Below are positions 1 to 64,000 of a stretch of DNA of 64,000 nt, piece after piece. The stretch's first letter is position 1. Each line of letters opens with the position of its first letter. Origin of the DNA: Nostoc carneum NIES-2107 (lineage in GTDB: Bacteria > Cyanobacteriota > Cyanobacteriia > Cyanobacteriales > Nostocaceae); contig AP018180.1 of the NCBI GenBank assembly GCA_002368155.1, positions 1,570,777 to 1,634,776 on the forward strand, read 5' to 3'. The translations under genes were made by a program, and so were the position numbers. The notes under the pieces were generated by a model. The model had not been told where the DNA came from and did no database searches. It saw only the letters and a list, made by a program, of their open reading frames with translations.

Positions 1-97
1 TAATTTGTATTGGGTTAGGCTACAGGCTTAACACGCAAAACGGCTATTTCATTAAAATTACTTGTATTTAAGGTATTTGAAAATAACTTTATTAATT

Positions 98-778
98 ATG
101 AATCAATTTGAAGATGAATACTGGAATTCAATTTTTAATTTGCGTATTTTCGGTTATATTTTATTATTATTGGCAGCGATAGATGTTGTTAATATCTTTT
201 TACCTTGGCGCTTTAATAATGCTGTTTGGGAATTTCAAATGCTGGGAGCGCTAGTAGAACACGCACCTTTACCTTTAATAGCTTTAATATTGGTATTCTT
301 CGGTGAAAGAATTTATCGTGATAAAAGAGAAATTTATCTATTAAAAATTTTATCTTGGGCTGCTTTATTAGCTGGAATTGGATTTATATTATTATTACCT
401 TTAGGTATTCATAATACATTGCGAATTAATAATCAAAACCTTATCCAAATTAACAATCAGTCTTCGCAACAAATTCTTCAAATCCGACAAGCCAAGTCAC
501 TATTAAATCAAGCTAAAACAACTGAAGATATCAATAAAGTTTTTAAATCTTTAAATTCCCAAAAGAATACACCTGAGTTACAGGAACCCCAAAAATTTAA
601 GAATGAATTACTTTTACAAATGGGTCAATTAGAAACAAAAATTACTAATCAAGTTACAGCAGCCAAAAATAATACTTATGATGAGCTGATCAGAAATTCT
701 GTTAAATGGAATTTAGGTGCCTTAATTTGCGCCTTTGCATTTGTCTGGATCTGGTACGCTACCTACTGGGCACGCTGA
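98..778 (+). CDS. HpsJ-like membrane protein
   Basis: A 226-residue protein with hydrophobic segments at about residues 14-35, 51-70 and 82-103, then a polar Gln/Asn/Lys-rich stretch (about 108-190) likely to be a coiled coil, and a last membrane segment near 201-222. This layout and the segment PWRFNNAVWEFQMLG resemble cyanobacterial HpsJ-type proteins, linked by family knowledge to hormogonium polysaccharide secretion; no other hps gene is nearby, so the role is only inferred. The frame is open from a TTG at 62, but ATG 98 starts where the protein looks conserved and is preferred. It could equally be called an uncharacterised four-helix membrane protein. Confidence 0.6.
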   Translation: MNQFEDEYWNSIFNLRIFGYILLLLAAIDVVNIFLPWRFNNAVWEFQMLGALVEHAPLPLIALILVFFGERIYRDKREIYLLKILSWAALLAGIGFILLLPLGIHNTLRINNQNLIQINNQSSQQILQIRQAKSLLNQAKTTEDINKVFKSLNSQKNTPELQEPQKFKNELLLQMGQLETKITNQVTAAKNNTYDELIRNSVKWNLGALICAFAFVWIWYATYWAR

Positions 779-891
779 GTCATTCACAACTGTTACTTAA
801 ATTATTGCTAATTAATTTATACCCTGAGTTTAACTATTACGGGAAACAGAGGCTATAATATTAAGTATCATTTTTGACTTCAGCTATTTTT

Positions 892-1317
892 ATGAAATTA
901 GTCAAAAAATTTTTAGCTGTATGTTTTTTATTATTTGGTATTCCATTCTCTGCCGCAGTGATAATTGATATTCTCAATCCCAAAACTACTGAAAAAGATA
1001 AGAATGATGCAATAGCGGCTTTAACTATTTTGACTGTTCCCTCAACCATGATAGGAGGATGGTTGACTTGGTCTTTAGTCCAGCAAAACAGAAAAGAAAA
1101 AGCATTAATTCTGGAATCAGAACAACAGCGTCTTGAATCAGTATTTTTAAAATTAGTTGAAACCAATGCTGGTAAAATTACAGTATTACAAATGGCGAAA
1201 AATGCTGATATGTCAATTCAGTCATCTAAACAATATTTAGATGAAAAAGCTCAAGAACTTAATGCTGCTTTTGAAGTGGATGAAGAAGGTAATGTTTCCT
1301 ATAAGTTCTCTTTTTGA
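892..1317 (+). CDS. Small two-helix membrane protein with C-terminal helical domain
   Basis: A 141-residue protein with two membrane segments (about residues 6-24 and 44-64) around an acidic/Lys loop (TTEKDKNDA), followed by a soluble domain. That domain (about residues 80-130, containing GKITVLQMAKNADMSIQ) reads like a compact winged-helix fold, as in other cyanobacterial proteins of this build. ATG 892 is preferred over a TTG at 874 because it starts a basic then hydrophobic N-terminus. The function is unknown. It is 110 bp downstream of the HpsJ-like gene on the same strand. Confidence 0.6.
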   Translation: MKLVKKFLAVCFLLFGIPFSAAVIIDILNPKTTEKDKNDAIAALTILTVPSTMIGGWLTWSLVQQNRKEKALILESEQQRLESVFLKLVETNAGKITVLQMAKNADMSIQSSKQYLDEKAQELNAAFEVDEEGNVSYKFSF

Positions 1318-1617
1318 TTGGAGTATTGATGAGAGTATTTAAAAACAAAATATAGGAATCCGATTTGCTTTTTGAAAAAATCTCAGTAACGCACGCAAAA
1401 CTTTGGTACTGATGCGTTACGCTATCGCTAACGCATCCTACTAATCTTTTTAGATGGAGTATTAATCAGAGGATTTCAGCAGAAAATATAAACTATTTTT
1501 AAGGGCACAACATTGTTGTGCCCTTACCCATTTATTCTATTTTAATTGCTATTAGAGAATCTGCTTTGCTTCAAGTTTAGGGTAGGTAGTAATTCTCCTC
1601 AGAGTTTGTATATCTGA
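1318..1617. repeat. Intergenic stretch with two palindromic repeats
   Basis: No gene is visible. It holds a dispersed palindrome at 1411-1438 (GATGCGTTA, nine-base loop, TAACGCATC), a family seen again near 31846, 35559 and 54419. A perfect 10-bp hairpin lies at 1501-1525 (AAGGGCACAA, loop CATTG, TTGTGCCCTT). The second could end either flanking transcript but has no clear T-run. Confidence 0.6.
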
Positions 1618-2016
1618 TTAACTTTGAGGGCGAGGGGCGTTGAAGGCTTCCCAAGCAGCTTTAGCGGCACTTTGCACGCGATCGCCAAATCCTGTAATCT
1701 CTTTAATTAGCAGGTGCCAATTTTTTTCAGCTTCATCTTGCATTACCGCCCAGGAACGTTCAATGCGATCGCGTTCTATGAGTTTCTCCCCTTCTAAAGC
1801 TTCCCGTGCTTGGCGTACAGCGTTTAAATAAGTTTCGCGGGTAAGAGTACCTGCTGACTCGGCTTCAGTTTGGGCGCGTCTTTTGAGTGCTTCAATTAAC
1901 GCTTTCGTTTCACGCTTCACTTCATCAGTTTCGCCAGCCATTTCAGTTTCTACTAATTCGTGAGTTTGAGGACTAATTTCTACTACTACTGTTGATTCAA
2001 AGTTATTGTCAGTCAT
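1618..2016 (-). CDS. Conserved hypothetical helical protein
   Basis: A 132-residue, highly charged protein with no signal peptide or membrane segment. The middle (about residues 20-110) is rich in Glu, Lys, Arg and Ala and should be largely alpha-helical, possibly coiled-coil. The C-terminus (GFGDRVQSAAKAAWEAFNAP) looks like a short amphipathic helix. ATG 2016 is preferred because the extension to 2040 adds only an unconvincing MQFKDVLA. I do not recognise the family. It lies 133 bp downstream of the HtpX-like protease gene on the same strand and could share its transcript. Confidence 0.6.
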   Translation of the reverse strand: MTDNNFESTVVVEISPQTHELVETEMAGETDEVKRETKALIEALKRRAQTEAESAGTLTRETYLNAVRQAREALEGEKLIERDRIERSWAVMQDEAEKNWHLLIKEITGFGDRVQSAAKAAWEAFNAPRPQS

Positions 2017-2148
2017 AGCTAAAACATCCTTAAATTGCAAATTTTCTTATCCAATTAAGAATTGCACCCTGTTCGTAATTAGCCATCAATAATTTGACTT
2101 TTGAGTACAGACGCGATTAATCGCGTCTCTCCCACTTTCGACTTCAAC

Positions 2149-3018
2149 CTAATAAGTTGTAGTTACCAATTGTTGCTCTAATTTAAGCAATTGCTCAACA
2201 CGATCCTCAGTAGATGGATGACTAGAGAACAAGTTACCAAGAAACTTTCCAGAAATTGGATTGATAATTAATAATGGTTCAAAAGCTGGATTAGCATCTA
2301 AAGGTAACTGTCTAGCTGTAGCTTCTAAACGTTGCAATGCTCTAGCTAAAGCGCGAGGATTACCTGTTAGTTTCCCAGCGCCAGCATCAGCAGAAAATTC
2401 TCTGGTACGGGAGATACCTAACTGAATAATTGTGGCAGCTAAAGGTGCAAGTAATACTGTTAATAAAACACCTAAAGGATTTCCACCTCGATCATCATCA
2501 CGTGAACCACCGCCAAACCATAAGCTATAACTTACCATTTGCGCCAAGAATGAAATTGCACCAGCGATTGTGGCTGCAACAGCTTGTGTTAGGGTGTCCC
2601 GATTAATAATGTGGGTGAGTTCGTGGGCAATTACGCCTTCGAGTTCATCCTCTGGTAATATCTGCAAAATTCCTTCTGTAACAGCAACAGCCGCATGTTC
2701 TGGATCGCGTCCTGTAGCGAAAGCATTAGCAGTTTGGCTAGGGACAATATAAACTCCTGGCATGGGGATATTTGCCCGCTGAGATAACTTTTGCACCATG
2801 CGATAAAGTCCCGGTGCTTGTGCTTCACTTACAGGTTGGGCGCGATATACAGCCAACGCAATTTTATCTGATTGATACCAGGAAAATAGGTTTGTGACTG
2901 CTGCTAAACCAATACCTATAATTAACCCAGTACTGCCGCCAATTATCCAGTAACTAATTGCAATTAATAAGCCACTAAGAGTAGCTAGCAATACTAAAGT
3001 TTTGAATTGATTTCCCAT
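2149..3018 (-). CDS. htpX: HtpX-type M48 family zinc metalloprotease
   Basis: A 289-residue integral-membrane protease of the M48B family, which degrades misfolded membrane proteins. Two N-terminal membrane segments (about residues 7-26 and 30-46) precede the protease domain. The zinc-binding HExxH motif is AHELTHIINRD (H132, E133, H136), with the later glutamate in SRTREFSADAGA supplying the third ligand. Hydrophobic segments at about 150-168 and 183-200 follow. Length and order match the family. The usual HELSH is HELTH here, a conservative change. Confidence 0.92.
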   Translation of the reverse strand: MGNQFKTLVLLATLSGLLIAISYWIIGGSTGLIIGIGLAAVTNLFSWYQSDKIALAVYRAQPVSEAQAPGLYRMVQKLSQRANIPMPGVYIVPSQTANAFATGRDPEHAAVAVTEGILQILPEDELEGVIAHELTHIINRDTLTQAVAATIAGAISFLAQMVSYSLWFGGGSRDDDRGGNPLGVLLTVLLAPLAATIIQLGISRTREFSADAGAGKLTGNPRALARALQRLEATARQLPLDANPAFEPLLIINPISGKFLGNLFSSHPSTEDRVEQLLKLEQQLVTTTY

Positions 3019-3326
3019 ATTTTTGCTCTCCTACTAATGCTGTAATTGATTTTTTAAACAACAGCATTACTCAAGCCGTACTATAATTCTAACCACCTCA
3101 ACAGTTATTTAACAGGTAGAAATTACGCTCCAATTCAGTACGGTTTTCCGGCTTAAGTTGCAAAAATACTATTAGCTTTGCTTTCATATAATTCTTGGGA
3201 AAAATGAACTGTATTATAAATTACTTCTTTATTAAGAATTAAGTATTGTCATACTCAATAAATACTTAGTCAGGACTTTAGCCTTTAATTTGAGGGCTGA
3301 GAACCTCTATTAGGGAATTTTTAATT
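3019..3326. other. Intergenic stretch without recognisable features
   Basis: AT-rich DNA between the protease gene and the Cys-rich protein gene, which both read leftward. It must hold the protease promoter. I see no repeat, RNA gene or clear hairpin in it. Confidence 0.4.
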
Positions 3327-3683
3327 TTAAACTTTACTTGTACTAGCTAATTGACGGCAAGAATCAGCACAACGGTGACAAGATGCAGCACAGCGTCGGC
3401 AATGGTCATGGTGATGTTTATCACATTCTCTACCGCAGCGATCGCAAGCTTCCGCACATAAATTACACAGATGAGGATACAAAGGCGAATTGCGTGCCAT
3501 CAAGCGAGTGCAGAGTGTACAAGTATCAGCGCAGTCTTGGCACAGCTTGATACATTCAGCCATCATCTGTACCATATCGCTATGTAAACAAGCATTAGCA
3601 CAGTTTTCGCAATCGCGTACACAATCAAGACAATTTTGAATGCAAATATCAATCAAAGATTGGTAATTTGTAGTAGTTGTCAT
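3327..3683 (-). CDS. Four-helix-bundle copper-binding protein (DUF326/Csp-like)
   Basis: A 118-residue cytosolic protein with 21 cysteines, spaced as CxxC, CxxxC and CxxCxxxC along predicted helices, plus a His cluster (CDKHHHDHC). This is the pattern of DUF326 and Csp-type copper storage proteins, in which cysteines line the inside of a four-helix bundle and hold many Cu(I) ions. No signal peptide is present, so storage or buffering in the cytosol (Csp3-like) is the best inference. The gene stands alone. No copper-sensing operator was recognised upstream. Confidence 0.85.
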   Translation of the reverse strand: MTTTTNYQSLIDICIQNCLDCVRDCENCANACLHSDMVQMMAECIKLCQDCADTCTLCTRLMARNSPLYPHLCNLCAEACDRCGRECDKHHHDHCRRCAASCHRCADSCRQLASTSKV

Positions 3684-3705
3684 GCTTTTACGCTTAATTA
3701 ATGAC

Positions 3706-3849
3706 AGGACTTACGCAACTGGCACATTGATCCTCTGGCCTAGGAGTCAAGAGTCAAGAGTCAAAGGTCAAAAATTTAGACTTTTTGGACTCTTGACATT
3801 TGACCCTGGACAAACCTAAACGAAAAAATATGACACTTGCGTAAGTCCT
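3706..3849. repeat. Palindromic MITE-like repeat (AGGACTTACGCAA family)
   Basis: The ends are inverted copies: AGGACTTACGCAACTGG on the left and a matching TTGCGTAAGTCCT on the right. The inside carries short tandem GAGTCAA repeats and a mirrored TTGACTC-type arm. Related ends occur at 4366, 4458 and 32008-32133. No coding capacity. Confidence 0.7.
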
Positions 3850-3911
3850 AAATTTTTTCTTTTGGTGTATAAATAACTATATTTACCAATTTCAATGCTG
3901 AGTTTTGTAAT

Positions 3912-4310
3912 ATGTTACAAGACCCTAATTTACGTAATCCCATTGCCATTAGTCTAGGTGCGATCGCAGGTGCTTTAAGCAGATATTATCTAACATTGTG
4001 GTTTGCTAATCGCTTTGGCATCAGTTTTCCCTATGGCACTTTTTTTATTAATCTGAGTGGTTGTTTAGCTATGGGCTTTTTCGCAACTTTAACTCTAGAA
4101 AAAGTGGAAATTATTTCTCCAGAAATCAAATTAATGGTAGCGACTGGATTTTTAGGAGCATATACAACTTTTTCTACTTATGGCTTAGATACTATTGGCT
4201 TAATCCGTAGTGGTAATTTATTAATTGCAACTAGCTATTGGGCAGGCAGTGCCATATTAGGAATTATCTGTATTCAGTTAGGTGTAATTTTTGCCAGATT
4301 ATTGCCATAG
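3912..4310 (+). CDS. crcB: CrcB/FluC fluoride ion channel
   Basis: A 132-residue protein with four membrane helices (about 11-29, 39-58, 70-92 and 100-125), the size of one subunit of the dual-topology fluoride exporter. The family signature is present: [17 protein letters not shown] holds the conserved GTxxxN, and [17 protein letters not shown] holds the GFxGxxTTFST motif with the fluoride-lining Phe and Thr residues. FluC exports fluoride passively. No fluoride riboswitch was recognised upstream. The gene is single and is flanked by repeats on both sides. Confidence 0.93.
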
Positions 4311-4347
4311 TATATTCATCATTAATGATTTATGAAATTATTAACTT

Positions 4348-4531
4348 ATACCAAATCAAATAATGCAGGACTTACGCAACTGGTACACCTATTTTCTGAT
4401 TTAAGAGTCAAGTGTCAAGAGTCAAGGGTCAAAAGTCAGATACCAAATCAAATAATGCAGGACTTACGCAACTGGTACACCTATCTTCTGATTTAAGAGT
4501 CAAGTGTCAAGAATCAAGTGTCAAAAGTCAG
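4348..4531 (+). repeat. 92-bp tandem duplication of a chimeric repeat
   Basis: Two direct copies (4348-4439 and 4440-4531) each begin with ATACCAAATCAAATAATG, the end of another repeat family (see 62074), then continue with GCAGGACTTACGCAACTGG and short GTCAAG repeats. The copies differ at only a few bases, so the duplication is recent. Confidence 0.75.
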
Positions 4532-4539
4532 AAGTAATT

Positions 4540-4653
4540 TATCCCCAATCCCCAGCCCCCAATCCCCAGTCCCCAATCCCCAATCCCCAATCCCCAATCC
4601 CCAATCCCCAGTCCCCAGTCCCCAATCCCCAATCCCCAATCCCCAATCCCCAC
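4540..4653 (+). repeat. Heptameric short tandem repeat (CCCCAAT/CCCCAGT)
   Basis: About 15 copies of a 7-bp unit, CCCCAAT or CCCCAGT, run up to the base before the mmsA start codon. Read as protein it gives meaningless NPQSP repeats. Such heptamers are the STRR type known from heterocystous cyanobacteria. The mmsA ribosome-binding site would have to lie inside it. Confidence 0.8.
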
Positions 4654-6132
4654 ATGACTACAACCCCTACCTTACCTAACTACATCAACGGACAATGGTG
4701 TGCATCTAAGACTACAGATTATTTAGATGTCATCAACCCAGCGACAGCAGAAATATTAGCTTTAGTGCCTGTATCACCTGCATCTGAAGTCAATCAAGCA
4801 GTTGCAGCGGCCGCAGCAGCTTTTGTCACATGGCGACGCACACCAGCAACAGAAAGAGTGCAGTATTTATTTAAACTCAAAAATCTGCTGGAAGAAAATT
4901 TTGAGGATTTGGCGCGCACAATTACCTTAGAATGCGGTAAGACTTTGGCAGAGTCCCAAGGGGAAATGCGACGGGCGATAGAAAATGTCGAAGTTGCCTG
5001 TGGGATTCCGATGATGATGCAGGGAACGAATTTAGAAGATATTGCCAGAGGGATTGATGAGATGATGATTCGTCAACCCTTGGGAGTAGCGGCGGTGATT
5101 TGTCCGTTCAATTTTCCGGGGATGATTCCATTTTGGTTTTTACCTTATGCGATCGCAACTGGCAATACTTACATTGTCAAGCCTTCGGAAAAAGTCCCGC
5201 TGACAATGCAAAAAATCTTTGGATTGGTGGAAAAAACGGGTTTACCCAAAGGTGTACTCAATCTCGTCAACGGTGCCAAGGATACTGTCGATGCTATTTT
5301 AGATCATCCCCAAATTCGGGCAATTAGTTTTGTTGGTTCCACACCAGTCGCTAAATATATATATAGTCGCGCCGCCGCCAATGGGAAACGGGTGCAATGT
5401 CAAGGTGGGGCGAAAAATCCCTTGATTGTTTTACCAGACGCAGACATCGACATGACTACACGTATTGCTGCTGATAGTGCTTTTGGCTGTGCGGGACAAC
5501 GTTGTTTAGCTGCTTCCATTGCTGTCACCGTTGCAGATGCACGTGAATCGTTTACAGAAGCTATGGCCGAAACCGCCAAAAAGCGTGTGGTAGGTAACGG
5601 TTTAGAGCAAGGTGTAGAGATGGGGCCTGTAATTGATCTTCGCAGTAAAACCCGCATCGAACAATTAATTCAACAGGGAGTAGAAGAAGGTGCCAATCTT
5701 TTAGTTGACGGACGAAAACCGCAGATTTCTGGTTACGAACAAGGTAACTTTATTCGCCCGACAATTCTGCAAAACGTCAACCCTACAGGAGAAATCGCCC
5801 GTACCGAGATTTTTGGCCCAGTATTGAGCTTAATTCATGTCAATACTATTGATGATGCGATCGCCTTCGTCAATAGCGGTCAATATGGGAATATGGCTTG
5901 TTTATTTACCAGCAGTGGTGCAGCCGCCCGTAAGTTTCGCTACGAAGCTGAGGTTGGTAATATTGGTATTAATATTGGTGTGGCTGCACCAATGGCATTT
6001 TTCCCCTTTAGCGGTTGGAAAGAAAGCTTTTTTGGCGACTTACATGGTCAAAGCAATCACGCCGTAGAATTTTTTACCCAAACAAAAGTCGTAGTTGAAC
6101 GCTGGCCTAAGGATTGGTCACGTCAATTTTGA
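4654..6132 (+). CDS. mmsA: CoA-acylating methylmalonate-semialdehyde dehydrogenase
   Basis: A 492-residue aldehyde dehydrogenase superfamily enzyme. It oxidises methylmalonate (or malonate) semialdehyde with NAD+ and CoA to propionyl- or acetyl-CoA, as in valine or inositol breakdown. Family features include the start [11 protein letters not shown], the substrate-side segment [23 protein letters not shown] near the cofactor, catalytic Cys284 in [11 protein letters not shown], and the C-terminal [21 protein letters not shown] 4654 is chosen because everything upstream in frame is translated tandem repeat. There is no operon partner. Repeats upstream separate it from crcB and a MITE-like copy follows. 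Confidence 0.9.
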
Positions 6133-6180
6133 CGAAAAAAGCTTCCAGGGTTAATTTTGCTGTTATCAACATTTATTCAT

Positions 6181-6283
6181 AATACTAATTTGAAAAAAGA
6201 ATGCGACAGATCGTAGGGGCAAGGCACTGCCTTGCCCTCTAAAATATATTGATGTATAGCAAACATAATTTGATTTGGTATAA
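6181..6283. repeat. MITE-like palindromic repeat, copy 1
   Basis: About 100 bp with inverted ends (AATACTAATTTGAA and TTTGATTTGGTAT) around a central hairpin core GGGCAAGGCACTGCCTTGCCC. Nearly the same sequence occurs at 45913-46011 and, inverted, at 62074-62175. Confidence 0.8.
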
Positions 6284-6336
6284 GTATAGTATGAGTGATA
6301 TCTATCATCACAATATTTGAAATTCTCTCAAATTGT

Positions 6337-7089
6337 TCACTGTCTTTCACTGATTAAAACAGTTTCACGTTCCCCTCGAGTAATTCTCAGTTCCTCATCA
6401 ACATAGAGAATTTCTAAACGCCCTTTCGGGGAACGACGCATAGTAAAAGAAACTTCTCCAGTATCAGCATCCATTCCTTGGGGAGGAACTAAACCAAACA
6501 TTAGGTTCAAGAAACCAGTCATCAAAATTTCTTTAAAACCTCTTCTCGAAGAAGGTTGTTGATTACCAAATACAGCTTTCCATTCTTCTAGGTTCTGGTT
6601 ATCTTGTGGCTGTAATATTCCTCCAGTAAATTCTACTTGCAGTGTTGTATCGCTAACAACTTGGCAAACTCCTTGATTGCGAACAATCCCATTTAATTTA
6701 GGAACAGACTCATCAATTGTTGTAAACTCCACAACAATATCGTGGCTATGCTGTTCTCCATTACCCAACAAAAATACAGGCTGTGAAACTCTTTGGAGAG
6801 TAACTTTTAATCCAGTGGGTTGAAACATATTAAAAGCAAGACGACCAAGGGTATAAGAAAAGCTTCCATCTGCAAGCTGTTCTCCCCCCGGAAAATTGGG
6901 CGCACTAATCAACAACCAATTACTATCTAGTAGGGTATCACTACGAGCTGGTGCTGCTATTGGATTCAACGATTGAAGATTTTCAATCGCTGCTATTACT
7001 TCTTTATCCTTAGTATTTCCCCCAGAAGCCGCAAGCGCCTGACGCAAAGTTGTTTTAGCTGCTTCTAATGTTTTTGTATTCACTGCCAT
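6337..7089 (-). CDS. PAP/fibrillin family protein
   Basis: A 250-residue protein of the plastid-lipid-associated (fibrillin) family, lipocalin-like proteins tied to thylakoid lipid and prenylquinone handling. An N-terminal helical part (1-50) is followed by LLDSNWLLISAPNFPG, near the family's N-terminal core motif. The family's C-terminal signature is ILYVDEELRITRGERETVLI. No signal peptide or membrane segment is seen. It lies downstream of the WD40 gene on the same strand, with a tandem-repeat stretch between, so co-transcription is possible but not shown. Confidence 0.75.
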   Translation of the reverse strand: MAVNTKTLEAAKTTLRQALAASGGNTKDKEVIAAIENLQSLNPIAAPARSDTLLDSNWLLISAPNFPGGEQLADGSFSYTLGRLAFNMFQPTGLKVTLQRVSQPVFLLGNGEQHSHDIVVEFTTIDESVPKLNGIVRNQGVCQVVSDTTLQVEFTGGILQPQDNQNLEEWKAVFGNQQPSSRRGFKEILMTGFLNLMFGLVPPQGMDADTGEVSFTMRRSPKGRLEILYVDEELRITRGERETVLISERQ

Positions 7090-7156
7090 AGCTTTGAAAT
7101 TCCTGATGAGTCAAAATTTCAGGTTTTTAGGCTGTTTTAAAGGATAGTATAAACAA

Positions 7157-7240
7157 TTTCGGGGACTGGGGATTAGGGACTGGGGACTGGGGACTGGGGA
7201 CTGGGGATTAGGGACTGGGGAATGGGGAATGGGGAATGGG
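7157..7240. repeat. Heptameric short tandem repeat (GGGGACT/GGGGAAT)
   Basis: Runs of GGGGACT, GGGGATT and GGGGAAT between the WD40 and fibrillin genes. Same STRR class as at 4540, 15838, 55134, 62200 and 62725. Confidence 0.75.
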
Positions 7241-7270
7241 AGGACAAGAGAGATAAATGACTCTTGACTT

Positions 7271-8350
7271 TTACTTCTTTTTTCCAAATCCTTGGCCACG
7301 CTGACCCTTTGACCAGATAATTAATTCACCATTGTTACCGCCAGCTGCTAATAAATGTCCTTGTGGATGCCAAGATAAACAAGAGAATCCGTTAGCTGCA
7401 CCATCAAGAACTTGAGTTAGCCGCTTTCCTCTATTAGAGAGACATACACAACCATCTTCTGATGCAGAAGCTAAAAGGTGGGTTTTGGGTTGAAATTGCA
7501 GCGATCGCACTGTATCTTGATGTGTGGGCAGAACCTGCGCTTCCCAATCATCATTTTGTTTTTCCCACACTACTACCCCTTCTGCACTAGCAGCAGCCAA
7601 TAGAGGCGCACCAAATTTTGTCACTGTATCCGACCATTTTAAATCACGAATTTTACCTGGAAAACCCCGCATCATCCAAGGGTTGGGATTCTCCCATTCC
7701 AAAACAGTAATCGAACGATCCATATTTGCAGAAGCGATATATCTACCATCAGGTGACCAAGAGATCATCAAACTTGCGGAATCAACAGGTAACAAAGAAG
7801 GTTCATCATCCCAATTTTCCGCCATCCAGATTTTTACTTCTTGATAACCTGCAACTGCTAAACTTTCGCCATGAGGATGCCAATTAATATCGAGAACAGA
7901 AGAAGTCTCAAAATTTAGCGTCGCCTCAACTTCACCAATTTCTGCATTCCATACTTGCACTATTCGACCTAAACTAAATGCTAGTTGGTTGTTCGTAGGA
8001 CTCCACGCCATCCGGTCAATCCAAACATGGTAATTTGGCAAAATCCTGAATATTTCTGGCTGTTGCGACTGTAAATGCCAAATTTTTACCTCTCCATTTT
8101 GCCCAGATGCAGCGAGAAATTCACCATCCCAGGAAAAAGCTAAACAGTCTACAGATTCGCCATTACCCGGTTGTAGAGATATTTCATCAAAGGTTTCCCC
8201 AACACGCCATATCGTCAACTCTCCCTGCGCCGAACTAGCAGCGAGAATTTGACCATTAGGTGACCAAGCGATCGCTGTGACATAATCTGAGAGCATCCCT
8301 CGCCAATGCTGCTCAAAGTCTCCTTGTATTTTTGCTTTTAAACTAGACAC
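7271..8350 (-). CDS. WD40 repeat protein
   Basis: A 359-residue cytosolic protein made of about seven WD40 blades, with typical strings such as IAWSPNGQILAASSAQG, LAFSWDGEFLAASGQNGEV and LSWHPQGHLLAAGGNNGEL. No kinase, peptidase or membrane part is attached, so it should act as a seven-blade interaction platform. It starts 27 bp after hemB on the same strand, so it very likely shares hemB's Zur-box promoter. Its partner is unknown. The C-terminus (GQRGQGFGKKK) is basic. Confidence 0.85.
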   Translation of the reverse strand: MSSLKAKIQGDFEQHWRGMLSDYVTAIAWSPNGQILAASSAQGELTIWRVGETFDEISLQPGNGESVDCLAFSWDGEFLAASGQNGEVKIWHLQSQQPEIFRILPNYHVWIDRMAWSPTNNQLAFSLGRIVQVWNAEIGEVEATLNFETSSVLDINWHPHGESLAVAGYQEVKIWMAENWDDEPSLLPVDSASLMISWSPDGRYIASANMDRSITVLEWENPNPWMMRGFPGKIRDLKWSDTVTKFGAPLLAAASAEGVVVWEKQNDDWEAQVLPTHQDTVRSLQFQPKTHLLASASEDGCVCLSNRGKRLTQVLDGAANGFSCLSWHPQGHLLAAGGNNGELIIWSKGQRGQGFGKKK

Positions 8351-8377
8351 GTCTACAATCCTCTCTAAAAGCTGCTA

Positions 8378-9394
<1,017 letters not shown>

Positions 9395-9411
9395 TTACCA
9401 CTAAAATACAA

Positions 9412-9426
9412 TGATAATCGTTTTCA
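9412..9426. promoter_or_regulatory. Zur-like box upstream of hemB
   Basis: TGATAATCGTTTTCA is a 7-1-7 imperfect palindrome close to the cyanobacterial Zur operator TGATAATnATTATCA. It sits 33 bp before the hemB start codon, where a repressor would cover the promoter. Confidence 0.65.
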
Positions 9427-9513
9427 TTGTATTCCCTCAAAATACTTTCCCACAAAATAGCAACCCTTTGAATCCAGAAATCATAAGTAGTGATGCAAAA
9501 TTAAATATATATT

Positions 9514-9602
9514 TGTCATTGCGTTGGCGGAACGCCTTCCCGTAGGGGTAACGAAGTGAAGTGTTCGTGTAGCGTTTCCGCAGGGTAGCAATCACAATGA
9601 CA
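9514..9602. repeat. 89-bp repeat with inverted ends
   Basis: TGTCATTG on the left and CAATGACA on the right enclose GC-rich segments with inverted CGGAACGC and GCGTTTCCG arms. A related TGTCATTGCG start recurs at about 32031. It looks like a non-coding MITE-type element. Confidence 0.55.
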
Positions 9603-9937
9603 TAAATAATTTTGTATGAGTACTTAGCCACTGTCCGCACTGTGGTTATTATCAATATAATAAATGCTAAAAAAAACAATTTAACTTACGAGTATTTACT
9701 GAATTATCAACATTGTGGATATTTTCAAGATTCTATTAATTAAGATTAGATTTATGCAGCCATCTCAGCCTTGAGGATATTGGAATACAGTCTCCGGGAA
9801 GATGAATCAGATTCAACTTCAGCATAAAGTAGTCTGGGATGTCTGTTTAAGCACCAGGATATAAAGAGGCTTAGCAAAATGCTGAGCCTTTTCCTTAGGG
9901 CAGACGCTTAGGCAAAGCTGTCGCAGACATCGCAATA

Positions 9938-10771
9938 TTAAAACTTACTAGATTGATCAGCATTTAGCTGAGAGAAAAGCTGTTCCCAGTCAATCACAGC
10001 AGGTCTTTGCCCCTGATTTGCCAACTCAAACACCTTTCCTTCAGTCGTTGGGTAAAAAATGCTTTCGACACAAGCTTTAGCCACATCAATTCGGCTAGCA
10101 TCACCCGCAATTTTATCGCCTTGGCCGATGACTACACCCAATTTACCCTCTGTTTTTGCTTGCAAAAGTGTGTTGAGGTCGTAAGAAGTATAAGGGCCAT
10201 CAATCAAGCGTCCAGGACGAATGATAGTGTAAGGCAATCCAGAATTAATAATGGCTTCTTCACCTTTTTGTTTGGCATCTAGTATGCCAAAGGCATTGAG
10301 GACATTAAAAGGAAACTGATTTTTACGCAAAATACCGCAAGAAGAGGTAAAAACAAATCGCTGAAGATTGCGCGGTGCGGCTGCTACTAAGTTGCTTACA
10401 CCAATTGCATCAACTTTTAGCGGACTATTGTTTGCCCTAGCTTCTAGATGTTTGCGGTCAGTAAGCAGCTGCGCCCATTCTAATAAACTAGGGTTGGGGT
10501 CAAAATCCCATCTACCAGAAGGAAAGGCAGTAGTACCGCTACTACAGATGATATGGGTAACATTCTGCACCGCATCTGGTAGCGTCGCTGCATCGCGGAT
10601 ATCGCCCACAGCAATTTCTACTTGGTTATTAAACATCTTTTGGGCTTTTTCTGCATTACGTGTCAGAACACGAACTGATAAGCCTTTCTCTAATAATTCA
10701 CCTACTACTAGTTGCCCTACTCCACCTGTAGCACCAGCAACCAGCACTAAATTTTTAACAGCAGAAGTCAT
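9938..10771 (-). CDS. Atypical short-chain dehydrogenase (NAD(P)-binding)
   Basis: A 277-residue Rossmann-fold protein of the atypical SDR class. The dinucleotide motif is LVAGATGGVGQLVV (about residues 11-24), followed by VRVLTRNAEKA, an acidic VGDIRD and the later TIIRPGRLIDGP. No clear YxxxK catalytic pair is seen; this fits the Ycf39/TIC62-like group that binds NADP(H) without classic SDR chemistry. Substrate unknown. It is divergent from the COG0523 gene. The Zur-like box at 10979 lies about 208 bp upstream of its start, so shared control is possible but uncertain. Confidence 0.8.
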   Translation of the reverse strand: MTSAVKNLVLVAGATGGVGQLVVGELLEKGLSVRVLTRNAEKAQKMFNNQVEIAVGDIRDAATLPDAVQNVTHIICSSGTTAFPSGRWDFDPNPSLLEWAQLLTDRKHLEARANNSPLKVDAIGVSNLVAAAPRNLQRFVFTSSCGILRKNQFPFNVLNAFGILDAKQKGEEAIINSGLPYTIIRPGRLIDGPYTSYDLNTLLQAKTEGKLGVVIGQGDKIAGDASRIDVAKACVESIFYPTTEGKVFELANQGQRPAVIDWEQLFSQLNADQSSKF

Positions 10772-10978
10772 AATCGTCCCTAAATATAGCCTATTGCTAA
10801 TCTAATCAAAAATGCGATCGCCAAGCGTCTCCCCTTGGGAGAATCGCAGCCATCACTCTGAGGGTAAGCCTGTATAAGCGTCTGGAGAAATAAGGGCAAG
10901 GGGGAATGGGTAAGGGGTAAAGGTTTTTAGTTTTTTTGCCTTTCCCCAGACTTGCATATTGTGACTTTTTAGGTAGAA

Positions 10979-10993
10979 TGAGAATCGTTATCA
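10979..10993. promoter_or_regulatory. Zur-like box upstream of the COG0523 GTPase gene
   Basis: TGAGAATCGTTATCA is a 7-1-7 palindrome differing slightly from TGATAATnATTATCA. It ends 29 bp before the GTPase start codon at 11022. Confidence 0.7.
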
Positions 10994-11021
10994 TTTTATC
11001 TCTGGCATTAGCTTAGAATTT

Positions 11022-12065
11022 ATGACTACCACAGCCCCAAAGCCAGCAACGAACGATGAATTACTTGATATTCCTAAACGGGGAATGCCAGTCACAATCA
11101 TTACAGGATTTTTAGGGAGTGGGAAAACAACTCTCCTAAACCAAATTCTTAAGAATAAGCACGACTTAAAAGTTGCCGTTTTGGTTAACGAATTTGGTGA
11201 TATTAATATTGACAGTCAGCTACTCGTATCGATGGATGAAGATATGGTAGAACTGAGTAATGGCTGTATTTGTTGTACTATTAATGATGGTTTAGTTGAT
11301 GCTGTTTATCGCGTTTTAGAAAAAGAAGAGCGCATCGATCATCTAGTAATTGAAACTACTGGCATAGCAGATCCACTGCCAATTATTCTGACTTTTCTAG
11401 GTACAGAACTTAGAGATTTAACAAAAGTAGATTCTATCATCACCGTAGTAGATTCTGAAGCTTTTACACCTGAGCATTATGAAAGCGATGCTGCATTACA
11501 ACAAATCACCTATGCAGATGTAGTTCTTTTGAATAAAACTGACCTCACAACCACACAAAAGCTAGCAGAATTAGAAGCTTATATTCATGATGTGAAAGCC
11601 GAAGCTAGAATCATTCACACGAGATTTGGTGAAGTAGCTTTACCTTTAATTTTAGATGTAGAACTAACTCCAGTAGATGAGTATACCTCAAAATTAGGAG
11701 CAGATAATCATGAGCATCATCATGAACATCATGAGCATCATGACCACCACCACGAGCATAAACATCACTCTCATCATTTAGACAATGATGGATTTATAGC
11801 GATATCATTTCAGAGCGATCGCCCTTTTAATGTGAGTAAGTTTCAAACCTTTCTTGCTGACAAATTACCTACCAATGTCTTTCGTGCTAAAGGTATACTG
11901 TGGTTTAGCGAAAGTGAATTAAGACATATTTTTCAACTGAGTGGAGCGCGTTATCAATTAGATGCAGATGAATGGCTTTCTTCACCCAAAAATCAGTTAG
12001 TTGTAATTGGTAGAAATCTAGATAATAAAGAAGTTGCCTCACTCCTGAATGAATGTTTAGTATGA
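11022..12065 (+). CDS. COG0523 (CobW/ZNG1-type) metal-handling GTPase, His-rich
   Basis: A 347-residue G3E-family GTPase. The P-loop is TGFLGSGKTT (about 28-37), the metal site is GCICC (81-85; C82, C84, C85), and NKTD gives guanine specificity. Between the GTPase and CobW C-terminal domains (about residues 229-253) is a His-rich loop built from HEHH and HDHHH units, expected to bind zinc. Such proteins hand metal to client enzymes. A Zur-like box precedes it and a zinc-dependent folE follows on the same strand 201 bp later, so GTP cyclohydrolase is a candidate client. Cobalt handling cannot be excluded, but no B12 genes are near. Confidence 0.92.
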   Translation: MTTTAPKPATNDELLDIPKRGMPVTIITGFLGSGKTTLLNQILKNKHDLKVAVLVNEFGDINIDSQLLVSMDEDMVELSNGCICCTINDGLVDAVYRVLEKEERIDHLVIETTGIADPLPIILTFLGTELRDLTKVDSIITVVDSEAFTPEHYESDAALQQITYADVVLLNKTDLTTTQKLAELEAYIHDVKAEARIIHTRFGEVALPLILDVELTPVDEYTSKLGADNHEHHHEHHEHHDHHHEHKHHSHHLDNDGFIAISFQSDRPFNVSKFQTFLADKLPTNVFRAKGILWFSESELRHIFQLSGARYQLDADEWLSSPKNQLVVIGRNLDNKEVASLLNECLV

Positions 12066-12132
12066 GATAAAAATGGATGAAGCCCTTAAATTTACAGCAG
12101 ATTGCAAGTTAGTGAGGTACAGATAATTGTAA

Positions 12133-12153
12133 GGGCAAGGCAGTGCCTTGCCC
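12133..12153. repeat. GGGCAAGGC hairpin
   Basis: A 9-bp inverted repeat with a short loop (GGGCAAGGC, AGT, GCCTTGCCC), the core of the MITE-like family at 6181 and 45913, here between the GTPase gene and folE. There is no T-run, so termination is doubtful. Confidence 0.5.
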
Positions 12154-12266
12154 CTACCCGCTTACCTAATTTACCTAAAATTCGCTGTATTTATAAAGTC
12201 TTCTCCCTGCCCCTTTTCCTCTTCTCTCACTCATACTTTGCCAGCCCATTTCTAAAATTATTAATC

Positions 12267-12902
12267 ATGACTCTCTCAATTACTCCAGAACTAATTTCTG
12301 CTACCGCTTTACCCAATCAACAATTACCTCATGTTACAGAATCAGACATGATTCAAGCTGTGCGTACTTTGTTAATTGGCTTAGGAGAAAATCCTGATAG
12401 AGAGGGTTTAAAAGATACTCCAAAAAGAGTAGTTAAAGCCCTACAATTTCTCACTAAAGGATATGATGAATCTTTGGATGAATTATTAAATGGGGCAGTA
12501 TTTACAGAAAATGCCGATGAAATGGTGTTAGTTAGAGACATCGATATTTTTAGTTCCTGCGAACACCATATATTACCGATAATTGGTCGCGCTCATGTGG
12601 CATATATTCCTAATGGCAAGGTGATAGGATTATCGAAAATTGCCCGAATTTGTGAAATGTATGCACGCCGTTTGCAAGTTCAGGAACGCTTGACTATACA
12701 AATTGCCGATGCACTGCAAGGTTTACTGAAACCTCGAGGCGTAGCAGTAGTATTAGAAGCAACGCATATGTGTATGGTAATGCGCGGTGTTCAAAAACCT
12801 GGTTCTTGGACTGTTACCAGTGCAATGCGGGGAGTGTTTGCAGAAGATGTCCGCACTCGTCAGGAGTTTATGAATTTGATTCGGCACAATGCTAGCTTTT
12901 AG
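12267..12902 (+). CDS. folE: GTP cyclohydrolase I (FolE1)
   Basis: A 211-residue enzyme converting GTP to 7,8-dihydroneopterin triphosphate, first step of folate and pterin synthesis. The zinc ligands are intact: C98 and H101 in SSCEHHILP and C169 in [10 protein letters not shown], so this is the zinc-dependent type, not FolE2. ATG 12267 is preferred; in-frame sequence upstream is repeat-like and not conserved. It follows the Zur-boxed COG0523 GTPase in the same direction, and that pairing suggests the GTPase secures zinc for it. It may be a second FolE copy used under zinc shortage, which one genome-wide count would settle. Confidence 0.95.
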
Positions 12903-12944
12903 CTTGACAATCAGGGCAAGGAATTAGTTGATTTGCTTTAAACT

Positions 12945-12967
12945 ATTATGATAATGATTATCATAAT
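12945..12967. promoter_or_regulatory. Perfect extended Zur-like palindrome upstream of the FAD oxidoreductase
   Basis: The core at 12949-12963 is TGATAATGATTATCA, an exact match to the 7-1-7 Zur consensus. The symmetry extends to a perfect 23-bp palindrome (two 11-bp arms, one central base). It ends 12 bp before the start codon at 12980. It is the strongest such site in the window. Confidence 0.8.
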
Positions 12968-12979
12968 CTTTGTGAGCAA

Positions 12980-14221
12980 ATGCAAGATACTCCACCATCA
13001 ATACCTCAGACAATAGACCTAGCAATTATTGGTGCTGGCCCTCATGGCTTAACCCTAGCCACTCACCTCCTACAAAAGCGGCAAACCATGCGGAGTAGAT
13101 TTTTGGTGTTTGACCCCAGTGGAAGGTGGATGAGTAATTGGCAGCACCAATTTGCAGCTTTAGAAATTCCTCATTTGCGTTCCCCCGCTGTTCATCATCC
13201 TGACCCCAATCCTTTTGCATTGCGGAAGTTTGCTGAATCTCGTTCTAGTGAGTTATTTGCACCCTATGATTTACCAGGAACTCAGCTATTTGAGGATTTT
13301 TGCCAGGATGTAATTTCTCGCTGTTCATTGCCGCAGCAAGTAGTTCCTTTAAACGTGATTCGCATTGAACCTCTGCGTCATTTGATTCGTCCACGCTTGC
13401 GTCTGTGGTTGCAAGATGGACAATCGATTATGGCGCGGCGGGTAGTATTGGCAACGGGTAGCGCTAAACGAAACTTCCCCGACTGGCTATATCAAATTGA
13501 GTCCGAGTATCCCCAAGATAGGCTTTGTCATTCCCAAGCTGTAGATTTACGGAGGTTACATTTTCTGGGGGAAAAAGTCTTAATTATTGGTGGCGGATTA
13601 ACTAGTGGACATTTAGCTATAGGTGCGATTTCCCGTGGTGCAAAAGTCCATTTAATCATGCGCCGACAATTGCAAGAGAAATTATTTGATGCGGAACCAG
13701 GTTGGTTAGGGCCAAAGTATCTGAAGGGATTTTTTGCAGAACCGAATTATGAACAGCGCTTTACCATGATTAGGCGAGCGCGTAATGGGGGTTCCATGAC
13801 ACCAGCGATGGGAATGCAACTGCGGCGACAAGTGCGTAGTGGTAATCTCAAAATTGATGAAAACTGTGAAGTAGTAAAAGCTGAGTGGTTGGGTACGAAT
13901 TGGTTACTAAAATGTAGTGATGGTAGCCAGCATGAATACAACAGAATTTGGCTTTCTACTGGCACTCAATTTGATGCTACATCTGAGCCATTATTACAAG
14001 AAGTTTTGGCAGCTTATCCAACTCCTATAATTAATGGTTTACCTGTATTAGATGAATATTTACGTATTCCTGGTTCGGAATTATTTATTATGGGTGGGTT
14101 AGCTGCTTTGCAAGTAGGCCCAACCGCCAGAAATTTGTCAGGTGCGAGAATGGCGAGTGACAAGATTGTTCCGGCAATTGTGAAGCGGAGTCTGGCGCTT
14201 TCCCACCTGAGAAGTGCTTGA
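12980..14221 (+). CDS. FAD/NAD(P)-binding oxidoreductase (flavin monooxygenase-like)
   Basis: A 413-residue flavoprotein. The N-terminal FAD motif is IIGAGPHGLTLA (about 17-28) and a second nucleotide motif, IIGGGLTSGHLA, lies near 203-214. An ATGSAKR segment lies between them. This layout matches lysine/ornithine N-hydroxylase-like and FMO-type enzymes. The substrate is not evident. A perfect Zur-type operator lies just upstream, and the next genes are a COG0523-like protein and two phosphoesterase-like proteins on the same strand. A role in making or repairing a metal-binding metabolite or centre under zinc shortage is an inference only. Confidence 0.85.
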   Translation: MQDTPPSIPQTIDLAIIGAGPHGLTLATHLLQKRQTMRSRFLVFDPSGRWMSNWQHQFAALEIPHLRSPAVHHPDPNPFALRKFAESRSSELFAPYDLPGTQLFEDFCQDVISRCSLPQQVVPLNVIRIEPLRHLIRPRLRLWLQDGQSIMARRVVLATGSAKRNFPDWLYQIESEYPQDRLCHSQAVDLRRLHFLGEKVLIIGGGLTSGHLAIGAISRGAKVHLIMRRQLQEKLFDAEPGWLGPKYLKGFFAEPNYEQRFTMIRRARNGGSMTPAMGMQLRRQVRSGNLKIDENCEVVKAEWLGTNWLLKCSDGSQHEYNRIWLSTGTQFDATSEPLLQEVLAAYPTPIINGLPVLDEYLRIPGSELFIMGGLAALQVGPTARNLSGARMASDKIVPAIVKRSLALSHLRSA

Positions 14222-14235
14222 TTTTTTTAAAACCA

Positions 14236-14250
14236 TAAAAACGATTATCA
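14236..14250. promoter_or_regulatory. Weak Zur-like half-site
   Basis: The right half ATTATCA (14244-14250) is exact; the left half TAAAAAC is poor. It lies 7 bp before the start codon at 14258, where a bound repressor would also block translation initiation. Binding is uncertain. Confidence 0.4.
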
Positions 14251-14257
14251 TTCTGGT

Positions 14258-15028
14258 ATGATACCCATAATTACCGTAGTTGCTGGGCCAGTCGGTTGTG
14301 GCAAAACTACTTGGATTGAACAGCAGTTGAGATTACAACAGCAAGAAAAAGTACTGTATTTTAGCCCTGGTACAGGTGCTGTTCCCATTGACCAAACGCG
14401 CCTAGGTGCTGAATTTCCATTTGTGAAAGTTTTTAGCGATAGTGAAAGAATTGAGTTTTTGAACCAACTCACAGTAGCGGATGCGGTTTATCTAGAATTG
14501 GGATTTTATTTAGAATTAAGCGCAGTAGCCCAAATTTTGGATAACTTACAGTACCATGCGATCGCACTTTTACCCCCACACATGCAAAATTCGGAATGGC
14601 ACGATTGGGCGAATGAAATTATACCAGGTGTAAATATTCCAACTACTGTGTCACAAGCCAAGCTATGGAGGGCTTCCAGCACTGGCGAAGTTGTTGACGA
14701 AAGTAGTTTAGCAGAATTTTGGTACGAATTAACACATAATGCTTATGGCACAGTTACCCGTGCGAAAGGCATTTTTAATCTTGCTGATGGGCGTTATTTA
14801 TATACAGATTATGTTGCTGGTATTCCCAAAGATGATTTTAGGGAATTAAACTTACCCCGCTATTTAGAAGGAAGGCCACAACGCTTTAGTGGGATAGAAG
14901 TTTTTGCGGAAAACTTAGATGAAGTAAATGTAGCGAAAACATTGCAAGATTGCTGTTTATCTGAAGCCGCTATTTTGCATTATCAAGAACAGACCAAACA
15001 ATTGCTTGCAGAGGAAATAGAAGCGTGA
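14258..15028 (+). CDS. COG0523-like P-loop protein lacking the CxCC metal motif
   Basis: A 256-residue protein with a clear Walker A (VAGPVGCGKTTWIEQ, about residues 8-22), then a shortened G3E-like core. Where COG0523 proteins have GCxCC there is only SPGTGAVPIDQTR. A C-terminal half around VTRAKGIFNLADGRYLYTDY matches the CobW C-terminal domain. At 256 residues it is short for the family (about 320-350). NKxD is not evident. So it keeps nucleotide-binding potential but not the metal-transfer cysteines. Its stop overlaps the next start by 4 bp, showing translational coupling to the phosphoesterase. Confidence 0.8.
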   Translation: MIPIITVVAGPVGCGKTTWIEQQLRLQQQEKVLYFSPGTGAVPIDQTRLGAEFPFVKVFSDSERIEFLNQLTVADAVYLELGFYLELSAVAQILDNLQYHAIALLPPHMQNSEWHDWANEIIPGVNIPTTVSQAKLWRASSTGEVVDESSLAEFWYELTHNAYGTVTRAKGIFNLADGRYLYTDYVAGIPKDDFRELNLPRYLEGRPQRFSGIEVFAENLDEVNVAKTLQDCCLSEAAILHYQEQTKQLLAEEIEA

Positions 15029-15837
15029 AAATAGCAGTTATCTCATGTATTCATGGTAATTCTGAAGCTTTAAATGCTGTCTTATTAGATATTGATAAAC
15101 ACAAAGCTGAAAAAATTTTTTGTCTAGGTGATTTAGTAGGATATGGCCCCTATCCTAATGAAGTTGTAGCTCAAATTCGTTCTTTAGAGATTCCCACTTG
15201 TGCTGGTTGTTGGGATGAAGATATTGTTGAAGGTTTGAATGCTTGTGAGTGCAGTTATCCCTCATTGTTAGCGGAAAAACGGGGACATTTAGCTCATGAG
15301 TGGACAAACAAAGAAATTCAGCCAGAAAACCGCGAATTTCTTGCCCAACTTCCCTACAGTTTACGTCAAGAAAATTTAGCTTTCGTGCATGGTAGCCCTC
15401 ACAGTAATCATGAATATTTATTACCAGAACTGGATGCTTTTGTTGCCCTAGAAAGGGTGCTAGCTGTGAATGCAGATGTGCTATTTTGCGGTCATACTCA
15501 TGTACCTTATATCCGGAATTTGGATGCGGGGAATTTAAAAGTTTGCATCAAAACTGAAGATGTAAAAGCCCAAGAAAGGAGTTTTAATACATCTGTAAAA
15601 CGAATTATTAATGTTGGTTCGGTTGGGGAACCAAGACATGGGCGACCCAATGCAACTTATGTAATTTATGACACGGATACTCAACAAGTAATGTTGCGAG
15701 AAGTTCCTTACGATTATCAAAAAACTTGCGCGGCGATTGTTGAAAAAGGCTTACCTGCAATTTTTGCTTGGCGTTTAGCGCAGGGTTTGGAATTTGCGGA
15801 ACGAGCGGATGATCCGACTCATGTTTGTACGAGGTGA
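15025..15837 (+). CDS. Calcineurin-like metallophosphoesterase with Cys-substituted metal ligands
   Basis: A 270-residue protein of the MJ0936/YfcE-like phosphoesterase family. GDLVGYGP (from residue 35), VHGSPHS (near 121) and FCGHTHVPY (near 156) are intact. The first motif, normally DxH in SDIHGN, reads SCIHGN, so the first metal ligand is Cys8. The GN(H/Y)D motif reads GCWDED, so the Asn is Cys62. Two ligand positions turned to Cys suggest a changed metal preference (zinc or iron) or loss of the usual chemistry. GTG start, 4-bp overlap with the COG0523-like gene. Substrate unknown. Confidence 0.85.
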   Translation: MKIAVISCIHGNSEALNAVLLDIDKHKAEKIFCLGDLVGYGPYPNEVVAQIRSLEIPTCAGCWDEDIVEGLNACECSYPSLLAEKRGHLAHEWTNKEIQPENREFLAQLPYSLRQENLAFVHGSPHSNHEYLLPELDAFVALERVLAVNADVLFCGHTHVPYIRNLDAGNLKVCIKTEDVKAQERSFNTSVKRIINVGSVGEPRHGRPNATYVIYDTDTQQVMLREVPYDYQKTCAAIVEKGLPAIFAWRLAQGLEFAERADDPTHVCTR

Positions 15838-15900
15838 TGGGGAAGGGGGAATGGGGAATGAGGAATGGGGAATGGGGAATGGGGAAGGGGGGAGGGGTTC
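15838..15900. repeat. Heptameric short tandem repeat (GGGGAAT)
   Basis: Tandem GGGGAAT and GGGGAAG units fill the gap between the two phosphoesterase-like genes. In-frame reading through it gives only MGNGEGG-type sequence, so it is not part of either protein. Confidence 0.75.
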
Positions 15901-15928
15901 AACAATTGAAAATCTAAAATCTAAAATT

Positions 15929-16681
15929 ATGATGAAATGGGCTATTTTGAGTGGTATTGAGGGTAATTTGGCGGCTTATGAGGCTGTGATAGCAGATATT
16001 AAGCGTCAAAGTCGGTTGATAGAGGCTTTGTATATTCTTGGTGATTTAGTTGGGCCGACACCAGAATCGGAAAAACTGGTGGAACGGGTACGTAAACCTC
16101 GGCGTGGTGAGTTAGAACCTATGGTTTGTAAGGGGTGGTGGGAGGAACAATGTTTGATTTTGCATGGTTTGGCTGCGACAGGAGAACCTACTGAGTTGAT
16201 GGCTAAGTATGGCGGAGATACGGCGAAAATGCTTTGGGATAGTGTTTCTCGCCAAACAGTGCAATGGATCAGAAACCTTGATTTTGGTTTTTTTGAACTG
16301 GATTGTTTGCTAATTCACGGGACAACGGTATCTGTGGATGAGGAACTGACACCAGATAGTTCTCCAATTATGATGTGCGATCGCCTCTCACGAATGCAAG
16401 CCCATAATTTATTCTGCGGTCGTTCTGGTTTAGCTTTTCAATATCAATTACAAGCAGGTTCCATTACTACAGGCGTTACTACCCTGGATAGTAGCGCTGC
16501 TTCTCAAACGATTAACATTACCCCAAGTCAAGTTGTGGGTGTAGGTAATGTTGGACGCACCCCAGGAAAAGCAATTTACACTCTCTACAACCCCAGCACA
16601 AATGATGTGGAGTTTAAAACTATTCGTTATGGGGTAAATAAAGGATTTAGCACAAGTTTACGGTCTACTAAATTGGCATAA
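15929..16681 (+). CDS. Degenerate metallophosphoesterase-like protein (probable pseudo-enzyme)
   Basis: A 250-residue protein that aligns by motif order with its upstream neighbour but has lost nearly all metal ligands. The first motif is LSGIEGN instead of SDIHGN, the second is GDLVGPTP, the third CKGWWEEQ, and the GHTH motif is CGRSGLAF. IHGTTVS and VGNVGRTP keep the fold. It should therefore be a non-catalytic partner or sensor. The start is ATG 15929 (or the next codon, 15932); upstream sequence is tandem repeat. It is probably the last gene of the operon starting at 12980. Confidence 0.75.
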   Translation: MMKWAILSGIEGNLAAYEAVIADIKRQSRLIEALYILGDLVGPTPESEKLVERVRKPRRGELEPMVCKGWWEEQCLILHGLAATGEPTELMAKYGGDTAKMLWDSVSRQTVQWIRNLDFGFFELDCLLIHGTTVSVDEELTPDSSPIMMCDRLSRMQAHNLFCGRSGLAFQYQLQAGSITTGVTTLDSSAASQTINITPSQVVGVGNVGRTPGKAIYTLYNPSTNDVEFKTIRYGVNKGFSTSLRSTKLA

Positions 16682-16739
16682 GTAAGTCGGTGTAAATAAA
16701 CCAAACTATGTTAAAAAATGTAAATATGTTTGAAACCCT

Positions 16740-16830
16740 TACCAATGTCGCCATTTGCTACCCTGCGGGTTCCGCGTTAGCGATACAAGCCGGGGAACCT
16801 GTCCAACGTAGTGGCTCACCAATGACCAAT
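16740..16830. repeat. Short palindromic repeat
   Basis: Contains CCCTGCGGGTTCCGCG and GCCGGGGAACCTGTCC, fragments of dispersed GC-rich cyanobacterial repeats, between the convergent phosphoesterase and HlyD genes. Confidence 0.4.
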
Positions 16831-16874
16831 GACTAATGACAAATTCAATTACTTTGTCGCTTTACAGCAAAACT

Positions 16875-18356
16875 CTACAAGTTTGTGATTAACCTAGCTC
16901 TTCTGAGCATATATTTTAAGACTGTCTCTCGTCGAGAAATAATATCAGCTCTGCCTTCCATTCCCGGCTGAATATTACAGTGATGATTGCTTCTACCTAA
17001 GGACAAGGTATCGGGCAATATAGTCACTTCGTAGAAAGAAGAATTGGTAACTTTGGGCAAAGCCTCACCCTTTTGGGATTTAAAGGTATCTTCAGAAATG
17101 TGACTAAGGACACCTTTGAGAGTACCGTAGTCAGGATAGGGACAGGCAGAAACCTGCATCTGTACCTGTTGACCTGTTTCTAACTGACTCACATCTTCAG
17201 GTGCAACGGCAGCTTTAATTACTAAGGGAGCATTGCTAGGAACAATTTGAGCAATTTCCTCGCCCATCCGCACCGATTGGCCTGGGTTGCGTAAATTTAG
17301 CCCCGAGATTATCCCATCTTCGGGAACTGTAATTTTAGTTTGGCTGAGGTCGTTTTCTGCTTGTTGCAGTTCCCTAGTATATTGTTGCAGCTGATTTCGC
17401 ATTTGAATTCGCTGTTGGAATAGTGCTTCCCATTCGCGGTTGAGGGTGGCGAGAGTAGCTTGACCGACTGCACTTTCTTGGGCGATACTTTCTTGAGCGA
17501 TCGCAACTTCTGCATTACTGGGGTTAATAGCCGCTTGAGCGCGTTGCAGTTTGGCTCGCACTGCGGCTACTGCTTGTTGTTGTTGGGCAATAACTTGCTG
17601 TTGGGCTTCAATACTAGCTCGTCGCATCTCAACTGCTTGTTGTTGTTGAGCAACTTCTAACTGCACTTCCTCTAATTGATTGAGAGATAACGCTCCAGCT
17701 TGAACTACCTTTTGATAGCGATCGCGTTTTGTTTGAGCTGCTTTTAACGCTGCTTGTGTTGATTGTAAATTAGCACGAGATGAGCGTAGTTCCACCTGTG
17801 CTTGATACCATTCTTGTTCGGCTTTTTTTAAATTCGCCTCGGCTTCTGCAACTTCCGCCCTTGCTGTAATTTGCTTTTCTTGATAGTTGTGTTGGGCACG
17901 ATTGAGTGCAGCTTGAGCCGAAGTCACTGCCCGGTTTTTGCGCTCTGTTTCTGCTGTAATTTGACGATTTAAAGCTTTAATTTGAGCATCTATTTGTAAT
18001 AGTTGTAGTTGCGTTTGTTGAATATTGCTTTGCAATTGACTTTTTTTCGTTTGCAAACGCGAGTCATCAATGGTGGCTAGTACATCCCCTTTTTTCACCG
18101 CTTGATTTTCTTTGACAAAAACGTTGGTAATTTGTCCTTCGGTGGCTGCTTGTACAAGCCGCAATTCTCCAGCAGGGCGGATGCTGGCTTGGCCTTTAAC
18201 CGTGACTTTATATTCAATCACAGATGCAAGTGCGATCGCTCCTCCCACACCACCGACGAGTACTAAACTACCTAGTCTCGCCCAATTACCAATCGGTGGG
18301 AGAAATTCACTGCTTTGAACGGGGGGTAGAGAGTTGGGGTTTAAGTAGCTAACCAT
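16875..18356 (-). CDS. HlyD-family membrane fusion protein
   Basis: A 493-residue periplasmic adaptor for a type I-like exporter. One membrane segment lies near residues 28-48 (LGSLVLVGGVGGAIALASVI). A biotinyl-lipoyl half (GQITNVFVKENQAVKKGDVL) comes next, then a very long Gln/Ala/Glu coiled coil (about 110-350). The second lipoyl half (DGIISGLNLRNPGQSVRMGE) and a beta-barrel follow. ATG 18356 is chosen because upstream codons only translate a CCCTTT-type repeat. It lies 75 bp after the C39-peptidase ABC transporter on the same strand, so the pair forms the envelope exporter of this peptide locus. Confidence 0.92.
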   Translation of the reverse strand: MVSYLNPNSLPPVQSSEFLPPIGNWARLGSLVLVGGVGGAIALASVIEYKVTVKGQASIRPAGELRLVQAATEGQITNVFVKENQAVKKGDVLATIDDSRLQTKKSQLQSNIQQTQLQLLQIDAQIKALNRQITAETERKNRAVTSAQAALNRAQHNYQEKQITARAEVAEAEANLKKAEQEWYQAQVELRSSRANLQSTQAALKAAQTKRDRYQKVVQAGALSLNQLEEVQLEVAQQQQAVEMRRASIEAQQQVIAQQQQAVAAVRAKLQRAQAAINPSNAEVAIAQESIAQESAVGQATLATLNREWEALFQQRIQMRNQLQQYTRELQQAENDLSQTKITVPEDGIISGLNLRNPGQSVRMGEEIAQIVPSNAPLVIKAAVAPEDVSQLETGQQVQMQVSACPYPDYGTLKGVLSHISEDTFKSQKGEALPKVTNSSFYEVTILPDTLSLGRSNHHCNIQPGMEGRADIISRRETVLKYMLRRARLITNL

Positions 18357-18431
18357 ATTGTGGGGAAGGGGAAAAGGGGAAAGGGGGAAGGGGGAAAGCA
18401 TCAAACCGCAAATACCAAACCCCCATTGTTA

Positions 18432-20627
18432 TCAATGGTGGTGTGCGAAGTTGATTGGGGCTGGTTTAGTTGGTAAATTAATGCTTTCGAGAAAGTTTAA
18501 ATGGTCGCCTGGTTGATGGCTGAGGGTTTCTGGAGAACCTTGAATTTTGAGTTTTCCTTGCTCTAACATGACAATCCAATCGGCTTGCTGGATGACTTTG
18601 GGACGGTGACTAATTAAGATTGTGGTTTGATGCTGGCGATGGGTTAGCAGTTGGTTTAAGACTTCGGCTTCACTTACGGGATCGAGTGCGCCAGTGGATT
18701 CATCTAAAATCAAGACTGGGGGATTATTGACAATAGCACGAGCGATCGCTAATCTCTGCTTTTGACCACCTGAAAGATTAGCCCCAAATTCTCCTAATAC
18801 AGTTTGATATTTATCGGGGAGTTTGCTGATAAACTCGTCAGCCCCTGAAATTTGGCAAGCTTGCACAATCTCCTCTAAGGTAATGTGAGGCGAACCTAAA
18901 CGAAAGTTTTCCATTATCGACCGACTCCAAAAGTGCGCCTCTTGGGGAACTAGCACCACTTGTTGACGCAGACATTCTAAAGAAAGGTCTTCCAGGTTAT
19001 AAATTCCAAAGCGAATATTACCCGACTGCAGCTGATATAAAGCAGCAATTAATTTCGCTAAGGTACTTTTACCACAGCCAGATTTACCAATGAGGGCAAT
19101 AACTTTACCACCAGGAATAGTCAAAGAGAAATCTTCTAGTAAGTCAACTCTACCTGCATGATGGAAGTTGAGGTTGGTACAGGTGATGTCTGCATTACTC
19201 TTAATTTTTACCCAAGGCTTTTGGTAATCATCTAAAGTTTCTGGGGTAGCTTCAATAACTTCCGTGAGGCGTTGGGTAGCAGTTTTAGCACGGGTGAATT
19301 CATCAATAAAGTCAATAGTAGTTTCAATAAAAGCGGTAAAGTTAGCATTCATACTATTAAATGCTAGTAGCATCCCAATAGTTAATTCCTGACTAATCAC
19401 CAGAGTACTGCCGAACCACAGTAAGGCAATGCTACCGATGCTAGAAACTAAATTTGAAAAGATACCGTTGATAATACTAATTTGAATAGTGCGGAAGGTA
19501 AAGTTAGCCAGGCGGCTAAATCGTCCTTGAAATTCTTCCCAGAATTGCGGTGCAGCAGCAGTAGTTTTGAGGGTAATTGCACCTTTAAAAGTTTCAACTA
19601 AAACCCCTTGATTTTCGGCTGATAAAACTAAAACACTGCGAATTTTTTGCTGGAGAGTGGGCAAAAAAGCTACTGTAGACAGAGTCATTAAAAGCGCGAT
19701 CGCACCAGCTAGAACTGTGAGTTTGATACTGTAAAACAGCATAAAGCTCAAGGAAACTAAAGCGATAAATAATTGACTAGGTAAAGTAACAACAGCTTGA
19801 GAAATTAATTGATTAATTTGTTGAATATCTTCTAAACGACTAACAATTTCACCACTGCGACGGGATTCGTAATAACTTAAAGGTAACTGGAGAATTTGCC
19901 GACCAAATTCAAAAATTAATCCGAGTTGCAGACGTTGGGCAAAGTGAGCCACGAGATTTGATTGTGCTAATCGCAAGCTGCTGCTAACTAAACGCATAGC
20001 AATCACCCCAATAGCAACGCTAGTGAGGAGTTGGGTATCTCCACGAACTAGCACATCATCGGTGAGGATTTGCAGCAAAAAGGGCGAAGCGAGAGACAGT
20101 AGACCGAGAACCGAGTTGAGTAATAAAGTTTGAGCAAGAATAGCGCGATATGGCCACAGACGTTTGAGGAAGCGTCCAAAACCACCAATTTTCTCTTTTT
20201 CATCTTCCTGAGCAGAAAAGCGGACTGCATCTGGTTCTAGGAGCAGCATGACTCCATCTGTCCACGCTTCTAGGAGCCACTTTTTTTCTAGATAGCGGAT
20301 ACCAACAGCCGGATCAGCAACAACGTATTTATTGCCCCGCTTGCCGTATAAAACCACCCAATGATAGCCTTTCCAATGGATAATCGCTGGTAGGGGTATA
20401 ATTTTTTCGTTAAAAACTTCCAGAGGTACTTTTACGGCTCTTGTATTAAAACCAAGGCTTTCTGCTCCTCGTTTCAAGCCTAATAATGTGGTTCCTTGTT
20501 GTCCAGTTCCTACCGTTTCTCTAATGCGGCTAATGGTCAAAGTTTTACCGTAATATTTGGCAATGGAAGCAAGACTTGCAGCACCACAGTCTTCTTCACT
20601 ATGTTGTTTCACAAGCTGGTATTTCAT
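18432..20627 (-). CDS. Peptidase C39-domain ABC transporter (bacteriocin/RiPP exporter)
   Basis: A 731-residue PCAT that both cuts double-glycine leaders and exports the core peptide. The N-terminal C39 peptidase has Cys14 (SEEDCGAAS), His89 (GYHWVVLYG) and Asp105 (ADPAVG). A six-helix membrane domain spans about 160-450. The ATPase has Walker A IGKSGCGKST, signature LSGGQKQR and Walker B LILDESTGALD. Upstream on the same strand lie a GG-leader peptide gene and a radical SAM maturase; downstream lies the HlyD partner. The catalytic triad is complete, so processing of the nearby precursor is expected. Confidence 0.95.
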   Translation of the reverse strand: MKYQLVKQHSEEDCGAASLASIAKYYGKTLTISRIRETVGTGQQGTTLLGLKRGAESLGFNTRAVKVPLEVFNEKIIPLPAIIHWKGYHWVVLYGKRGNKYVVADPAVGIRYLEKKWLLEAWTDGVMLLLEPDAVRFSAQEDEKEKIGGFGRFLKRLWPYRAILAQTLLLNSVLGLLSLASPFLLQILTDDVLVRGDTQLLTSVAIGVIAMRLVSSSLRLAQSNLVAHFAQRLQLGLIFEFGRQILQLPLSYYESRRSGEIVSRLEDIQQINQLISQAVVTLPSQLFIALVSLSFMLFYSIKLTVLAGAIALLMTLSTVAFLPTLQQKIRSVLVLSAENQGVLVETFKGAITLKTTAAAPQFWEEFQGRFSRLANFTFRTIQISIINGIFSNLVSSIGSIALLWFGSTLVISQELTIGMLLAFNSMNANFTAFIETTIDFIDEFTRAKTATQRLTEVIEATPETLDDYQKPWVKIKSNADITCTNLNFHHAGRVDLLEDFSLTIPGGKVIALIGKSGCGKSTLAKLIAALYQLQSGNIRFGIYNLEDLSLECLRQQVVLVPQEAHFWSRSIMENFRLGSPHITLEEIVQACQISGADEFISKLPDKYQTVLGEFGANLSGGQKQRLAIARAIVNNPPVLILDESTGALDPVSEAEVLNQLLTHRQHQTTILISHRPKVIQQADWIVMLEQGKLKIQGSPETLSHQPGDHLNFLESINLPTKPAPINFAHHH

Positions 20628-20955
20628 AGTTGCTACTTACGGACATTTAACCTTTTTGCTGCGTAACATCGCGGATTATATATGAGGAGAAGATGAGTGA
20701 AAGAATACAGGGCAAGCGTTGCATAGTTTTGGAAGAATAAGAGGCGATCACGAAAGTTGAAATCCTCGGACTATCAAATTGACAGACCAAAGCGCTCGCT
20801 AGCATCATTTTCATATCTGTATCCTATAGTTTTATTCAATTCAAGCAAATGTTCAGATAGGCTAAGATGCGTATTACCAAATTCACTTATAGAAAAAATA
20901 TGTCAAATACTGACATATTTTTTCTATAAAAATGTTACAACAGCCTAGTCAAAAT
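20628..20955. other. Intergenic region between precursor peptide and exporter genes
   Basis: No convincing gene. It contains a strong perfect hairpin (20888-20928) just after the precursor gene, and must also carry any separate promoter for the exporter genes. Confidence 0.5.
20888..20928. terminator. Perfect 18-bp hairpin after the precursor gene
   Basis: The arms TATAGAAAAAATATGTCA and TGACATATTTTTTCTATA are exact inverted copies around a 5-base loop. It begins 27 bp beyond the precursor stop codon. The 3' arm read leftward contains six T. It likely ends or stabilises the short precursor mRNA and lowers read-through into the exporter genes. Confidence 0.65.
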
Positions 20956-21177
20956 TTAATTACCTGATAGAGCTATTGTAGAAAGAGAGATAGTGTCAGA
21001 TTCTTGCTTTGAACCAGTTGGGACAGTAATGTTATTGATACCGCAATCCCGACCCTTGATTCCACAGCCACCTCCTGCTATTGCTTCTAAGCTTGCAATA
21101 TCTAGCTCGACAATATCGTTTAGAGACTCAATCTCATTCATGCTCTTGGGGGTAATTTCCTTGCTTTGATTTTGCAT
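20956..21177 (-). CDS. Double-glycine RiPP precursor peptide
   Basis: A 73-residue peptide. An acidic leader ends in ELDIASLEAIAGG (double glycine at residues 35-36), the site cut by C39 peptidases. The core is about 37 residues, opens with GCGIKGRDCGINN (two Cys, a repeated CGI) and ends in Ser/Thr-rich sequence. ATG 21177 is preferred over ATG 21192 because AGGA lies eight bases before it. The maturase gene is 199 bp upstream and the C39 exporter downstream, all on one strand. The product class is unknown; Cys plus a SPASM radical SAM enzyme suggests a thioether or other carbon-centred crosslink. Confidence 0.8.
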   Translation of the reverse strand: MQNQSKEITPKSMNEIESLNDIVELDIASLEAIAGGGCGIKGRDCGINNITVPTGSKQESDTISLSTIALSGN

Positions 21178-21375
21178 TGTTTGATTCCTCATTATTTAGT
21201 ATTTATGCAGTTATTACCAAGCTGATTGGTAGTAGTTTAAGAATAAAATCACCAAACCCTGTTAGGTGGATCTCTATTCTTCATAAGAAATTGTTCCTGA
21301 GAATGTTAGTAAAGGTTACAACAATTAGAATTTGTAGTGAAAGATAAAAATGAAATCTCAAAAGCTGGCAAATAT

Positions 21376-22917
21376 TTACGCACTACAAACTTTTGTAGGC
21401 TTAACAGATAATTCAATTCCATCTACATAATCTTGATAAGCTTGAGCCGCGCTAGCACGGAATCGATGGGCAAAACCATCACAGAAGTTTGTATGGAATT
21501 TACTTTTATGAGTCATAGCCAAAGCCGCACAGCCACCACCACAATAGAAAGCATAGCGGCACTTACAACAAACTGGATTTGAGATTACTGTGCGGTTTCG
21601 CCAAGTTTGATTTAATTCTTCGTTTAAAACAACTTCGCTATCTTCTGTAATGTAGCCAATACGAATTTTTTTATCCCCTGTTTTTTCCCAACAGGCATAA
21701 ATATCTCCAAAGGCATCAAAAATGTACATTTTATTGTGCGCGCCACAAAAGCTAGCCTTGAAGTTGGGTAATGGATTTTCTTTGTGTTCAAATATCTGTC
21801 TTGCCCTATCCATCAAACCATCATCTGGGCAAGCAATTATCTGCATATTGGGATATTGCTGGCGCATTTTATCTAAAGCTTGATCCAACTCCCAAGAATT
21901 AAATGTAGTTTTGATACTTGTTTTGTCGTTTAATTCACTAGTAGTAATTGGTGCAGTATAGGCAGAGAATCTTGGATATAGATGCCATCCTCTAGTAATA
22001 ATTTCATCAGCTAATTCCGATAATTGATGAATATTATTGCGGTCAATATTCATCCGCACACTAATTTGCACCCCTAAATCTAATGCCATTGTAATGTTGC
22101 GGGCAATCTTTTCAAAAGAACCGCTACCATCAGCATAAATTCTTCGTTTGTCATGTTCGCTAGGAGGCCCATCTAGAGTAATCTGAATATTGGAAATTTT
22201 ATCTTCTCCTAGTAAATCTTGATAAGCTTCCAACTCAGTAGCGTTAGTTACAGCTGCAAAGTTTGCTTTACCTAAAGACAATGTTTTATTAATGATGTAT
22301 TCAACAATAGGGCGACTTTCTGCTAACAAAGGTTCGCCGCCAAAGAAGGTAATATTGCGGGGTAAATCCATGTCTTCTGTTACCCCATGACCCGCTTCAA
22401 TTTGCGGCATGGCAGCAAATATTCTATCTACCATCTCTGGCTGCATTGTCCGTAACAAGTGTTTAAAAGCAGGATTAGTCCGCATATGGTCTTGGAAACA
22501 ATAGGGACAACGCAGATTACAGCTATAAGTAGGCATAAATATATAACTGGGCATCAAGCGAGATGCTAAATGATGCAGTTTGGTGGCCATTTTGGCGAAA
22601 AATTCCTGTTCTTCTTCTACCGTCATTTCGGTTAAGTAACCCCGCTTGATTAGTAACTCAATTGTTTCTAAGGAAGGGGGTATAACTTCACCATTAATTG
22701 GTGGTTCAGGACTCCAATCACCATAGAGAGGTTTAGGAGGAGACTTAACTTCTAATGAGCGTAAATAAGTAGCTACTCGCCGTGAAACATTGTCATAAGC
22801 ACCCGTATACCCATGAACGAGAAGCATTTTTTCTTGATTATTGGGTAAATCAACATAGATTGTGTAACTACTTGTACGGAACATATTTTTTAGTGGATAT
22901 TGTGAACTTGCAACCAA
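21376..22917 (-). CDS. Radical SAM/SPASM peptide maturase
   Basis: A 513-residue enzyme. An N-terminal domain (1-125) with VHGYTGAYDNVSRRVATYL may bind the leader. The radical SAM cluster motif is YSCNLRCPYCFQDH (C133, C137, C140), followed by FFGGEPLL and QITLDGPP. The C-terminal SPASM region carries cysteines in SFCGAHNK, YACWEKTG, PVCCKCRY, FYCGGGCAA and FCDGF, enough for two auxiliary iron-sulfur clusters. Such enzymes install crosslinks in ribosomal peptides. The neighbouring GG-leader peptide is the probable substrate. A motif shared with two secreted-protein genes lies at about 23034-23063 upstream. Confidence 0.92.
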   Translation of the reverse strand: MVASSQYPLKNMFRTSSYTIYVDLPNNQEKMLLVHGYTGAYDNVSRRVATYLRSLEVKSPPKPLYGDWSPEPPINGEVIPPSLETIELLIKRGYLTEMTVEEEQEFFAKMATKLHHLASRLMPSYIFMPTYSCNLRCPYCFQDHMRTNPAFKHLLRTMQPEMVDRIFAAMPQIEAGHGVTEDMDLPRNITFFGGEPLLAESRPIVEYIINKTLSLGKANFAAVTNATELEAYQDLLGEDKISNIQITLDGPPSEHDKRRIYADGSGSFEKIARNITMALDLGVQISVRMNIDRNNIHQLSELADEIITRGWHLYPRFSAYTAPITTSELNDKTSIKTTFNSWELDQALDKMRQQYPNMQIIACPDDGLMDRARQIFEHKENPLPNFKASFCGAHNKMYIFDAFGDIYACWEKTGDKKIRIGYITEDSEVVLNEELNQTWRNRTVISNPVCCKCRYAFYCGGGCAALAMTHKSKFHTNFCDGFAHRFRASAAQAYQDYVDGIELSVKPTKVCSA

Positions 22918-23033
22918 AAATTTGATGTTTACAAAGCTGTTACTAATTGAAGAGATAACTAAATCCTGTTAATTTTAGAAAGTAAACAGCTTTTTTGAAA
23001 ATTTATTTGCGTTTGAAGCCTGACATTTGGTTA

Positions 23034-23063
23034 TTGGGATAGCATTTTTTGATTTATGCACTT
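23034..23063 (-). promoter_or_regulatory. Shared upstream motif, copy A (before the maturase)
   Basis: Read leftward: TGCATAAATCAAAAAATGCTA followed by a CCCA. It matches copies at 23562-23590 and 24482-24510. Copy A lies about 120 bp upstream of the radical SAM gene. Confidence 0.5.
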
Positions 23064-23065
23064 GC

Positions 23066-23108
23066 GTGAAACCCAACACCAAAAAGCTGGGTTAATGTTG
23101 GGTTTCAC
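23066..23108. terminator. 13-bp hairpin after the 125-residue secreted-protein gene
   Basis: GTGAAACCCAACA and TGTTGGGTTTCAC are exact inverted copies around a 17-base loop. It starts 9 bp past the stop codon of the leftward secreted-protein gene, the right place for a terminator. Confidence 0.55.
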
Positions 23109-23116
23109 ATGAAAAA

Positions 23117-23494
23117 TTATTCTGCACAGATGTTATAAATTCTCACATCACGAGCAATATCATCTTGGTTGCGTAACCGCACTCTCCACTGATGTTCGCT
23201 AGAAGGGAAAGAGTGAACTACTGTGAATCCGTTAGCAACATTGTCTTCTTCTGCTCTAGTTTCAAATCCTCCCCCTACTGTATATGCGTTGTTAGGACAA
23301 GACCAACTTAGAGTTGTCGATGTTTTTGGTTGAACTTTTACCCAATTTGAGCGATAGTACATAATTAGTACTTTATCTTCTGTATCTTGGGTGCCGTACA
23401 TTTGCTCTGCTAATACATGAGGAGCAAGCATAGCGTTAGCAGCAATAAAACCTAAAGCAATTAATGAGCGAGTTAATATTTGATGTTTTTGCAT
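23117..23494 (-). CDS. Small secreted protein of unknown function
   Basis: A 125-residue protein with a clear signal peptide (basic start, hydrophobic core, cut after HVLA near residue 29). The mature part has only two cysteines, in LSWSCPNNA and IYNICAE, which may form one disulfide, and a beta-rich composition (VGGGFETRAEEDNVANGF, HQWRVRLRNQ). I do not recognise the family. It shares the motif found upstream of the radical SAM maturase and of the next secreted protein, suggesting co-regulation. A partner or effector role near the peptide locus is only a guess. Confidence 0.75.
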   Translation of the reverse strand: MQKHQILTRSLIALGFIAANAMLAPHVLAEQMYGTQDTEDKVLIMYYRSNWVKVQPKTSTTLSWSCPNNAYTVGGGFETRAEEDNVANGFTVVHSFPSSEHQWRVRLRNQDDIARDVRIYNICAE

Positions 23495-23561
23495 AGTATT
23501 TAGCCTGTAAGTATTGCTTAATTCCAGATTTCTAGAATTAAGTTGTGCGGTAAAAAGTTAA

Positions 23562-23590
23562 TGGGGTAGTTTTAGTTGATTTATGCAGAT
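23562..23590 (-). promoter_or_regulatory. Shared upstream motif, copy B
   Basis: Read leftward it contains TGCATAAATCAA, then AAAACTACCCCAT, aligned with copies A and C. It ends 68 bp before the start codon of the 125-residue secreted-protein gene. Confidence 0.5.
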
Positions 23591-23675
23591 AACCTCATTC
23601 ACAGACATTTGGGTAATTCAAAATTAATTACCCCACGGATAACTCCGGGGGATTAAATTAATGTTGTTTCACTTC

Positions 23676-23695
23676 AAAAACCACTAAATGGTTTT
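23676..23695 (-). terminator. Hairpin at the stop codon of the 184-residue secreted protein
   Basis: On the minus strand, AAAACCA, a short loop and TGGTTTTT follow the stop codon directly. The short stem with a T-run fits an intrinsic terminator. Confidence 0.45.
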
Positions 23696-24248
23696 ACCCA
23701 GGAATAAATGCAGGGAAATCGATACCGCTAAAAGCAGGGTTTTGACTAGTTGAATTTCGGCGTATGGTCACAATAAAGTAGTAGAGACGATTGGAGCCTA
23801 AATCATGGGATAGTTGAACGGTTTGAGTAGTATTGGCTGTCGCGTTAGCTGTGTTAGAACTCCAGGCTACTTGTCCTGCTGGTTGTGCTTGACCATTGGG
23901 ATCTCGATAGGCAAGCAGTGTAGTGATTTCAGAAGAATTGCTTATACCATCTGTATCGCGGTAGTAAACTCGATATGAAGACATATCATTGTCATTTGTG
24001 AGATTGCTTGTATTGCCGTTGATTGTCCAAGGACAATAAAGCCTCACTGTTCCTGTGTTATTACCGCTAAAAACATAGGCACCATTTGATAAAAAAACTT
24101 GTCCGTCGTCAACGTTACTTTCTGGACGACAAGCGCTAGCAGGAATAGTTGTATTTGCGACTTCTGCATCGTTTGCTGAAGCAGACATAGGAGCAGCAGA
24201 AATGGCAGCAATGATGGCAAAACTTAGCCATTTTTTTATGTTGAGCAT
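23694..24248 (-). CDS. Secreted protein of unknown function
   Basis: A 184-residue protein with a signal peptide cut after about residue 25 (SASA/ND). The mature part is Asn/Thr/Ser-rich and beta-strand-like (GQVFLSNGAYVFSGNNTG, MSSYRVYYRDTDG, RLYYFIVTIRR) with two cysteines (SACRPES, RLYCPW). No catalytic motif is recognised. It could be an extracellular lectin-like or matrix protein. It reads in the same direction as the secreted gene after it, 199 bp away, and has its own copy of the shared upstream motif. Confidence 0.75.
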   Translation of the reverse strand: MLNIKKWLSFAIIAAISAAPMSASANDAEVANTTIPASACRPESNVDDGQVFLSNGAYVFSGNNTGTVRLYCPWTINGNTSNLTNDNDMSSYRVYYRDTDGISNSSEITTLLAYRDPNGQAQPAGQVAWSSNTANATANTTQTVQLSHDLGSNRLYYFIVTIRRNSTSQNPAFSGIDFPAFIPG

Positions 24249-24998
24249 GGTAAAATCCTAAAGGTAATTTCCCTTTTAAAGGGGTGAACTCAGATTAAGA
24301 CCACCACTAATTGATAGTCTCAAAACTTGCATCTGTGCAAATAAATTGCTGAGAAATTATTGCTTGTTTAGCTTTGGCATAGGTGCGTTACGAGTCGCGC
24401 TAAGGCACCCTACTGGACGGAGATGATTCTCAGATTTGCTGTAAGTGAAATATTAAGTTTGAACTATTTCATCAGAGTTAATGGGGTAGCTTTTTTTGAT
24501 TTATGCACTTAACCCCATGAAATAGCTGAAGATATTGCTCCGATTATTTTTTACCTATTATTTAATTCAAAAATCAAGCTTCACGCAGTTATGTTGTGGG
24601 TTAATGTCACAGCAAGTTATATTGCGACAGATAAATTATTCGTAATGACATATAGTACTGCGCTTAAATATATTTTATTGCTTTGCAAGCTGACGTAAGT
24701 GCATAAATGTGGCAATGCAACGCCAATAAGTAGATGTAAAGCTTTTCACTCAACTTTCTGATGCTGAAATGGAAATACTTCATCAATTTTGCTGCCAATG
24801 CTCTGTCTGCTACCGTTTTTTATATTGCGTTAAGCAATTACTCAAATATGAAACAATAAAATCAACTGCCTTTTTGTACTAGTACAGCACAGGGTAAATA
24901 AACCACCCATTCTTAGGCAATAATTTTGGATTTTAGATTTTGAATTTAATGCGGTACTAGTTTCTCAGCCACCAATATTGAGCGAACAATCTCTGCAA
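24249..24998. other. Long intergenic region between divergent genes
   Basis: No gene seen. It holds motif copy C (24482-24510), a palindromic repeat with GGTGCGTTA and TAAGGCACC arms (about 24380-24413) and AT-rich sequence. It must carry the promoters of the leftward secreted-protein gene and the rightward sigma-like gene. Confidence 0.45.
24482..24510 (-). promoter_or_regulatory. Shared upstream motif, copy C
   Basis: Read leftward: AAGTGCATAAATCAAAAAAA then GCTACCCCA. It lies about 234 bp before the 184-residue secreted-protein gene. Copies A and B differ by a few bases. Confidence 0.5.
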
Positions 24999-26780
24999 AT
25001 GAGCGAGCAATTCTGGACTTTGTATGACTTCGCTGCAACTAGCGGTTATCCTCCCTTTAAACGGTTAATTGAAAATCGCTTGCGGGAGAGAATGGCAAAG
25101 CTAGTGAAGTTGCATCCCCAATGGGATGAGAACGACTATGCAGATTATTTTGTCAAAATTCTTAATGATGATTCCCAACCGGAAAGTGAAAAGCGGTTAG
25201 CTCACTGGCACTTATTAGCTTACTTCGATCGCGATCGCTGTTATCTAATTTGGCGCAGTTGGTGTCGTCTCCCGTTTTATGCTGCTTATGGGGAAAATTT
25301 GTATGCGCTGACGAACGAACACCTGTGTAACCGGGAGAAATTACGGCAATATCTCAGTAAGTATCAAAGTAGTGGCTATGGTGGAGCGAGTCTAAAAACC
25401 TACATGGTAGGAGTGCTGCGAAATGTGACTCGCGACTATGTAAACTGGGAATCGAGATGGCATTTGCTTTGTGATGTCGATATTAATAGTCGCAGAAAAT
25501 TGCAAAAGGCGGAAGAACGACTCAGAGGCGCACTCAATAACGCGGGTGCAAGAGAACCGGAAATTTCTCAGTATCTTTTTGCTTGGCGATATTTTATTCC
25601 GATTTACAAAAATAACCGCGTCTACAATCCCCAAAGAAGAGAAGGGGGAAAATGGCCGGAACCAGAATTTGCTGATTTTGTCGCCACAGCTAAGGATTAC
25701 AACTCGCAACGGTTCCAGCCAGGTGCGCCTTTGCAAGTAGCGGTGGGTGCAGATGTCGCACCTGCAATGATCCAAAAATGGATGAATTTCTGTATTGATG
25801 CTTTACAGCAATCTGCTCAAATTATTGAAGTGCCTTACGATGCTCATAGTAACGAACAGGTGGCTGAAGGGGAAGCTGTAGAGCCGGAGGAAGAACAAAC
25901 TGAGTCTTTACCAACATTAGATTTGGCTTTAAAAAGTGAACTGGAAATTATTGAGCAAAACCTCGATAAAACTCGCAGCCAAATTCCTAAATCTTACCGC
26001 CAAGCTGTCATGGCTTTGTGTTATCCCCATCCCTTGGCGCTGTTAACGCAAGAACAGTTTGCAAGTAAGATGAGCGTGCATCAGGGAACAATTTCCCGCT
26101 ACATTTCCAAATATGTGGAAGCGCCATTAATCGAAAAATTTCAGCAGTTAACCAGTGAACAATTTCATCCTCCAGCTTATATTAAAACCTTTTTAACGGA
26201 AAAATTTGCTCGTCTGCAACGCCTTAATCCCATAGAAGGGCAATTAATGGCAGCAATTGCCGATTTAGATGCAGAATTACAACATATTCTTAAACTTAGT
26301 TACGGTCAAAAACTCAATATTAGTGAGTTAACTCAAACTCTCAGCCAAGATAACGCAATTAGCCAAGCAGAAGTACAAGCAAAATTGAGTTTAGCTCATC
26401 AACAATTAGAAAAGAGCTTTTTAAATTTGCTCCAGCAATGGCAAAGTAACTATATCAAATCTTGGTTAAAAAGCTATTATCAAAATCTAATTCAATCAGG
26501 ATTATTAACGTCTTTTGAGCAATTAGCAGCGACGCAACAAGAAATTTTGTTACTCAGATATGCTCAAAAACAAGACATAAATAATATTGCAACTATCATA
26601 TCTCACTCTCATGCCGACCAACTACTCGCCGCAGCCAAGCAGCAATTACAGCGTTTGTTTCTTCAGTGGATTGATACCAGCTTTGGACTTTCCCTAGAGA
26701 AAGAAACTCAACAAATCGGGGAAATTATTGAGGATTGGCTGTCAACAAACTTGCTCTACCAAGAAATCCAGAGGAATTAA
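24999..26780 (+). CDS. Sigma-like/HTH regulatory protein of the CHAT-CHASE2 cassette
   Basis: A 593-residue cytosolic protein. The N-terminal 270 residues are Trp/Tyr/Arg-rich helices (LKTYMVGVLRNVTRDYVNWE resembles a sigma region 2-like helix). A helix-turn-helix, LTQEQFASKMSVHQGTISRY, lies at about 350-370. The C-terminal half has repeated sigma region 4-like segments (ELQHILKLSYGQKLNISELT, QQEILLLRYAQKQDINNIAT). It is probably a divergent sigma-70-like factor, but promoter recognition is not shown. TTG 24978 is an alternative start. DUF1822, CHAT-CHASE2 and DUF928 genes follow on the same strand. Confidence 0.75.
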   Translation: MSEQFWTLYDFAATSGYPPFKRLIENRLRERMAKLVKLHPQWDENDYADYFVKILNDDSQPESEKRLAHWHLLAYFDRDRCYLIWRSWCRLPFYAAYGENLYALTNEHLCNREKLRQYLSKYQSSGYGGASLKTYMVGVLRNVTRDYVNWESRWHLLCDVDINSRRKLQKAEERLRGALNNAGAREPEISQYLFAWRYFIPIYKNNRVYNPQRREGGKWPEPEFADFVATAKDYNSQRFQPGAPLQVAVGADVAPAMIQKWMNFCIDALQQSAQIIEVPYDAHSNEQVAEGEAVEPEEEQTESLPTLDLALKSELEIIEQNLDKTRSQIPKSYRQAVMALCYPHPLALLTQEQFASKMSVHQGTISRYISKYVEAPLIEKFQQLTSEQFHPPAYIKTFLTEKFARLQRLNPIEGQLMAAIADLDAELQHILKLSYGQKLNISELTQTLSQDNAISQAEVQAKLSLAHQQLEKSFLNLLQQWQSNYIKSWLKSYYQNLIQSGLLTSFEQLAATQQEILLLRYAQKQDINNIATIISHSHADQLLAAAKQQLQRLFLQWIDTSFGLSLEKETQQIGEIIEDWLSTNLLYQEIQRN

Positions 26781-26789
26781 GGACAGAAA

Positions 26790-28232
26790 ATGCTGAATTT
26801 GCGAAAACTTGCTACTATTTATCCTAACCAGCTCTGGTTGACTTTATCACAAGAGCTGCAACAAGCAGCTTGGCAGCAATCCCAATCTCACGCTAATGCC
26901 GCTGCTTGCTGTCAAGCATATCTCAATTATTTGTGCTTAAAAACTTTTATTCCCTGGCTGGAGGCTTGGTTAGCAGAAGATAACCCCCAAGCTAACAAGA
27001 ATAACAGCATTTTCTCTGCAACTAATTGGGATTCTCTCTGGGAATTTGTCAATGGTACTCCCATTGATTTGGGGGAAATTCGCTTAGTTTTAATTCCTAG
27101 CGATACCAGCGATTTAGCAGAATTTGCTGTTCCTTGTGAGTGGGTTGATATCCCTAGTTGGCGCAAAGATTATTACCTCGCTGTGCAAATTAACTTAGGC
27201 AATCCTGAACAATCTTGGCTGCGGTTGTGGGGATATGTAAGCTATCAAAAACTCAAGAGTCAGGGGATATATGATGAGAGCGATCGCACTTACTATATTC
27301 ATCAGGAAGCTTTGGCGGAAGATATCACCCAAATGCTACTCCTTCCCCAGCCGAATGTTATCCCCCAAGCCGCACCGTCGCAGTTATCGCCACAAGTCGC
27401 TGAGGAGTTATTCACCCAGTTAAGTAATCCTTCCGTATATTCTCCCAGACTAGCAGTGCCTTTTGAACAGTGGGCAGCGTTAATTGCAGACGAGCAGTGG
27501 CGGCAAAAACTATACCAGCAACGCCTAAAATTAGCTACAACCCCAACAGCAAATTCAGCAACAGTTAACTTGCGACAGTGGTTACAGCAAGCAGACAGCA
27601 TAATTACGGAAATCTGGCAAGCTGTTGATGCGCTTTTAACACCACCAGAATTAGGTGCAGTGCGGAGTGCAGAAATAAGCGTTTCTGCAGAAGCGATCGC
27701 ACCTGTAATTCGCCTAATCAAATCCAATCGCCCCGAAAAAGAACGCTGTCAAGCTGCCGGGGTGTTAGGACAAATTGGGATAGGACATCCGGAAGCGATC
27801 GCAGCATTGATAGAATTGTTACACACCGCCAATGATGAAGAAACCCGTTGGGAAGCCGCTTTAAGTTTAGGTAAAATTGCCCCCCATCATCCCCAAGCTG
27901 GTATTAGTAGAGCCAGGCTAATTGATTTGGGAATGCAGCTAGGAGATTGCAAAGTCGCGCTAATTGTCACCATCCGACCAAAAACTGAGGATAAAATCGG
28001 CGTGCGGCTACAAGTGCAGCCGATTAGCCAGCAACACAAGCTACCACCAAATCTAATTTTAAGTGTGATTTCTGGTGGGGAAACTCGCTTGCAAGCCCAA
28101 ACCAGAAGCGATGATCAAGGTGAAGGGAAAGATAAAGTTCTGCAATTAGGTTTTAGTCCACCACCAGGAACGCAATTTCAGGTACAAGTAACATTAAATG
28201 AGGTTCGGGTGAGTGAGGAGTTTGTGGGGTAA
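26790..28232 (+). CDS. DUF1822 family protein with HEAT-like repeats
   Basis: A 480-residue protein, 9 bp after the sigma-like gene, so certainly in one transcript. The N-terminal half (1-190) is the cyanobacterial DUF1822 domain, with PCEWVDIPSWRKDYYLAVQI and WLRLWGYVSYQKLK. The middle (about 310-375) has two HEAT-like units (AAGVLGQIGIGHPEAIAALI, EAALSLGKIAPHHPQAGI). The C-terminal 100 residues are beta-rich. DUF1822 is of unknown function and typically sits beside CHAT and CHASE2 genes; by inference it is a scaffold or adaptor. Confidence 0.85.
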   Translation: MLNLRKLATIYPNQLWLTLSQELQQAAWQQSQSHANAAACCQAYLNYLCLKTFIPWLEAWLAEDNPQANKNNSIFSATNWDSLWEFVNGTPIDLGEIRLVLIPSDTSDLAEFAVPCEWVDIPSWRKDYYLAVQINLGNPEQSWLRLWGYVSYQKLKSQGIYDESDRTYYIHQEALAEDITQMLLLPQPNVIPQAAPSQLSPQVAEELFTQLSNPSVYSPRLAVPFEQWAALIADEQWRQKLYQQRLKLATTPTANSATVNLRQWLQQADSIITEIWQAVDALLTPPELGAVRSAEISVSAEAIAPVIRLIKSNRPEKERCQAAGVLGQIGIGHPEAIAALIELLHTANDEETRWEAALSLGKIAPHHPQAGISRARLIDLGMQLGDCKVALIVTIRPKTEDKIGVRLQVQPISQQHKLPPNLILSVISGGETRLQAQTRSDDQGEGKDKVLQLGFSPPPGTQFQVQVTLNEVRVSEEFVG

Positions 28233-28532
28233 CGAACCGCCGAAAAATTGATGGGGAAAGGGTAATGGGGAAAAGGTTAAAGGGAAAAGGCGTTTCTTTC
28301 TCTTTCCCCTTTGTCCCTTTACCGACTTATATTCCAATACAGTTCAGTTAAAAAAATAAATTGACAACAAAACAATCATTTTGGAGGGGGTTTGGGGGAC
28401 GCAACCGTCACCCAATCGGGGGTTTGGGGGAGAATCCCCCAATTCTGCTAGCTGTTTCCACAAGTGATCTTCTCTGAACTTTATTGACTTATATTTTTCT
28501 TTGCGCGAGAAACAATTAATCGGTAAGTAACC
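28233..28532. repeat. Repeat-filled gap
   Basis: Holds GGGGAAAGG-type tandem repeats (about 28250-28320) and a GGGGGTTTGGGGGA repeat (28384-28440) with a CCCCCAATTCT arm. No gene seen. Confidence 0.5.
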
Positions 28533-30857
28533 ATGCCCAGGGTAGCAGTTCTAAAAATTGGCAGAGGAAACTTTCACCAAGGGTTTGAAGTATCCCTAGA
28601 ACTGAGAGAAGATGGCGGTTCGCCTGTGGGGGAAATTGAAGGTAGACTTGGCGCTAATACAGATATTGAAGGCTTGTATTTTTTATGGCAACAATCCTTT
28701 CGTCACCTTAGCACCATCGCTCGCAATGATGGGTGGGAAATAGAGTCTAGTCTACCAACAAATCGCGCTACTAGGGAGATTACAGACGACTGCTGGCAAA
28801 GAATGCGACAGGTGGAAGCTAACCTGAACGAATGGCTGCAACCTTCCGGGGAACTGGGATGGCAAAAAATCCGCGAAAGGTTAAGCAAAGAACTCGCTAC
28901 TCAGGCTGATACGCTGCGGTTAGCCATCAAAGCCAGAGATCCCATCCTCTGGAAACTACCTTGGCATAGCTGGGATTTGCTATCAAGTTATCCCAATGTC
29001 GGCGTGAGCTACAGTCCGGTAGAATATGAATCTTGGGAAATTGCCAAACATCAAACTCAAAGTGATCGCGTGCGGTTATTGGCAATTTTCGGGGATAATC
29101 AAAACCTGGATTTAGCTGCGGATCGTCAAGCAATTGAGAATTTACAAGAAACAGAATCAGTTTTCTACCATCAACCCCAAGCGCGAGATTTAATCGCCCA
29201 GCTACGAGATACTCAAGGCTGGGATATCTTCTTTTTTGCTGGACATAGTCAAACCATAGAACAAAGGGGGCGAATTAGTCTCAGCGCTAGGGAAAGTATT
29301 GAAACTGACCAATTTAAACACGCTTTACGCGAAGCAGTGCAAAAAGGCTTAAAAATTGCCATTTTTAATTCTTGTGAAGGATTGGGATTAGCCCAGCAGT
29401 TAGCTGATTTACACGTGCCGATTATTATTGTCATGCAAGAAATAGTCCCCGATGTCGTCGCTCAATCGTTTCTCAAAGAATTTCTGCGAGAATATGCGGG
29501 CGGACAACCTTTATATACTGCTGTACGCCATGCCCAAGAACGCCTAGAGGAATTTACGGAGTTACCTGGGGCTACTTGGCTACCAATGATTTATCAAAAT
29601 CCAGCTGAAGTGCCACCAACTTGGCAGGATTTGCGCCCGAAAAAGCGTCAGCATCGCTTTGGGCTGGAGTGGCAGTATTTGCCAAATATCTTGGTGAAAA
29701 CCTTGGTAGCTACTGGCTTAGTCATGGCGGTGCGTTTTTTAGGTGGACTTCAGCCTGTGGAATTGTGGGCTTTTGACCAGATGACACGCTTACAACCCAA
29801 TCTCGGCATCGATGAGCGTCTACTGATTGTAAAAGTTACAGAACAAGATATTCAACAACAGCGACAATATCCCCTAAGCGATCGCGTCATTTTGCAAACT
29901 CTAGAAAAACTTCAGGCGCATCAACCCAGAGCTATTGGCTTGGATATTTACCGCGATTTTCCTGTAGAACCAGGATATCGTGAGCTAGCTGCACATATCA
30001 AAAAAACCCCAAACTTGGTAACAGTCTGCGAAGTCAGCCAAGCAGAAGCCAAAGCCAACAAATTTGGAGTTGCTTCACCCCCAGCTAGTCGCCCTGAGAA
30101 TGTCGGCTTTAGCGATATCGCCGTTGAACCAGATGGGACAGTGCGCCGTTATTTGTTGCATTTAAATCCAGGCGATTCGGTTTGCCAAGCCCCTTATGCT
30201 TTGAGTGCGGAATTAGCTTTGCGCTACCTCGATGCTGAAGGTATTCAACCACAAGCAACATCAGATGGGAATTTACAGCTTGGCTCTACCGTTTTTCAAC
30301 CTTTAGAAAAGCATACAGGCTTTTATCACAACATCGACCCTCGCGGTCATCAAGTCTTGCTCAGTTACCGTTCTTTCTCAAAAGTCGCTAGGGAAGTCAC
30401 GCTCACAGAAGTTCTCAACAATGATTTTAACCCCCAGTGGGTAAAAAACCGGATTGTGTTGATTGGCGTTGTCGCCCCATCAGTCGGCGATCGCTTTGCT
30501 ACTCCCTTTAGTAACGAAATTGACAAGAAAATGCCCGGTGTAGTGATTCACGCCCAAATGGTGAGCCAAATGCTGAGTATAGCCAAACAAGAACGCCCCT
30601 TACTGCGGTTTTGGCCCCAAACCTTAGATGCAGTTTGGATTGGGAGTTGGGCACTTATGGGGGGTTTATGCGTCTGGGTATTTCATGGGCTGGTTTATCG
30701 GCGAATTGCGATCGTCTCAGTCACCATCATTCTTGGTATCATTTGCTTGTCTTTGTTCAGTATCGGAATTTGTGTGCCCTTAGTTCCTTCAGTAATTGCC
30801 GTTGCGATCGCTTACATCATCACAACCAACACGGTACGGTTAAGGCCAAAAGGTTAA
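28533..30857 (+). CDS. CHAT-CHASE2 membrane protein
   Basis: A 774-residue protein. The N-terminal half is a CHAT (caspase-like) domain with the catalytic pair His in FFAGHSQT (near 236) and Cys in IFNSCEGLG (near 280). A membrane helix (about 387-405) leads to an extracytoplasmic CHASE2 sensor domain (about 410-690, with VKVTEQDIQQQ and AIGLDIYRDFP). Two or three C-terminal helices follow, with no kinase or cyclase. So an outside signal may control an inside protease. It is third in the cassette with the sigma-like, DUF1822 and DUF928 genes. Confidence 0.88.
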   Translation: MPRVAVLKIGRGNFHQGFEVSLELREDGGSPVGEIEGRLGANTDIEGLYFLWQQSFRHLSTIARNDGWEIESSLPTNRATREITDDCWQRMRQVEANLNEWLQPSGELGWQKIRERLSKELATQADTLRLAIKARDPILWKLPWHSWDLLSSYPNVGVSYSPVEYESWEIAKHQTQSDRVRLLAIFGDNQNLDLAADRQAIENLQETESVFYHQPQARDLIAQLRDTQGWDIFFFAGHSQTIEQRGRISLSARESIETDQFKHALREAVQKGLKIAIFNSCEGLGLAQQLADLHVPIIIVMQEIVPDVVAQSFLKEFLREYAGGQPLYTAVRHAQERLEEFTELPGATWLPMIYQNPAEVPPTWQDLRPKKRQHRFGLEWQYLPNILVKTLVATGLVMAVRFLGGLQPVELWAFDQMTRLQPNLGIDERLLIVKVTEQDIQQQRQYPLSDRVILQTLEKLQAHQPRAIGLDIYRDFPVEPGYRELAAHIKKTPNLVTVCEVSQAEAKANKFGVASPPASRPENVGFSDIAVEPDGTVRRYLLHLNPGDSVCQAPYALSAELALRYLDAEGIQPQATSDGNLQLGSTVFQPLEKHTGFYHNIDPRGHQVLLSYRSFSKVAREVTLTEVLNNDFNPQWVKNRIVLIGVVAPSVGDRFATPFSNEIDKKMPGVVIHAQMVSQMLSIAKQERPLLRFWPQTLDAVWIGSWALMGGLCVWVFHGLVYRRIAIVSVTIILGIICLSLFSIGICVPLVPSVIAVAIAYIITTNTVRLRPKG

Positions 30858-30951
30858 ATTCTTCACCCTTTACCTATTTACCTTTACCCTTTACCCCAAC
30901 AACATGGATGATTAACAACACTGAACATGAATAAAGTTGAGGAGGGAAATT

Positions 30952-31836
30952 GTGGCTGGGATTAAGTTTGAACGCTGGAAAAGGGGACTTGCTTTGGCAT
31001 TAGCTTTAGCGCTGATTAGTTCTGCTGCAAGCAAAGGAAAAGCCCAACCTCTGCAACATCGCCAACAAATCCTTACCCCGACTGCATCCCCAATTAAGCA
31101 AAATTCCTCACAGCAATCCCAACCCAAACCCACAACTGCTTCCCCAGTAAAGTTTAAACGCCCGCCACTTTCACCACGAGGCGCACCGGGAAACCGCAAA
31201 GGCGGCGGAACTCGTGACGGATATAGTTGTGCAGCCCTGGAAATTAAAGAACGCCTAATGGCTTTAGTTCCATCTGTAGAATCAGCGTCAGGAATCAGCC
31301 ATGTTTGGGGATTAACTCTGGAAGCTTCTCCCACTCTTTGGTTTTATGTTCCTTATCAGCCAAAAGATATCAAGGTAGGCGAATTGGAAATCTGGGACGA
31401 AACCGATCCAGATCCAAGAAATTATCAGCAAACTTATCAAGGAACTTTCACAGTTACCAACACACCAGGAGCGATCGCCCTCACTCTCCCATCAACAGTA
31501 AAATTAGAGCCAGGGAAAAACTACCATTGGTATTTAACTCTGAATATGAATTGCGATCGCGAAGCCCAAGCTGTCAATGTCAACGGCTGGATTCAACGAG
31601 TCAAATTAAACAATAATCTTTCCTCCCAGCAATTAGGCGATCGCGATCAAGTGATTTTCTATGCTGAAAATGGCATCTGGTACGACGCTATAACTCTATT
31701 AGCCCAAATGCGCCGTCGCCAACCACAAACACAAATCTTGCTCACAGATTGGCAAACATTGCTAGGTGATATTGGCTTACAAGAGTTTGCCAACAAACCT
31801 ATTACACCTTGCTGTCAGTTGAAGAGTGGGGATTGA
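30952..31836 (+). CDS. DUF928 secreted protein
   Basis: A 294-residue protein with a signal peptide (hydrophobic run LALALALALISS, cut near KGKA-Q). A Pro/Ser/Gln-rich linker precedes a DUF928 domain (about 110-280) with SPTLWFYVPY, LELWDE-like GELEIWDETD, PGKNYHWYLTLNMNCD and GIWYDAITLLAQMRR. GTG 30952 is chosen because GAGGAGG sits 7 bp before it; the in-frame TTG 30937 would place that Shine-Dalgarno inside the gene. Small frames beginning ATG at 30908 and 30926 overlap this start. The family partners CHASE2/CHAT proteins in cyanobacteria; its exact role is unknown. Confidence 0.8.
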   Translation: MAGIKFERWKRGLALALALALISSAASKGKAQPLQHRQQILTPTASPIKQNSSQQSQPKPTTASPVKFKRPPLSPRGAPGNRKGGGTRDGYSCAALEIKERLMALVPSVESASGISHVWGLTLEASPTLWFYVPYQPKDIKVGELEIWDETDPDPRNYQQTYQGTFTVTNTPGAIALTLPSTVKLEPGKNYHWYLTLNMNCDREAQAVNVNGWIQRVKLNNNLSSQQLGDRDQVIFYAENGIWYDAITLLAQMRRRQPQTQILLTDWQTLLGDIGLQEFANKPITPCCQLKSGD

Positions 31837-32193
31837 CAAATTCGTAGGATGCGTTAGCGATAGCGTAACGCATCTTGAATCTTTGATGGCGCGTCGATGC
31901 GATGCTAGGCGACAACACACCCTACAGCACTGGTAAAATCAGCATAATCATGTCAAAATGCAAGCAAAACAGCCAATTAGGAGAAAAACGCTAATTTAAA
32001 GAGCTATAGGACTTATGCAAGCAAAATTTGTCATTGCGACCGGAACGTAGTGTAGGGAAAGAATCCCATCATGTTAGGCAATTACATCGCTACGCTCATA
32101 ATGACGTAATTCCGTGACTTTTGCGTAAGTCCTAGAGCTAATTGAGCAACAAATTATTTAATAAACTGCATTACTCTATATAAATTAGGACAA
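31837..32193. repeat. Repeat-rich gap with two palindromic elements
   Basis: A GGATGCGTTA/TAACGCATC palindrome lies at about 31845-31875. A MITE-like element at 32008-32133 has ends AGGACTTATGCAAGCAAAA and TTTTGCGTAAGTCCT, with a nested TGTCATTGCG repeat inside. No gene. Confidence 0.6.
32008..32133. repeat. MITE-like element (AGGACTTATGCAA family)
   Basis: 126 bp with inverted ends, AGGACTTATGCAAGCAAAA and the complementary TTTTGCGTAAGTCCT. Same end family as 3706-3849. The inside is a different repeat, so the family is composite. Confidence 0.65.
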
Positions 32194-33189
32194 ATGATAA
32201 TCTTCAATAAATTTAAACAATGGTATTCATTAATTGGATTATCACTATTGGTGTTTGTATTTGTAGCTTGTACTGCGCCTAATCAAACCACTTTACAAAC
32301 ACCAGCAACAGTAACCATTGCCTATCAACCGGGAATTAATTATGCTAATCTCCTGATTGTTAAGCAACAGCAAATATTAGAAAAACAATTTCCTAAGACA
32401 CAGTTTGCCTGGAAAGAATTATCGAATGGTGCAGCTATTAGGGATGGCATTATTGCTAATCAAATCCAAGTAGGCGCTAGTGGGATTGGCGCTTTTCTTG
32501 TAGGTTGGGACAAGGGTGTAGGCTGGAAAATCTTAACTTCACTGAGCCATAGTGAGTTTTGGCTAGTGACCAAGAATAATAATATTAAAAGTATCAAAGA
32601 TTTTCAACCAGGAATGAAAATTGGTTTACCATCTCTAGATGGAATACAAGCGCTAGTAGTGCGTAAGCTGGCACAGAAAGAATTAGGAAATCCTACAGCG
32701 CTAGATAATAACCTACAAGTAATTGCTCATCCTTTAGGATTACAATCTCTACTCAACGGTCAAATAGATGCTCATTTTACCTCACCACCTTTTCAATTTC
32801 AGGAAGTTGATAAAGGGGGTAGAGTGCTAATTAAAAGTTCAGATATATTTGGCAAGACTAGCGTCGCTAGCTTATTTGCTACGGAAAAATTCTATAATCA
32901 ATACCCTGAGTTTAATCAGGCTTTGTATAATGCTATAGCCAACGCTACTAAACTTTTAAATGAAAAGCCAGAGGAAGCCGCAAAAATTCTCTCGCAGATA
33001 GATGGTGGTAAGGTATCAGCGGCACAATATCAACAATGGCTGAAGAATAAAGCAGTAGCCTATGGTACGGAGCCAAAAGCTTTTCTTAAATATGGCGCAT
33101 TCATGCACGAGATTGGGATGCTGAATAAGCAGCCAAAATCAATTGATGAATTAATTTTACCAACACTTAAAGGTGCTGGTGGAGATTAA
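32194..33189 (+). CDS. NitT/TauT-type ABC transporter substrate-binding lipoprotein
   Basis: A 331-residue binding protein. The N-terminus is a lipoprotein signal with lipobox FVACTAP (Cys near residue 27). The fold resembles SsuA/TauA proteins: IAYQPGINYANLLIVKQQ, then GVGWKILTSLSHSEFWLV, IKDFQPGMKIGLPSLDG and NGQIDAHFTSPPFQF. The substrate (sulfonate, nitrate-like ion or thiamine precursor type) cannot be told. The ATPase gene begins 3 bp after its stop. The permease is further on, beyond an insertion. Confidence 0.88.
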   Translation: MIIFNKFKQWYSLIGLSLLVFVFVACTAPNQTTLQTPATVTIAYQPGINYANLLIVKQQQILEKQFPKTQFAWKELSNGAAIRDGIIANQIQVGASGIGAFLVGWDKGVGWKILTSLSHSEFWLVTKNNNIKSIKDFQPGMKIGLPSLDGIQALVVRKLAQKELGNPTALDNNLQVIAHPLGLQSLLNGQIDAHFTSPPFQFQEVDKGGRVLIKSSDIFGKTSVASLFATEKFYNQYPEFNQALYNAIANATKLLNEKPEEAAKILSQIDGGKVSAAQYQQWLKNKAVAYGTEPKAFLKYGAFMHEIGMLNKQPKSIDELILPTLKGAGGD

Positions 33190-33192
33190 TTT

Positions 33193-33981
33193 ATGGCAAA
33201 CTTAGACTCACTAATTGCAGCTAAAAATGTGCATATTAGCTACAACGATAGTAAGCAGAAATTTACGGCTGTACAAGATGTTAGCTTTAGTGTGAAATCA
33301 GGAGAAAAGTTTGCCATCATTGGGCCTTCGGGTTGTGGAAAGAGTACCCTGTTAAAAGCGATCGCAGGTTTTGTCCCTGTCACTAGTGGCGAATTATTAA
33401 TTGCAGGTAAGCGCATCACTACACCCAGTCCCGAAAGAATGATTGTCTTTCAAGACTTTGAACAACTCTTACCTTGGCAAACTGTATTGCAAAATGTAGT
33501 TTATGCTTTGGAAACGACAAATAAAGCCAGAGGTAAAACAGCCATTGCTGAAGCTTGCAGATATCTGGAATTAGTGGGAGTCTCCGCAGCCAGGGATAAA
33601 TATCCGCATCAACTCTCAGGTGGGATGAAACAACGAGTGGCGATCGCACGCGCCTTGGCTGTTAAACCCCAAGTTTTGCTGATGGATGAACCATTTGCAG
33701 CACTCGATGCTTTAACCCGTACTCAACTGCAATATGAACTCAATAATATTTGGCACAGTACAGGGGTAACTTTGATTTTAATCACCCATTCCATAGAAGA
33801 AGCCGTCTATCTTGGACATCAAGTTGCAGTGATGACACCTGTACCCGGAACTGTGAAAGAAATTGTAGACACATCCCAAATAGAAGATATTAATAACAAT
33901 CAATTTACCGAAATTGCTACCTATTTACGCAGTTTGCTCGGAACTAATTCCTCTTCGCCTTACGATACCTTCTTTGCTTAG
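33193..33981 (+). CDS. NitT/TauT-type ABC transporter ATPase
   Basis: A 262-residue ATPase of the SsuB/TauB type. It has Walker A GPSGCGKST, a Q-loop in VFQDFEQLLPWQT (the LPW after the Q-loop is typical of this group), signature LSGGMKQR, Walker B VLLMDEPFAALD and the H-loop THSIEEAVYLG. It is 3 bp downstream of the binding-protein gene, so the two are translationally coupled. The permease gene is 763 bp away, with a peptide gene on the other strand in between, so the operon looks interrupted. Confidence 0.93.
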   Translation: MANLDSLIAAKNVHISYNDSKQKFTAVQDVSFSVKSGEKFAIIGPSGCGKSTLLKAIAGFVPVTSGELLIAGKRITTPSPERMIVFQDFEQLLPWQTVLQNVVYALETTNKARGKTAIAEACRYLELVGVSAARDKYPHQLSGGMKQRVAIARALAVKPQVLLMDEPFAALDALTRTQLQYELNNIWHSTGVTLILITHSIEEAVYLGHQVAVMTPVPGTVKEIVDTSQIEDINNNQFTEIATYLRSLLGTNSSSPYDTFFA

Positions 33982-34091
33982 GGAGTTATCATATTAAGGC
34001 TGCATAATTGCAGTCATAAAAATATCAGAAAAGATAGACAAGTGCTGAATAGATTACGCTCATCTATCTTGATTTATAACTACTATGAAAA

Positions 34092-34274
34092 TTACCAACC
34101 GCCAGTACTACCGCCGCCAGTAGAACCAGTACCACCAATCCCCCAACAACACAAGCCTCCTCCAACTACTATTTCCAGTTGCAGGTCATTAAGTTCAGTT
34201 AAACCTGAAACTAGCTTTAGGTTGCTATTTTGTTTACTTTTGCTCAAATTATTCTCTTTAATTGGTAACTTCAT
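34092..34274 (-). CDS. Orphan double-glycine RiPP-like precursor peptide
   Basis: A 60-residue peptide read against the ABC operon that surrounds it. The leader ends in LTELNDLQLEIVVGGG (Gly-Gly at 38-39), like a C39-cleaved leader; the core is about 20 residues, LCCWGIGG then a Gly/Ser/Thr-rich tail ending in Trp. ATG 34274 is preferred over an upstream start (34298) that adds only a basic MCKRKRPR. No maturase or exporter is adjacent; the C39 exporter at 18432-20627 is 14 kb away and could serve it. Short, so chance is possible, but the leader/core split is striking. Confidence 0.6.
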   Translation of the reverse strand: MKLPIKENNLSKSKQNSNLKLVSGLTELNDLQLEIVVGGGLCCWGIGGTGSTGGGSTGGW

Positions 34275-34744
34275 TCTCGGTCTTTTTCTCTTGCACAATA
34301 TATTTTATACATTAAAGTATGTGTCTAATTAATGACAACGCCTGCAAGAAATTCTTGACAGAATTTTAATCGTTAGAATTAACTTCATCATACATACTGC
34401 GCTTTAAAGTATAATTACTTGCAAAATTATTGAGATTTTTGCTATTTCTGAGACTGAAAAATTTACTGAAGTGTAAAAACTAAGTATGACTACTAAATAT
34501 TATGGTAGTTATTTAGAAAGTTTTTTCATAATACATAGTTAAGCTTTGCTTCTGAAGATGCAGATTATTTACTTATGATGAATCGACTTGAGCAGTATAA
34601 GCAGCTATGCATTTAAGCATTATATTTCGCGTTTAATTGTGCTGCAATCATTTTTAAAGTATTGGAGCTTTTCTTCGTGCTATTCAGGTAAGGGATAAAC
34701 AACCTTTCTTCCCTTTCCCCTTCCCCATTTCCCATTCCCCCAAC
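34275..34744. other. Intergenic sequence splitting the ABC operon
   Basis: AT-rich, no gene seen. Near its end (about 34700-34740) a CCCTTTCC/CCCATTCCC tandem repeat runs almost to the permease start codon. Confidence 0.4.
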
Positions 34745-35551
34745 ATGAACCTTCGCACAACCAAAAAATATACCTCTCTCATCACCAATCGCACCTTTAG
34801 GCGTGTGGGAATTTTTTGCTTGCTGATTATACTTTGGCAAGTATATGTATCAATTAGTCAAGTTCCCGCTTTACTGATTCCCACTCCCTTATCAGTATTA
34901 CAAGTATTGATACAGGATTTGTTGAGTCAAAAATTACTGCAATCAACATTCAGTACCTTATCAATATTATGTACTGGGATGCTGGCAGGTGTAATTTTGG
35001 GTACAGGTTTAGCAGCTTTTGCCAAAGTTTCCCGCTTTGGTCAAGATTTGCTTGTGGTGCTGAGTTCAACGTTCAACCCCTTACCTGCGATCGCAATTTT
35101 ACCTCTAGTAATCATTTGGTTTGGGTTTACTCCCCTATCAATTATTGTCGTTACTGCCCATGCTACAACTTGGCCGATCGCTCTCAATACGGAAACGGGA
35201 TTAAGCACCATTAATCCTACAGTCTTGATGGTGGGTAAAAACCTGGGACTCAAGGGATTTCGACTAGTGCGAGAAATTATGCTCCCGGCTGCATTACCTC
35301 ACATTTTAACGGGCTGGAAAACTGCTTGGGCGTTTGGCTGGCGCACTGTAATTGCGGCGGAGTTGGTCTTTGGTACAGGGGGAGCAGCCGGGGGTTTGGG
35401 ATGGCATATTAACTATAGTCGTTATTTCCTGCAAACTGATCGTGTATTTGCTGGGTTAGTCGTGATTGCTAGTTTGGGTTTAGCTGTGAATTACCTTTTC
35501 CACTTAATTGAGTTGAGAACTGTGGATAAATGGGGGATGAAACGGAGTTAA
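34745..35551 (+). CDS. NitT/TauT-type ABC transporter permease
   Basis: A 268-residue permease of the SsuC/TauC type. Six hydrophobic segments are visible (about 23-42, 78-100, 110-128, 132-150, 195-215, 237-255). The cytoplasmic EAA-like loop that contacts the ATPase is REIMLPAALPHILTGWKTAW. The ATG follows a pyrimidine-rich tandem repeat directly, so its ribosome-binding site is unclear. It completes the transporter encoded by the two genes upstream despite the 763-bp gap. Confidence 0.9.
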   Translation: MNLRTTKKYTSLITNRTFRRVGIFCLLIILWQVYVSISQVPALLIPTPLSVLQVLIQDLLSQKLLQSTFSTLSILCTGMLAGVILGTGLAAFAKVSRFGQDLLVVLSSTFNPLPAIAILPLVIIWFGFTPLSIIVVTAHATTWPIALNTETGLSTINPTVLMVGKNLGLKGFRLVREIMLPAALPHILTGWKTAWAFGWRTVIAAELVFGTGGAAGGLGWHINYSRYFLQTDRVFAGLVVIASLGLAVNYLFHLIELRTVDKWGMKRS

Positions 35552-35586
35552 CAGGTAGGATGCGTTAGCCTCCGGCGTAACGCATC

Positions 35587-37968
35587 CTACTGCCACCACC
35601 GTACTACATCATAAATTGCTCGGATAACTTCTACTATTGCTGCTTGACCACCTAATACCCAGATAACTGGAGAAAATACTGCGAGATATTCCAGCAATTT
35701 AGGGCGATCGCCAAGGGATAATTGATGTAATGTATCTTGCCAAAGGGGAAAAATTTCCTCAGCTGGTAGTTGTGAAAAACTGGAAGCTAAGGCAGTAAAA
35801 GCTGTGGCATTGAAGAAATAAGTTGCTGGAACTGCGCTAGCAACACAAGCCAGGGCTTCTGGTAAGACTTGGGGTACTTTCTCAACTAAAGCACTCAAAG
35901 GATAGACACGACGAGACTCATCCTCAATTGCTCTGGTAGCAGCAAGGGCTTCTGGTAATAACTCTGGTGGTAGTTTTGGTATTAGAGTACTCAAGCTATG
36001 GGCACGATGGTATTCATCCTCAATTGCCTTAGCTGTAGCCAGGGCTTCTGGCAAAATGTGTGGTAATTTCTCGGCTAAGGCAATCAAAGCATCGGCACGA
36101 TAGTACTCATCCTCAATTGTCCTGGCTGTAGCAAGGGCTTCTGGCAAAATTTCTGGTAATTTTTGAACTAAGGCAATCAAAGCATCGACACGATAAAGGT
36201 CATCCTGAATCTCTCTAGCAGCAGTAAGGACTTCTGGTAATAATTCTGGTGGTAGTTTCTCGGCTAATTCACTTAACCTCTGGACACGAGAAGACTGATT
36301 CTGAAGCGCCTCAGTAGCAGCAATAGCTTCTGGCAAAAGTTCTGGTAGTCTTTGGGCTAAGGCAATCAAAACCTCAGCACGATCATACTCATTCTGAGTT
36401 TCTCTAGCAGCCGCAATAGCTTCTGGCACAACTTCTGGTAGTTTCTCTACTAAGGCTATCAAAGCATTAGCGCGCTCGTAATGATTCTGAATTTTCCGAG
36501 CGATCGCTAAGACTTCGGGTAATAATTCTGGTGGTAGTTTCTCAGCTAATTCACTTAACCGATGACCACGACAAGACTCATCCCGAATCGCCTCGGTAGC
36601 AGCAAGGGCTTCGGGCAAAAGTTCTGGTAGTCTTTGGGCTAAGGCAATCAAAACCTCAGCACGATAATAGTCCTCCTGAGTTTCTCTAGCAGCAGTCAGG
36701 GCTTCTGGCAGTAGTTCTGGTGGTAGTTTCTCTACTAAAGCTATCAAAACTTCAGCACGAGTCATTCCATCCTCAATCACTCTGGCAGCAGTCAGGGCTG
36801 CTGGCAATACCTCTGGTAGTTTCTGGGCTAAGACTATCAACACCTTGGCACGATAATACTCCTTTTGAATCATCTTGGCAGTAGCTAGGGCTGCTGATAA
36901 TAGCTCTGTTGGCAATTTCTCAGCTAAGGCACTCAAGACATGGGTAAGATAATACTCATCCCCACTCATTCGCGCAATTGCCAGGGCTTCTGGTAATAAC
37001 TCTGCTGGTAGTTGCGGTGCTAACTCTCTCAATTCCTGGGTACAATCAAACTCAGATGCGATCGCTCTCACCGCAGCTAAGGCATCTAACAAAACTTCTA
37101 TTGGTGTCTGTTCTAAGCTACTCCAGGTATCGCTGGTAACAGAAACTCCTGGTGAAACTGCGCCTTGTGTTAAATTTGGTGGCAAATACTTGACTAACTC
37201 TGCCAGCGCTCTTGCTTTCTCCTCTGGTTTTGGGTGTTGTTGGGCAGAAGCTAGTCCTTGTTCTGCCGTCCACAGATGATTTTTAACTAACGCCACTACC
37301 AATTCCGCTGGTATATTAGTCGGCAAACTGTTAATTGATGCCATAATCAAAGCATAGCGACACTGCAAACCCACCACTTGCGGCGTTGATTTTTGCCAAT
37401 TCGCCTGGACTAATTCCCAAGCACGGGATATATCTGCAATGTAACCCCTCGTTTGTGCCAACTTCTCCCGCGCTTCAAACCAGCCATTACCCCCTGTCTG
37501 CGACTCTTCCCGTAATAAAGAGTGAATCTCTTCCAAGAGTCCCGCCTTCTCCAAATGCCAAGCTAAATGCTGATGAATGTAACCATCATCAGGCAAAGTA
37601 TGCCATAAATGATTGTGGGTTTGCTGGCGATACTTTGCCAACAAAGCAGCGTGAGCATCAACTAAGGAAATACCTAACCCTGGTAAATCATCGTGATGCT
37701 TTGGCGTTGTCGGCGCAGTTAACTTTTGAAGTGCTAAATTGTGGAATGATTCATGCAAGCGATAGGTTTTTGTCCCATCAGCCAAAGCCGCACCAGGTAA
37801 TAGTAAAGCTTGATTGTGTAAATCTTCTAATATTTCTAATGCATCACCCTCAGAAGCCATATCCCAAAGGGTTGCTGCCATTTTGGGTGTAATATTTGCA
37901 TCTGCTGCTAATACACCCAACCAAGTAAAATATGCTCTTTGCGTTTGTGATAGTCGCTGAATACTCAC
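35587..37968 (-). CDS. Repeat protein lacking its NB-ARC half (truncated STAND paralogue)
   Basis: A 793-residue protein matching the C-terminal part of the NB-ARC protein at 40862-45247. It starts (GTG) inside the winged-helix region (LGVLAADANITPKMAATLWD), keeps an MHD-like YRLHESFHNLA, a helical part, and about 13 repeats of 31-32 residues of the form EALxxARxIQDExxRADALIALxEKLPxxLLP. In-frame homology continues upstream of the start (KRLKLRALLN against KRLSLTASLN in the paralogue) until a TGA, showing the 5' NB-ARC region was lost. It may be a decaying gene or a free repeat protein; the long intact frame argues for recent loss or retained use. Confidence 0.8.
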   Translation of the reverse strand: MSIQRLSQTQRAYFTWLGVLAADANITPKMAATLWDMASEGDALEILEDLHNQALLLPGAALADGTKTYRLHESFHNLALQKLTAPTTPKHHDDLPGLGISLVDAHAALLAKYRQQTHNHLWHTLPDDGYIHQHLAWHLEKAGLLEEIHSLLREESQTGGNGWFEAREKLAQTRGYIADISRAWELVQANWQKSTPQVVGLQCRYALIMASINSLPTNIPAELVVALVKNHLWTAEQGLASAQQHPKPEEKARALAELVKYLPPNLTQGAVSPGVSVTSDTWSSLEQTPIEVLLDALAAVRAIASEFDCTQELRELAPQLPAELLPEALAIARMSGDEYYLTHVLSALAEKLPTELLSAALATAKMIQKEYYRAKVLIVLAQKLPEVLPAALTAARVIEDGMTRAEVLIALVEKLPPELLPEALTAARETQEDYYRAEVLIALAQRLPELLPEALAATEAIRDESCRGHRLSELAEKLPPELLPEVLAIARKIQNHYERANALIALVEKLPEVVPEAIAAARETQNEYDRAEVLIALAQRLPELLPEAIAATEALQNQSSRVQRLSELAEKLPPELLPEVLTAAREIQDDLYRVDALIALVQKLPEILPEALATARTIEDEYYRADALIALAEKLPHILPEALATAKAIEDEYHRAHSLSTLIPKLPPELLPEALAATRAIEDESRRVYPLSALVEKVPQVLPEALACVASAVPATYFFNATAFTALASSFSQLPAEEIFPLWQDTLHQLSLGDRPKLLEYLAVFSPVIWVLGGQAAIVEVIRAIYDVVRWWQ

Positions 37969-38503
37969 ATTTAATAATGCTCTTAATTTGAGGCGTTTTC
38001 ACCAAATTTTATCAGCTATCCAGGGTTTAGCACTGCTAGACCCCTACAGAGTATTTGTTTTTTATATTTCTATATCTGGTATTTATTGCCAATTTTTAAA
38101 CCTCAATAAATAGAGATACAATGTATTGCAATTACATCAATTACACAGGTAGGGTCAAGGCATTGCCCAGTTGTGTCAACTTAAATGTGAAACCCCCTTG
38201 GTTGCAAGGTTTCGCCCTCACCCCCAGCCCCTCTCCCGCAGGGAGAGGGGAGCAAGAGATTCAATTCCCCTTCTCCCTGAGGGAGAAGGGGTTAGGGGAT
38301 GAGGGCGTGATTTGTACAACACGCGTCGTATATAGCTTTTAGCTTAAGTTAATACCTATGGGCATTGCCTTGCCATGAGAATCATCAAAGGCGGCGGTAA
38401 ACCAACTCATTCAAGGCTTAGAAAGGATAGCCGCCCCGCCACCGTTAACTGTGTTTTCTGTCAACCATCAACAGTCAACAGTCAACAGTCAACATCCAAA
38501 AAA
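37969..38503. repeat. Remnant NB-ARC sequence and palindromic repeats
   Basis: The first bases (37969-38010) carry the fossil of the missing NB-ARC region. A 95-bp element at 38213-38307 has ends CGCCCTCA/TGAGGGCG and two internal hairpins (CCCCTCTCCC...GGGAGAGGGG; CCCCTTCTCCC...GGGAGAAGGGG). A TCAACAG tandem repeat lies near 38460-38495. Confidence 0.6.
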
Positions 38504-38923
38504 TTACGCTGTTTCTATAGGCTCAACAGGTGGTTTATCTGTACCTAATTTGATGCGGGTAATAGTACCTTTGCGGATGCGTTCGCCCTAGGCGTTGGCG
38601 AAGCCATCGCTCTTTAGCACACCACCAGCTTGCACATATTCAGCGCTTTCTTTTCCGTATCTGCCAGCAACAGACATCAGCATATTTTCACATACAACAC
38701 TCAAGGTTTTTTCTAACTTATCAATATCAGTTTTGGAGGCATCAACCACAGCCAAAGCAGTATTATGAGCGTTGAGTTTACTGCGTAATTCTTCAATTAG
38801 TTGCACTAGATTTTGTAAGCTATTAGAATTGCCAAAATCAAGATTTGGATCAATAGCTTGCATTCCAGAAGCTCTCTGTAGAGCTTTTTCCAGAATCCGC
38901 GATGAGCGTTTAGGTAGGGTCAT
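38504..38923 (-). pseudogene. Conserved hypothetical gene interrupted by a repeat insertion with an in-frame stop
   Basis: An intact frame of 111 residues (start ATG 38923) with a helical middle (LVQLIEELRSKLNAHNTALA, YGKESAEYVQAGGVLKS) stops at a TAG at 38588-38590. The same frame continues for 27 codons after it to a TAA at 38504: ERIRKGTITRIKLG and onward. The codons around the TAG (reading DGFANA, stop, G) are a copy of a common cyanobacterial GGCTTCGCCAACGCC repeat. Removing 24 bp joins GVLKS to ERIRK cleanly. So a repeat probably inserted and truncated the protein; it may still be made without its C-terminus. Function unknown. Confidence 0.75.
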
Positions 38924-39270
38924 ATAATAGATTCACTCCTCATAAACTTTGCTACTACAGCACCACGTAAATTCATCATTCTCAACTACCGAAATGCTGA
39001 CGTTGATTCATTTTGAATTTTGAATTTTGAATTTTGAATTCACACCAGTGCTACTATTAGCTTGTCTTAAAATGGGTAGATTTCGGTTCAGGGAAAATAA
39101 CAAATTTTTAGCTTTTTTTAACAATATTTCGGGTTATAATTCTGTAATTATGCGTAATCATCGAGCGATCGCCTTTTAATGGCGAATTTCTACCGGATGA
39201 GTAGATGATTAGATTGGGTTGACGTAAGAATTTGTTTTAAAAGTCCTCTTATTAGTAGCAAAATGTTTTA

Positions 39271-39346
39271 GATCCCCCTAAATCCCCCTTAAAAAGGGGG
39301 ACTTTGAGAGGTTTTGCCCCCCTTTTTAAGGGGGGTTGGGGGGATC
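39271..39346. repeat. GATCCCCC palindromic element
   Basis: 76 bp with outer inverted ends GATCCCCC and GGGGGGATC and inner hairpins of CCCCCTTAAAAAGGGGG type. Typical dispersed cyanobacterial palindromic repeat. Confidence 0.65.
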
Positions 39347-39520
39347 AATAAGTGCTTAAAATCACAGCCCATCACTTTTCAAAGAAGCTCTTAACCCAAA
39401 TTACAGCTATATATGCTGTTTGTTAACTCGTAGCAGCACAGTTTCTCACCACCTAGTACAGCCGCTTGGCACAAAAAATTGGCTCGTTGGTTGTGAATGA
39501 GAGCTGGTTGTGAACGAAGG

Positions 39521-39709
39521 AGCGCTCATTGATAGACAACCCGATCGCGTTGGTTGTGAAGGAACCGATGTTCTCTATGGATGAGCGCTCATTGATAGAC
39601 AACCCGATCGCGTTGGTTATGAAGGAACCGATGTTCTCTATGGATGAGCGCTCATTGATAGACAACCCGATCACGTTGGTTATGAAGGAACCGATGTTCT
39701 CTATGGATG
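39521..39709. repeat. 63-bp minisatellite, three copies
   Basis: Three tandem 63-bp units start at AGCGCTCATTGATAGACAAC (39521, 39584, 39647), nearly identical. 63 is a multiple of three and both strands stay open: 21-residue units on each strand. A gene is not claimed; the composition gives no domain. Confidence 0.8.
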
Positions 39710-39879
39710 AGGTAATTTTGGGAAAGAAGGCTGATTTGGCGTAGATGCTGCATCGCTTGGTGGTAGAAATCGCAGCGAAGAGATGGAGTGCAAATCTTAC
39801 AAGGTTAAGCGATCGCATTTTCTGGAATACTAACTTTGTAATAATGATATTGAGCGTGAAATAATGGGGAGAATAAGTT

Positions 39880-40173
39880 TTGGCAACTATTACCGATATC
39901 GGCACACTAATCAACCATAATCCTGAAGTACACGGAGGTTGCCCGATTATTGCTGGTACAGGGGTGACAGTCCGGCGTATAGCTATTTGGTATAAACAAG
40001 GTTACAGTGCAGAAGAAATTGCCGAGCAAATTAATCATCTAAATTTAGCCCAGATTTATGCAGCTTTAGCTTATTATCATGCGAACCGTGAAGAAATTGA
40101 TGCTGATATTGCAGCCGAAGCAGCCGAAGCTGCGAGATTAGAAAAACTGCATCAGACTCAAAAACTTTCATGA
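39880..40173 (+). CDS. DUF433 antitoxin-like protein
   Basis: A 97-residue protein of the DUF433 family. The hallmark is IxHNPEVHGGCPIIAGTGVTVRRIA (N-terminal beta part and turn), then a winged-helix segment YKQGYSAEEIAEQINHLNLAQ. DUF433 proteins are DNA-binding antitoxins. A TTG start is used; no in-frame ATG lies upstream and GGGGAG precedes it. It overlaps the toxin gene by 4 bp, the usual arrangement. Confidence 0.88.
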   Translation: MATITDIGTLINHNPEVHGGCPIIAGTGVTVRRIAIWYKQGYSAEEIAEQINHLNLAQIYAALAYYHANREEIDADIAAEAAEAARLEKLHQTQKLS

Positions 40174-40538
40174 GCCAAATTCGATTGTACATGGATGAAG
40201 ATTCTACGGCACATTCTTTAGTTATGGCTCTACAAAATCGTGGTGTAGATGTAATCACAAGTTTAAGTGTTAATAGACTGGGCTATACCGATGAAGAACA
40301 ACTGAAATGGGCAACAGAGCAAGGTCTAGTTTTATATAGTGCTAATATTAGGGATTTCTACCGTTTACACAGTAAATTTTTGAGCGAAGAACAATCCCAT
40401 GCTGGAATGATTTTAGTACAACAGCAACGTTACTCAGTGGGCGAATTAATGCGCGGGATTTTGAGGTTAATTGCAGCTAAGTCAGCAGCAGAAATGCAGA
40501 ATCAGGTGGTATTTTTAAGTACTTGGATTGAAGAATAG
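40170..40538 (+). CDS. DUF5615 PIN-like toxin
   Basis: A 122-residue PIN-like protein. The start IRLYMDEDST carries the conserved acidic pair; a further Asp is in SANIRDFYRLH. PIN-fold toxins of this type are RNases held by the DUF433 partner. It overlaps the antitoxin gene by 4 bp, so the two are translationally coupled. No target is evident. Confidence 0.87.
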   Translation: MSQIRLYMDEDSTAHSLVMALQNRGVDVITSLSVNRLGYTDEEQLKWATEQGLVLYSANIRDFYRLHSKFLSEEQSHAGMILVQQQRYSVGELMRGILRLIAAKSAAEMQNQVVFLSTWIEE

Positions 40539-40543
40539 GTTGA

Positions 40544-40817
40544 GCGATCGCATTTTCTGAGTAGTGAACCGCGATCGCATTTTGTCGAGCAGCGATCGCA
40601 CTCCATACTTTTGAGGCTGGGAAGGCGATCGCACTCTATACTTTTGAGGCTGGGAAGGCGATCGCACTTAATACTTTGAGGCTGAGAAGGCGATCGCACT
40701 TCATACTTTTGAGGCTGGGAAGGCGATCGCATTTTGTCGAGCAGCGATCGCACTCCATACTTGTGAGGCTGGGAAGGCGATCGCACTTAATACTGTTGAG
40801 ACTGGGAAGGCGATCGC
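40544..40817. repeat. HIP1 array: ten GCGATCGC octamers in 274 bp
   Basis: GCGATCGC occurs at 40544, 40571, 40592, 40625, 40658, 40690, 40723, 40744, 40777 and 40810. From 40592 the spacing is mostly 32-33 bp because a unit (GCGATCGCACTCCATACTT plus TTGAGGCTGGGAAG) is tandemly repeated. It fills the gap between the toxin gene and the end of the NB-ARC gene. No coding function. Confidence 0.85.
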
Positions 40818-40837
40818 ACTCCATACTTGTGAGCTGT

Positions 40838-40862
40838 AAATTACGAATTACGAATTACAAAT
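40838..40862. repeat. AATTACGAATTACGAATTAC repeat at the 3' end of the NB-ARC gene
   Basis: A short tandem AATTACG repeat directly beside the stop codon. Inverse copies (AATTCGTAATTCGTAATT) lie at the ends of the RluA-type gene (about 54306) and the NRPS gene (about 60808). Confidence 0.6.
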
Positions 40863-43800
40863 TATTTCCACCATCGCCCTACATCCACAATTGCGCGGGC
40901 AATTTCTGCCGTTGCAACTTCACCACCTAATGCAAAGATAACTGGAAACAATGCTTTGATATCTGGGAGTAAAATAGAACGAGTGCGAAGCGATAATTGA
41001 TGAAGTATATCTCGCCAAAGCGGAAAAAGTATGACAGATGGATTTTGTGACAGACCAAAAGCTAATGCACTCAGAATATAGGTGCGATAATCCTTAGACT
41101 GAATTGCCTGAGCGGCGGTGAGGGCTTCTGGCAACAACTCTGATGGTAGTTTCGCGATTAATGCACTCAGAGCAAAAGAGCGATAACTCTCATCCTGAAT
41201 TGCGCGAGCGGTAGTAAGAGCTTCTGGCAATACCTCTGGTAGTTTCATGGCTAATGCACTCAGAGCATTGGCGCGAGAATACTCATCCTGAATTGCGCGA
41301 GCGGTAGTGAGAGCTTCTGGCAATACCTCTGGTAGTTTCATGGCTAATGCACTCAGAGCATTGAAACGAGAATATTCATCCTGAATCACGCGAGCAGCAG
41401 TGAGTGCTTCTGGTAATACTTCTGGTAGTTTCATGGCTAATGCACTTAAGGCATTGGCGCGATATCTCTCATCCTGAATCGTGCGAGCAGTGATGAGAGC
41501 TTCTGGTAACAATTCTGGTGACAGATTCTCAGCTAATGCACTCAGAGCATTGGCGCGATATCTTTCATCCTGAATGGCGCGAGCGGTAGTGAAAGCTTCT
41601 GGTAATACCTCTGGTAGTTTCGGGGCTAATGCACTCAGAGCATTGGCGCGATATCTCTCATCCTGAATCGTGCGAGCAGTGATGAGAGCTTCTGGCAACA
41701 ATTCTGGTGGCAGATTCTCAGCTAAGGCACTCAAGGTATAGGCGCGAGAATATTCATCCTGAATTGCGCGAGTGGCAGTGAGTACTTCTAGCAATACCTT
41801 TGGTAGTTTCGCAGCTAATGCACTTAGGGCTGAGGTGCGATATTTCTGATCCTGAATCGCGCGAATGGCGGTAAGAGCTTCTGGTAATACCTCTGGTAGT
41901 GTTGCGGCTAATGCGCTCAGGGCATCGATGCGATATCTTTCATCCTGAATCGCGCGAATGGCGGTAAGAGCTTCTGGTAATACCTCTGGTAGTTTCATGG
42001 CTAATGCACTCAGAGCATTGGCGCGAGAATACTCATCCTGAATTGCGCGAGCGGTAGTGAGAGCTTCTGGCAATACATCTGGTAGTTTTGCGGCTAATGC
42101 GCTCAGGGCATCGGCGCGAGAATACTCATCCTGAATTATGCGAGTGGCGGTGAGAGCTTCTGGCAATACCTCTGGTAGTTTCATGGCTAATGTGCTCAGG
42201 GCATCGGCGCGATATCTTTCATCCTGAATTGCGCGAATGGCGGTAAGAGCTTCTGGCAATACCTCTGGTAGTTTCATGGCTAATGTGCTCAGGGCATCGG
42301 CGCGATATCTTTCATCCTGAATTGTGCGAGTGGCGGTGAGAGCTTCTGGCAATACCTCTGGTAGTTTCATGGCTAATGTACTCAGAACATTGGCACGATA
42401 TCTCTGATTCTGAATCGCGCGAATGGCGGTAAGAGCTTCTGGCAATACCTCTGGTAGTTTCGCTGCTAATGCACTCAGAACATTGGCGCGATCTTCCTCA
42501 GACTGAATCGCACGAGCTGTGATGAGTGCTTCCGGCAACAAATCTGGCAGTTTAGCGGCTAATACACTCAGCGCATTGGCACGATATCTCTGGTTCTGAA
42601 TCGCGTGAGCGGCGGTGAGTGCTTGCGGCAACAACTCTGGTGGTAGTTTCGCTGCTAATGCACTCAGAACATTGGCACGATCTTCCTCAGACTGAATCGC
42701 GCGAGCGGCGATGAGAGCTTCTGGAAACAACTCTGGTGGTAGTTTCGCTGCTAATGCACTCAGAACATTGGCACGATCTTCCTCAGACTGAATCGCGCGA
42801 GCGGCGATGAGAGCTTCTGGAAACAACTCTGGTGGTAGTTTCGCTGCTAATGCACTCAGAACATTGGCGCGATCTTCCTCAGACTGAATCGCACGAGCGG
42901 CAGTGAGTGCTTCTGGCAATATCTCTGGTAGTTGGGTTGCTAATTGACTCAGGACATTGGCACGAGATATCTCATTCTGAATTGCGCGAGTGGCGGTGAG
43001 TGCTTCCGGCAATATCTCCGGTAGTTTCACGGCTAATGCACTCAGAGCAAAGGCTTTATCTCTCTCGCTCTGAATGGCGCGAGCGGCGGTGAGTGTTTCT
43101 GGTAACAACTCTTGTGGTAGTTTTTCGGCTAATGCGCTCAGGGCATTGGCGCGCTCTTGTTCAGATTGAATTGTACGAGCGGCGGTGAGGGCTTCTGGCA
43201 GTGCTAGTTTTTTTAAATTTGGTGGCAAATAGTTGACTAACTCTGCAAGAGCATCGACTTTCTGCTTTAGTTCTGGGTTTTGCAAGGCATAAGCTAGACC
43301 TTGTTCAGCAGTCCACACATTGCTTTTGACCAACGCTACTAGCAATTTTACTGGTAATTTAGCTGCCAAACTATTAAGGGATGCTGTAATCAAAGCATAG
43401 CGACACTGCAAACTCACCACTTGGGGCAATGTTGATTCATCCCAATTCGCCTCTGCTAATTCCCAAGCACGAGAAATATCTGTGACGTAACCCCCAGTTT
43501 GCCCCAACTTTTCCCGCACTTCAAACCAGCCATTACTCCCAGTTGACGACTCTTCCCGCAACAAAGAGTGAATCTCTTCAAAGAGTCCCGCCTTTTCCAA
43601 ATGCCAAACTAAACGCTGATGAATGTAACCATCATCAGGCAAGGTATGCCATAAATTATTCTGGGTTTTCTGCCGATATTTCTCCACAAAAGCGGCGTGA
43701 GCATCAGCAAGATTTAAACCTAGCCCTGGCAAATCTCCTGTCCGCTTTGGCTCTGGCGCAGCAGTTAACAAATTACAGGCTAAATCATGGAATAAGTCAT

Positions 43801-45247
43801 GTAACCGATAGGTAGGCGTACCATCAGCAAGGGGTACTCCTGTTAATAACAATGCTTTATTCCGTAAATATTGCAATATTTTGGCAGCATCACGCTCACC
43901 CATTCCCCACAGCGTCGCCACCATCATCTTATTAATGTTCACATCCTCCGGCAACACCCCCAACCAAGCGAAATGCTGCTGCTTTTCTTGAGGCATTCGC
44001 TTAATACTCAAATTTAATGATGCCGTTAAACTCAGGCGTTTTAAACTCGCCTCATCGGTAATTTCTTCCGCTTCCGGTCGGTCAAAACTTGTTAATCTGG
44101 CTACCTCTTGCTGAATATCCGCTAATAGTTCATCCCAAGTTGTACCACAAGCAACTTCGGCGGCTGCGAGTTCCAATGCTAGGGGGAGATAACCAACGCC
44201 TTTGGCTAAATTTTCTGCTGACTGACGTTCTGCACCTGTAATCTCCCGTCTTAATTTCTTCGTCAGCAATCCCATAGCCTGCTCTGGTTTCATTATATCC
44301 AGGTTGTAGGTGCTAGCTGCTAAGGCATCGGCAATTGCCGCTTCACGAGTTGTGACTAAAACCTGACACCGCACCCCACCCACATTAAACGCTTGTGCAT
44401 CTTGGGTATTCCAAGCATCATCCACCACCAGCAACACAGCTTTGTCATAAAGCAGCGTCCGTAAATGAGTAGAAGTAGCTTCTACACTGGTAGGTTTAAA
44501 GCTATAGTCTCCTAACGCCTGCACCCAGCCACTCAGTAAGGAAAGCACATCCGGCTGTTGACCTAATGTTGCCCACAAAATACCATCACAAAACCGAGTT
44601 TGGATTTCTGTATCGAATGCTAAAGCGGCTGCTAAGGTCGATTTACCCACAGAAGCCAAACCGTGAATCGCAGTAATTACCAAAGTGCGATTATCCCCTG
44701 TAAGGAAGCGATTCTTTAAATCATCGCTGTATTCTGGGCGTTCTACAAAATGTGCAGGTAAAAGTGGTGCTTGACACAGAGTCAGCTTAGTTTGGGGTAC
44801 AACAGCAACACCCCCATCTTCAGGGTAATTAGCTTCTAGTTGTGGAGATTTATGAGATTTGTTGCTTTGCCATACCTCATCAAACCGTTTCAGGTTCTTT
44901 TCTTTATCCCTTGACCATAGCTTTAAAGTAAAGTGCCACTCATCAGAACCCTGAGTTTGAATCCGGTTATCTTCCAGAATTTTGACAAAATCCTTGAGTA
45001 AATTCAGCGCTTCGCGAATTTGCGTTTTAGTTAACTTACCTGGATGTTCGTCTTTTTGCGTCAACAACTCCAAAGTTACCAGAGTTGTTTTCATAGTCAG
45101 CTTGGGGTTAGCGCTGTCTGCTTCTTTCCAGTCGTACTCAATCTTAAAGTCATCTTCCGCAAACTCTCCAGCCGCAAAACCAAGCAACGCCGCCAACAGA
45201 CGCTTAACTCGCTTTTGAATTACAGGGCCTTTACTAAATCGCGCCAT
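40862..45247 (-). CDS. NB-ARC STAND ATPase with 23 tandem helical repeats
   Basis: A 1461-residue cytosolic STAND (NLR-like) protein. An N-terminal domain (1-150), perhaps an effector or adaptor, is not recognised. The NB-ARC part has Walker A HGLASVGKST (195-204), Walker B VLLVVDDAW (271-279), sensor VLVTTR (296-301), a GLPL-like YLPLALEL (353-360) and an MHD-like RLHDLFHDLA (481-490). After a linker, from about residue 700, come 23 repeats of 31-32 residues (consensus EALTAARAIQDERYRANALSAL... KLPEVLP), likely a curved sensor. Bacterial STANDs of this kind often sense phage proteins. Three consecutive repeats are nearly identical, a sign of recent expansion. Confidence 0.88.
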   Translation of the reverse strand: MARFSKGPVIQKRVKRLLAALLGFAAGEFAEDDFKIEYDWKEADSANPKLTMKTTLVTLELLTQKDEHPGKLTKTQIREALNLLKDFVKILEDNRIQTQGSDEWHFTLKLWSRDKEKNLKRFDEVWQSNKSHKSPQLEANYPEDGGVAVVPQTKLTLCQAPLLPAHFVERPEYSDDLKNRFLTGDNRTLVITAIHGLASVGKSTLAAALAFDTEIQTRFCDGILWATLGQQPDVLSLLSGWVQALGDYSFKPTSVEATSTHLRTLLYDKAVLLVVDDAWNTQDAQAFNVGGVRCQVLVTTREAAIADALAASTYNLDIMKPEQAMGLLTKKLRREITGAERQSAENLAKGVGYLPLALELAAAEVACGTTWDELLADIQQEVARLTSFDRPEAEEITDEASLKRLSLTASLNLSIKRMPQEKQQHFAWLGVLPEDVNINKMMVATLWGMGERDAAKILQYLRNKALLLTGVPLADGTPTYRLHDLFHDLACNLLTAAPEPKRTGDLPGLGLNLADAHAAFVEKYRQKTQNNLWHTLPDDGYIHQRLVWHLEKAGLFEEIHSLLREESSTGSNGWFEVREKLGQTGGYVTDISRAWELAEANWDESTLPQVVSLQCRYALITASLNSLAAKLPVKLLVALVKSNVWTAEQGLAYALQNPELKQKVDALAELVNYLPPNLKKLALPEALTAARTIQSEQERANALSALAEKLPQELLPETLTAARAIQSERDKAFALSALAVKLPEILPEALTATRAIQNEISRANVLSQLATQLPEILPEALTAARAIQSEEDRANVLSALAAKLPPELFPEALIAARAIQSEEDRANVLSALAAKLPPELFPEALIAARAIQSEEDRANVLSALAAKLPPELLPQALTAAHAIQNQRYRANALSVLAAKLPDLLPEALITARAIQSEEDRANVLSALAAKLPEVLPEALTAIRAIQNQRYRANVLSTLAMKLPEVLPEALTATRTIQDERYRADALSTLAMKLPEVLPEALTAIRAIQDERYRADALSTLAMKLPEVLPEALTATRIIQDEYSRADALSALAAKLPDVLPEALTTARAIQDEYSRANALSALAMKLPEVLPEALTAIRAIQDERYRIDALSALAATLPEVLPEALTAIRAIQDQKYRTSALSALAAKLPKVLLEVLTATRAIQDEYSRAYTLSALAENLPPELLPEALITARTIQDERYRANALSALAPKLPEVLPEAFTTARAIQDERYRANALSALAENLSPELLPEALITARTIQDERYRANALSALAMKLPEVLPEALTAARVIQDEYSRFNALSALAMKLPEVLPEALTTARAIQDEYSRANALSALAMKLPEVLPEALTTARAIQDESYRSFALSALIAKLPSELLPEALTAAQAIQSKDYRTYILSALAFGLSQNPSVILFPLWRDILHQLSLRTRSILLPDIKALFPVIFALGGEVATAEIARAIVDVGRWWK

Positions 45248-45413
45248 TGCATTGCCAAAATCGACCAGAAAGTTTGGGGCTACCCCAGTTTTAAAGCACT
45301 ACCCCAAGCTTCTTGAATCCTGATTTTAAAGCATTTCCCCCAACATTGGGGTATTTGCTTAAGGACACAACCCCAAAGAGATGCTTTAGCTACCAACTCT
45401 TTGAGGTACACAC

Positions 45414-45617
45414 ATGAAACGCCGTCAAAATATTCTCAACAAAACCATTGCTTTATTACTGGCTATGCAACTATTCCTCATTGGCTTGCAAGCTAAAACC
45501 CGCATTGACCAAGGTAACTCAACTATTGAGACTTTAATCTGGATGATTCAACAGTATATTCCGGTTTTGGTTAAGGTTAAAAGGTTGGATGGGGAAGGGG
45601 GAAGGGGGAATGAGTAA
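45414..45617 (+). CDS. Small membrane-anchored protein, function unknown
   Basis: A 67-residue product with one hydrophobic segment (ALLLAMQLFLIGLQA, about residues 13-27) after a basic start (MKRRQNILNK). GAGG lies about 8 bp before the ATG, a good ribosome-binding site. The last nine residues (DGEGGRGNE) come from a GGGGAAG tandem repeat that has invaded the 3' end, so the native end is probably lost. I do not recognise it. It might be a broken remainder. Confidence 0.4.
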   Translation: MKRRQNILNKTIALLLAMQLFLIGLQAKTRIDQGNSTIETLIWMIQQYIPVLVKVKRLDGEGGRGNE

Positions 45618-45722
45618 TGAGTAATGAGTAATGGGTAATTGGTAATTGGTAATTGGTAATTGGTAATGGAAATTTCTCCTCTGCTCCCTCATCCCCTTTA
45701 CCCTTTACCCTTTACCCTTTCC

Positions 45723-45836
45723 CCCTGCTCTAACTGCAATTCCGGCTAAACCTAATGTGGCGCGTTTGTCGCCTGTGGCGGTTTCGCAAGCACTCAAGGT
45801 TAATAATTCAATGGTACGGGGATTAATGCGATCGCC
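45723..45836 (-). pseudogene. Fossil of a CHAT-domain gene
   Basis: Minus-strand reading over about 35 codons gives an excellent CHAT core: IELLTLSACETATGD (with the catalytic Cys) then LGLAGIAVRAG. It is cut off by tandem repeats on one side and by a stop plus HIP1-containing sequence on the other, so no start or rest of the domain exists. In cyanobacteria CHAT genes often adjoin two-partner-secretion hemagglutinins like the one that follows, so this is probably what is left of such a neighbour. Confidence 0.8.
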
Positions 45837-45912
45837 TTAACTTATGCAAGGCGCTACCCTCAAAAAGTGCGATCGCTGCCATCTCAAATACTTTCTCCGA
45901 ATTTGATAAATT

Positions 45913-46011
45913 ATACCAATTTGAAAAAAGAACGCGACAGATTGTAGGGGCAAGGCACTGCCTTGCCCTCTGGAATATATTGATGTGTCGCAAACTATTT
46001 GAATTGGTATT
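45913..46011. repeat. MITE-like palindromic repeat, copy 2
   Basis: Starts ATACCAATTTGAAAAAAGAA and ends GAATTGGTAT; the same GGGCAAGGCACTGCCTTGCCC core as copy 1 at 6181. The inverted ends are longer and cleaner here. Confidence 0.8.
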
Positions 46012-46262
46012 AGCAAGCTTTTATTTAGGGGCGTAGATACACCTCTGACAAGCCTGTGAGCTGGGGCGTTGACATCGTTTGAAATATCTCGTTACAAACC
46101 TAACATCCCAATGGGAGACCAAGGACTCATCTTGTTACCCTATTTAGCCTATGCCAACGGCGGAATCTGGAGTAGAATATTGGATAATTTTTATCCCAAA
46201 AAATACTTAAGCTTTCGTTGGTATTTGTATAAATCAGGGGAAACTTCCAGGGCAATACTGAT

Positions 46263-49200
46263 ATGGTTCCAGCTCCTCGCCAACAATTATGGCAATTGAG
46301 ATTGCTAATAAATTTAGCAATCTGTGGTGTATTTATCGCATCGATTAGTTCTGCACGCGCTCAAATTATCCCGGATGGGACATTAGGTGCAGAAAGTGCA
46401 ACCCTCAAACCAAATGCTACAGTTCAGGGTTTACCTGCAACCTTAATTGAAGGTGGAGCAACAAGAGGTGTCAATTTATTCCAGAGTTTTTTGCAATTTA
46501 ATGTTGGTGATAGTCAAAGAATATACTTTGCCAATCCTGCAGGTATTGAGAATATTTGGACTCGTGTCACAGGTAGCGATCGCTCCAACATATTTGGTAC
46601 TTTGGGCGTAGATGGTAGAGCAAATCTGTTTTTACTCAATCCCAATGGTATTATTTTTGGGCCGAATGCTCGCTTGGATGTCGTAGGTTCGTTTCTGGCG
46701 ACAACAGCCAATAGCTTTATCTTTGACAACGGCTTGAAGTTCAGCGCTATAAATCCAGAAGCCGCGCCACTGCTGACTGTGAGTATTCGTCCGGGATTAC
46801 AATTTGGTGCGAATCAGTCTGCAAGCATTAGCAACACTGGTAATTTAACTGCGGGGCAAGATTTAAGCCTGATCGCTGGTAATCTTGACTTACAAGGTAG
46901 GCTACAAGCCGGCAAAGATTTAACACTGCAAGCACAAGATACTGTCAAACTGCGAGATACGGCGGTTAATCCTTTGATTGTGGCTGCGAGTGGGAATTTA
47001 CTAGTCCAAGGTAATCAGAATATTGATATTTTTGCCTTGAATCACTCTGATAGTGGCTTATTTGCTGGTGGTGATATGGTGCTGCGGAGTACAAATACTG
47101 TGGGAGGGGATGCTCATTATTGGAGTGGGGGAAATTTTCGGATTGAGAAATTAGATAGTAGTCTAGGTAAACTTTCCAGTCCTCATGATCCCATTATCCG
47201 GGCTAGTGGAGATGTGAGTTTCGATAGCTATGAAGGAGCATCCTTGCATATTTTTGCCGGAGGTTCCGTCAATATTGGCAGTATTTTCATTACAGGTGCT
47301 GACACAACTTCTCCACAAAACTCTATTACAGAGGATGTACCACTGTCTGAGACTTTGCCTGATGATACAAATTATGTCTATATTCAAGGCGCATCTGAAC
47401 CAACATTAGATATTCGTGCTGGAACTACAGCTTTTGGTACTCCCGGAATGACACCAGAGCCGATTATAGGGCTAATTGGTCAAGTTAAAACTCATGCGCC
47501 TAGTACGAGTGCAGATATCAATATCGGGAGCATTAGTAATGTCAATAAAACAGAAGCAGGTGAACCGATAAAAGGGCAAATTCTGTTAACTAATCAGTAT
47601 TCACCTAATAATCTACCAGGAAATATTACCACAGGCCCAATTGATACTTTTGGTAATGTTACTGTTGATTCACGAGGTAATATCACCACTAATGGCACAA
47701 TTGATATTTCTCTGGGCTTGGATAGTGGTAATAGTATTAATCTGATTAGCAATGGCAACATTATTACTAATGGAGATTTACTTTCTGATTTATTTGAGGA
47801 AGTCGATGGCAATGGCGGTAATATTAGCCTAATCAGTAAACATGGTGATATTGATACAGCATTAGCAAATATCGTATCTGAAACTCATAATGGATTGGCT
47901 GGAGATGTAAATATTCAAGCATTAGGCAATATCTACCTTGGTAACATAACCGCTGCTAGCAATTCTGATGATGATACAGAATTTAGTAGTATCATCATTA
48001 AATCTAATGGTGGATCTGTCTATTTAAATCAATCTAACTTAGATACTAGCAACAATGGCAATGGCTATGCAGGAGATGTAGCAATTAGTGCCCGTCAGGA
48101 AGTTAAGATTGAAAATAATAGTAATATTTCTAGTGTTGGTGATTCTGGCGTTATCTATATTGGTAAATCAGGATATGCTAGTTTTTCTCCTCAGAATATT
48201 ATAATTAATAACTCTCAAATAAATAGTGATAATCGCAATTTACAAGGTCAGTCTGGAGAGATAATTATTGATTCTCTGAATAATATTTTGATTACAGCTA
48301 GTACGATAGTAAGTGGTGCTACTGGCATAGATAGTACAGCTAATGCTAGCAATATTTCAATTAAAAGTATTGGTTCAGTTGTTCTCACTGATAGCGAAGT
48401 ATTTAATGATGTAATAACAGGTGGTACAGGAAATTCAGGGAAGTTTAGCATTGAGTCAGGATTAATATCTCTGGATAAAACTACTGTGCAATCTGGTAAC
48501 AACGGCTCTGGAAAATCTGGAGATATAGATATTCATGCGAGTGAATCTATAGCTTTGAATTCCGCTAAACTATTCACTAATAATTATGGGTCTGGAGTAG
48601 CAGGATATATTAAATTGATTGGTGCTAACAATGTTGCTATTGATAATAGTACTATTACTAGCGAAAGTAATTACAATAGCGACGCTGACTTATACTCTAC
48701 TATTAATATAGAAGCGACACAAGGGTCAGTATTTTTGAACCAGTCTAAGATAAGTACCACCAATTTTAATTTAGGTTATGCAGGGGATGTGAGTATTAGT
48801 GCCCGTGATGAGATTTCTATTCTCAAAAATTCTTCGGGAAGCGAAGAAGATAGCCACTATAGAGGCATATTTAGTAATGGTAATTTAGGGAATATTTATA
48901 TTGGGTGGAATAGCTCACTGATTCCCAAAAAAGTAACTATAGACCAATCTTTCTTGAGTACTAGTAATCAGGTAGATGGTGATAATCAAGCAGCAATCTT
49001 TGCTAAAAATACAGGTGATATCAAAATTCATTCTCTTGGGGATTTAGTCTTTACCAAAAGTAATTTAGAAACTGTAACTAATGGTTCTGGTGCAGGTGGT
49101 AGCATCTATATAGATGCTAAATCTGTATCTCTTGCTGAGCAAAGTTCTCTATTAGCTAATACTTTAGGCACAGGAAAAGCAGGAAGTGTAACTGTCACAG

Positions 49201-51188
49201 CAGCAGGTGGTTCTGTCTCACTTTCTGAAAGTAGTATTAACACTGGTAGCAACGATTTAAGTGTAGGTGACTCTCACCAAAGTCAAGAAGGACAGGGTGG
49301 TGGTGGTGATATCAATATTAGTGCTGCTAATTTGTTGCTCACAAAAAATGCTTATTTAAATGCTAGTACTTTTGGTTCGGGGAACAGTGGTAATTTCTCA
49401 ATCGTAGTTGATAAAAATATTTCTTTTACTAATAGTTCTATCTTAAATGCTAGAACTTATGGCGCAGGACATGGTGGTAGTATCAACATTACAACTGAAT
49501 CTTTTAGTTTTAGTGATGAATCGCTAATTCAGGCGGAAACTTTTGGTAGCGGTAATGCAGGTAATTTAGATATATCCACTCAGGTTTTATCTTTTAGTAA
49601 TACATCCAGAATTGATGCTCAAACTTTTGGTAGTGGTAATGCCGGGAATATTAATATTAAAACTCAGTCTCTTACCTTAAATGATGGTTCAAGAATTAAT
49701 GCTGACACACGTTCTATTGGTAAAGGTGGCAGCATTAATATTAATCCTTTGAATGAGCAAAACATCGCTGCTGCTTCTGTAAATATATCAGGCTATGCAC
49801 TGCTCAATAAATTTTCTAGTGGATTATTTGTCAATACTGAAAGTACAGTAACTAATGCTGGTGATGGCGGCAATATTAATATTCATACTGGTACATTAAG
49901 TATTAGCGACGGCGGAGTTTTAAGCGCTCCCTCTAAAAGTAGCGGTAACGGGGGAGATATTAGCGTGAATGTCAATAATCTCGAAATTAAAGGCGGCGGA
50001 CAAATTCTCACCAATGCCTATAGAAGTGGAGCAGCAGGTAATATCAAAATTAATGCTACAGATAATATTACCATTTCTGGACAAGACTTTACATACCAAG
50101 AACGACTGAATCAACTAATAGCATTACTGGATAATATTAAAGATAATTACGATTTTGTGGAACCCAATAATGAGCAAGAAGCTAAACGTATTCTTGGTTC
50201 AATTAATCAATATAGTGGACTATTTGCCAATACTGAAATTGATTCCACTGGCCAAGGCGGTACAATCAATATTGACCCTGAGCAAGTGACAATTAAAGAT
50301 AGTGCGAGAATTTCTGTAAATAGTCAAGGTTCAGGAGTAGCGGGTAGTATTAGCATTACAGCTGATCGCTTAACTCTTGATACAAAAGCAGAGATTACAG
50401 CTGATACAAATAGCGGTCAAGGTGGTAGCATCACACTCAACTTGCAAGATTTACTGCTATTTCGCCGTCAAAGTTTTATTTCAACTACCGCAGGTCGTCA
50501 AGGTGCGGGTGGTGATGGTGGTGCGATCGCAATTAAACTCAATTCTAATAATGGCTTTATTATCTCTCCTGCTTTGGAAAATAATGATATCGCGGCAAAT
50601 GCTTTCTCTGGTAGCGGTGGTACTATCGAAATCGACGCTAAAGGCGTGATTGGTTTAGCAACTCTCACCCGACAAGAACTTGAGCAAAAGTTAGGAACCA
50701 CTGACCCGGGAAAACTTGACCCGCAATCTCTGCAAACTAACGATATTACAGCGATTTCCCAAACTGACCCACAGTTAAATGGTGTTATCAGTATCAGTTC
50801 TCCAGATATTGACCCCAGCAAAGGAATTGTTTCTCTACCCACCAACGCCAGCGACCCTTCCCAGCAAATTGCTCAAAATTGTGGTGCGGGAGATGAAAAA
50901 ACAGCTGGTCAATTTACTGATGTCGGACGTGGTGGTTTACCTCCAAAACCTGACGAATTACTGAGTGCTAACACTGTTTGGGAAGATATTCGCCTGACAG
51001 CTAACAGCTTACACACAAATAATTACAGCCATATGACAATTGCCAAACCACCTCAACAGAAAGCTGTATTAATTATGCCGGCTACTGGGTGGGTATTTAA
51101 CGATAAAGGTGATGTCACCCTAGTTTCTCAGATACCCAAGACTACAGCTTCTTGGTTAAATTCTTCTAGCTGTGCGGTGAAGAAGTGA
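46263..51188 (+). CDS. Filamentous hemagglutinin-type two-partner secretion exoprotein
   Basis: A 1641-residue TpsA-type protein. The signal peptide ends near residue 34 (ISSARA-Q). The secretion (TPS) domain follows (about 35-290) with [35 protein letters not shown] and the family motif [17 protein letters not shown]. The rest is a long beta-helix of irregular Asn/Ser/Gly-rich repeats ([26 protein letters not shown] and similar). It should be exported through a FhaC/ShlB outer-membrane partner, which is not in this window. By family, it acts in adhesion or surface interaction. A CHAT fossil lies directly upstream. Confidence 0.9.
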
Positions 51189-51334
51189 AAAAATTGGTTT
51201 TGGAGAAAGGTTAAGGGGAAAAGGGGAAAGGGTGAATTGAAACTGTTCTATCTGAAGCGAACCTGAATGTAAAAGATGTAGAATTGCTCTGATTGGAAAT
51301 TAAAAAATGCGATCGCTAAGAGCAGTGTTCTGTG

Positions 51335-51976
51335 ATGAATCAAATTAACCTGTGGACTTCTGCTGACCATGCTTTGAGATATCTATCTCAAGCAGATGCA
51401 ATACCCCATCGGACTGAGGGTGAAGCAGTTTTGTTGGAACAGGTTCCTAAGACTGTGAAGCGTATTCTGGATTTAGGAACTGGTGATGGTCGCTTATTAG
51501 CATTACTGAAAATTGACCGTCCCCAAACTGAAAGTATCGCAGTTGATTTTTCTGCAACGATGTTAGAAGCGGTCAAAAATCGGTTTGCTGGGGATACAAC
51601 AGTACAGGTAATATCCCATAACTTAGATTATCCCTTGCCAGAATTAGGTTATTTTGATGCGGTAGTTTCTAGCTTTGCTATCCACCACGTAACTCACGAT
51701 CGCAAACTTTCCCTATATACAGAAATTTTTCAAATGTTGGAACCTGGCGGGATTTTCTGCAATTTAGAACACGTTGCCTCCCCCACGCAAGCATTACACG
51801 CACATTTTTTACATTCCATTGGTTTTACTGTAGAAACTGAAGACCCATCAAACAAACTTTTAGACGTAGAAACTCAACTCAATTGGTTGCGAAATATTGG
51901 TTTCACGGATGTAGATTGTTACTGGAAGTGGCTAGAACTCGCGCTGTTGATTGGCAAAAAACCTCACTCAGCTTAA
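51335..51976 (+). CDS. Class I SAM-dependent methyltransferase
   Basis: A 213-residue methyltransferase with motif I ILDLGTGDGRLLALL (the SAM-binding GxGxG), an acidic VDFSATMLEAV, then YFDAVVSSFAIHHVTHD and MLEPGGIFCNLEHV. The substrate is not evident. ATG 51335 is one codon after a GTG at 51332 and is preferred. No operon partner; a HIP1 site and tandem repeats precede it. Confidence 0.9.
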   Translation: MNQINLWTSADHALRYLSQADAIPHRTEGEAVLLEQVPKTVKRILDLGTGDGRLLALLKIDRPQTESIAVDFSATMLEAVKNRFAGDTTVQVISHNLDYPLPELGYFDAVVSSFAIHHVTHDRKLSLYTEIFQMLEPGGIFCNLEHVASPTQALHAHFLHSIGFTVETEDPSNKLLDVETQLNWLRNIGFTDVDCYWKWLELALLIGKKPHSA

Positions 51977-52025
51977 TGTTTGAGGTACGATGTGAAATTA
52001 TAAGCGCGATAAAAAAGCGATCGCT

Positions 52026-52577
52026 ATGGTTGTCACAACAGCGAAGTGGACAGTAGATGAGTACCATCGCATGATTGCAGCCGGTATCTTAGATGATCGG
52101 CGTGTGGAACTATTAAAGGGAGAGATTATAGAAATGTCACCGGAAGGCGAACCCCACGCTTATTTCAGTACCGAAGCTGGGGAATATCTCTCTCAGATTT
52201 TGGGCGATCGCGCTACAATTCGTCCAGCTAAACCAATTACGCTTCCGAATAACTCTGAACCTGAACCAGATATTGCGATCGTGCAACGTTTAGGACGAGA
52301 ATATCTCAATCATCATCCTTACCCAGAAAATATTTTTTGGGTAATTGAATACTCAGATTCCACTTTAGAAAAAGATTTGGAAATTAAAAGCAAAGTCTAC
52401 GCCGAAGCTGAAATTCCTGAATACTGGGTAGTCAACCTCAGAAAAAGACAGCTGATAGTCTTTCGAGATCCTCAAGATGGAGAGTACGCTTCCAAGTCCA
52501 CATTAACAAGTGGGACGATTTATCCAATAGCATTTCCTGATATAGCCGTTGCAGTAGATTGTATTGTTAGCGCTTAA
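52026..52577 (+). CDS. Uma2 family endonuclease (DUF820)
   Basis: A 183-residue PD-(D/E)XK-type protein of the Uma2 family, very numerous in cyanobacteria. Signatures are DDRRVELLKGEIIEMSPEG near the start, EPEPDIAIV (the PD of the nuclease core) and WVIEYSDSTLEKDLEIKSKVY with the E and K. YAEAEIPEYWVVNLR follows. The biological role of these proteins is largely unknown. Alone, 49 bp after the methyltransferase gene. Confidence 0.9.
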   Translation: MVVTTAKWTVDEYHRMIAAGILDDRRVELLKGEIIEMSPEGEPHAYFSTEAGEYLSQILGDRATIRPAKPITLPNNSEPEPDIAIVQRLGREYLNHHPYPENIFWVIEYSDSTLEKDLEIKSKVYAEAEIPEYWVVNLRKRQLIVFRDPQDGEYASKSTLTSGTIYPIAFPDIAVAVDCIVSA

Positions 52578-52673
52578 TATCAAAAATGTAGGGTGTTTTG
52601 TCGCGCAGCGCAACGCACCACCAACAATTCAAGGTACCTTTTAAATTTTGAATTTTGAATTTTGAATTGATTA
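52578..52673. repeat. Palindromic and TTTTGAA tandem repeat
   Basis: Contains GTAGGGTGTTTTGTCGCGCA (a repeat found again at 54366) and TTTTGAATTTTGAA units running into the next start codon. Confidence 0.5.
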
Positions 52674-54308
52674 ATGGTATTTCTACATCCGCTTACAGAT
52701 TTTATTCATTCTAATTGTGCAGCCAGTAACGCATCAGCCGAATATTACTATGAAGGATATTGTCCGCAAAGTGGAAATTTACTGAGACTACCTCGCACCC
52801 CTTTAATAGAAGCGATCGCTCAGGGTTTAATGCAACAATTAGCCAGCGATGAGCGCTATTCTCTAGAAGGAAAAATGTATGGTGTGTTGCTGATTGAACT
52901 CCCAACTGGCGAACAGCGAGTAATCAAGGCTTTCTCTGGGTTGCTGCATAGTTGCAGTGTAGTTGAGGGTTGGGTTCCACCAATTCCAGGGAGAGAAGAA
53001 ATAGCTGTAGATGAAGCTAGAACTTTGGCGCAATTGGAAGCTATTAAGCAAGAACTGATTACTTTGCAGCAAATTTCCCAAAGACAGCAATATGAAAGTT
53101 TATCTCGTGAGTTTGCACAGCAGTTACAAGCCATGAATGATCGCCACCGCGATCGCAAACATCAACGCCAAGAAAAACGCCAGCTAATCTGCGAAACGCT
53201 GACAGGCGAAGCACTGACTATCGCCTTTGAAGAACTGGACGAAGAAAGCCGTCAGCAGGGATTTGAGCGAAAATTACTTAAACGCCAGCAAAATGAAGTT
53301 TTACAGCCGCTAAAGCAGTTAATTGCAGCAGCAGACACGCGGATACAGGAATTAAAACAACAGCGTCAGCAACTTTCCCGTCAATTACAAGCACAGATGC
53401 ACGCAGCTTACACCTTAATCAATTTTTATGGAAAATCGCGATCGCTACAACAATTAATGCCCACAGGATTACCCACCGGTACAGGTGACTGTTGTGCGCC
53501 TAAGTTACTGCAATATGCAGCCATGCATCGTCTTAAACCTTTAGCAATGGCAGAATTTTGGTGGGGTTCTGCGTCAACTGATGGCGAAAAGATTCCCGGA
53601 AAATTTTACCCTGCTTGTGTAGAACGCTGTCAACCATTGATGGGGTTTTTGCTGTCAGGATTTTCGGAAATGGCGGAAACGCTAGCAATTATTTACGAAG
53701 ATAAATGGTTAATTGCTGTAAATAAACCCCCCGGATTATTATCAGTTCCCGGACGTTATCTTGATACCCAAGACAGCGTTCTCAGTCGATTGCGAAATAT
53801 ATTACCTGATGGAATGTCACTCAACGCCGTACATCGACTGGATCGAGACACATCTGGTATTCTACTGCTAGCACGCGATCGCCTAACTTATCGCCAACTA
53901 AGTATCCAATTTCAGCAGCAACAAGTTCACAAGGTTTATGAAGCCTTACTCTCTGGAATTGTCAATGTTGACGCAGGTGTAATTGAATTACCCCTGTGGG
54001 GAAATCCCAATCATCGCCCTTATCAGCAAGTTAATTGGGAATATGGTAAACCCAGCATTACTCATTTTCAAGTAATAGCTAGAGAGGGAAAATATACGCG
54101 TGTGGAATTTAAACCACTAACGGGGCGCACCCATCAATTAAGGGTTCATGCAGCTGATATTCAAGGACTTGGTAAGCCAATTTTAGGAGATCCGCTTTAT
54201 GGATTGAGCGCAGATTTTAGTCGGTTATATCTTCATGCGCGAGAAATTTACTTTCAACATCCGCAGTTAAAAGAAACTCTGCATTTAAAGACGGAAACGC
54301 CGTTTTAA
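52674..54308 (+). CDS. RluA-family pseudouridine synthase with long N-terminal extension
   Basis: A 544-residue protein. The C-terminal third (about 340-540) is an RluA-type pseudouridine synthase with the catalytic aspartate in AVHRLDRDTSGILLLAR, plus LIAVNKPPGLLSVPG and FKPLTGRTHQLRVH. The first 340 residues are unusual: a globular part (1-110), then a long charged coiled coil (about 120-240). This long form is typical of cyanobacterial members and may bind RNA or ribosomes. Target RNA is not predictable. The stop is followed directly by an AATTCGTAATTCGTAATT repeat. Confidence 0.92.
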   Translation: MVFLHPLTDFIHSNCAASNASAEYYYEGYCPQSGNLLRLPRTPLIEAIAQGLMQQLASDERYSLEGKMYGVLLIELPTGEQRVIKAFSGLLHSCSVVEGWVPPIPGREEIAVDEARTLAQLEAIKQELITLQQISQRQQYESLSREFAQQLQAMNDRHRDRKHQRQEKRQLICETLTGEALTIAFEELDEESRQQGFERKLLKRQQNEVLQPLKQLIAAADTRIQELKQQRQQLSRQLQAQMHAAYTLINFYGKSRSLQQLMPTGLPTGTGDCCAPKLLQYAAMHRLKPLAMAEFWWGSASTDGEKIPGKFYPACVERCQPLMGFLLSGFSEMAETLAIIYEDKWLIAVNKPPGLLSVPGRYLDTQDSVLSRLRNILPDGMSLNAVHRLDRDTSGILLLARDRLTYRQLSIQFQQQQVHKVYEALLSGIVNVDAGVIELPLWGNPNHRPYQQVNWEYGKPSITHFQVIAREGKYTRVEFKPLTGRTHQLRVHAADIQGLGKPILGDPLYGLSADFSRLYLHAREIYFQHPQLKETLHLKTETPF

Positions 54309-54364
54309 TTCGTAATTCGTAATTATTGTACTCTTATAAAAGATATGAATCAGCAAATAGTAAA

Positions 54365-54451
54365 TGTAGAGTGTGTTGTCGCGCAGCGCAACGCACCGAT
54401 GGACTATCAAAGGCTCAAGGTGCGTTAGCCTACGGCATAACACACCCTACC
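54365..54451. repeat. Palindromic repeat between genes
   Basis: GTAGAGTGTGTTGTCGCGCA and GGTGCGTTAGCC...ACACACCCTAC arms; shares its left part with 52589-52612 and its right part with the GCGTTA palindrome family. Confidence 0.55.
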
Positions 54452-54521
54452 TTGAATTTATATTTATTTATATACATTGGAATTTTCTCGCTCTGCCAAT
54501 TTCCTTAATCTTGCATAATAT

Positions 54522-55190
54522 ATGACTCAGAAAATTGAAACGGAAAAATCAAGGATAGCAATTATGATTTTGGCTGCGGGTGCATCTACGCGGATGGGGA
54601 CACCAAAACAGCTTTTATTGTATCAAGGACGTAGCTTGGTGCAATACATTACAGAAATTGCGATCGCTTCAGTTTGCGAACCTGTAATGGTAGTGCTTGG
54701 GGCTTATGCAGAACAAATTCGCCCCCAAATTAATGAACTCCCCGTTAGTATTGTTGAGAATTTAGATTGGGCTATGGGTATGGGTAGTTCTATTAAAGCT
54801 GGGATGGATTTATTAAATAGTTTGAATCAAAAAATTACAGCAGTAGTTATTGTACTTTGCGATCAACCATTTCTCTCTCCAGAAATTATTAATCAACTGG
54901 TTAATGCATACCATGCAACACAAAAACCAATCATTGCTTGCGAATATGCAGAAACATTAGGCGTACCTGCTTTATTTAGTCATCAATTTTTTGCAGAACT
55001 TGCTAATTTACCAGGTAATTCCGGCGCAAAAAAAGTGATTCAGAATAACCAGAATCAAGTATTCTCGATTCCTTTTAACTTAGGTAATATCGATATTGAT
55101 ACACCCAGCGATTATGAAAAATTAAATAATAGGGATTGGGGACTAGGGACTGGGGACTGGGGACTGGGGACTGGGGATAAGGAGAAATAA
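54522..55190 (+). CDS. MobA/MocA-like nucleotidyltransferase
   Basis: A 222-residue GT-A-fold nucleotidyltransferase of the molybdenum-cofactor cytidylyl-/guanylyltransferase group. The start motif is MILAAGASTRMGTPKQLL, with VVIVLCDQPFLSP (metal Asp) and LGVPALFSHQF further on. It could also be a related NTP-transferase acting in cofactor or sugar chemistry. The last about 20 residues ([17 protein letters not shown]) are translated GGGGACT tandem repeat, so the original stop codon has been lost and the protein lengthened by repeat sequence. Confidence 0.88.
   Translation: MTQKIETEKSRIAIMILAAGASTRMGTPKQLLLYQGRSLVQYITEIAIASVCEPVMVVLGAYAEQIRPQINELPVSIVENLDWAMGMGSSIKAGMDLLNSLNQKITAVVIVLCDQPFLSPEIINQLVNAYHATQKPIIACEYAETLGVPALFSHQFFAELANLPGNSGAKKVIQNNQNQVFSIPFNLGNIDIDTPSDYEKLNNRDWGLGTGDWGLGTGDKEK
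55134..55186. repeat. Heptameric repeat inside a coding end
   Basis: GGGGACT units occupy the last codons of the MobA-like gene. The heptamer period is not a multiple of three, yet this copy number keeps a readable frame. Confidence 0.7.
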
Positions 55191-55233
55191 CAAACACCCA
55201 ATTACCAATTACCCATTACCAATTACCCATCCC

Positions 55234-55644
55234 CTAAATTACACAACACATCGTCCCTTCTGGAGCCAGTGTTAAACCTGTATTATAATCTTCAATTGCT
55301 TTTTCTTGATTACCTAATTCTTGATAGGTTTGACTGCGGCAAAAATAAAAGAAAGCGTTATCTGGATTAATAAATATAGCTTGTGTGTAATCTTCAATTG
55401 CACCCAGGCGATCGCCTAATTTCTGTTTGCGAAAATTACCTCTGGCAGTATACAATTCAGCGCTGTTGGGATGAATGCAAAGAGCTATATTGAAATCCGC
55501 GATCGCTCCTTCTACATCTCCCTGAGAAAAATGATTGTAGGCTTGCTGAACATATAAGCTGACGGCTTTTGATTGTAAAGGCATTTCTACCTGCAATGGT
55601 GAAATTACCTCTGGTTGGCTGAATGTTTGATTGTTGTTATCCAT
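55234..55644 (-). CDS. Small TPR protein
   Basis: A 136-residue protein with about three tetratricopeptide units: YVQQAYNHFSQGDVEGAIAD, LYTARGNFRKQKLGDRLGA and FYFCRSQTYQELGNQEKAIE. ATG 55644 (MDNNNQTFSQPE) is preferred over an upstream start at 55680 that adds a hydrophobic, unlikely segment. No signal peptide, so cytosolic. A partner-binding role is expected. It ends in EGTMCCVI, an odd Cys pair. Confidence 0.85.
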   Translation of the reverse strand: MDNNNQTFSQPEVISPLQVEMPLQSKAVSLYVQQAYNHFSQGDVEGAIADFNIALCIHPNSAELYTARGNFRKQKLGDRLGAIEDYTQAIFINPDNAFFYFCRSQTYQELGNQEKAIEDYNTGLTLAPEGTMCCVI

Positions 55645-56110
55645 TGGGCAGAAAATAAAAATAATATAAAAGTTTTCCAACTTTACCTGTTTTTAGCGTA
55701 CCCACAATTATTCTGTCTGTAACTAATGACAACTCCCAAAAAGGAGAAAATTCGTTTGTCTAGAAGCACCTTAAGTAATATCACTTAAAATATCCCCATT
55801 TACGGCAAAATACTAGTACTTGTACTGTAGATTTTCTGGAAATTGATTTTTATATTGTTGCCTAAGCAGTTTTTCGGATATATATAATAATTTTTGTATC
55901 ATTAAAAACTTGTATATTTGTGACTCATTAATCAGCTAACGCCCATATATAAAGCATTATCTCGCTAAGAAAGTCATTAATTATGAGTGTAAATTCTCAT
56001 TAGGAAACACACAGAGCAGTGACAAATCTCACGAGGTTATGTACAACTTATATGCGTAATAGCTGAGTATTTTTTAAACCCTATGGATTGCTCAAAGGAA
56101 AATTCTACAA
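55645..56110. other. Intergenic region upstream of the NRPS gene
   Basis: AT-rich sequence between two divergent genes. No repeat family or RNA gene recognised. CAAAGGAAAATTC just before ATG 56111 gives a usable ribosome-binding site (AAGGA). Confidence 0.45.
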
Positions 56111-59100
56111 ATGAAGACAGTTGATGAGTTGTTGTCAGAGCTGTGGAGTCTGAACGTAAAGCTGTGGACTGAGGGTAATAGCCTACGCTATAGCAATAAG
56201 GAGACTCTTAGCCCTAATCTGTTAGCACAACTGCGATCGCAAGAAGCAGAAATCCTAGCAACCCTCAACCCATCTTTTAGTTATCTTGTGCGTCCGTCAG
56301 CAGGCTATACGTCATATTGTGCCTTATCTCACGGTCAGCAAGCTTTGTGGTTTCTTTACCAAATGGCACCAGAAAGTGTTGCTTATAATATATTTCAGAC
56401 GGTGCGGATTAAGTCTGATTTAGATATTGAAGCATGGCAAAGAGCATGGCAAAAAATTAGCGATCGCTATGCTATTCTCCGCACTACTTATACTATTCGC
56501 AACGGTCAACCAGTTCAACAGATCCACGAGCAGAAAAAGGTTGATTTAGAGTTAATAGATGCTTTTGGTTGGAGTCAAGAAGATTTAAATACCCAAATTT
56601 ATCAAGAGACAGATCGTCCTTTTAAGTTGCAATCTGGCCCGGTGTTGCGGGTAAGGCTATTTACCAATACACAGTTGGGAAATGTGCAATTAATTGTTAT
56701 GCACCAGATTGCAGGTGATATGTGGTCTTTAGATTTGTTGTTACAAGAACTGCAAGTTGTTTACGCTGCGGAAATTAACAATGAAGCCACATTATCACAG
56801 AGTATTCCTGCTGTTAGCTATCAATATACAGACTATGTCAGCCGCCATTCTCAGAAGTTAGAAACTGCTCAAGAACAACTTTGGGAATACTGGCAAAAAC
56901 AACTAAAAGGAGAATTGCCAATTTTAGATTTACCTACTAATAAGCTTCGTCCGCCAGTGCAGAGTTATCAGGGAAATTCGGCTATCTTCAAGTTAGATAC
57001 AGAATTGATTGCACAACTGCAGCAGCTACAAAAATCCGCAAAAGTTCCACTTTATATAATTATGCAAGCAGCATTTTTTGTGCTGCTTTACCGCTATACA
57101 GGCCAAGAAGAAATTCTGCTAGGAACTACAATGACGGGTAGATCGGCTAGCAGAAAGTTTCATGAAATTATCGGTTATTTAAGTAACATAGCAGTCTTGC
57201 GCGGTTATCTTGCGCCGCAACTCACCTTCAGGGAATTGCTGAGCCAGTTAAATCAGGTAGTCTTAGGAGCGCTTAGACATCAAGACGCTCCTTTTTCTTT
57301 GTTGGTGGAAAAATTAAAAATTAAACGCGATCGCAGTCGTTTCCCCGTGGTTTCTGCTTGCTTTAGTTGGCATCAACATCGCCTCAAAAGTATGCCAGAG
57401 TTAGAAATGGAGATTTTGCCACTAGGTTCACAAAGAGGCAGCATATTTGACATTAACTGCAAACTAACCCAAGTAAATCACGAATATTATCTAATTTGGG
57501 AATATAACAGTGACTTATTTGGTGCGGAAGCGATCGCCAAAATGCAAAGTCATTACCAAACTTTACTCGAAGGAATCGTTAGCAATCCAGACCAAACTAT
57601 AGGAAAATTACCGCTGTTAACAACAGCAGAACGCCATCAGCTATTAGTAGAGTGGAACAACACCTCTACAGAATATCCCCAAAAGAGCATTCATCAGCTA
57701 TTCGCAGAGCAAGTAGAACTGACACCAGATGCAGTGGCGTTGGTATTTGCAGAGCAAAAACTTACCTATCAAGAATTAAATCAAAAAGCTAATCAACTAG
57801 CCCATTACTTGCAATCCTTGGGTGTAGGGCCAGAAGTATTGGTGGGAATTTGTGTAGAACGTTCCCTAGAAATGATTATTGGACTGTTAGGAATTCTCAA
57901 AGCTGGTGGTGTTTACATACCTATAGATTCTACCTACCTACCAGAGCAGATAGAGCATATATTTGCAGAAACGCAACTAACAGTATTACTAACTCAAACA
58001 CGCTTACGGGAATCATTTCATGTCAATCCAATACATACAATTTGTTTGGATGGAGACTGGAATCTGATTGCTGAACATAGCCCAGAAAATCCCTCAGTAC
58101 CAATTACATCGACAAACTTAGCTTATTTGATGTACACCTTTACTGACGAGAAAGCTAAAGGTGTCAGCATTATCCATCGCGGTGTAGTACGTTTAGTCAA
58201 AAATAATAACTATGCCAACTTTAGCCCAGAAGATGTTTTCCTGCAATTAGCTCCCATCACTTTTGATGCCGCTACCCTAGAAATTTGGGGTAGCTTACTT
58301 AATGGAGCGCGTTTAATTATTCTCCCGCCTCAAACATCTAAATTATCAGATTTAGCACAAGCAATTAAAGAATATCAAGTAACAACTTTGTGGCTATCAT
58401 CTGGGTTATTTGACTCAATGGTGGATGAGCAAATAGCAGATTTAAAACAGTTAAAGCAACTATTAACTGGAGGCGATATTTTATCTGTTTTCCATGTAAA
58501 AAAACTGCTGCAAGCTGCTCCAGAATTAAAGCTAATTAATGCTTATGGGCCAACAGAAAATACAACTTTTACCTGCTGTTACCACATCACAGAAACATCT
58601 CATATTGATACCGCTATTCCCATTGGTCGCCCTATTGCTAATACACAAGTTTATGTACTTGATAAAGAACTACAGCCTTTACCTGTGGGGATACCAGGTG
58701 AACTCTACATTGGTGGCGATGGACTAGCGCAGAGTTACTTCCAGCAACCAGATTTAACTGCAACGGCTTTTATCAGCAATCCTTTTCAGCCAGAAACACG
58801 CTTGTACAAAACAGGCGACCTCGCTCGTTATCTTCCAGATGGGAACATTGAGTTTATGGGAAAAATTGACCAGCAAGTGAAAATTCACGGTTTACGTATG
58901 GAATTAGAAGAAATCGAAACTGCGCTGAGTCAGCATCCAAAAGTACAGCAAGCGGTAGTCACAATTAACAACAATGAATTAGGTAATCCCTATTTAGTTG
59001 CTTATATTGTTCCAGAGCCGCATCCCAAGAAAGCAACAACCTCTACTTTAAAATCTACAGCACTGCGTAGATTTTTACAGCAACAACTACCAGAGTACAT

Positions 59101-60820
59101 GGTGCCCACAACCTATGTAATTCTCAAGCACATTCCTCTGACAAGCGAGGGTAAAGTCAACCGTCAAGCGCTACCCGAACCACATCTTTATTTAGTGGAA
59201 CTAGAAAATAAATTTGTACCGCCACGCACGCCAACGGAAGCTGTGATTGCAGATATCATTGCCACAGTTCTACATTTAGAAGAAATTGGCATTCACGATA
59301 ATTTCTTTGCTTTAGGTGGAAATTCTTTATTAGCAATTCAGGTAATTTATCGGCTACGACAAGCTTATCAGTTAGACTTACCTTTGGGATGTTTATTTGC
59401 AGCACCCACAGTAGCAGAACTAGAGAATTTCATTACTACCTATCGCCAAACTGAGTTAGGAGAAATAATACCGAATATAGACATAGCCTCACAAAATCAA
59501 ACCGAGTTTCCTCTATCCTTTGCTCAAGCAAGACTGTGGTTACTCGACCAAATGATCGGCAAAAGCGCTACTTACAATATATCTTTTGCGGTCAGAATTT
59601 TTGGTAATTTAGATATTAATGCCCTAGAGCGTAGTTTGTGCGAAATCGTGCAGCGTCACGCCAGCTTGCGAACTAACTTTCAGGTAGTCAAAGGTTTGAG
59701 CGTACAGGTAATTAATCCTACAGCCACACTCACCTTACCTGTTGTCAACTTGCAGAGTTCGCCAGAACCAGAGAACGAAATGTACCGACTAGCCAAGATA
59801 GAAGCTCATATACCTTTTAACTTAGCTAGCGATGCCCTGATTCGTGTGAAACTGTTGCAATTAGCTCCTGAAGAATATGTATTATTATTGACTACTCATA
59901 CTATTGTGTGCGATCGCTGGTCAATGAGAATCCTCCAGCAAGAATTGTCTATTTTATATCCAGCTTTTTGTGCAGGTCAGCCTTCCCCCTTACCAGATTT
60001 ACCCATCCAATATGTAGACTATACCCTTTGGCAGTGGAAATCCTTAAGCACCAAAGTTTTACAACAACAAAGTAACTACTGGAATCGGCAGTTATCTGGT
60101 GTAAAACCAGTACTAGAATTACCTACAGATAGACCAAGAAAACCCTTACAAAAAATCAAAGGTAGCAGTCTCAAGATTGAAATTGATTATCAACTGAGCC
60201 GACAATTAAAAACTCTCAGTCAGCAATCAGGTGTTACCTTATCTACCACTTTGTTAACAGTTTTGTCTGTCTTACTATTTCGCTATAGCGAGCAACAAGA
60301 TATTTTAATTGGAACTCCTATTGCTAACCGCCACCAAGATACTGAATCCATCATCGGCTTTTTTGGCAACCTCTTAGTGCTACGAATAAATATTAGAGAA
60401 AATCCTACTTTTAGCGACCTTTTAACTCATGTACAACAAGTAAAATTAGCCGCTTATGCTCATCAAGATGTTCCCTTTGAGCAAATTATCAAAACCTTAC
60501 AACCGGAAAGTTCCCTCAATCAAAATCCTTTAGTACAAGTCATGTTCAAATTAGAATCTAGTTCCTTCATTTGGGAAATTCCGGGTTTGAGTGTGACTCC
60601 CATTGAAATAGAAAAAATGACTGCCAAGTTAGATTTAAGTCTAGTCCTATTGGAAACAGCCAACGGACTTAAAGGCATTTGGGAGTATAACAGTGACTTA
60701 TTTGACTGCGAAACCATCATCCGTATGAGCGAACATTTCAAGACTTTGTTAGCTGCAATTGTGAGCAATCCTCATCAGACAATTAGACAAGTTCCGTTGT
60801 TATTAGTTCGTAATTCGTAA
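56111..60820 (+). CDS. Orphan nonribosomal peptide synthetase, domain order C-A-PCP-C, catalytic motifs altered
   Basis: A 1569-residue NRPS. A TubC-like docking start (1-55) is followed by condensation domain 1 (about 70-500), adenylation (about 530-1020), carrier protein (about 1040-1110, LGGNSLLA with the pantetheine Ser) and condensation domain 2 (about 1130-1560). The HHxxxDG motif reads HQIAGDM in C1 and HTIVCDR in C2, so the second, catalytic His is gone in both. The adenylation P-loop reads TFTDEKAKG instead of TSGSTGKPKG, while NAYGPTEN, YKTGDL and GKVNRQAL are kept. Pocket residues (D, A, L, W, L, G, A, T, F) resemble valine codes. The protein stops after C2 in a repeat; no thioesterase or partner is near. 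Confidence 0.9.
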   Translation: MKTVDELLSELWSLNVKLWTEGNSLRYSNKETLSPNLLAQLRSQEAEILATLNPSFSYLVRPSAGYTSYCALSHGQQALWFLYQMAPESVAYNIFQTVRIKSDLDIEAWQRAWQKISDRYAILRTTYTIRNGQPVQQIHEQKKVDLELIDAFGWSQEDLNTQIYQETDRPFKLQSGPVLRVRLFTNTQLGNVQLIVMHQIAGDMWSLDLLLQELQVVYAAEINNEATLSQSIPAVSYQYTDYVSRHSQKLETAQEQLWEYWQKQLKGELPILDLPTNKLRPPVQSYQGNSAIFKLDTELIAQLQQLQKSAKVPLYIIMQAAFFVLLYRYTGQEEILLGTTMTGRSASRKFHEIIGYLSNIAVLRGYLAPQLTFRELLSQLNQVVLGALRHQDAPFSLLVEKLKIKRDRSRFPVVSACFSWHQHRLKSMPELEMEILPLGSQRGSIFDINCKLTQVNHEYYLIWEYNSDLFGAEAIAKMQSHYQTLLEGIVSNPDQTIGKLPLLTTAERHQLLVEWNNTSTEYPQKSIHQLFAEQVELTPDAVALVFAEQKLTYQELNQKANQLAHYLQSLGVGPEVLVGICVERSLEMIIGLLGILKAGGVYIPIDSTYLPEQIEHIFAETQLTVLLTQTRLRESFHVNPIHTICLDGDWNLIAEHSPENPSVPITSTNLAYLMYTFTDEKAKGVSIIHRGVVRLVKNNNYANFSPEDVFLQLAPITFDAATLEIWGSLLNGARLIILPPQTSKLSDLAQAIKEYQVTTLWLSSGLFDSMVDEQIADLKQLKQLLTGGDILSVFHVKKLLQAAPELKLINAYGPTENTTFTCCYHITETSHIDTAIPIGRPIANTQVYVLDKELQPLPVGIPGELYIGGDGLAQSYFQQPDLTATAFISNPFQPETRLYKTGDLARYLPDGNIEFMGKIDQQVKIHGLRMELEEIETALSQHPKVQQAVVTINNNELGNPYLVAYIVPEPHPKKATTSTLKSTALRRFLQQQLPEYMVPTTYVILKHIPLTSEGKVNRQALPEPHLYLVELENKFVPPRTPTEAVIADIIATVLHLEEIGIHDNFFALGGNSLLAIQVIYRLRQAYQLDLPLGCLFAAPTVAELENFITTYRQTELGEIIPNIDIASQNQTEFPLSFAQARLWLLDQMIGKSATYNISFAVRIFGNLDINALERSLCEIVQRHASLRTNFQVVKGLSVQVINPTATLTLPVVNLQSSPEPENEMYRLAKIEAHIPFNLASDALIRVKLLQLAPEEYVLLLTTHTIVCDRWSMRILQQELSILYPAFCAGQPSPLPDLPIQYVDYTLWQWKSLSTKVLQQQSNYWNRQLSGVKPVLELPTDRPRKPLQKIKGSSLKIEIDYQLSRQLKTLSQQSGVTLSTTLLTVLSVLLFRYSEQQDILIGTPIANRHQDTESIIGFFGNLLVLRINIRENPTFSDLLTHVQQVKLAAYAHQDVPFEQIIKTLQPESSLNQNPLVQVMFKLESSSFIWEIPGLSVTPIEIEKMTAKLDLSLVLLETANGLKGIWEYNSDLFDCETIIRMSEHFKTLLAAIVSNPHQTIRQVPLLLVRNS

Positions 60821-60929
60821 TTTAGATTAAATGGGAACAGTAAGAAGCTCTAGGGCGACAACTGTTATATAAAGCGGATATTAACGATATCCCAAAAATT
60901 TAGTGTTTGAAAAAGTTCAGGAGCTTTTG

Positions 60930-61322
60930 ATGCTGAAGCGAATAGTTGTTGGTATTTTACTTTTTTCGGGTGTAGCGCAGGCTGCTCCTGTTAATAAAGT
61001 TGACTATCAACAGATGTATAGCAAGTGCTTGCAGTCCGCTGGTGTTACGAATAATAGCTCAGTGGATCAGTGTTCGCGCCAAACGTTTCAGGCTTCGGAG
61101 CAGGAAATTAATCGCCTTTACAGTAAAATTTATAACCAAATCGCTTCTCAGCAGCCCCAAGATGCGAAACAGTTTGAACTTTCTCAAAACTTTTGGTTGA
61201 GCTATCGAGATAGTCATTGCAAACTAGCTGGAGCTTATGTTGGCTCACCCATGTACTCATACTGTCCAATGCAGTTAAATATTTCACGGGTTGCTGAATT
61301 AAGAGAGTTTGCTGGAGAGTGA
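60930..61322 (+). CDS. LprI/DUF1311-like secreted protein
   Basis: A 130-residue protein with a signal peptide (LKRIVVGILLFSGVAQA, cut near residue 19). The mature part has the DUF1311 pattern: SVDQCSRQTFQASEQEINRLY, then FWLSYRDSHCKLAG and YSYCPMQLNISRVAELREF, with cysteines expected in disulfides. Family members inhibit lysozyme. ATG 60930 is preferred: CAGGAG lies 8 bp before it, and the longer start at 60903 would spoil the signal peptide. Confidence 0.85.
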   Translation: MLKRIVVGILLFSGVAQAAPVNKVDYQQMYSKCLQSAGVTNNSSVDQCSRQTFQASEQEINRLYSKIYNQIASQQPQDAKQFELSQNFWLSYRDSHCKLAGAYVGSPMYSYCPMQLNISRVAELREFAGE

Positions 61323-61397
61323 TGGATACAGGTACATTGATAATTTAAATAAATATACTTAAACAGAAAATTCAAACAAGCAAAATTAAACCAAGAA

Positions 61398-62036
61398 TTA
61401 AGTTCCTGGTAAATTCCGTAAATGCTCATCTAAATGTGTCCGGTCTGCCAAAAAACGCAACAGAGGGCCGTGAGAGCTAAATTCTACAACACTCACAGAA
61501 GCAACTGGGCAACCAATACGATACCGGAAGCGTCCGACATCAATGCCTAATAAGCTGCACAAGATAATCCTAATAGTTGCCTTGTGAGAAACTACTAAGA
61601 CATTACCGCTTTGATAAAGGTGCTTTATTTCTTCAATTACCTGGATAGCACGATGAGCTATGGTAATTGCCATTTCTCCCCCAGTTGGCGCGTACCATGC
61701 AGGATCTGCTGACCAACGGAGATAATCATCGTGATATTCTTGGCTAATCACTTCTGGCGGTTTTCCTTCCCACTTACCATAATTAATTTCCTTTAAACCG
61801 TCCCGCAGTTCTGGTTGGATATCTAGCAATCCACACAACGGTGCTGCTGTCAACACAGTTCGCCGCATCGGACTAGAAAAAACTGCTCTCCAAGGGGTAG
61901 AACTATATGCAGTAGCAAAAGCCTTAGCCATTGCCAAACCTTCTGGCGTTAATTCAGAGTCTAGCGAACCGCAAAAAGCATTATTTCGGCTGCATTCTGT
62001 TTGTCCGTGACGGAGAAAATAAAGAGTTAAGCTCAA
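61398..62036 (-). CDS. Histidine phosphatase family protein
   Basis: A 212-residue enzyme of the phosphoglycerate-mutase-like family. The phospho-His is in YFLRHGQTECSRN, the Arg in SSPMRRTVLTA, Glu in LKEINYGKWEG, and the second His in VLVVSHKATIRI. The substrate (phosphosugar, or alpha-ribazole phosphate as in CobC) is not clear. Convergent with the LprI-like gene. Confidence 0.88.
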   Translation of the reverse strand: MSLTLYFLRHGQTECSRNNAFCGSLDSELTPEGLAMAKAFATAYSSTPWRAVFSSPMRRTVLTAAPLCGLLDIQPELRDGLKEINYGKWEGKPPEVISQEYHDDYLRWSADPAWYAPTGGEMAITIAHRAIQVIEEIKHLYQSGNVLVVSHKATIRIILCSLLGIDVGRFRYRIGCPVASVSVVEFSSHGPLLRFLADRTHLDEHLRNLPGT

Positions 62037-62073
62037 AATATTGTTCCTTTTTTGGCGTTTGGCGTTTGGTCTT

Positions 62074-62175
62074 ATACCAAATCAAATAATGTTTGCGACA
62101 CATCAATAATATTCTAGAGGGCACGGCATTGCCCGTGCCCCTACAATCTGTCGCATTCTTTTTTCCAATTGGTAT
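62074..62175. repeat. MITE-like palindromic repeat, copy 3 (inverted)
   Basis: Starts ATACCAAATCAAATAATG and ends CAATTGGTATT, with TAGAGGGCACGGCATTGCCCGTGCCCC in place of the central hairpin of copies 1 and 2. The hairpin arms have changed together (compensating bases), so folding is conserved. Confidence 0.75.
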
Positions 62176-62199
62176 TAAGTGTTCCGTTTTTCTTATTTC

Positions 62200-62237
62200 C
62201 CCCAGTCCCCAGTCCCCAGTCCCCAGTCCCCAATCCC
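62200..62237. repeat. Heptameric short tandem repeat (CCCCAGT)
   Basis: CCCCAGT units running up to the 3' end of the leftward small gene. Confidence 0.65.
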
Positions 62238-62238
62238 C

Positions 62239-62610
62239 TCACCCCGTCGCTTGGGGAATCTGCTTTTGAATCCGAGTGTTTAACTCAGCCATCAGATTGT
62301 CGCCACTGCGTCGCGCCTCCCACGGGCCAAAGAAACGACGACCAATATTCCATTGTCCCTGTATATAATCTTCATTTTCCGAGAGAGTGCCAATGTATTG
62401 AATTGGTGCAGGAGAGGTGATTAAATATCGCTTGGTAAAGCTAATACTACGCCCATTAACCTCACCACGGATTTGGGCTTCTCCTAAATAATTGTCATCC
62501 AAAATTGAGCCACTGAGCGCATTGCCGCTTTGAACAAAGACTGCTTCAAAGCGGCTAGGCACTCCTTGTTGCCAGTACGTTCCTAGCCAAGTACCATTCA
62601 GGTCAGCCAT
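62239..62610 (-). CDS. Small beta-rich protein of unknown function
   Basis: A 123-residue protein, no signal peptide. It reads as a compact lipocalin- or avidin-like beta barrel: LNGTWLGTYWQQGVPSRFEA, GSILDDNYLGEAQIRGEV and IQGQWNIGRRFFGPWEARR. ATG 62610 is preferred to one at 62637 since the sequence becomes regular there. I do not recognise a family with known function. Lone gene between repeats. Confidence 0.65.
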   Translation of the reverse strand: MADLNGTWLGTYWQQGVPSRFEAVFVQSGNALSGSILDDNYLGEAQIRGEVNGRSISFTKRYLITSPAPIQYIGTLSENEDYIQGQWNIGRRFFGPWEARRSGDNLMAELNTRIQKQIPQATG

Positions 62611-62929
62611 GAGATTTTTCCAGTACTTATATTCCATTTAAGGGTATTCTCATGTCAGAGAACGTAAATATTACAACTTTGAAAGACTAGGGTAGCGATC
62701 GCTAAGTTAACTCTATCAATGAATGGGGCATTGGGGACTGGGGACTGGGGACTGGGGAATGGGGAATGGGTAATGGGGAATGGGTAATGGGTAATGGGGA
62801 ATGGGGAATGGGTAATGGGGAATGGGTAATGGGTAATGGGTAATGGGTAATGAGAATTACCTCCCTCATCTCCCCTGGCGCGATCGCTAAAATAAATAGG
62901 ATACAATGCCGCGATCGCATTTGCTTTTT
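62611..62929. repeat. Gap filled with heptameric repeats
   Basis: About 18 heptamers (GGGGACT, GGGGAAT, GGGTAAT) lie at 62725-62853, the longest such array here. HIP1 sites follow at 62881 and 62911. The carotenoid oxygenase promoter must be in or near this stretch. Confidence 0.75.
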
Positions 62930-64000
62930 ATGACAACTCACACAATTCCCACGCCAGCAGTTGATCCGTATCTGGATGGCAATTTTGCACCAGTGCGTCA
63001 AGAAATTACTACGGATAGCTTGCAAGTTATTGGCCAATTACCGCCAGAGTTAGCAGGGATGTTTGTCCGCAATGGCCCTAATCCTCAATGGCCGCCTATT
63101 GGTAAGTACCATTGGTTTGATGGTGATGGAATGTTACATGGTGTGCATATTAGTGAGGGTAAAGCCACTTATCGCAATCGCTATGTGCAAACCAGAGGCT
63201 GGAAAATTGAAAACGAAGCGGGAAAGGCTATTTGGTCGGGGTTTATGGAACCCCCCCAGATGGATAATCCCTATGGCCCATATAAAAATACTGGTAATAC
63301 TGCTTTAATTTGGCACGCGGGTAAGTTTTTGGCACTGAATGAAGGTAGTGTACCTCACAGCATTACGCTACCTGAGTTAGATACAATTGGCGAGTATACC
63401 TATAACGGTAAGCTGGTTTCTGCTTTCACAGCTCATCCCAAGGTAGATCCAGTTACAGGCGAGATGATGTTTTTTGGCTACTCCGCCGCACCTCCATATC
63501 TGCAATACAGCAGAGTTTCTGCAGATGGGGAGTTGTTAACAACAGTACCCATTGAAATACCTGTACCAGTGATGATGCATGATTTTGCCATCACGGAAAA
63601 CTATACGATTTTCATGGATTTACCGCTAACATTCAGCGCTGAACGATTATATCGTGGGGAACCGATGCTGATGTTTGAGAGCGATCGCCCTAGTCGTTTT
63701 GGCATTGTTCCACGTTCCGGTGACAATAGTAATATCCGCTGGTTTGAAAGTTCTCCTTGCTACGTCTTCCATACCCTCAATGCTTATGAAGAAGGTGACG
63801 AAGTAGTACTGATAGGTTGTCGTATGAGTTCTACTACTGTTTTAGTAGATACAGATAACCAAACAGACCCAGATGGCAATATTCCCCACTTGCATCAATG
63901 GCGGTTTAACCTCAAAACCGCAACTGTGCGCGAACAACAATTAGATGATGTGGCGGCGGAATTTCCCCGCGTCAACGAAAACTTATTAGGGCGACAAACC
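62930..64000 (+). CDS. Carotenoid oxygenase (RPE65/CCD family), 3' end outside the window
   Basis: The first 357 residues of a carotenoid or apocarotenoid cleavage dioxygenase. Iron ligands are visible: His in FTAHPKVDP, MMHDFAITE and VFHTLNAYEE (the fourth is expected beyond the edge). FVRNGPNPQWPP, HWFDGDGMLHGV and NTALIWHAGKFLALNE are family motifs. The ATG at 62930 starts MTTHTIPTPA. Full length would be about 480 residues. Cleavage position is not predictable. The window ends in frame. Confidence 0.92.
   Translation, partial: MTTHTIPTPAVDPYLDGNFAPVRQEITTDSLQVIGQLPPELAGMFVRNGPNPQWPPIGKYHWFDGDGMLHGVHISEGKATYRNRYVQTRGWKIENEAGKAIWSGFMEPPQMDNPYGPYKNTGNTALIWHAGKFLALNEGSVPHSITLPELDTIGEYTYNGKLVSAFTAHPKVDPVTGEMMFFGYSAAPPYLQYSRVSADGELLTTVPIEIPVPVMMHDFAITENYTIFMDLPLTFSAERLYRGEPMLMFESDRPSRFGIVPRSGDNSNIRWFESSPCYVFHTLNAYEEGDEVVLIGCRMSSTTVLVDTDNQTDPDGNIPHLHQWRFNLKTATVREQQLDDVAAEFPRVNENLLGRQT

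Follow-up and report, generated by a model that had tools for sequence, protein, structure and literature searches.

A degenerate COG0523 relative with a P-loop, a metallophosphoesterase with cysteines in its metal site (MPP) and a dead paralogue of that enzyme (pMPP) are encoded side by side in the 64,000-nucleotide stretch of Nostoc carneum NIES-2107 DNA analysed here (the window), and this trio of genes recurs as a set among cyanobacterial genomes. We put at about one in two the probability that the trio is a Zur-linked unit of three proteins serving the cyanobacterial response to zinc deficiency and works along the lines proposed below. The original prediction described four same-strand genes, the trio preceded by a gene for an FAD enzyme, and re-reading of the sequence bore out that layout, which is as follows.

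8378..9379, minus strand: hemB, delta-aminolevulinate dehydratase, frequent neighbour (Pfam ALAD, 3.8e-151)
9412..9426: Zur-like box with 2 mismatches to the Zur consensus, 32 bp before hemB
10979..10993: Zur-like box, 2 mismatches; the COG0523 gene follows after 28 bp
11022..12065, plus strand: regular COG0523/CobW protein, frequent neighbour (Pfam cobW 5e-59, CobW_C 1.2e-21)
12267..12902, plus strand: GTP cyclohydrolase I gene (folE), frequent neighbour (NCBIfam folE, over cut-off at 1.4e-81)
12949-12963: Zur-like palindrome without mismatch, TGATAATGATTATCA, 16 bp before the FAD gene
12980-14221, plus strand: FAD/NAD(P)-binding oxidoreductase, optional associate
14236..14250: weak Zur-like box, 3 mismatches; the P-loop gene follows after 7 bp
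14258-15028, plus strand: P-loop protein, related to COG0523 but degenerate; it retains Walker A, lacks CxCC and NKxD and has a CobW_C-like C-terminus
15025-15837, plus strand: MPP, metallophosphoesterase with C8, C62, C74-x-C76 and H266-x-C268; GTG start
15932..16681, plus strand: pMPP, pseudo-metallophosphoesterase, MPP paralogue with most ligands gone

The start of folE is the ATG at 12267, and the profile match is reported from 12270. A 295-aa frame with a TTG start at 15794 was considered as the last gene and rejected; homology starts at the ATG at 15932, which gives a protein of 249 aa.

Conservation of the trio

Of 194 cyanobacterial genomes, 41 had matches to all three of the P-loop protein (threshold 1e-3), MPP (1e-40) and pMPP (1e-20), and none of the 41 MPP-encoding genomes lacked a match to either of the other two. 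A match to the FAD enzyme (1e-60) was present in 22 of these 41 genomes versus 5 of the 153 others. The predicted co-occurrence in other genomes thus held for three of the genes but not for the FAD gene, the absence of which from 19 of the 41 trio genomes indicates a set of three plus one, and a four-gene unit was rejected with the FAD gene regarded as optional. The solved relatives of the FAD enzyme are weak, among them a flavin monooxygenase (4c5o, E 2e-4). The order of the trio is kept across relatives, and Trichormus variabilis ATCC 29413 carries an intact trio on plasmid A. Moreover, the 4-bp overlap that had been noted between the P-loop and MPP genes was confirmed at 15025-15028; among 41 adjacent pairs, 29 overlap by precisely this length (a script set each gene start to the start codon closest to where the alignment begins), an arrangement that suggests coupled translation. 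MPP is the most conserved member, with a mean column identity of 74%, followed by pMPP (57%) and the P-loop protein (43%).

The alignments retained all 42 MPP rows, 40 of 45 P-loop frames (excluding three fragments, a decayed fusion in L166 and an odd 286-aa frame in L174) and 39 of 47 pMPP frames (excluding the short L132 and L139, the fragments L147, L149, L150, L166 and the second piece of L165, and also L175, whose scripted frame overran the stop codon but which is intact at 231 aa). The P-loop frames of L166 and L174 are present in a separate 42-row alignment. A second sample comprised 80 named loci, the best 80 of 588 relatives; it has species in common with the 194 genomes and is not independent of them. 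For neighbour counts, L180, a near copy of the window, was excluded from the 80, leaving 79 loci.

In G005, which has no intact MPP, most of the P-loop frame is fused to pieces of MPP and pMPP; in G080, likewise without intact MPP, P-loop and pMPP pieces remain; and in PCC 7002 the trio is in pieces, with P-loop and pMPP fragments and no intact MPP found. These three cases represent joint decay of the trio and were counted for the unit. In the MPP-to-pMPP pair distances, in which L165 was entered twice, pMPP lies at least 1.8 kb away in two loci (L144 and L165); it is on a separate contig in two genomes (G070 and G078), and it was absent from 4 of 75 named loci with sufficient DNA among the best 80 of 588 relatives. 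In G187, MPP (271 aa) and pMPP (231 aa) are intact and directly follow a znuA-like gene, and the P-loop gene is elsewhere and interrupted, split into frames of 204 and 81 aa. The MPP-pMPP pair may therefore function independently of the P-loop protein, or else the unit is undergoing decay in that genome. The G187 arrangement would also suit a set of separate co-regulated enzymes that are neighbours merely through their shared use in zinc deficiency, as would the variable presence and position of hemB, folE, cobW and the FAD gene around the trio; co-occurrence in all 41 MPP-encoding genomes, with order and 4-bp overlap kept, makes such an assortment improbable. A role in phage defence was rejected, as none of the four proteins gave a PADLOC match at 0.001.

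Zinc-response setting

The strongest Zur-like box does stand before the four genes, as had been claimed: it is the palindrome at 12949-12963, and this genome has another perfect box between two genes that we read as znuA and znuCB. In 15 of 43 loci, the 250 bp upstream of the P-loop gene contain a box with no more than 2 mismatches, compared with 0.35% of single-base shuffles, and in some relatives this box is stronger than that of the window, with its 3 mismatches. The window holds 12 matches with up to 3 mismatches, weakly above chance (shuffle mean 6.6; at least 12 in 5 of 100 shuffles), and genome-wide the box pattern was not enriched over a reversed control (3 versus 2 without mismatch, 8 versus 13 with at most 1). 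The box evidence is one of position, not of count, and it is by position that a Zur-like box upstream was found here as expected of a Zur regulon. A zinc-response neighbour accompanies the trio in 34 of 42 loci (window included) and in 55 of 79 among the best 80 of 588 relatives. Box positions and zinc-gene neighbours together bear out the prediction of a metal-linked gene set behind Zur-like boxes, and they suggest that the trio itself may be under Zur control.

The Zur regulons described for Anabaena 7120 and for Synechococcus 7002 resemble the present setting in having hemB, folE, COG0523 and thrS (PMC6103462, PMC4628125); that of Synechococcus 7002 additionally includes the FAD gene and a GTPase-like gene (PMC4628125). 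In the PCC 7002 zur mutant, the FAD gene, folE-II, hemB-II and the GTPase-like neighbour were raised, according to the accessible part of that report (PMC4628125). The suggestion that the pathway is undescribed consequently fails for the FAD gene and the GTPase-like neighbour but stands for the trio as a unit: a limited literature search found no account of the trio and no paper in which COG0523 and a metallophosphoesterase appear together. Further, the trio unit, its Cys sites and the dead copy go unmentioned in those portions of the Anabaena 7120 and Synechococcus 7002 accounts (PMC6103462, PMC4628125).

A metallophosphoesterase with cysteine ligands

Substitution of Asp by Cys and of Asn by Cys at two ligand positions of MPP, as originally reported, was confirmed as C8 (SCIHGN) and C62 (GCWDED). 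Of the seven ligand positions of calcineurin-like metallophosphoesterases, MPP retains all, with the usual ligands at five (H10, D36, H122, H157 and H159) and Cys at two in 42 of 42 sequences. On the assignment usual for the family, site 1 would presumably consist of C8, H10, D36 and H159 and site 2 of D36, C62, H122 and H157. Even with its two Cys ligands, MPP is recognised as a family member (over cut-off for Metallophos_2, 8.8e-22). Among the best 80 of 588 relatives, all of them cyanobacterial, C8 is present in 78 and C62 in 80; two Crocosphaera loci have D8 in place of C8.

Every one of the 42 MPPs has C8, C62, C74, C76, C155, H266 and C268, and C74 and C76 are also present in all 80 of the best 80 of 588 relatives. 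The C74-x-C76 pair and the H266-x-C268 tail are additional to the original prediction. A sequencing error behind the Cys codons was rejected because they are invariant in all 42 sequences. In the predicted model, pLDDT blocks of 63 and 59 over residues 61-80 and of 55 at the C-terminus mean that the nearness of C74, C76 and C268 to the metals is not readable from it.

The closest folds to MPP are 3rqz and SapH (3qfm), titled asymmetric Ap4A hydrolase and phosphodiesterase; both resemble it in fold and length, whereas 3rqz, in the alignment, has the Asp and the Asn where MPP has Cys ligands. That likeness, together with the retention of all seven positions as possible ligands, would fit an ordinary hydrolase of SapH/YfcE type acting on, for example, Ap4A or another zinc-stress nucleotide, in which the Cys ligands merely grip zinc more tightly and keep the enzyme active at scarce zinc. 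We consider this unlikely, though worth weighing, as it leaves unexplained the invariant C74-x-C76 and H266-x-C268, the dead paralogue and the overlap with the NTPase gene. A different view of the same cysteines is that MPP and pMPP form a non-enzymatic zinc holder or scavenger, a thiol-rich carrier taking zinc from COG0523 proteins or passing it to them. The COG0523 and folE neighbours and the invariance of C74, C76, C155, H266 and C268 besides C8 and C62 are consistent with such a carrier; H122, H157, H159, R204 and H205 are invariant too, however, a pattern expected for catalysis, and we regard the carrier as rather doubtful.

The dead paralogue

The claim that the last gene encodes a dead copy was upheld, with G8, E10, W69, R164 and G166 in pMPP as noted (SGIEGN, CGRSG). 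G8 is present in 39 of 39 sequences, the His at position 10 is lost in all 39 (Glu in 34), and W69 and R164 are found in 36 and 38, respectively. No Pfam family was matched at E<=0.01 in the 39 members. Paralogy with MPP is indicated by hhalign (99.9%, E 1.1e-33), and by BLAST pMPP is nearest to MPP among the sequences compared. In a tree of 37 rows, pMPP and the outgroups each grouped firmly and MPP did not (0% of bootstrap trees); with MPP ungrouped and very long branches, an origin of pMPP by duplication within the cluster is not settled by the tree.

A degenerate COG0523 relative

A CxCC metal-binding motif is ascribed to "all members" of COG0523 in the available part of PMC2770081. The P-loop protein had been predicted to be a COG0523 relative without CxCC, and both halves of the prediction hold: CxCC occurs in 0 of 40 P-loop proteins versus 11 of 11 regular COG0523 controls, and Walker A is present in 39 of 40, alongside a CobW_C-like region. 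NKxD, the guanine-recognition motif of COG0523, was matched by regular expression in 1 of 40 P-loop proteins versus 11 of 11 controls, a loss that the original prediction did not mention and that would predict a protein with no preference for GTP. The CobW_C region aligned with COG0523 by hhalign (94.6%, E 7.2e-8), and of 40 members, 30 matched Pfam CobW_C at E<=0.01; the window's own protein, at E 0.02, misses the cut-off. The top fold match is Zn-bound YjiA (E 4.6e-9), at a low TM-score (0.31). With COG0523/G3E metallochaperones such as YjiA and the CobW-like protein encoded at 11022, and presumably also ZagA, the P-loop protein shares Walker A, a CobW_C-like C-terminus and a zinc-response setting; it differs from them in lacking CxCC, in all but lacking NKxD and in having no His-rich stretch. 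The CobW-like protein (11022..12065) carries both CICC at residue 82 and a His-rich stretch.

Comparison with Car1

Car1 of Rufibacter tibetensis is a metallophosphoesterase-type arsenate reductase in which Cys74 and Cys76 are essential, according to the account in PMC12124457 of the work of Shen et al. (2024). Cysteines with the same numbers are invariant in the cyanobacterial MPPs, a comparison in which Car1 is represented by its partial description, not by its sequence. A CxC at the same place was found in 6 of 8 MPPs from ars operons and in 0 of 3 from elsewhere, and MPP is 31-37% identical to four ars-operon MPPs. These likenesses could indicate a true arsenate reductase, a Car1 orthologue placed under zinc control. 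Nevertheless, queries for ACR3, ArsM, ArsR, ArsC and ArsH (taken from other phyla and run at 1e-8, so that distant forms may escape) found ars neighbours in 0 of 42 loci and 0 of 79 among the best 80 of 588 relatives; all eight ars-operon MPPs compared keep Asp at position 8 and Asn at position 62, in contrast to the cyanobacterial MPP with its two Cys and its C-terminal HxC tail; and within 2.5-3 kb of them the annotation shows neither a P-loop gene nor a dead copy. Of the marks of a Car1-type enzyme, MPP has the essential-Cys pair and, by those queries, lacks the ars operon context, and its setting differs from that of Car1 in the dead paralogue, the COG0523-like partner and a zinc context in place of arsenic. 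Arsenate reductase as such was set aside, no ars neighbours having been found by those queries, and its probability is low.

Proposed role of the trio

COG0523 proteins are common in zinc-starvation responses, and to our knowledge their clients are mostly unknown. In the Zur-linked three-protein unit that we favour, MPP would be a Car1-type (CxC) metallophosphoesterase relative that has gained a thiolate in each half of its two-metal site and most likely acts on a phosphate-like or other oxyanion substrate by thiol-dependent chemistry, in which C74 and C76 would serve as a redox or metal-holding pair. pMPP would be a dead paralogue retained for a structural or regulatory role beside MPP. A physical complex, which the original prediction suggested from the co-occurrence of a rewired site and a dead copy, may hold the proteins together. 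The P-loop protein would be a COG0523-derived NTPase without a metal site of its own that acts as a dedicated loading or activating factor of MPP, and the adjacent regular CxCC COG0523 protein may carry the metal. More tentatively, the trio could constitute a metal-handling machine that combines the metal-site-less NTPase with a heteromer of thiolate-ligated phosphoesterase and dead copy, either recovering zinc from other proteins or carrying out redox chemistry on a phosphate-like oxyanion during zinc starvation.

If true, this would add to Car1 another example of the phosphoesterase fold turned to thiol chemistry, here in zinc homeostasis, and redox phosphoesterases like Car1 would be linked to metal homeostasis beyond arsenic. 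In addition, gene overlap, conserved order and co-occurrence tie a metal-site-less COG0523 relative to a single apparent client, MPP. The trio can therefore be used to test directly the idea of "one chaperone, one client", and why a phosphoesterase would swap Asp and Asn ligands for Cys under zinc scarcity.

Gene layout and co-occurrence

All features that the original prediction had described were found in the sequence. They are given here with their neighbors in the 9.36 Mb genome:

8378-9379, minus strand: hemB
11022-12065: regular COG0523 gene, with CICC and a His-rich stretch
12267-12902: folE, with its ATG at 12267
12949-12963: Zur-like box TGATAATGATTATCA, with zero mismatches to the cyanobacterial consensus for Zur (zinc-response regulator)
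12980-14221: FAD gene (FAD/NAD(P)-binding oxidoreductase)
14258-15028: P-loop gene (CxCC-less COG0523-like protein)
15025-15837: MPP gene (Cys-substituted metallophosphoesterase)
15932-16681: pMPP gene (pseudo-metallophosphoesterase); this start is more likely than 15794

A DUF326 protein is encoded at 3327-3683, near the zinc genes.

The last four genes had been predicted to belong together. Among 194 cyanobacterial genomes, P-loop was matched in 43, MPP in 41, pMPP in 44, and the FAD gene in 27. All 41 MPP genomes also matched P-loop and pMPP, with Fisher p values of 5e-40 and 7e-39 that, the genomes being related, are not true probabilities. The FAD gene failed as a fixed fourth member, since it was present in only 22 of the 41 trio genomes; it also occurred in 5 of 153 genomes outside this set, two of which (G005 and G080) carry trio remnants. 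Among named loci, drawn from the best 80 of 588 MPP relatives, P-loop preceded MPP at a distance of no more than 400 bp in 71 of the 75 with enough upstream DNA. In the 75 uncut named loci from the same set, pMPP started within 1000 bp after MPP in 67; in 4 it had another place in the locus, and in 4 no pMPP was found. Of 41 adjacent P-loop/MPP pairs, 29 share an overlap of exactly 4 bp.

Genomes with a partial trio hold remnants of the unit. In G005, a decayed trio (L166) forms a single open frame running from most of P-loop through an MPP piece with CxC to a pMPP piece, and in G080 P-loop is reduced to a fragment and pMPP is incomplete. A pMPP fragment remains in G145, as it does, with a stop, in G139. 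Plasmid pAQ7 of PCC 7002 (L178) carries one P-loop piece and one pMPP piece, and the strain has no MPP match. A counter-example is G187, where MPP and pMPP are intact and the P-loop gene lies elsewhere, split into frames of 204 and 81 aa. At the G187 locus (L175 5126-8787), a znuA-like gene precedes MPP and pMPP, and a znuC-like gene is divergent. Taken together, the overlap and order of the genes and their common fate speak for the trio as one unit.

The phosphoesterase and its paralogue

MPP matches the calcineurin-like phosphoesterases (Metallophos_2, 8.8e-22), and its closest solved structure is 3rqz by sequence (2.4e-37) and 3rqz and SapH by fold. Its best match among the best 80 of 588 relatives is from Calothrix membranacea FACHB-236 (98% identity). 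The positions C8, H10, D36, C62, H122, H157, and H159, which we take to be the metal ligands from family knowledge and alignment to 3rqz, are each invariant in 42 sequences, whereas 3rqz has Asp and Asn in place of C8 and C62. Among the best 80 of 588 relatives, C8 is found in 78 and the remaining six positions in all 80; the exceptions, L231 and L232, are Crocosphaera MAGs with Asp in place of C8. At these two loci, pMPP is about 3 kb from MPP or was not found within the locus. Residues C74, C76, C155, H266, and C268 are also invariant, both in the 42 sequences and in the best 80 of 588 relatives; C235 is present in 42 of 42 but in 77 of those 80. C74-x-C76 and H266-x-C268 may together make up a third metal site; the model has low confidence over residues 61-80 and the C-terminal tail.

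pMPP is a paralogue of MPP (hhalign 99.9%, E 1.1e-33), with altered sites at G8 (39/39), E10 (34/39), W69 (36/39), and R164 (38/39); D38 and H129 are retained in 39 of 39. No Pfam family was matched at E<=0.01 by any of the 39 members. A mean column identity of 57% suggests that pMPP is under selection despite its lost ligands. In Nodularia spumigena, nsp29340 and nsp29350 are metallophosphoesterases with neighboring numbers that appear under phosphate acquisition in a list in PMC3610870, and these may be an MPP/pMPP pair.

The P-loop protein

The predicted P-loop model (pLDDT 93) best matches YjiA by fold, with the zinc-bound form at the top (E 4.6e-9, at a low TM of 0.31), and its C-terminal domain matches COG0523. 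Walker A is present in 39 of 40 sequences and D45 and E80 are invariant; CxCC was found in 0 of 40, NKxD in 1, and a His-rich stretch in 0, compared with 11, 11, and 8, respectively, of 11 regular COG0523 controls. COG0523 is defined in PMC2770081 by CxCC in all members; lacking it, P-loop is not a member by the published definition. It does appear to be derived from the COG0523 kind.

Zinc-responsive context

A zinc-response neighbor (queries: hemB, folE, COG0523, ZnuA, ThrS, DUF1636, FAD) was present at 34 of 42 loci, the window counted among them, and at 55 of 79 named loci from the best 80 of 588 relatives. Plasmid A of Trichormus variabilis ATCC 29413 carries the trio next to hemB, thrS, hisI, and genes for a zinc ABC transporter and a GTP-binding (COG0523-like) protein. 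Three trio loci (L145, L146, and L177) come from small genomes (1.8-2.9 Mb) and include no hemB, cobW, or folE in their 18-kb span; identity to the proteins of the window is only 25-27% for P-loop but still 59-60% for MPP.

Two further perfect Zur-like sites occur in the genome of the window, one between divergent putative znuA and znuC-znuB (genes identified by reading the sequence) and the other within a kinase-like frame. A one-mismatch site (G000:C1:497863-497877) lies about 20 bp upstream of the start of another COG0523 gene in this genome. Genome-wide, neither perfect sites (3 vs. 2 in a reversed control) nor sites with <=1 mismatch (8 vs. 13) were in excess. The window holds 12 matches with <=3 mismatches (shuffle mean 6.6; 12 was reached in 5 of 100 shuffles) and four with <=2 mismatches, of which three precede hemB, the COG0523 gene, and the FAD gene by 32, 28, and 16 bp, respectively, and the fourth is at 60178. 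What speaks for the boxes is their position, not their number. A one-mismatch box also lies 62-48 bp left of window position 1, upstream of a 238-aa frame (62-778) with no Pfam match.

Across loci, boxes with <=2 mismatches within 250 bp upstream of a gene were compared with single-base shuffles. Such a box preceded P-loop at 15 of 43 loci (0.35% of shuffles), the FAD gene at 12 of 19 (0 in shuffles), MPP at 0 of 42, and pMPP at 4 of 42 (0.36% of shuffles). Given this distribution, the P-loop promoter is probably the main one for transcription of the trio. At the P-loop gene of the window, the box is a weak one (3 mismatches).

As described in PMC4628125, hemB-II, folE-II, the GTPase-like G0131, and the FAD gene G0132 of PCC 7002 are up in a zur mutant and under zinc chelation, and G0129 (annotated phosphoesterase) and G0130 show no rise in the mutant. 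By gene order, G0131 would be the P-loop remnant. Because this strain has trio pieces and no MPP match, its Zur transcriptome could hardly have seen MPP. The Zur regulon listed for Anabaena 7120 includes COG0523, hemB2, thrS2, and folE2 (PMC6103462), and that of WH8102 is described as small, with znu genes and unknown neighbors (PMC9337993).

Relation to phosphoesterases of arsenic operons

Five arsenic operon (ars) queries, taken from other phyla and run at 1e-8, matched at 0 of 42 loci and 0 of 79 named loci from the best 80 of 588 relatives. In a plasmid collection, the best non-cyanobacterial MPP matches were from Bacteroidota (20 of 37 among the records listed). Ten non-cyanobacterial records with surroundings gave eleven MPPs, eight of them in seven ars operons (Adhaeribacter, Pontibacter, Mucilaginibacter with two, Rubrobacter, Flammeovirga, Paraclostridium, and Hymenobacter) and three outside such operons (Haloplanus, Azospirillum, and Thalassospira). 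Of the eight, six have CxC at the aligned place (the second Mucilaginibacter copy and Flammeovirga lack it), against zero of the three; in Adhaeribacter and the first Mucilaginibacter copy, the cysteines are numbers 74 and 76. All eleven align Asp and Asn where the cyanobacterial protein has Cys, and among the proteins compared, Cys ligands and the HxC tail are seen only in cyanobacteria.

Car1 of Rufibacter tibetensis is reported to be an arsenate reductase of metallophosphoesterase type in which Cys74 and Cys76 are essential, and Orf1, which Paraclostridium dentum and two other strains encode in the ars operon, is about 40% identical to Car1 and has both (PMC12124457). Compared through its published description only, Car1 matches C74 and C76 of MPP. 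With CxC in ars-operon MPPs and essential in Car1, this motif looks like an old feature of the phosphoesterase branch, tied to thiol chemistry. On a Mucilaginibacter robiniae plasmid (L262 3001-4493), tandem metallophosphoesterases, the first with CxC and the second without, follow ACR3 in an ars operon, and this pair may be of independent origin. Such genes have been named mrme1 and mrme2 and are listed as uncharacterised in PMC10652896.

Proposed mechanism

In the proposed arrangement, MPP would bind two metals, each with one thiolate ligand, and make use of C74/C76, and pMPP would be its partner subunit. Candidate reactions are redox, as for Car1, hydrolysis, or metal transfer. P-loop is proposed to be an NTPase dedicated to loading or activating MPP, as with those G3E GTPases that are encoded next to their clients. 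The original observation holds, and the interpretation holds in part: the trio is real, conserved, and zinc-linked, with a phosphoesterase rebuilt around cysteines.
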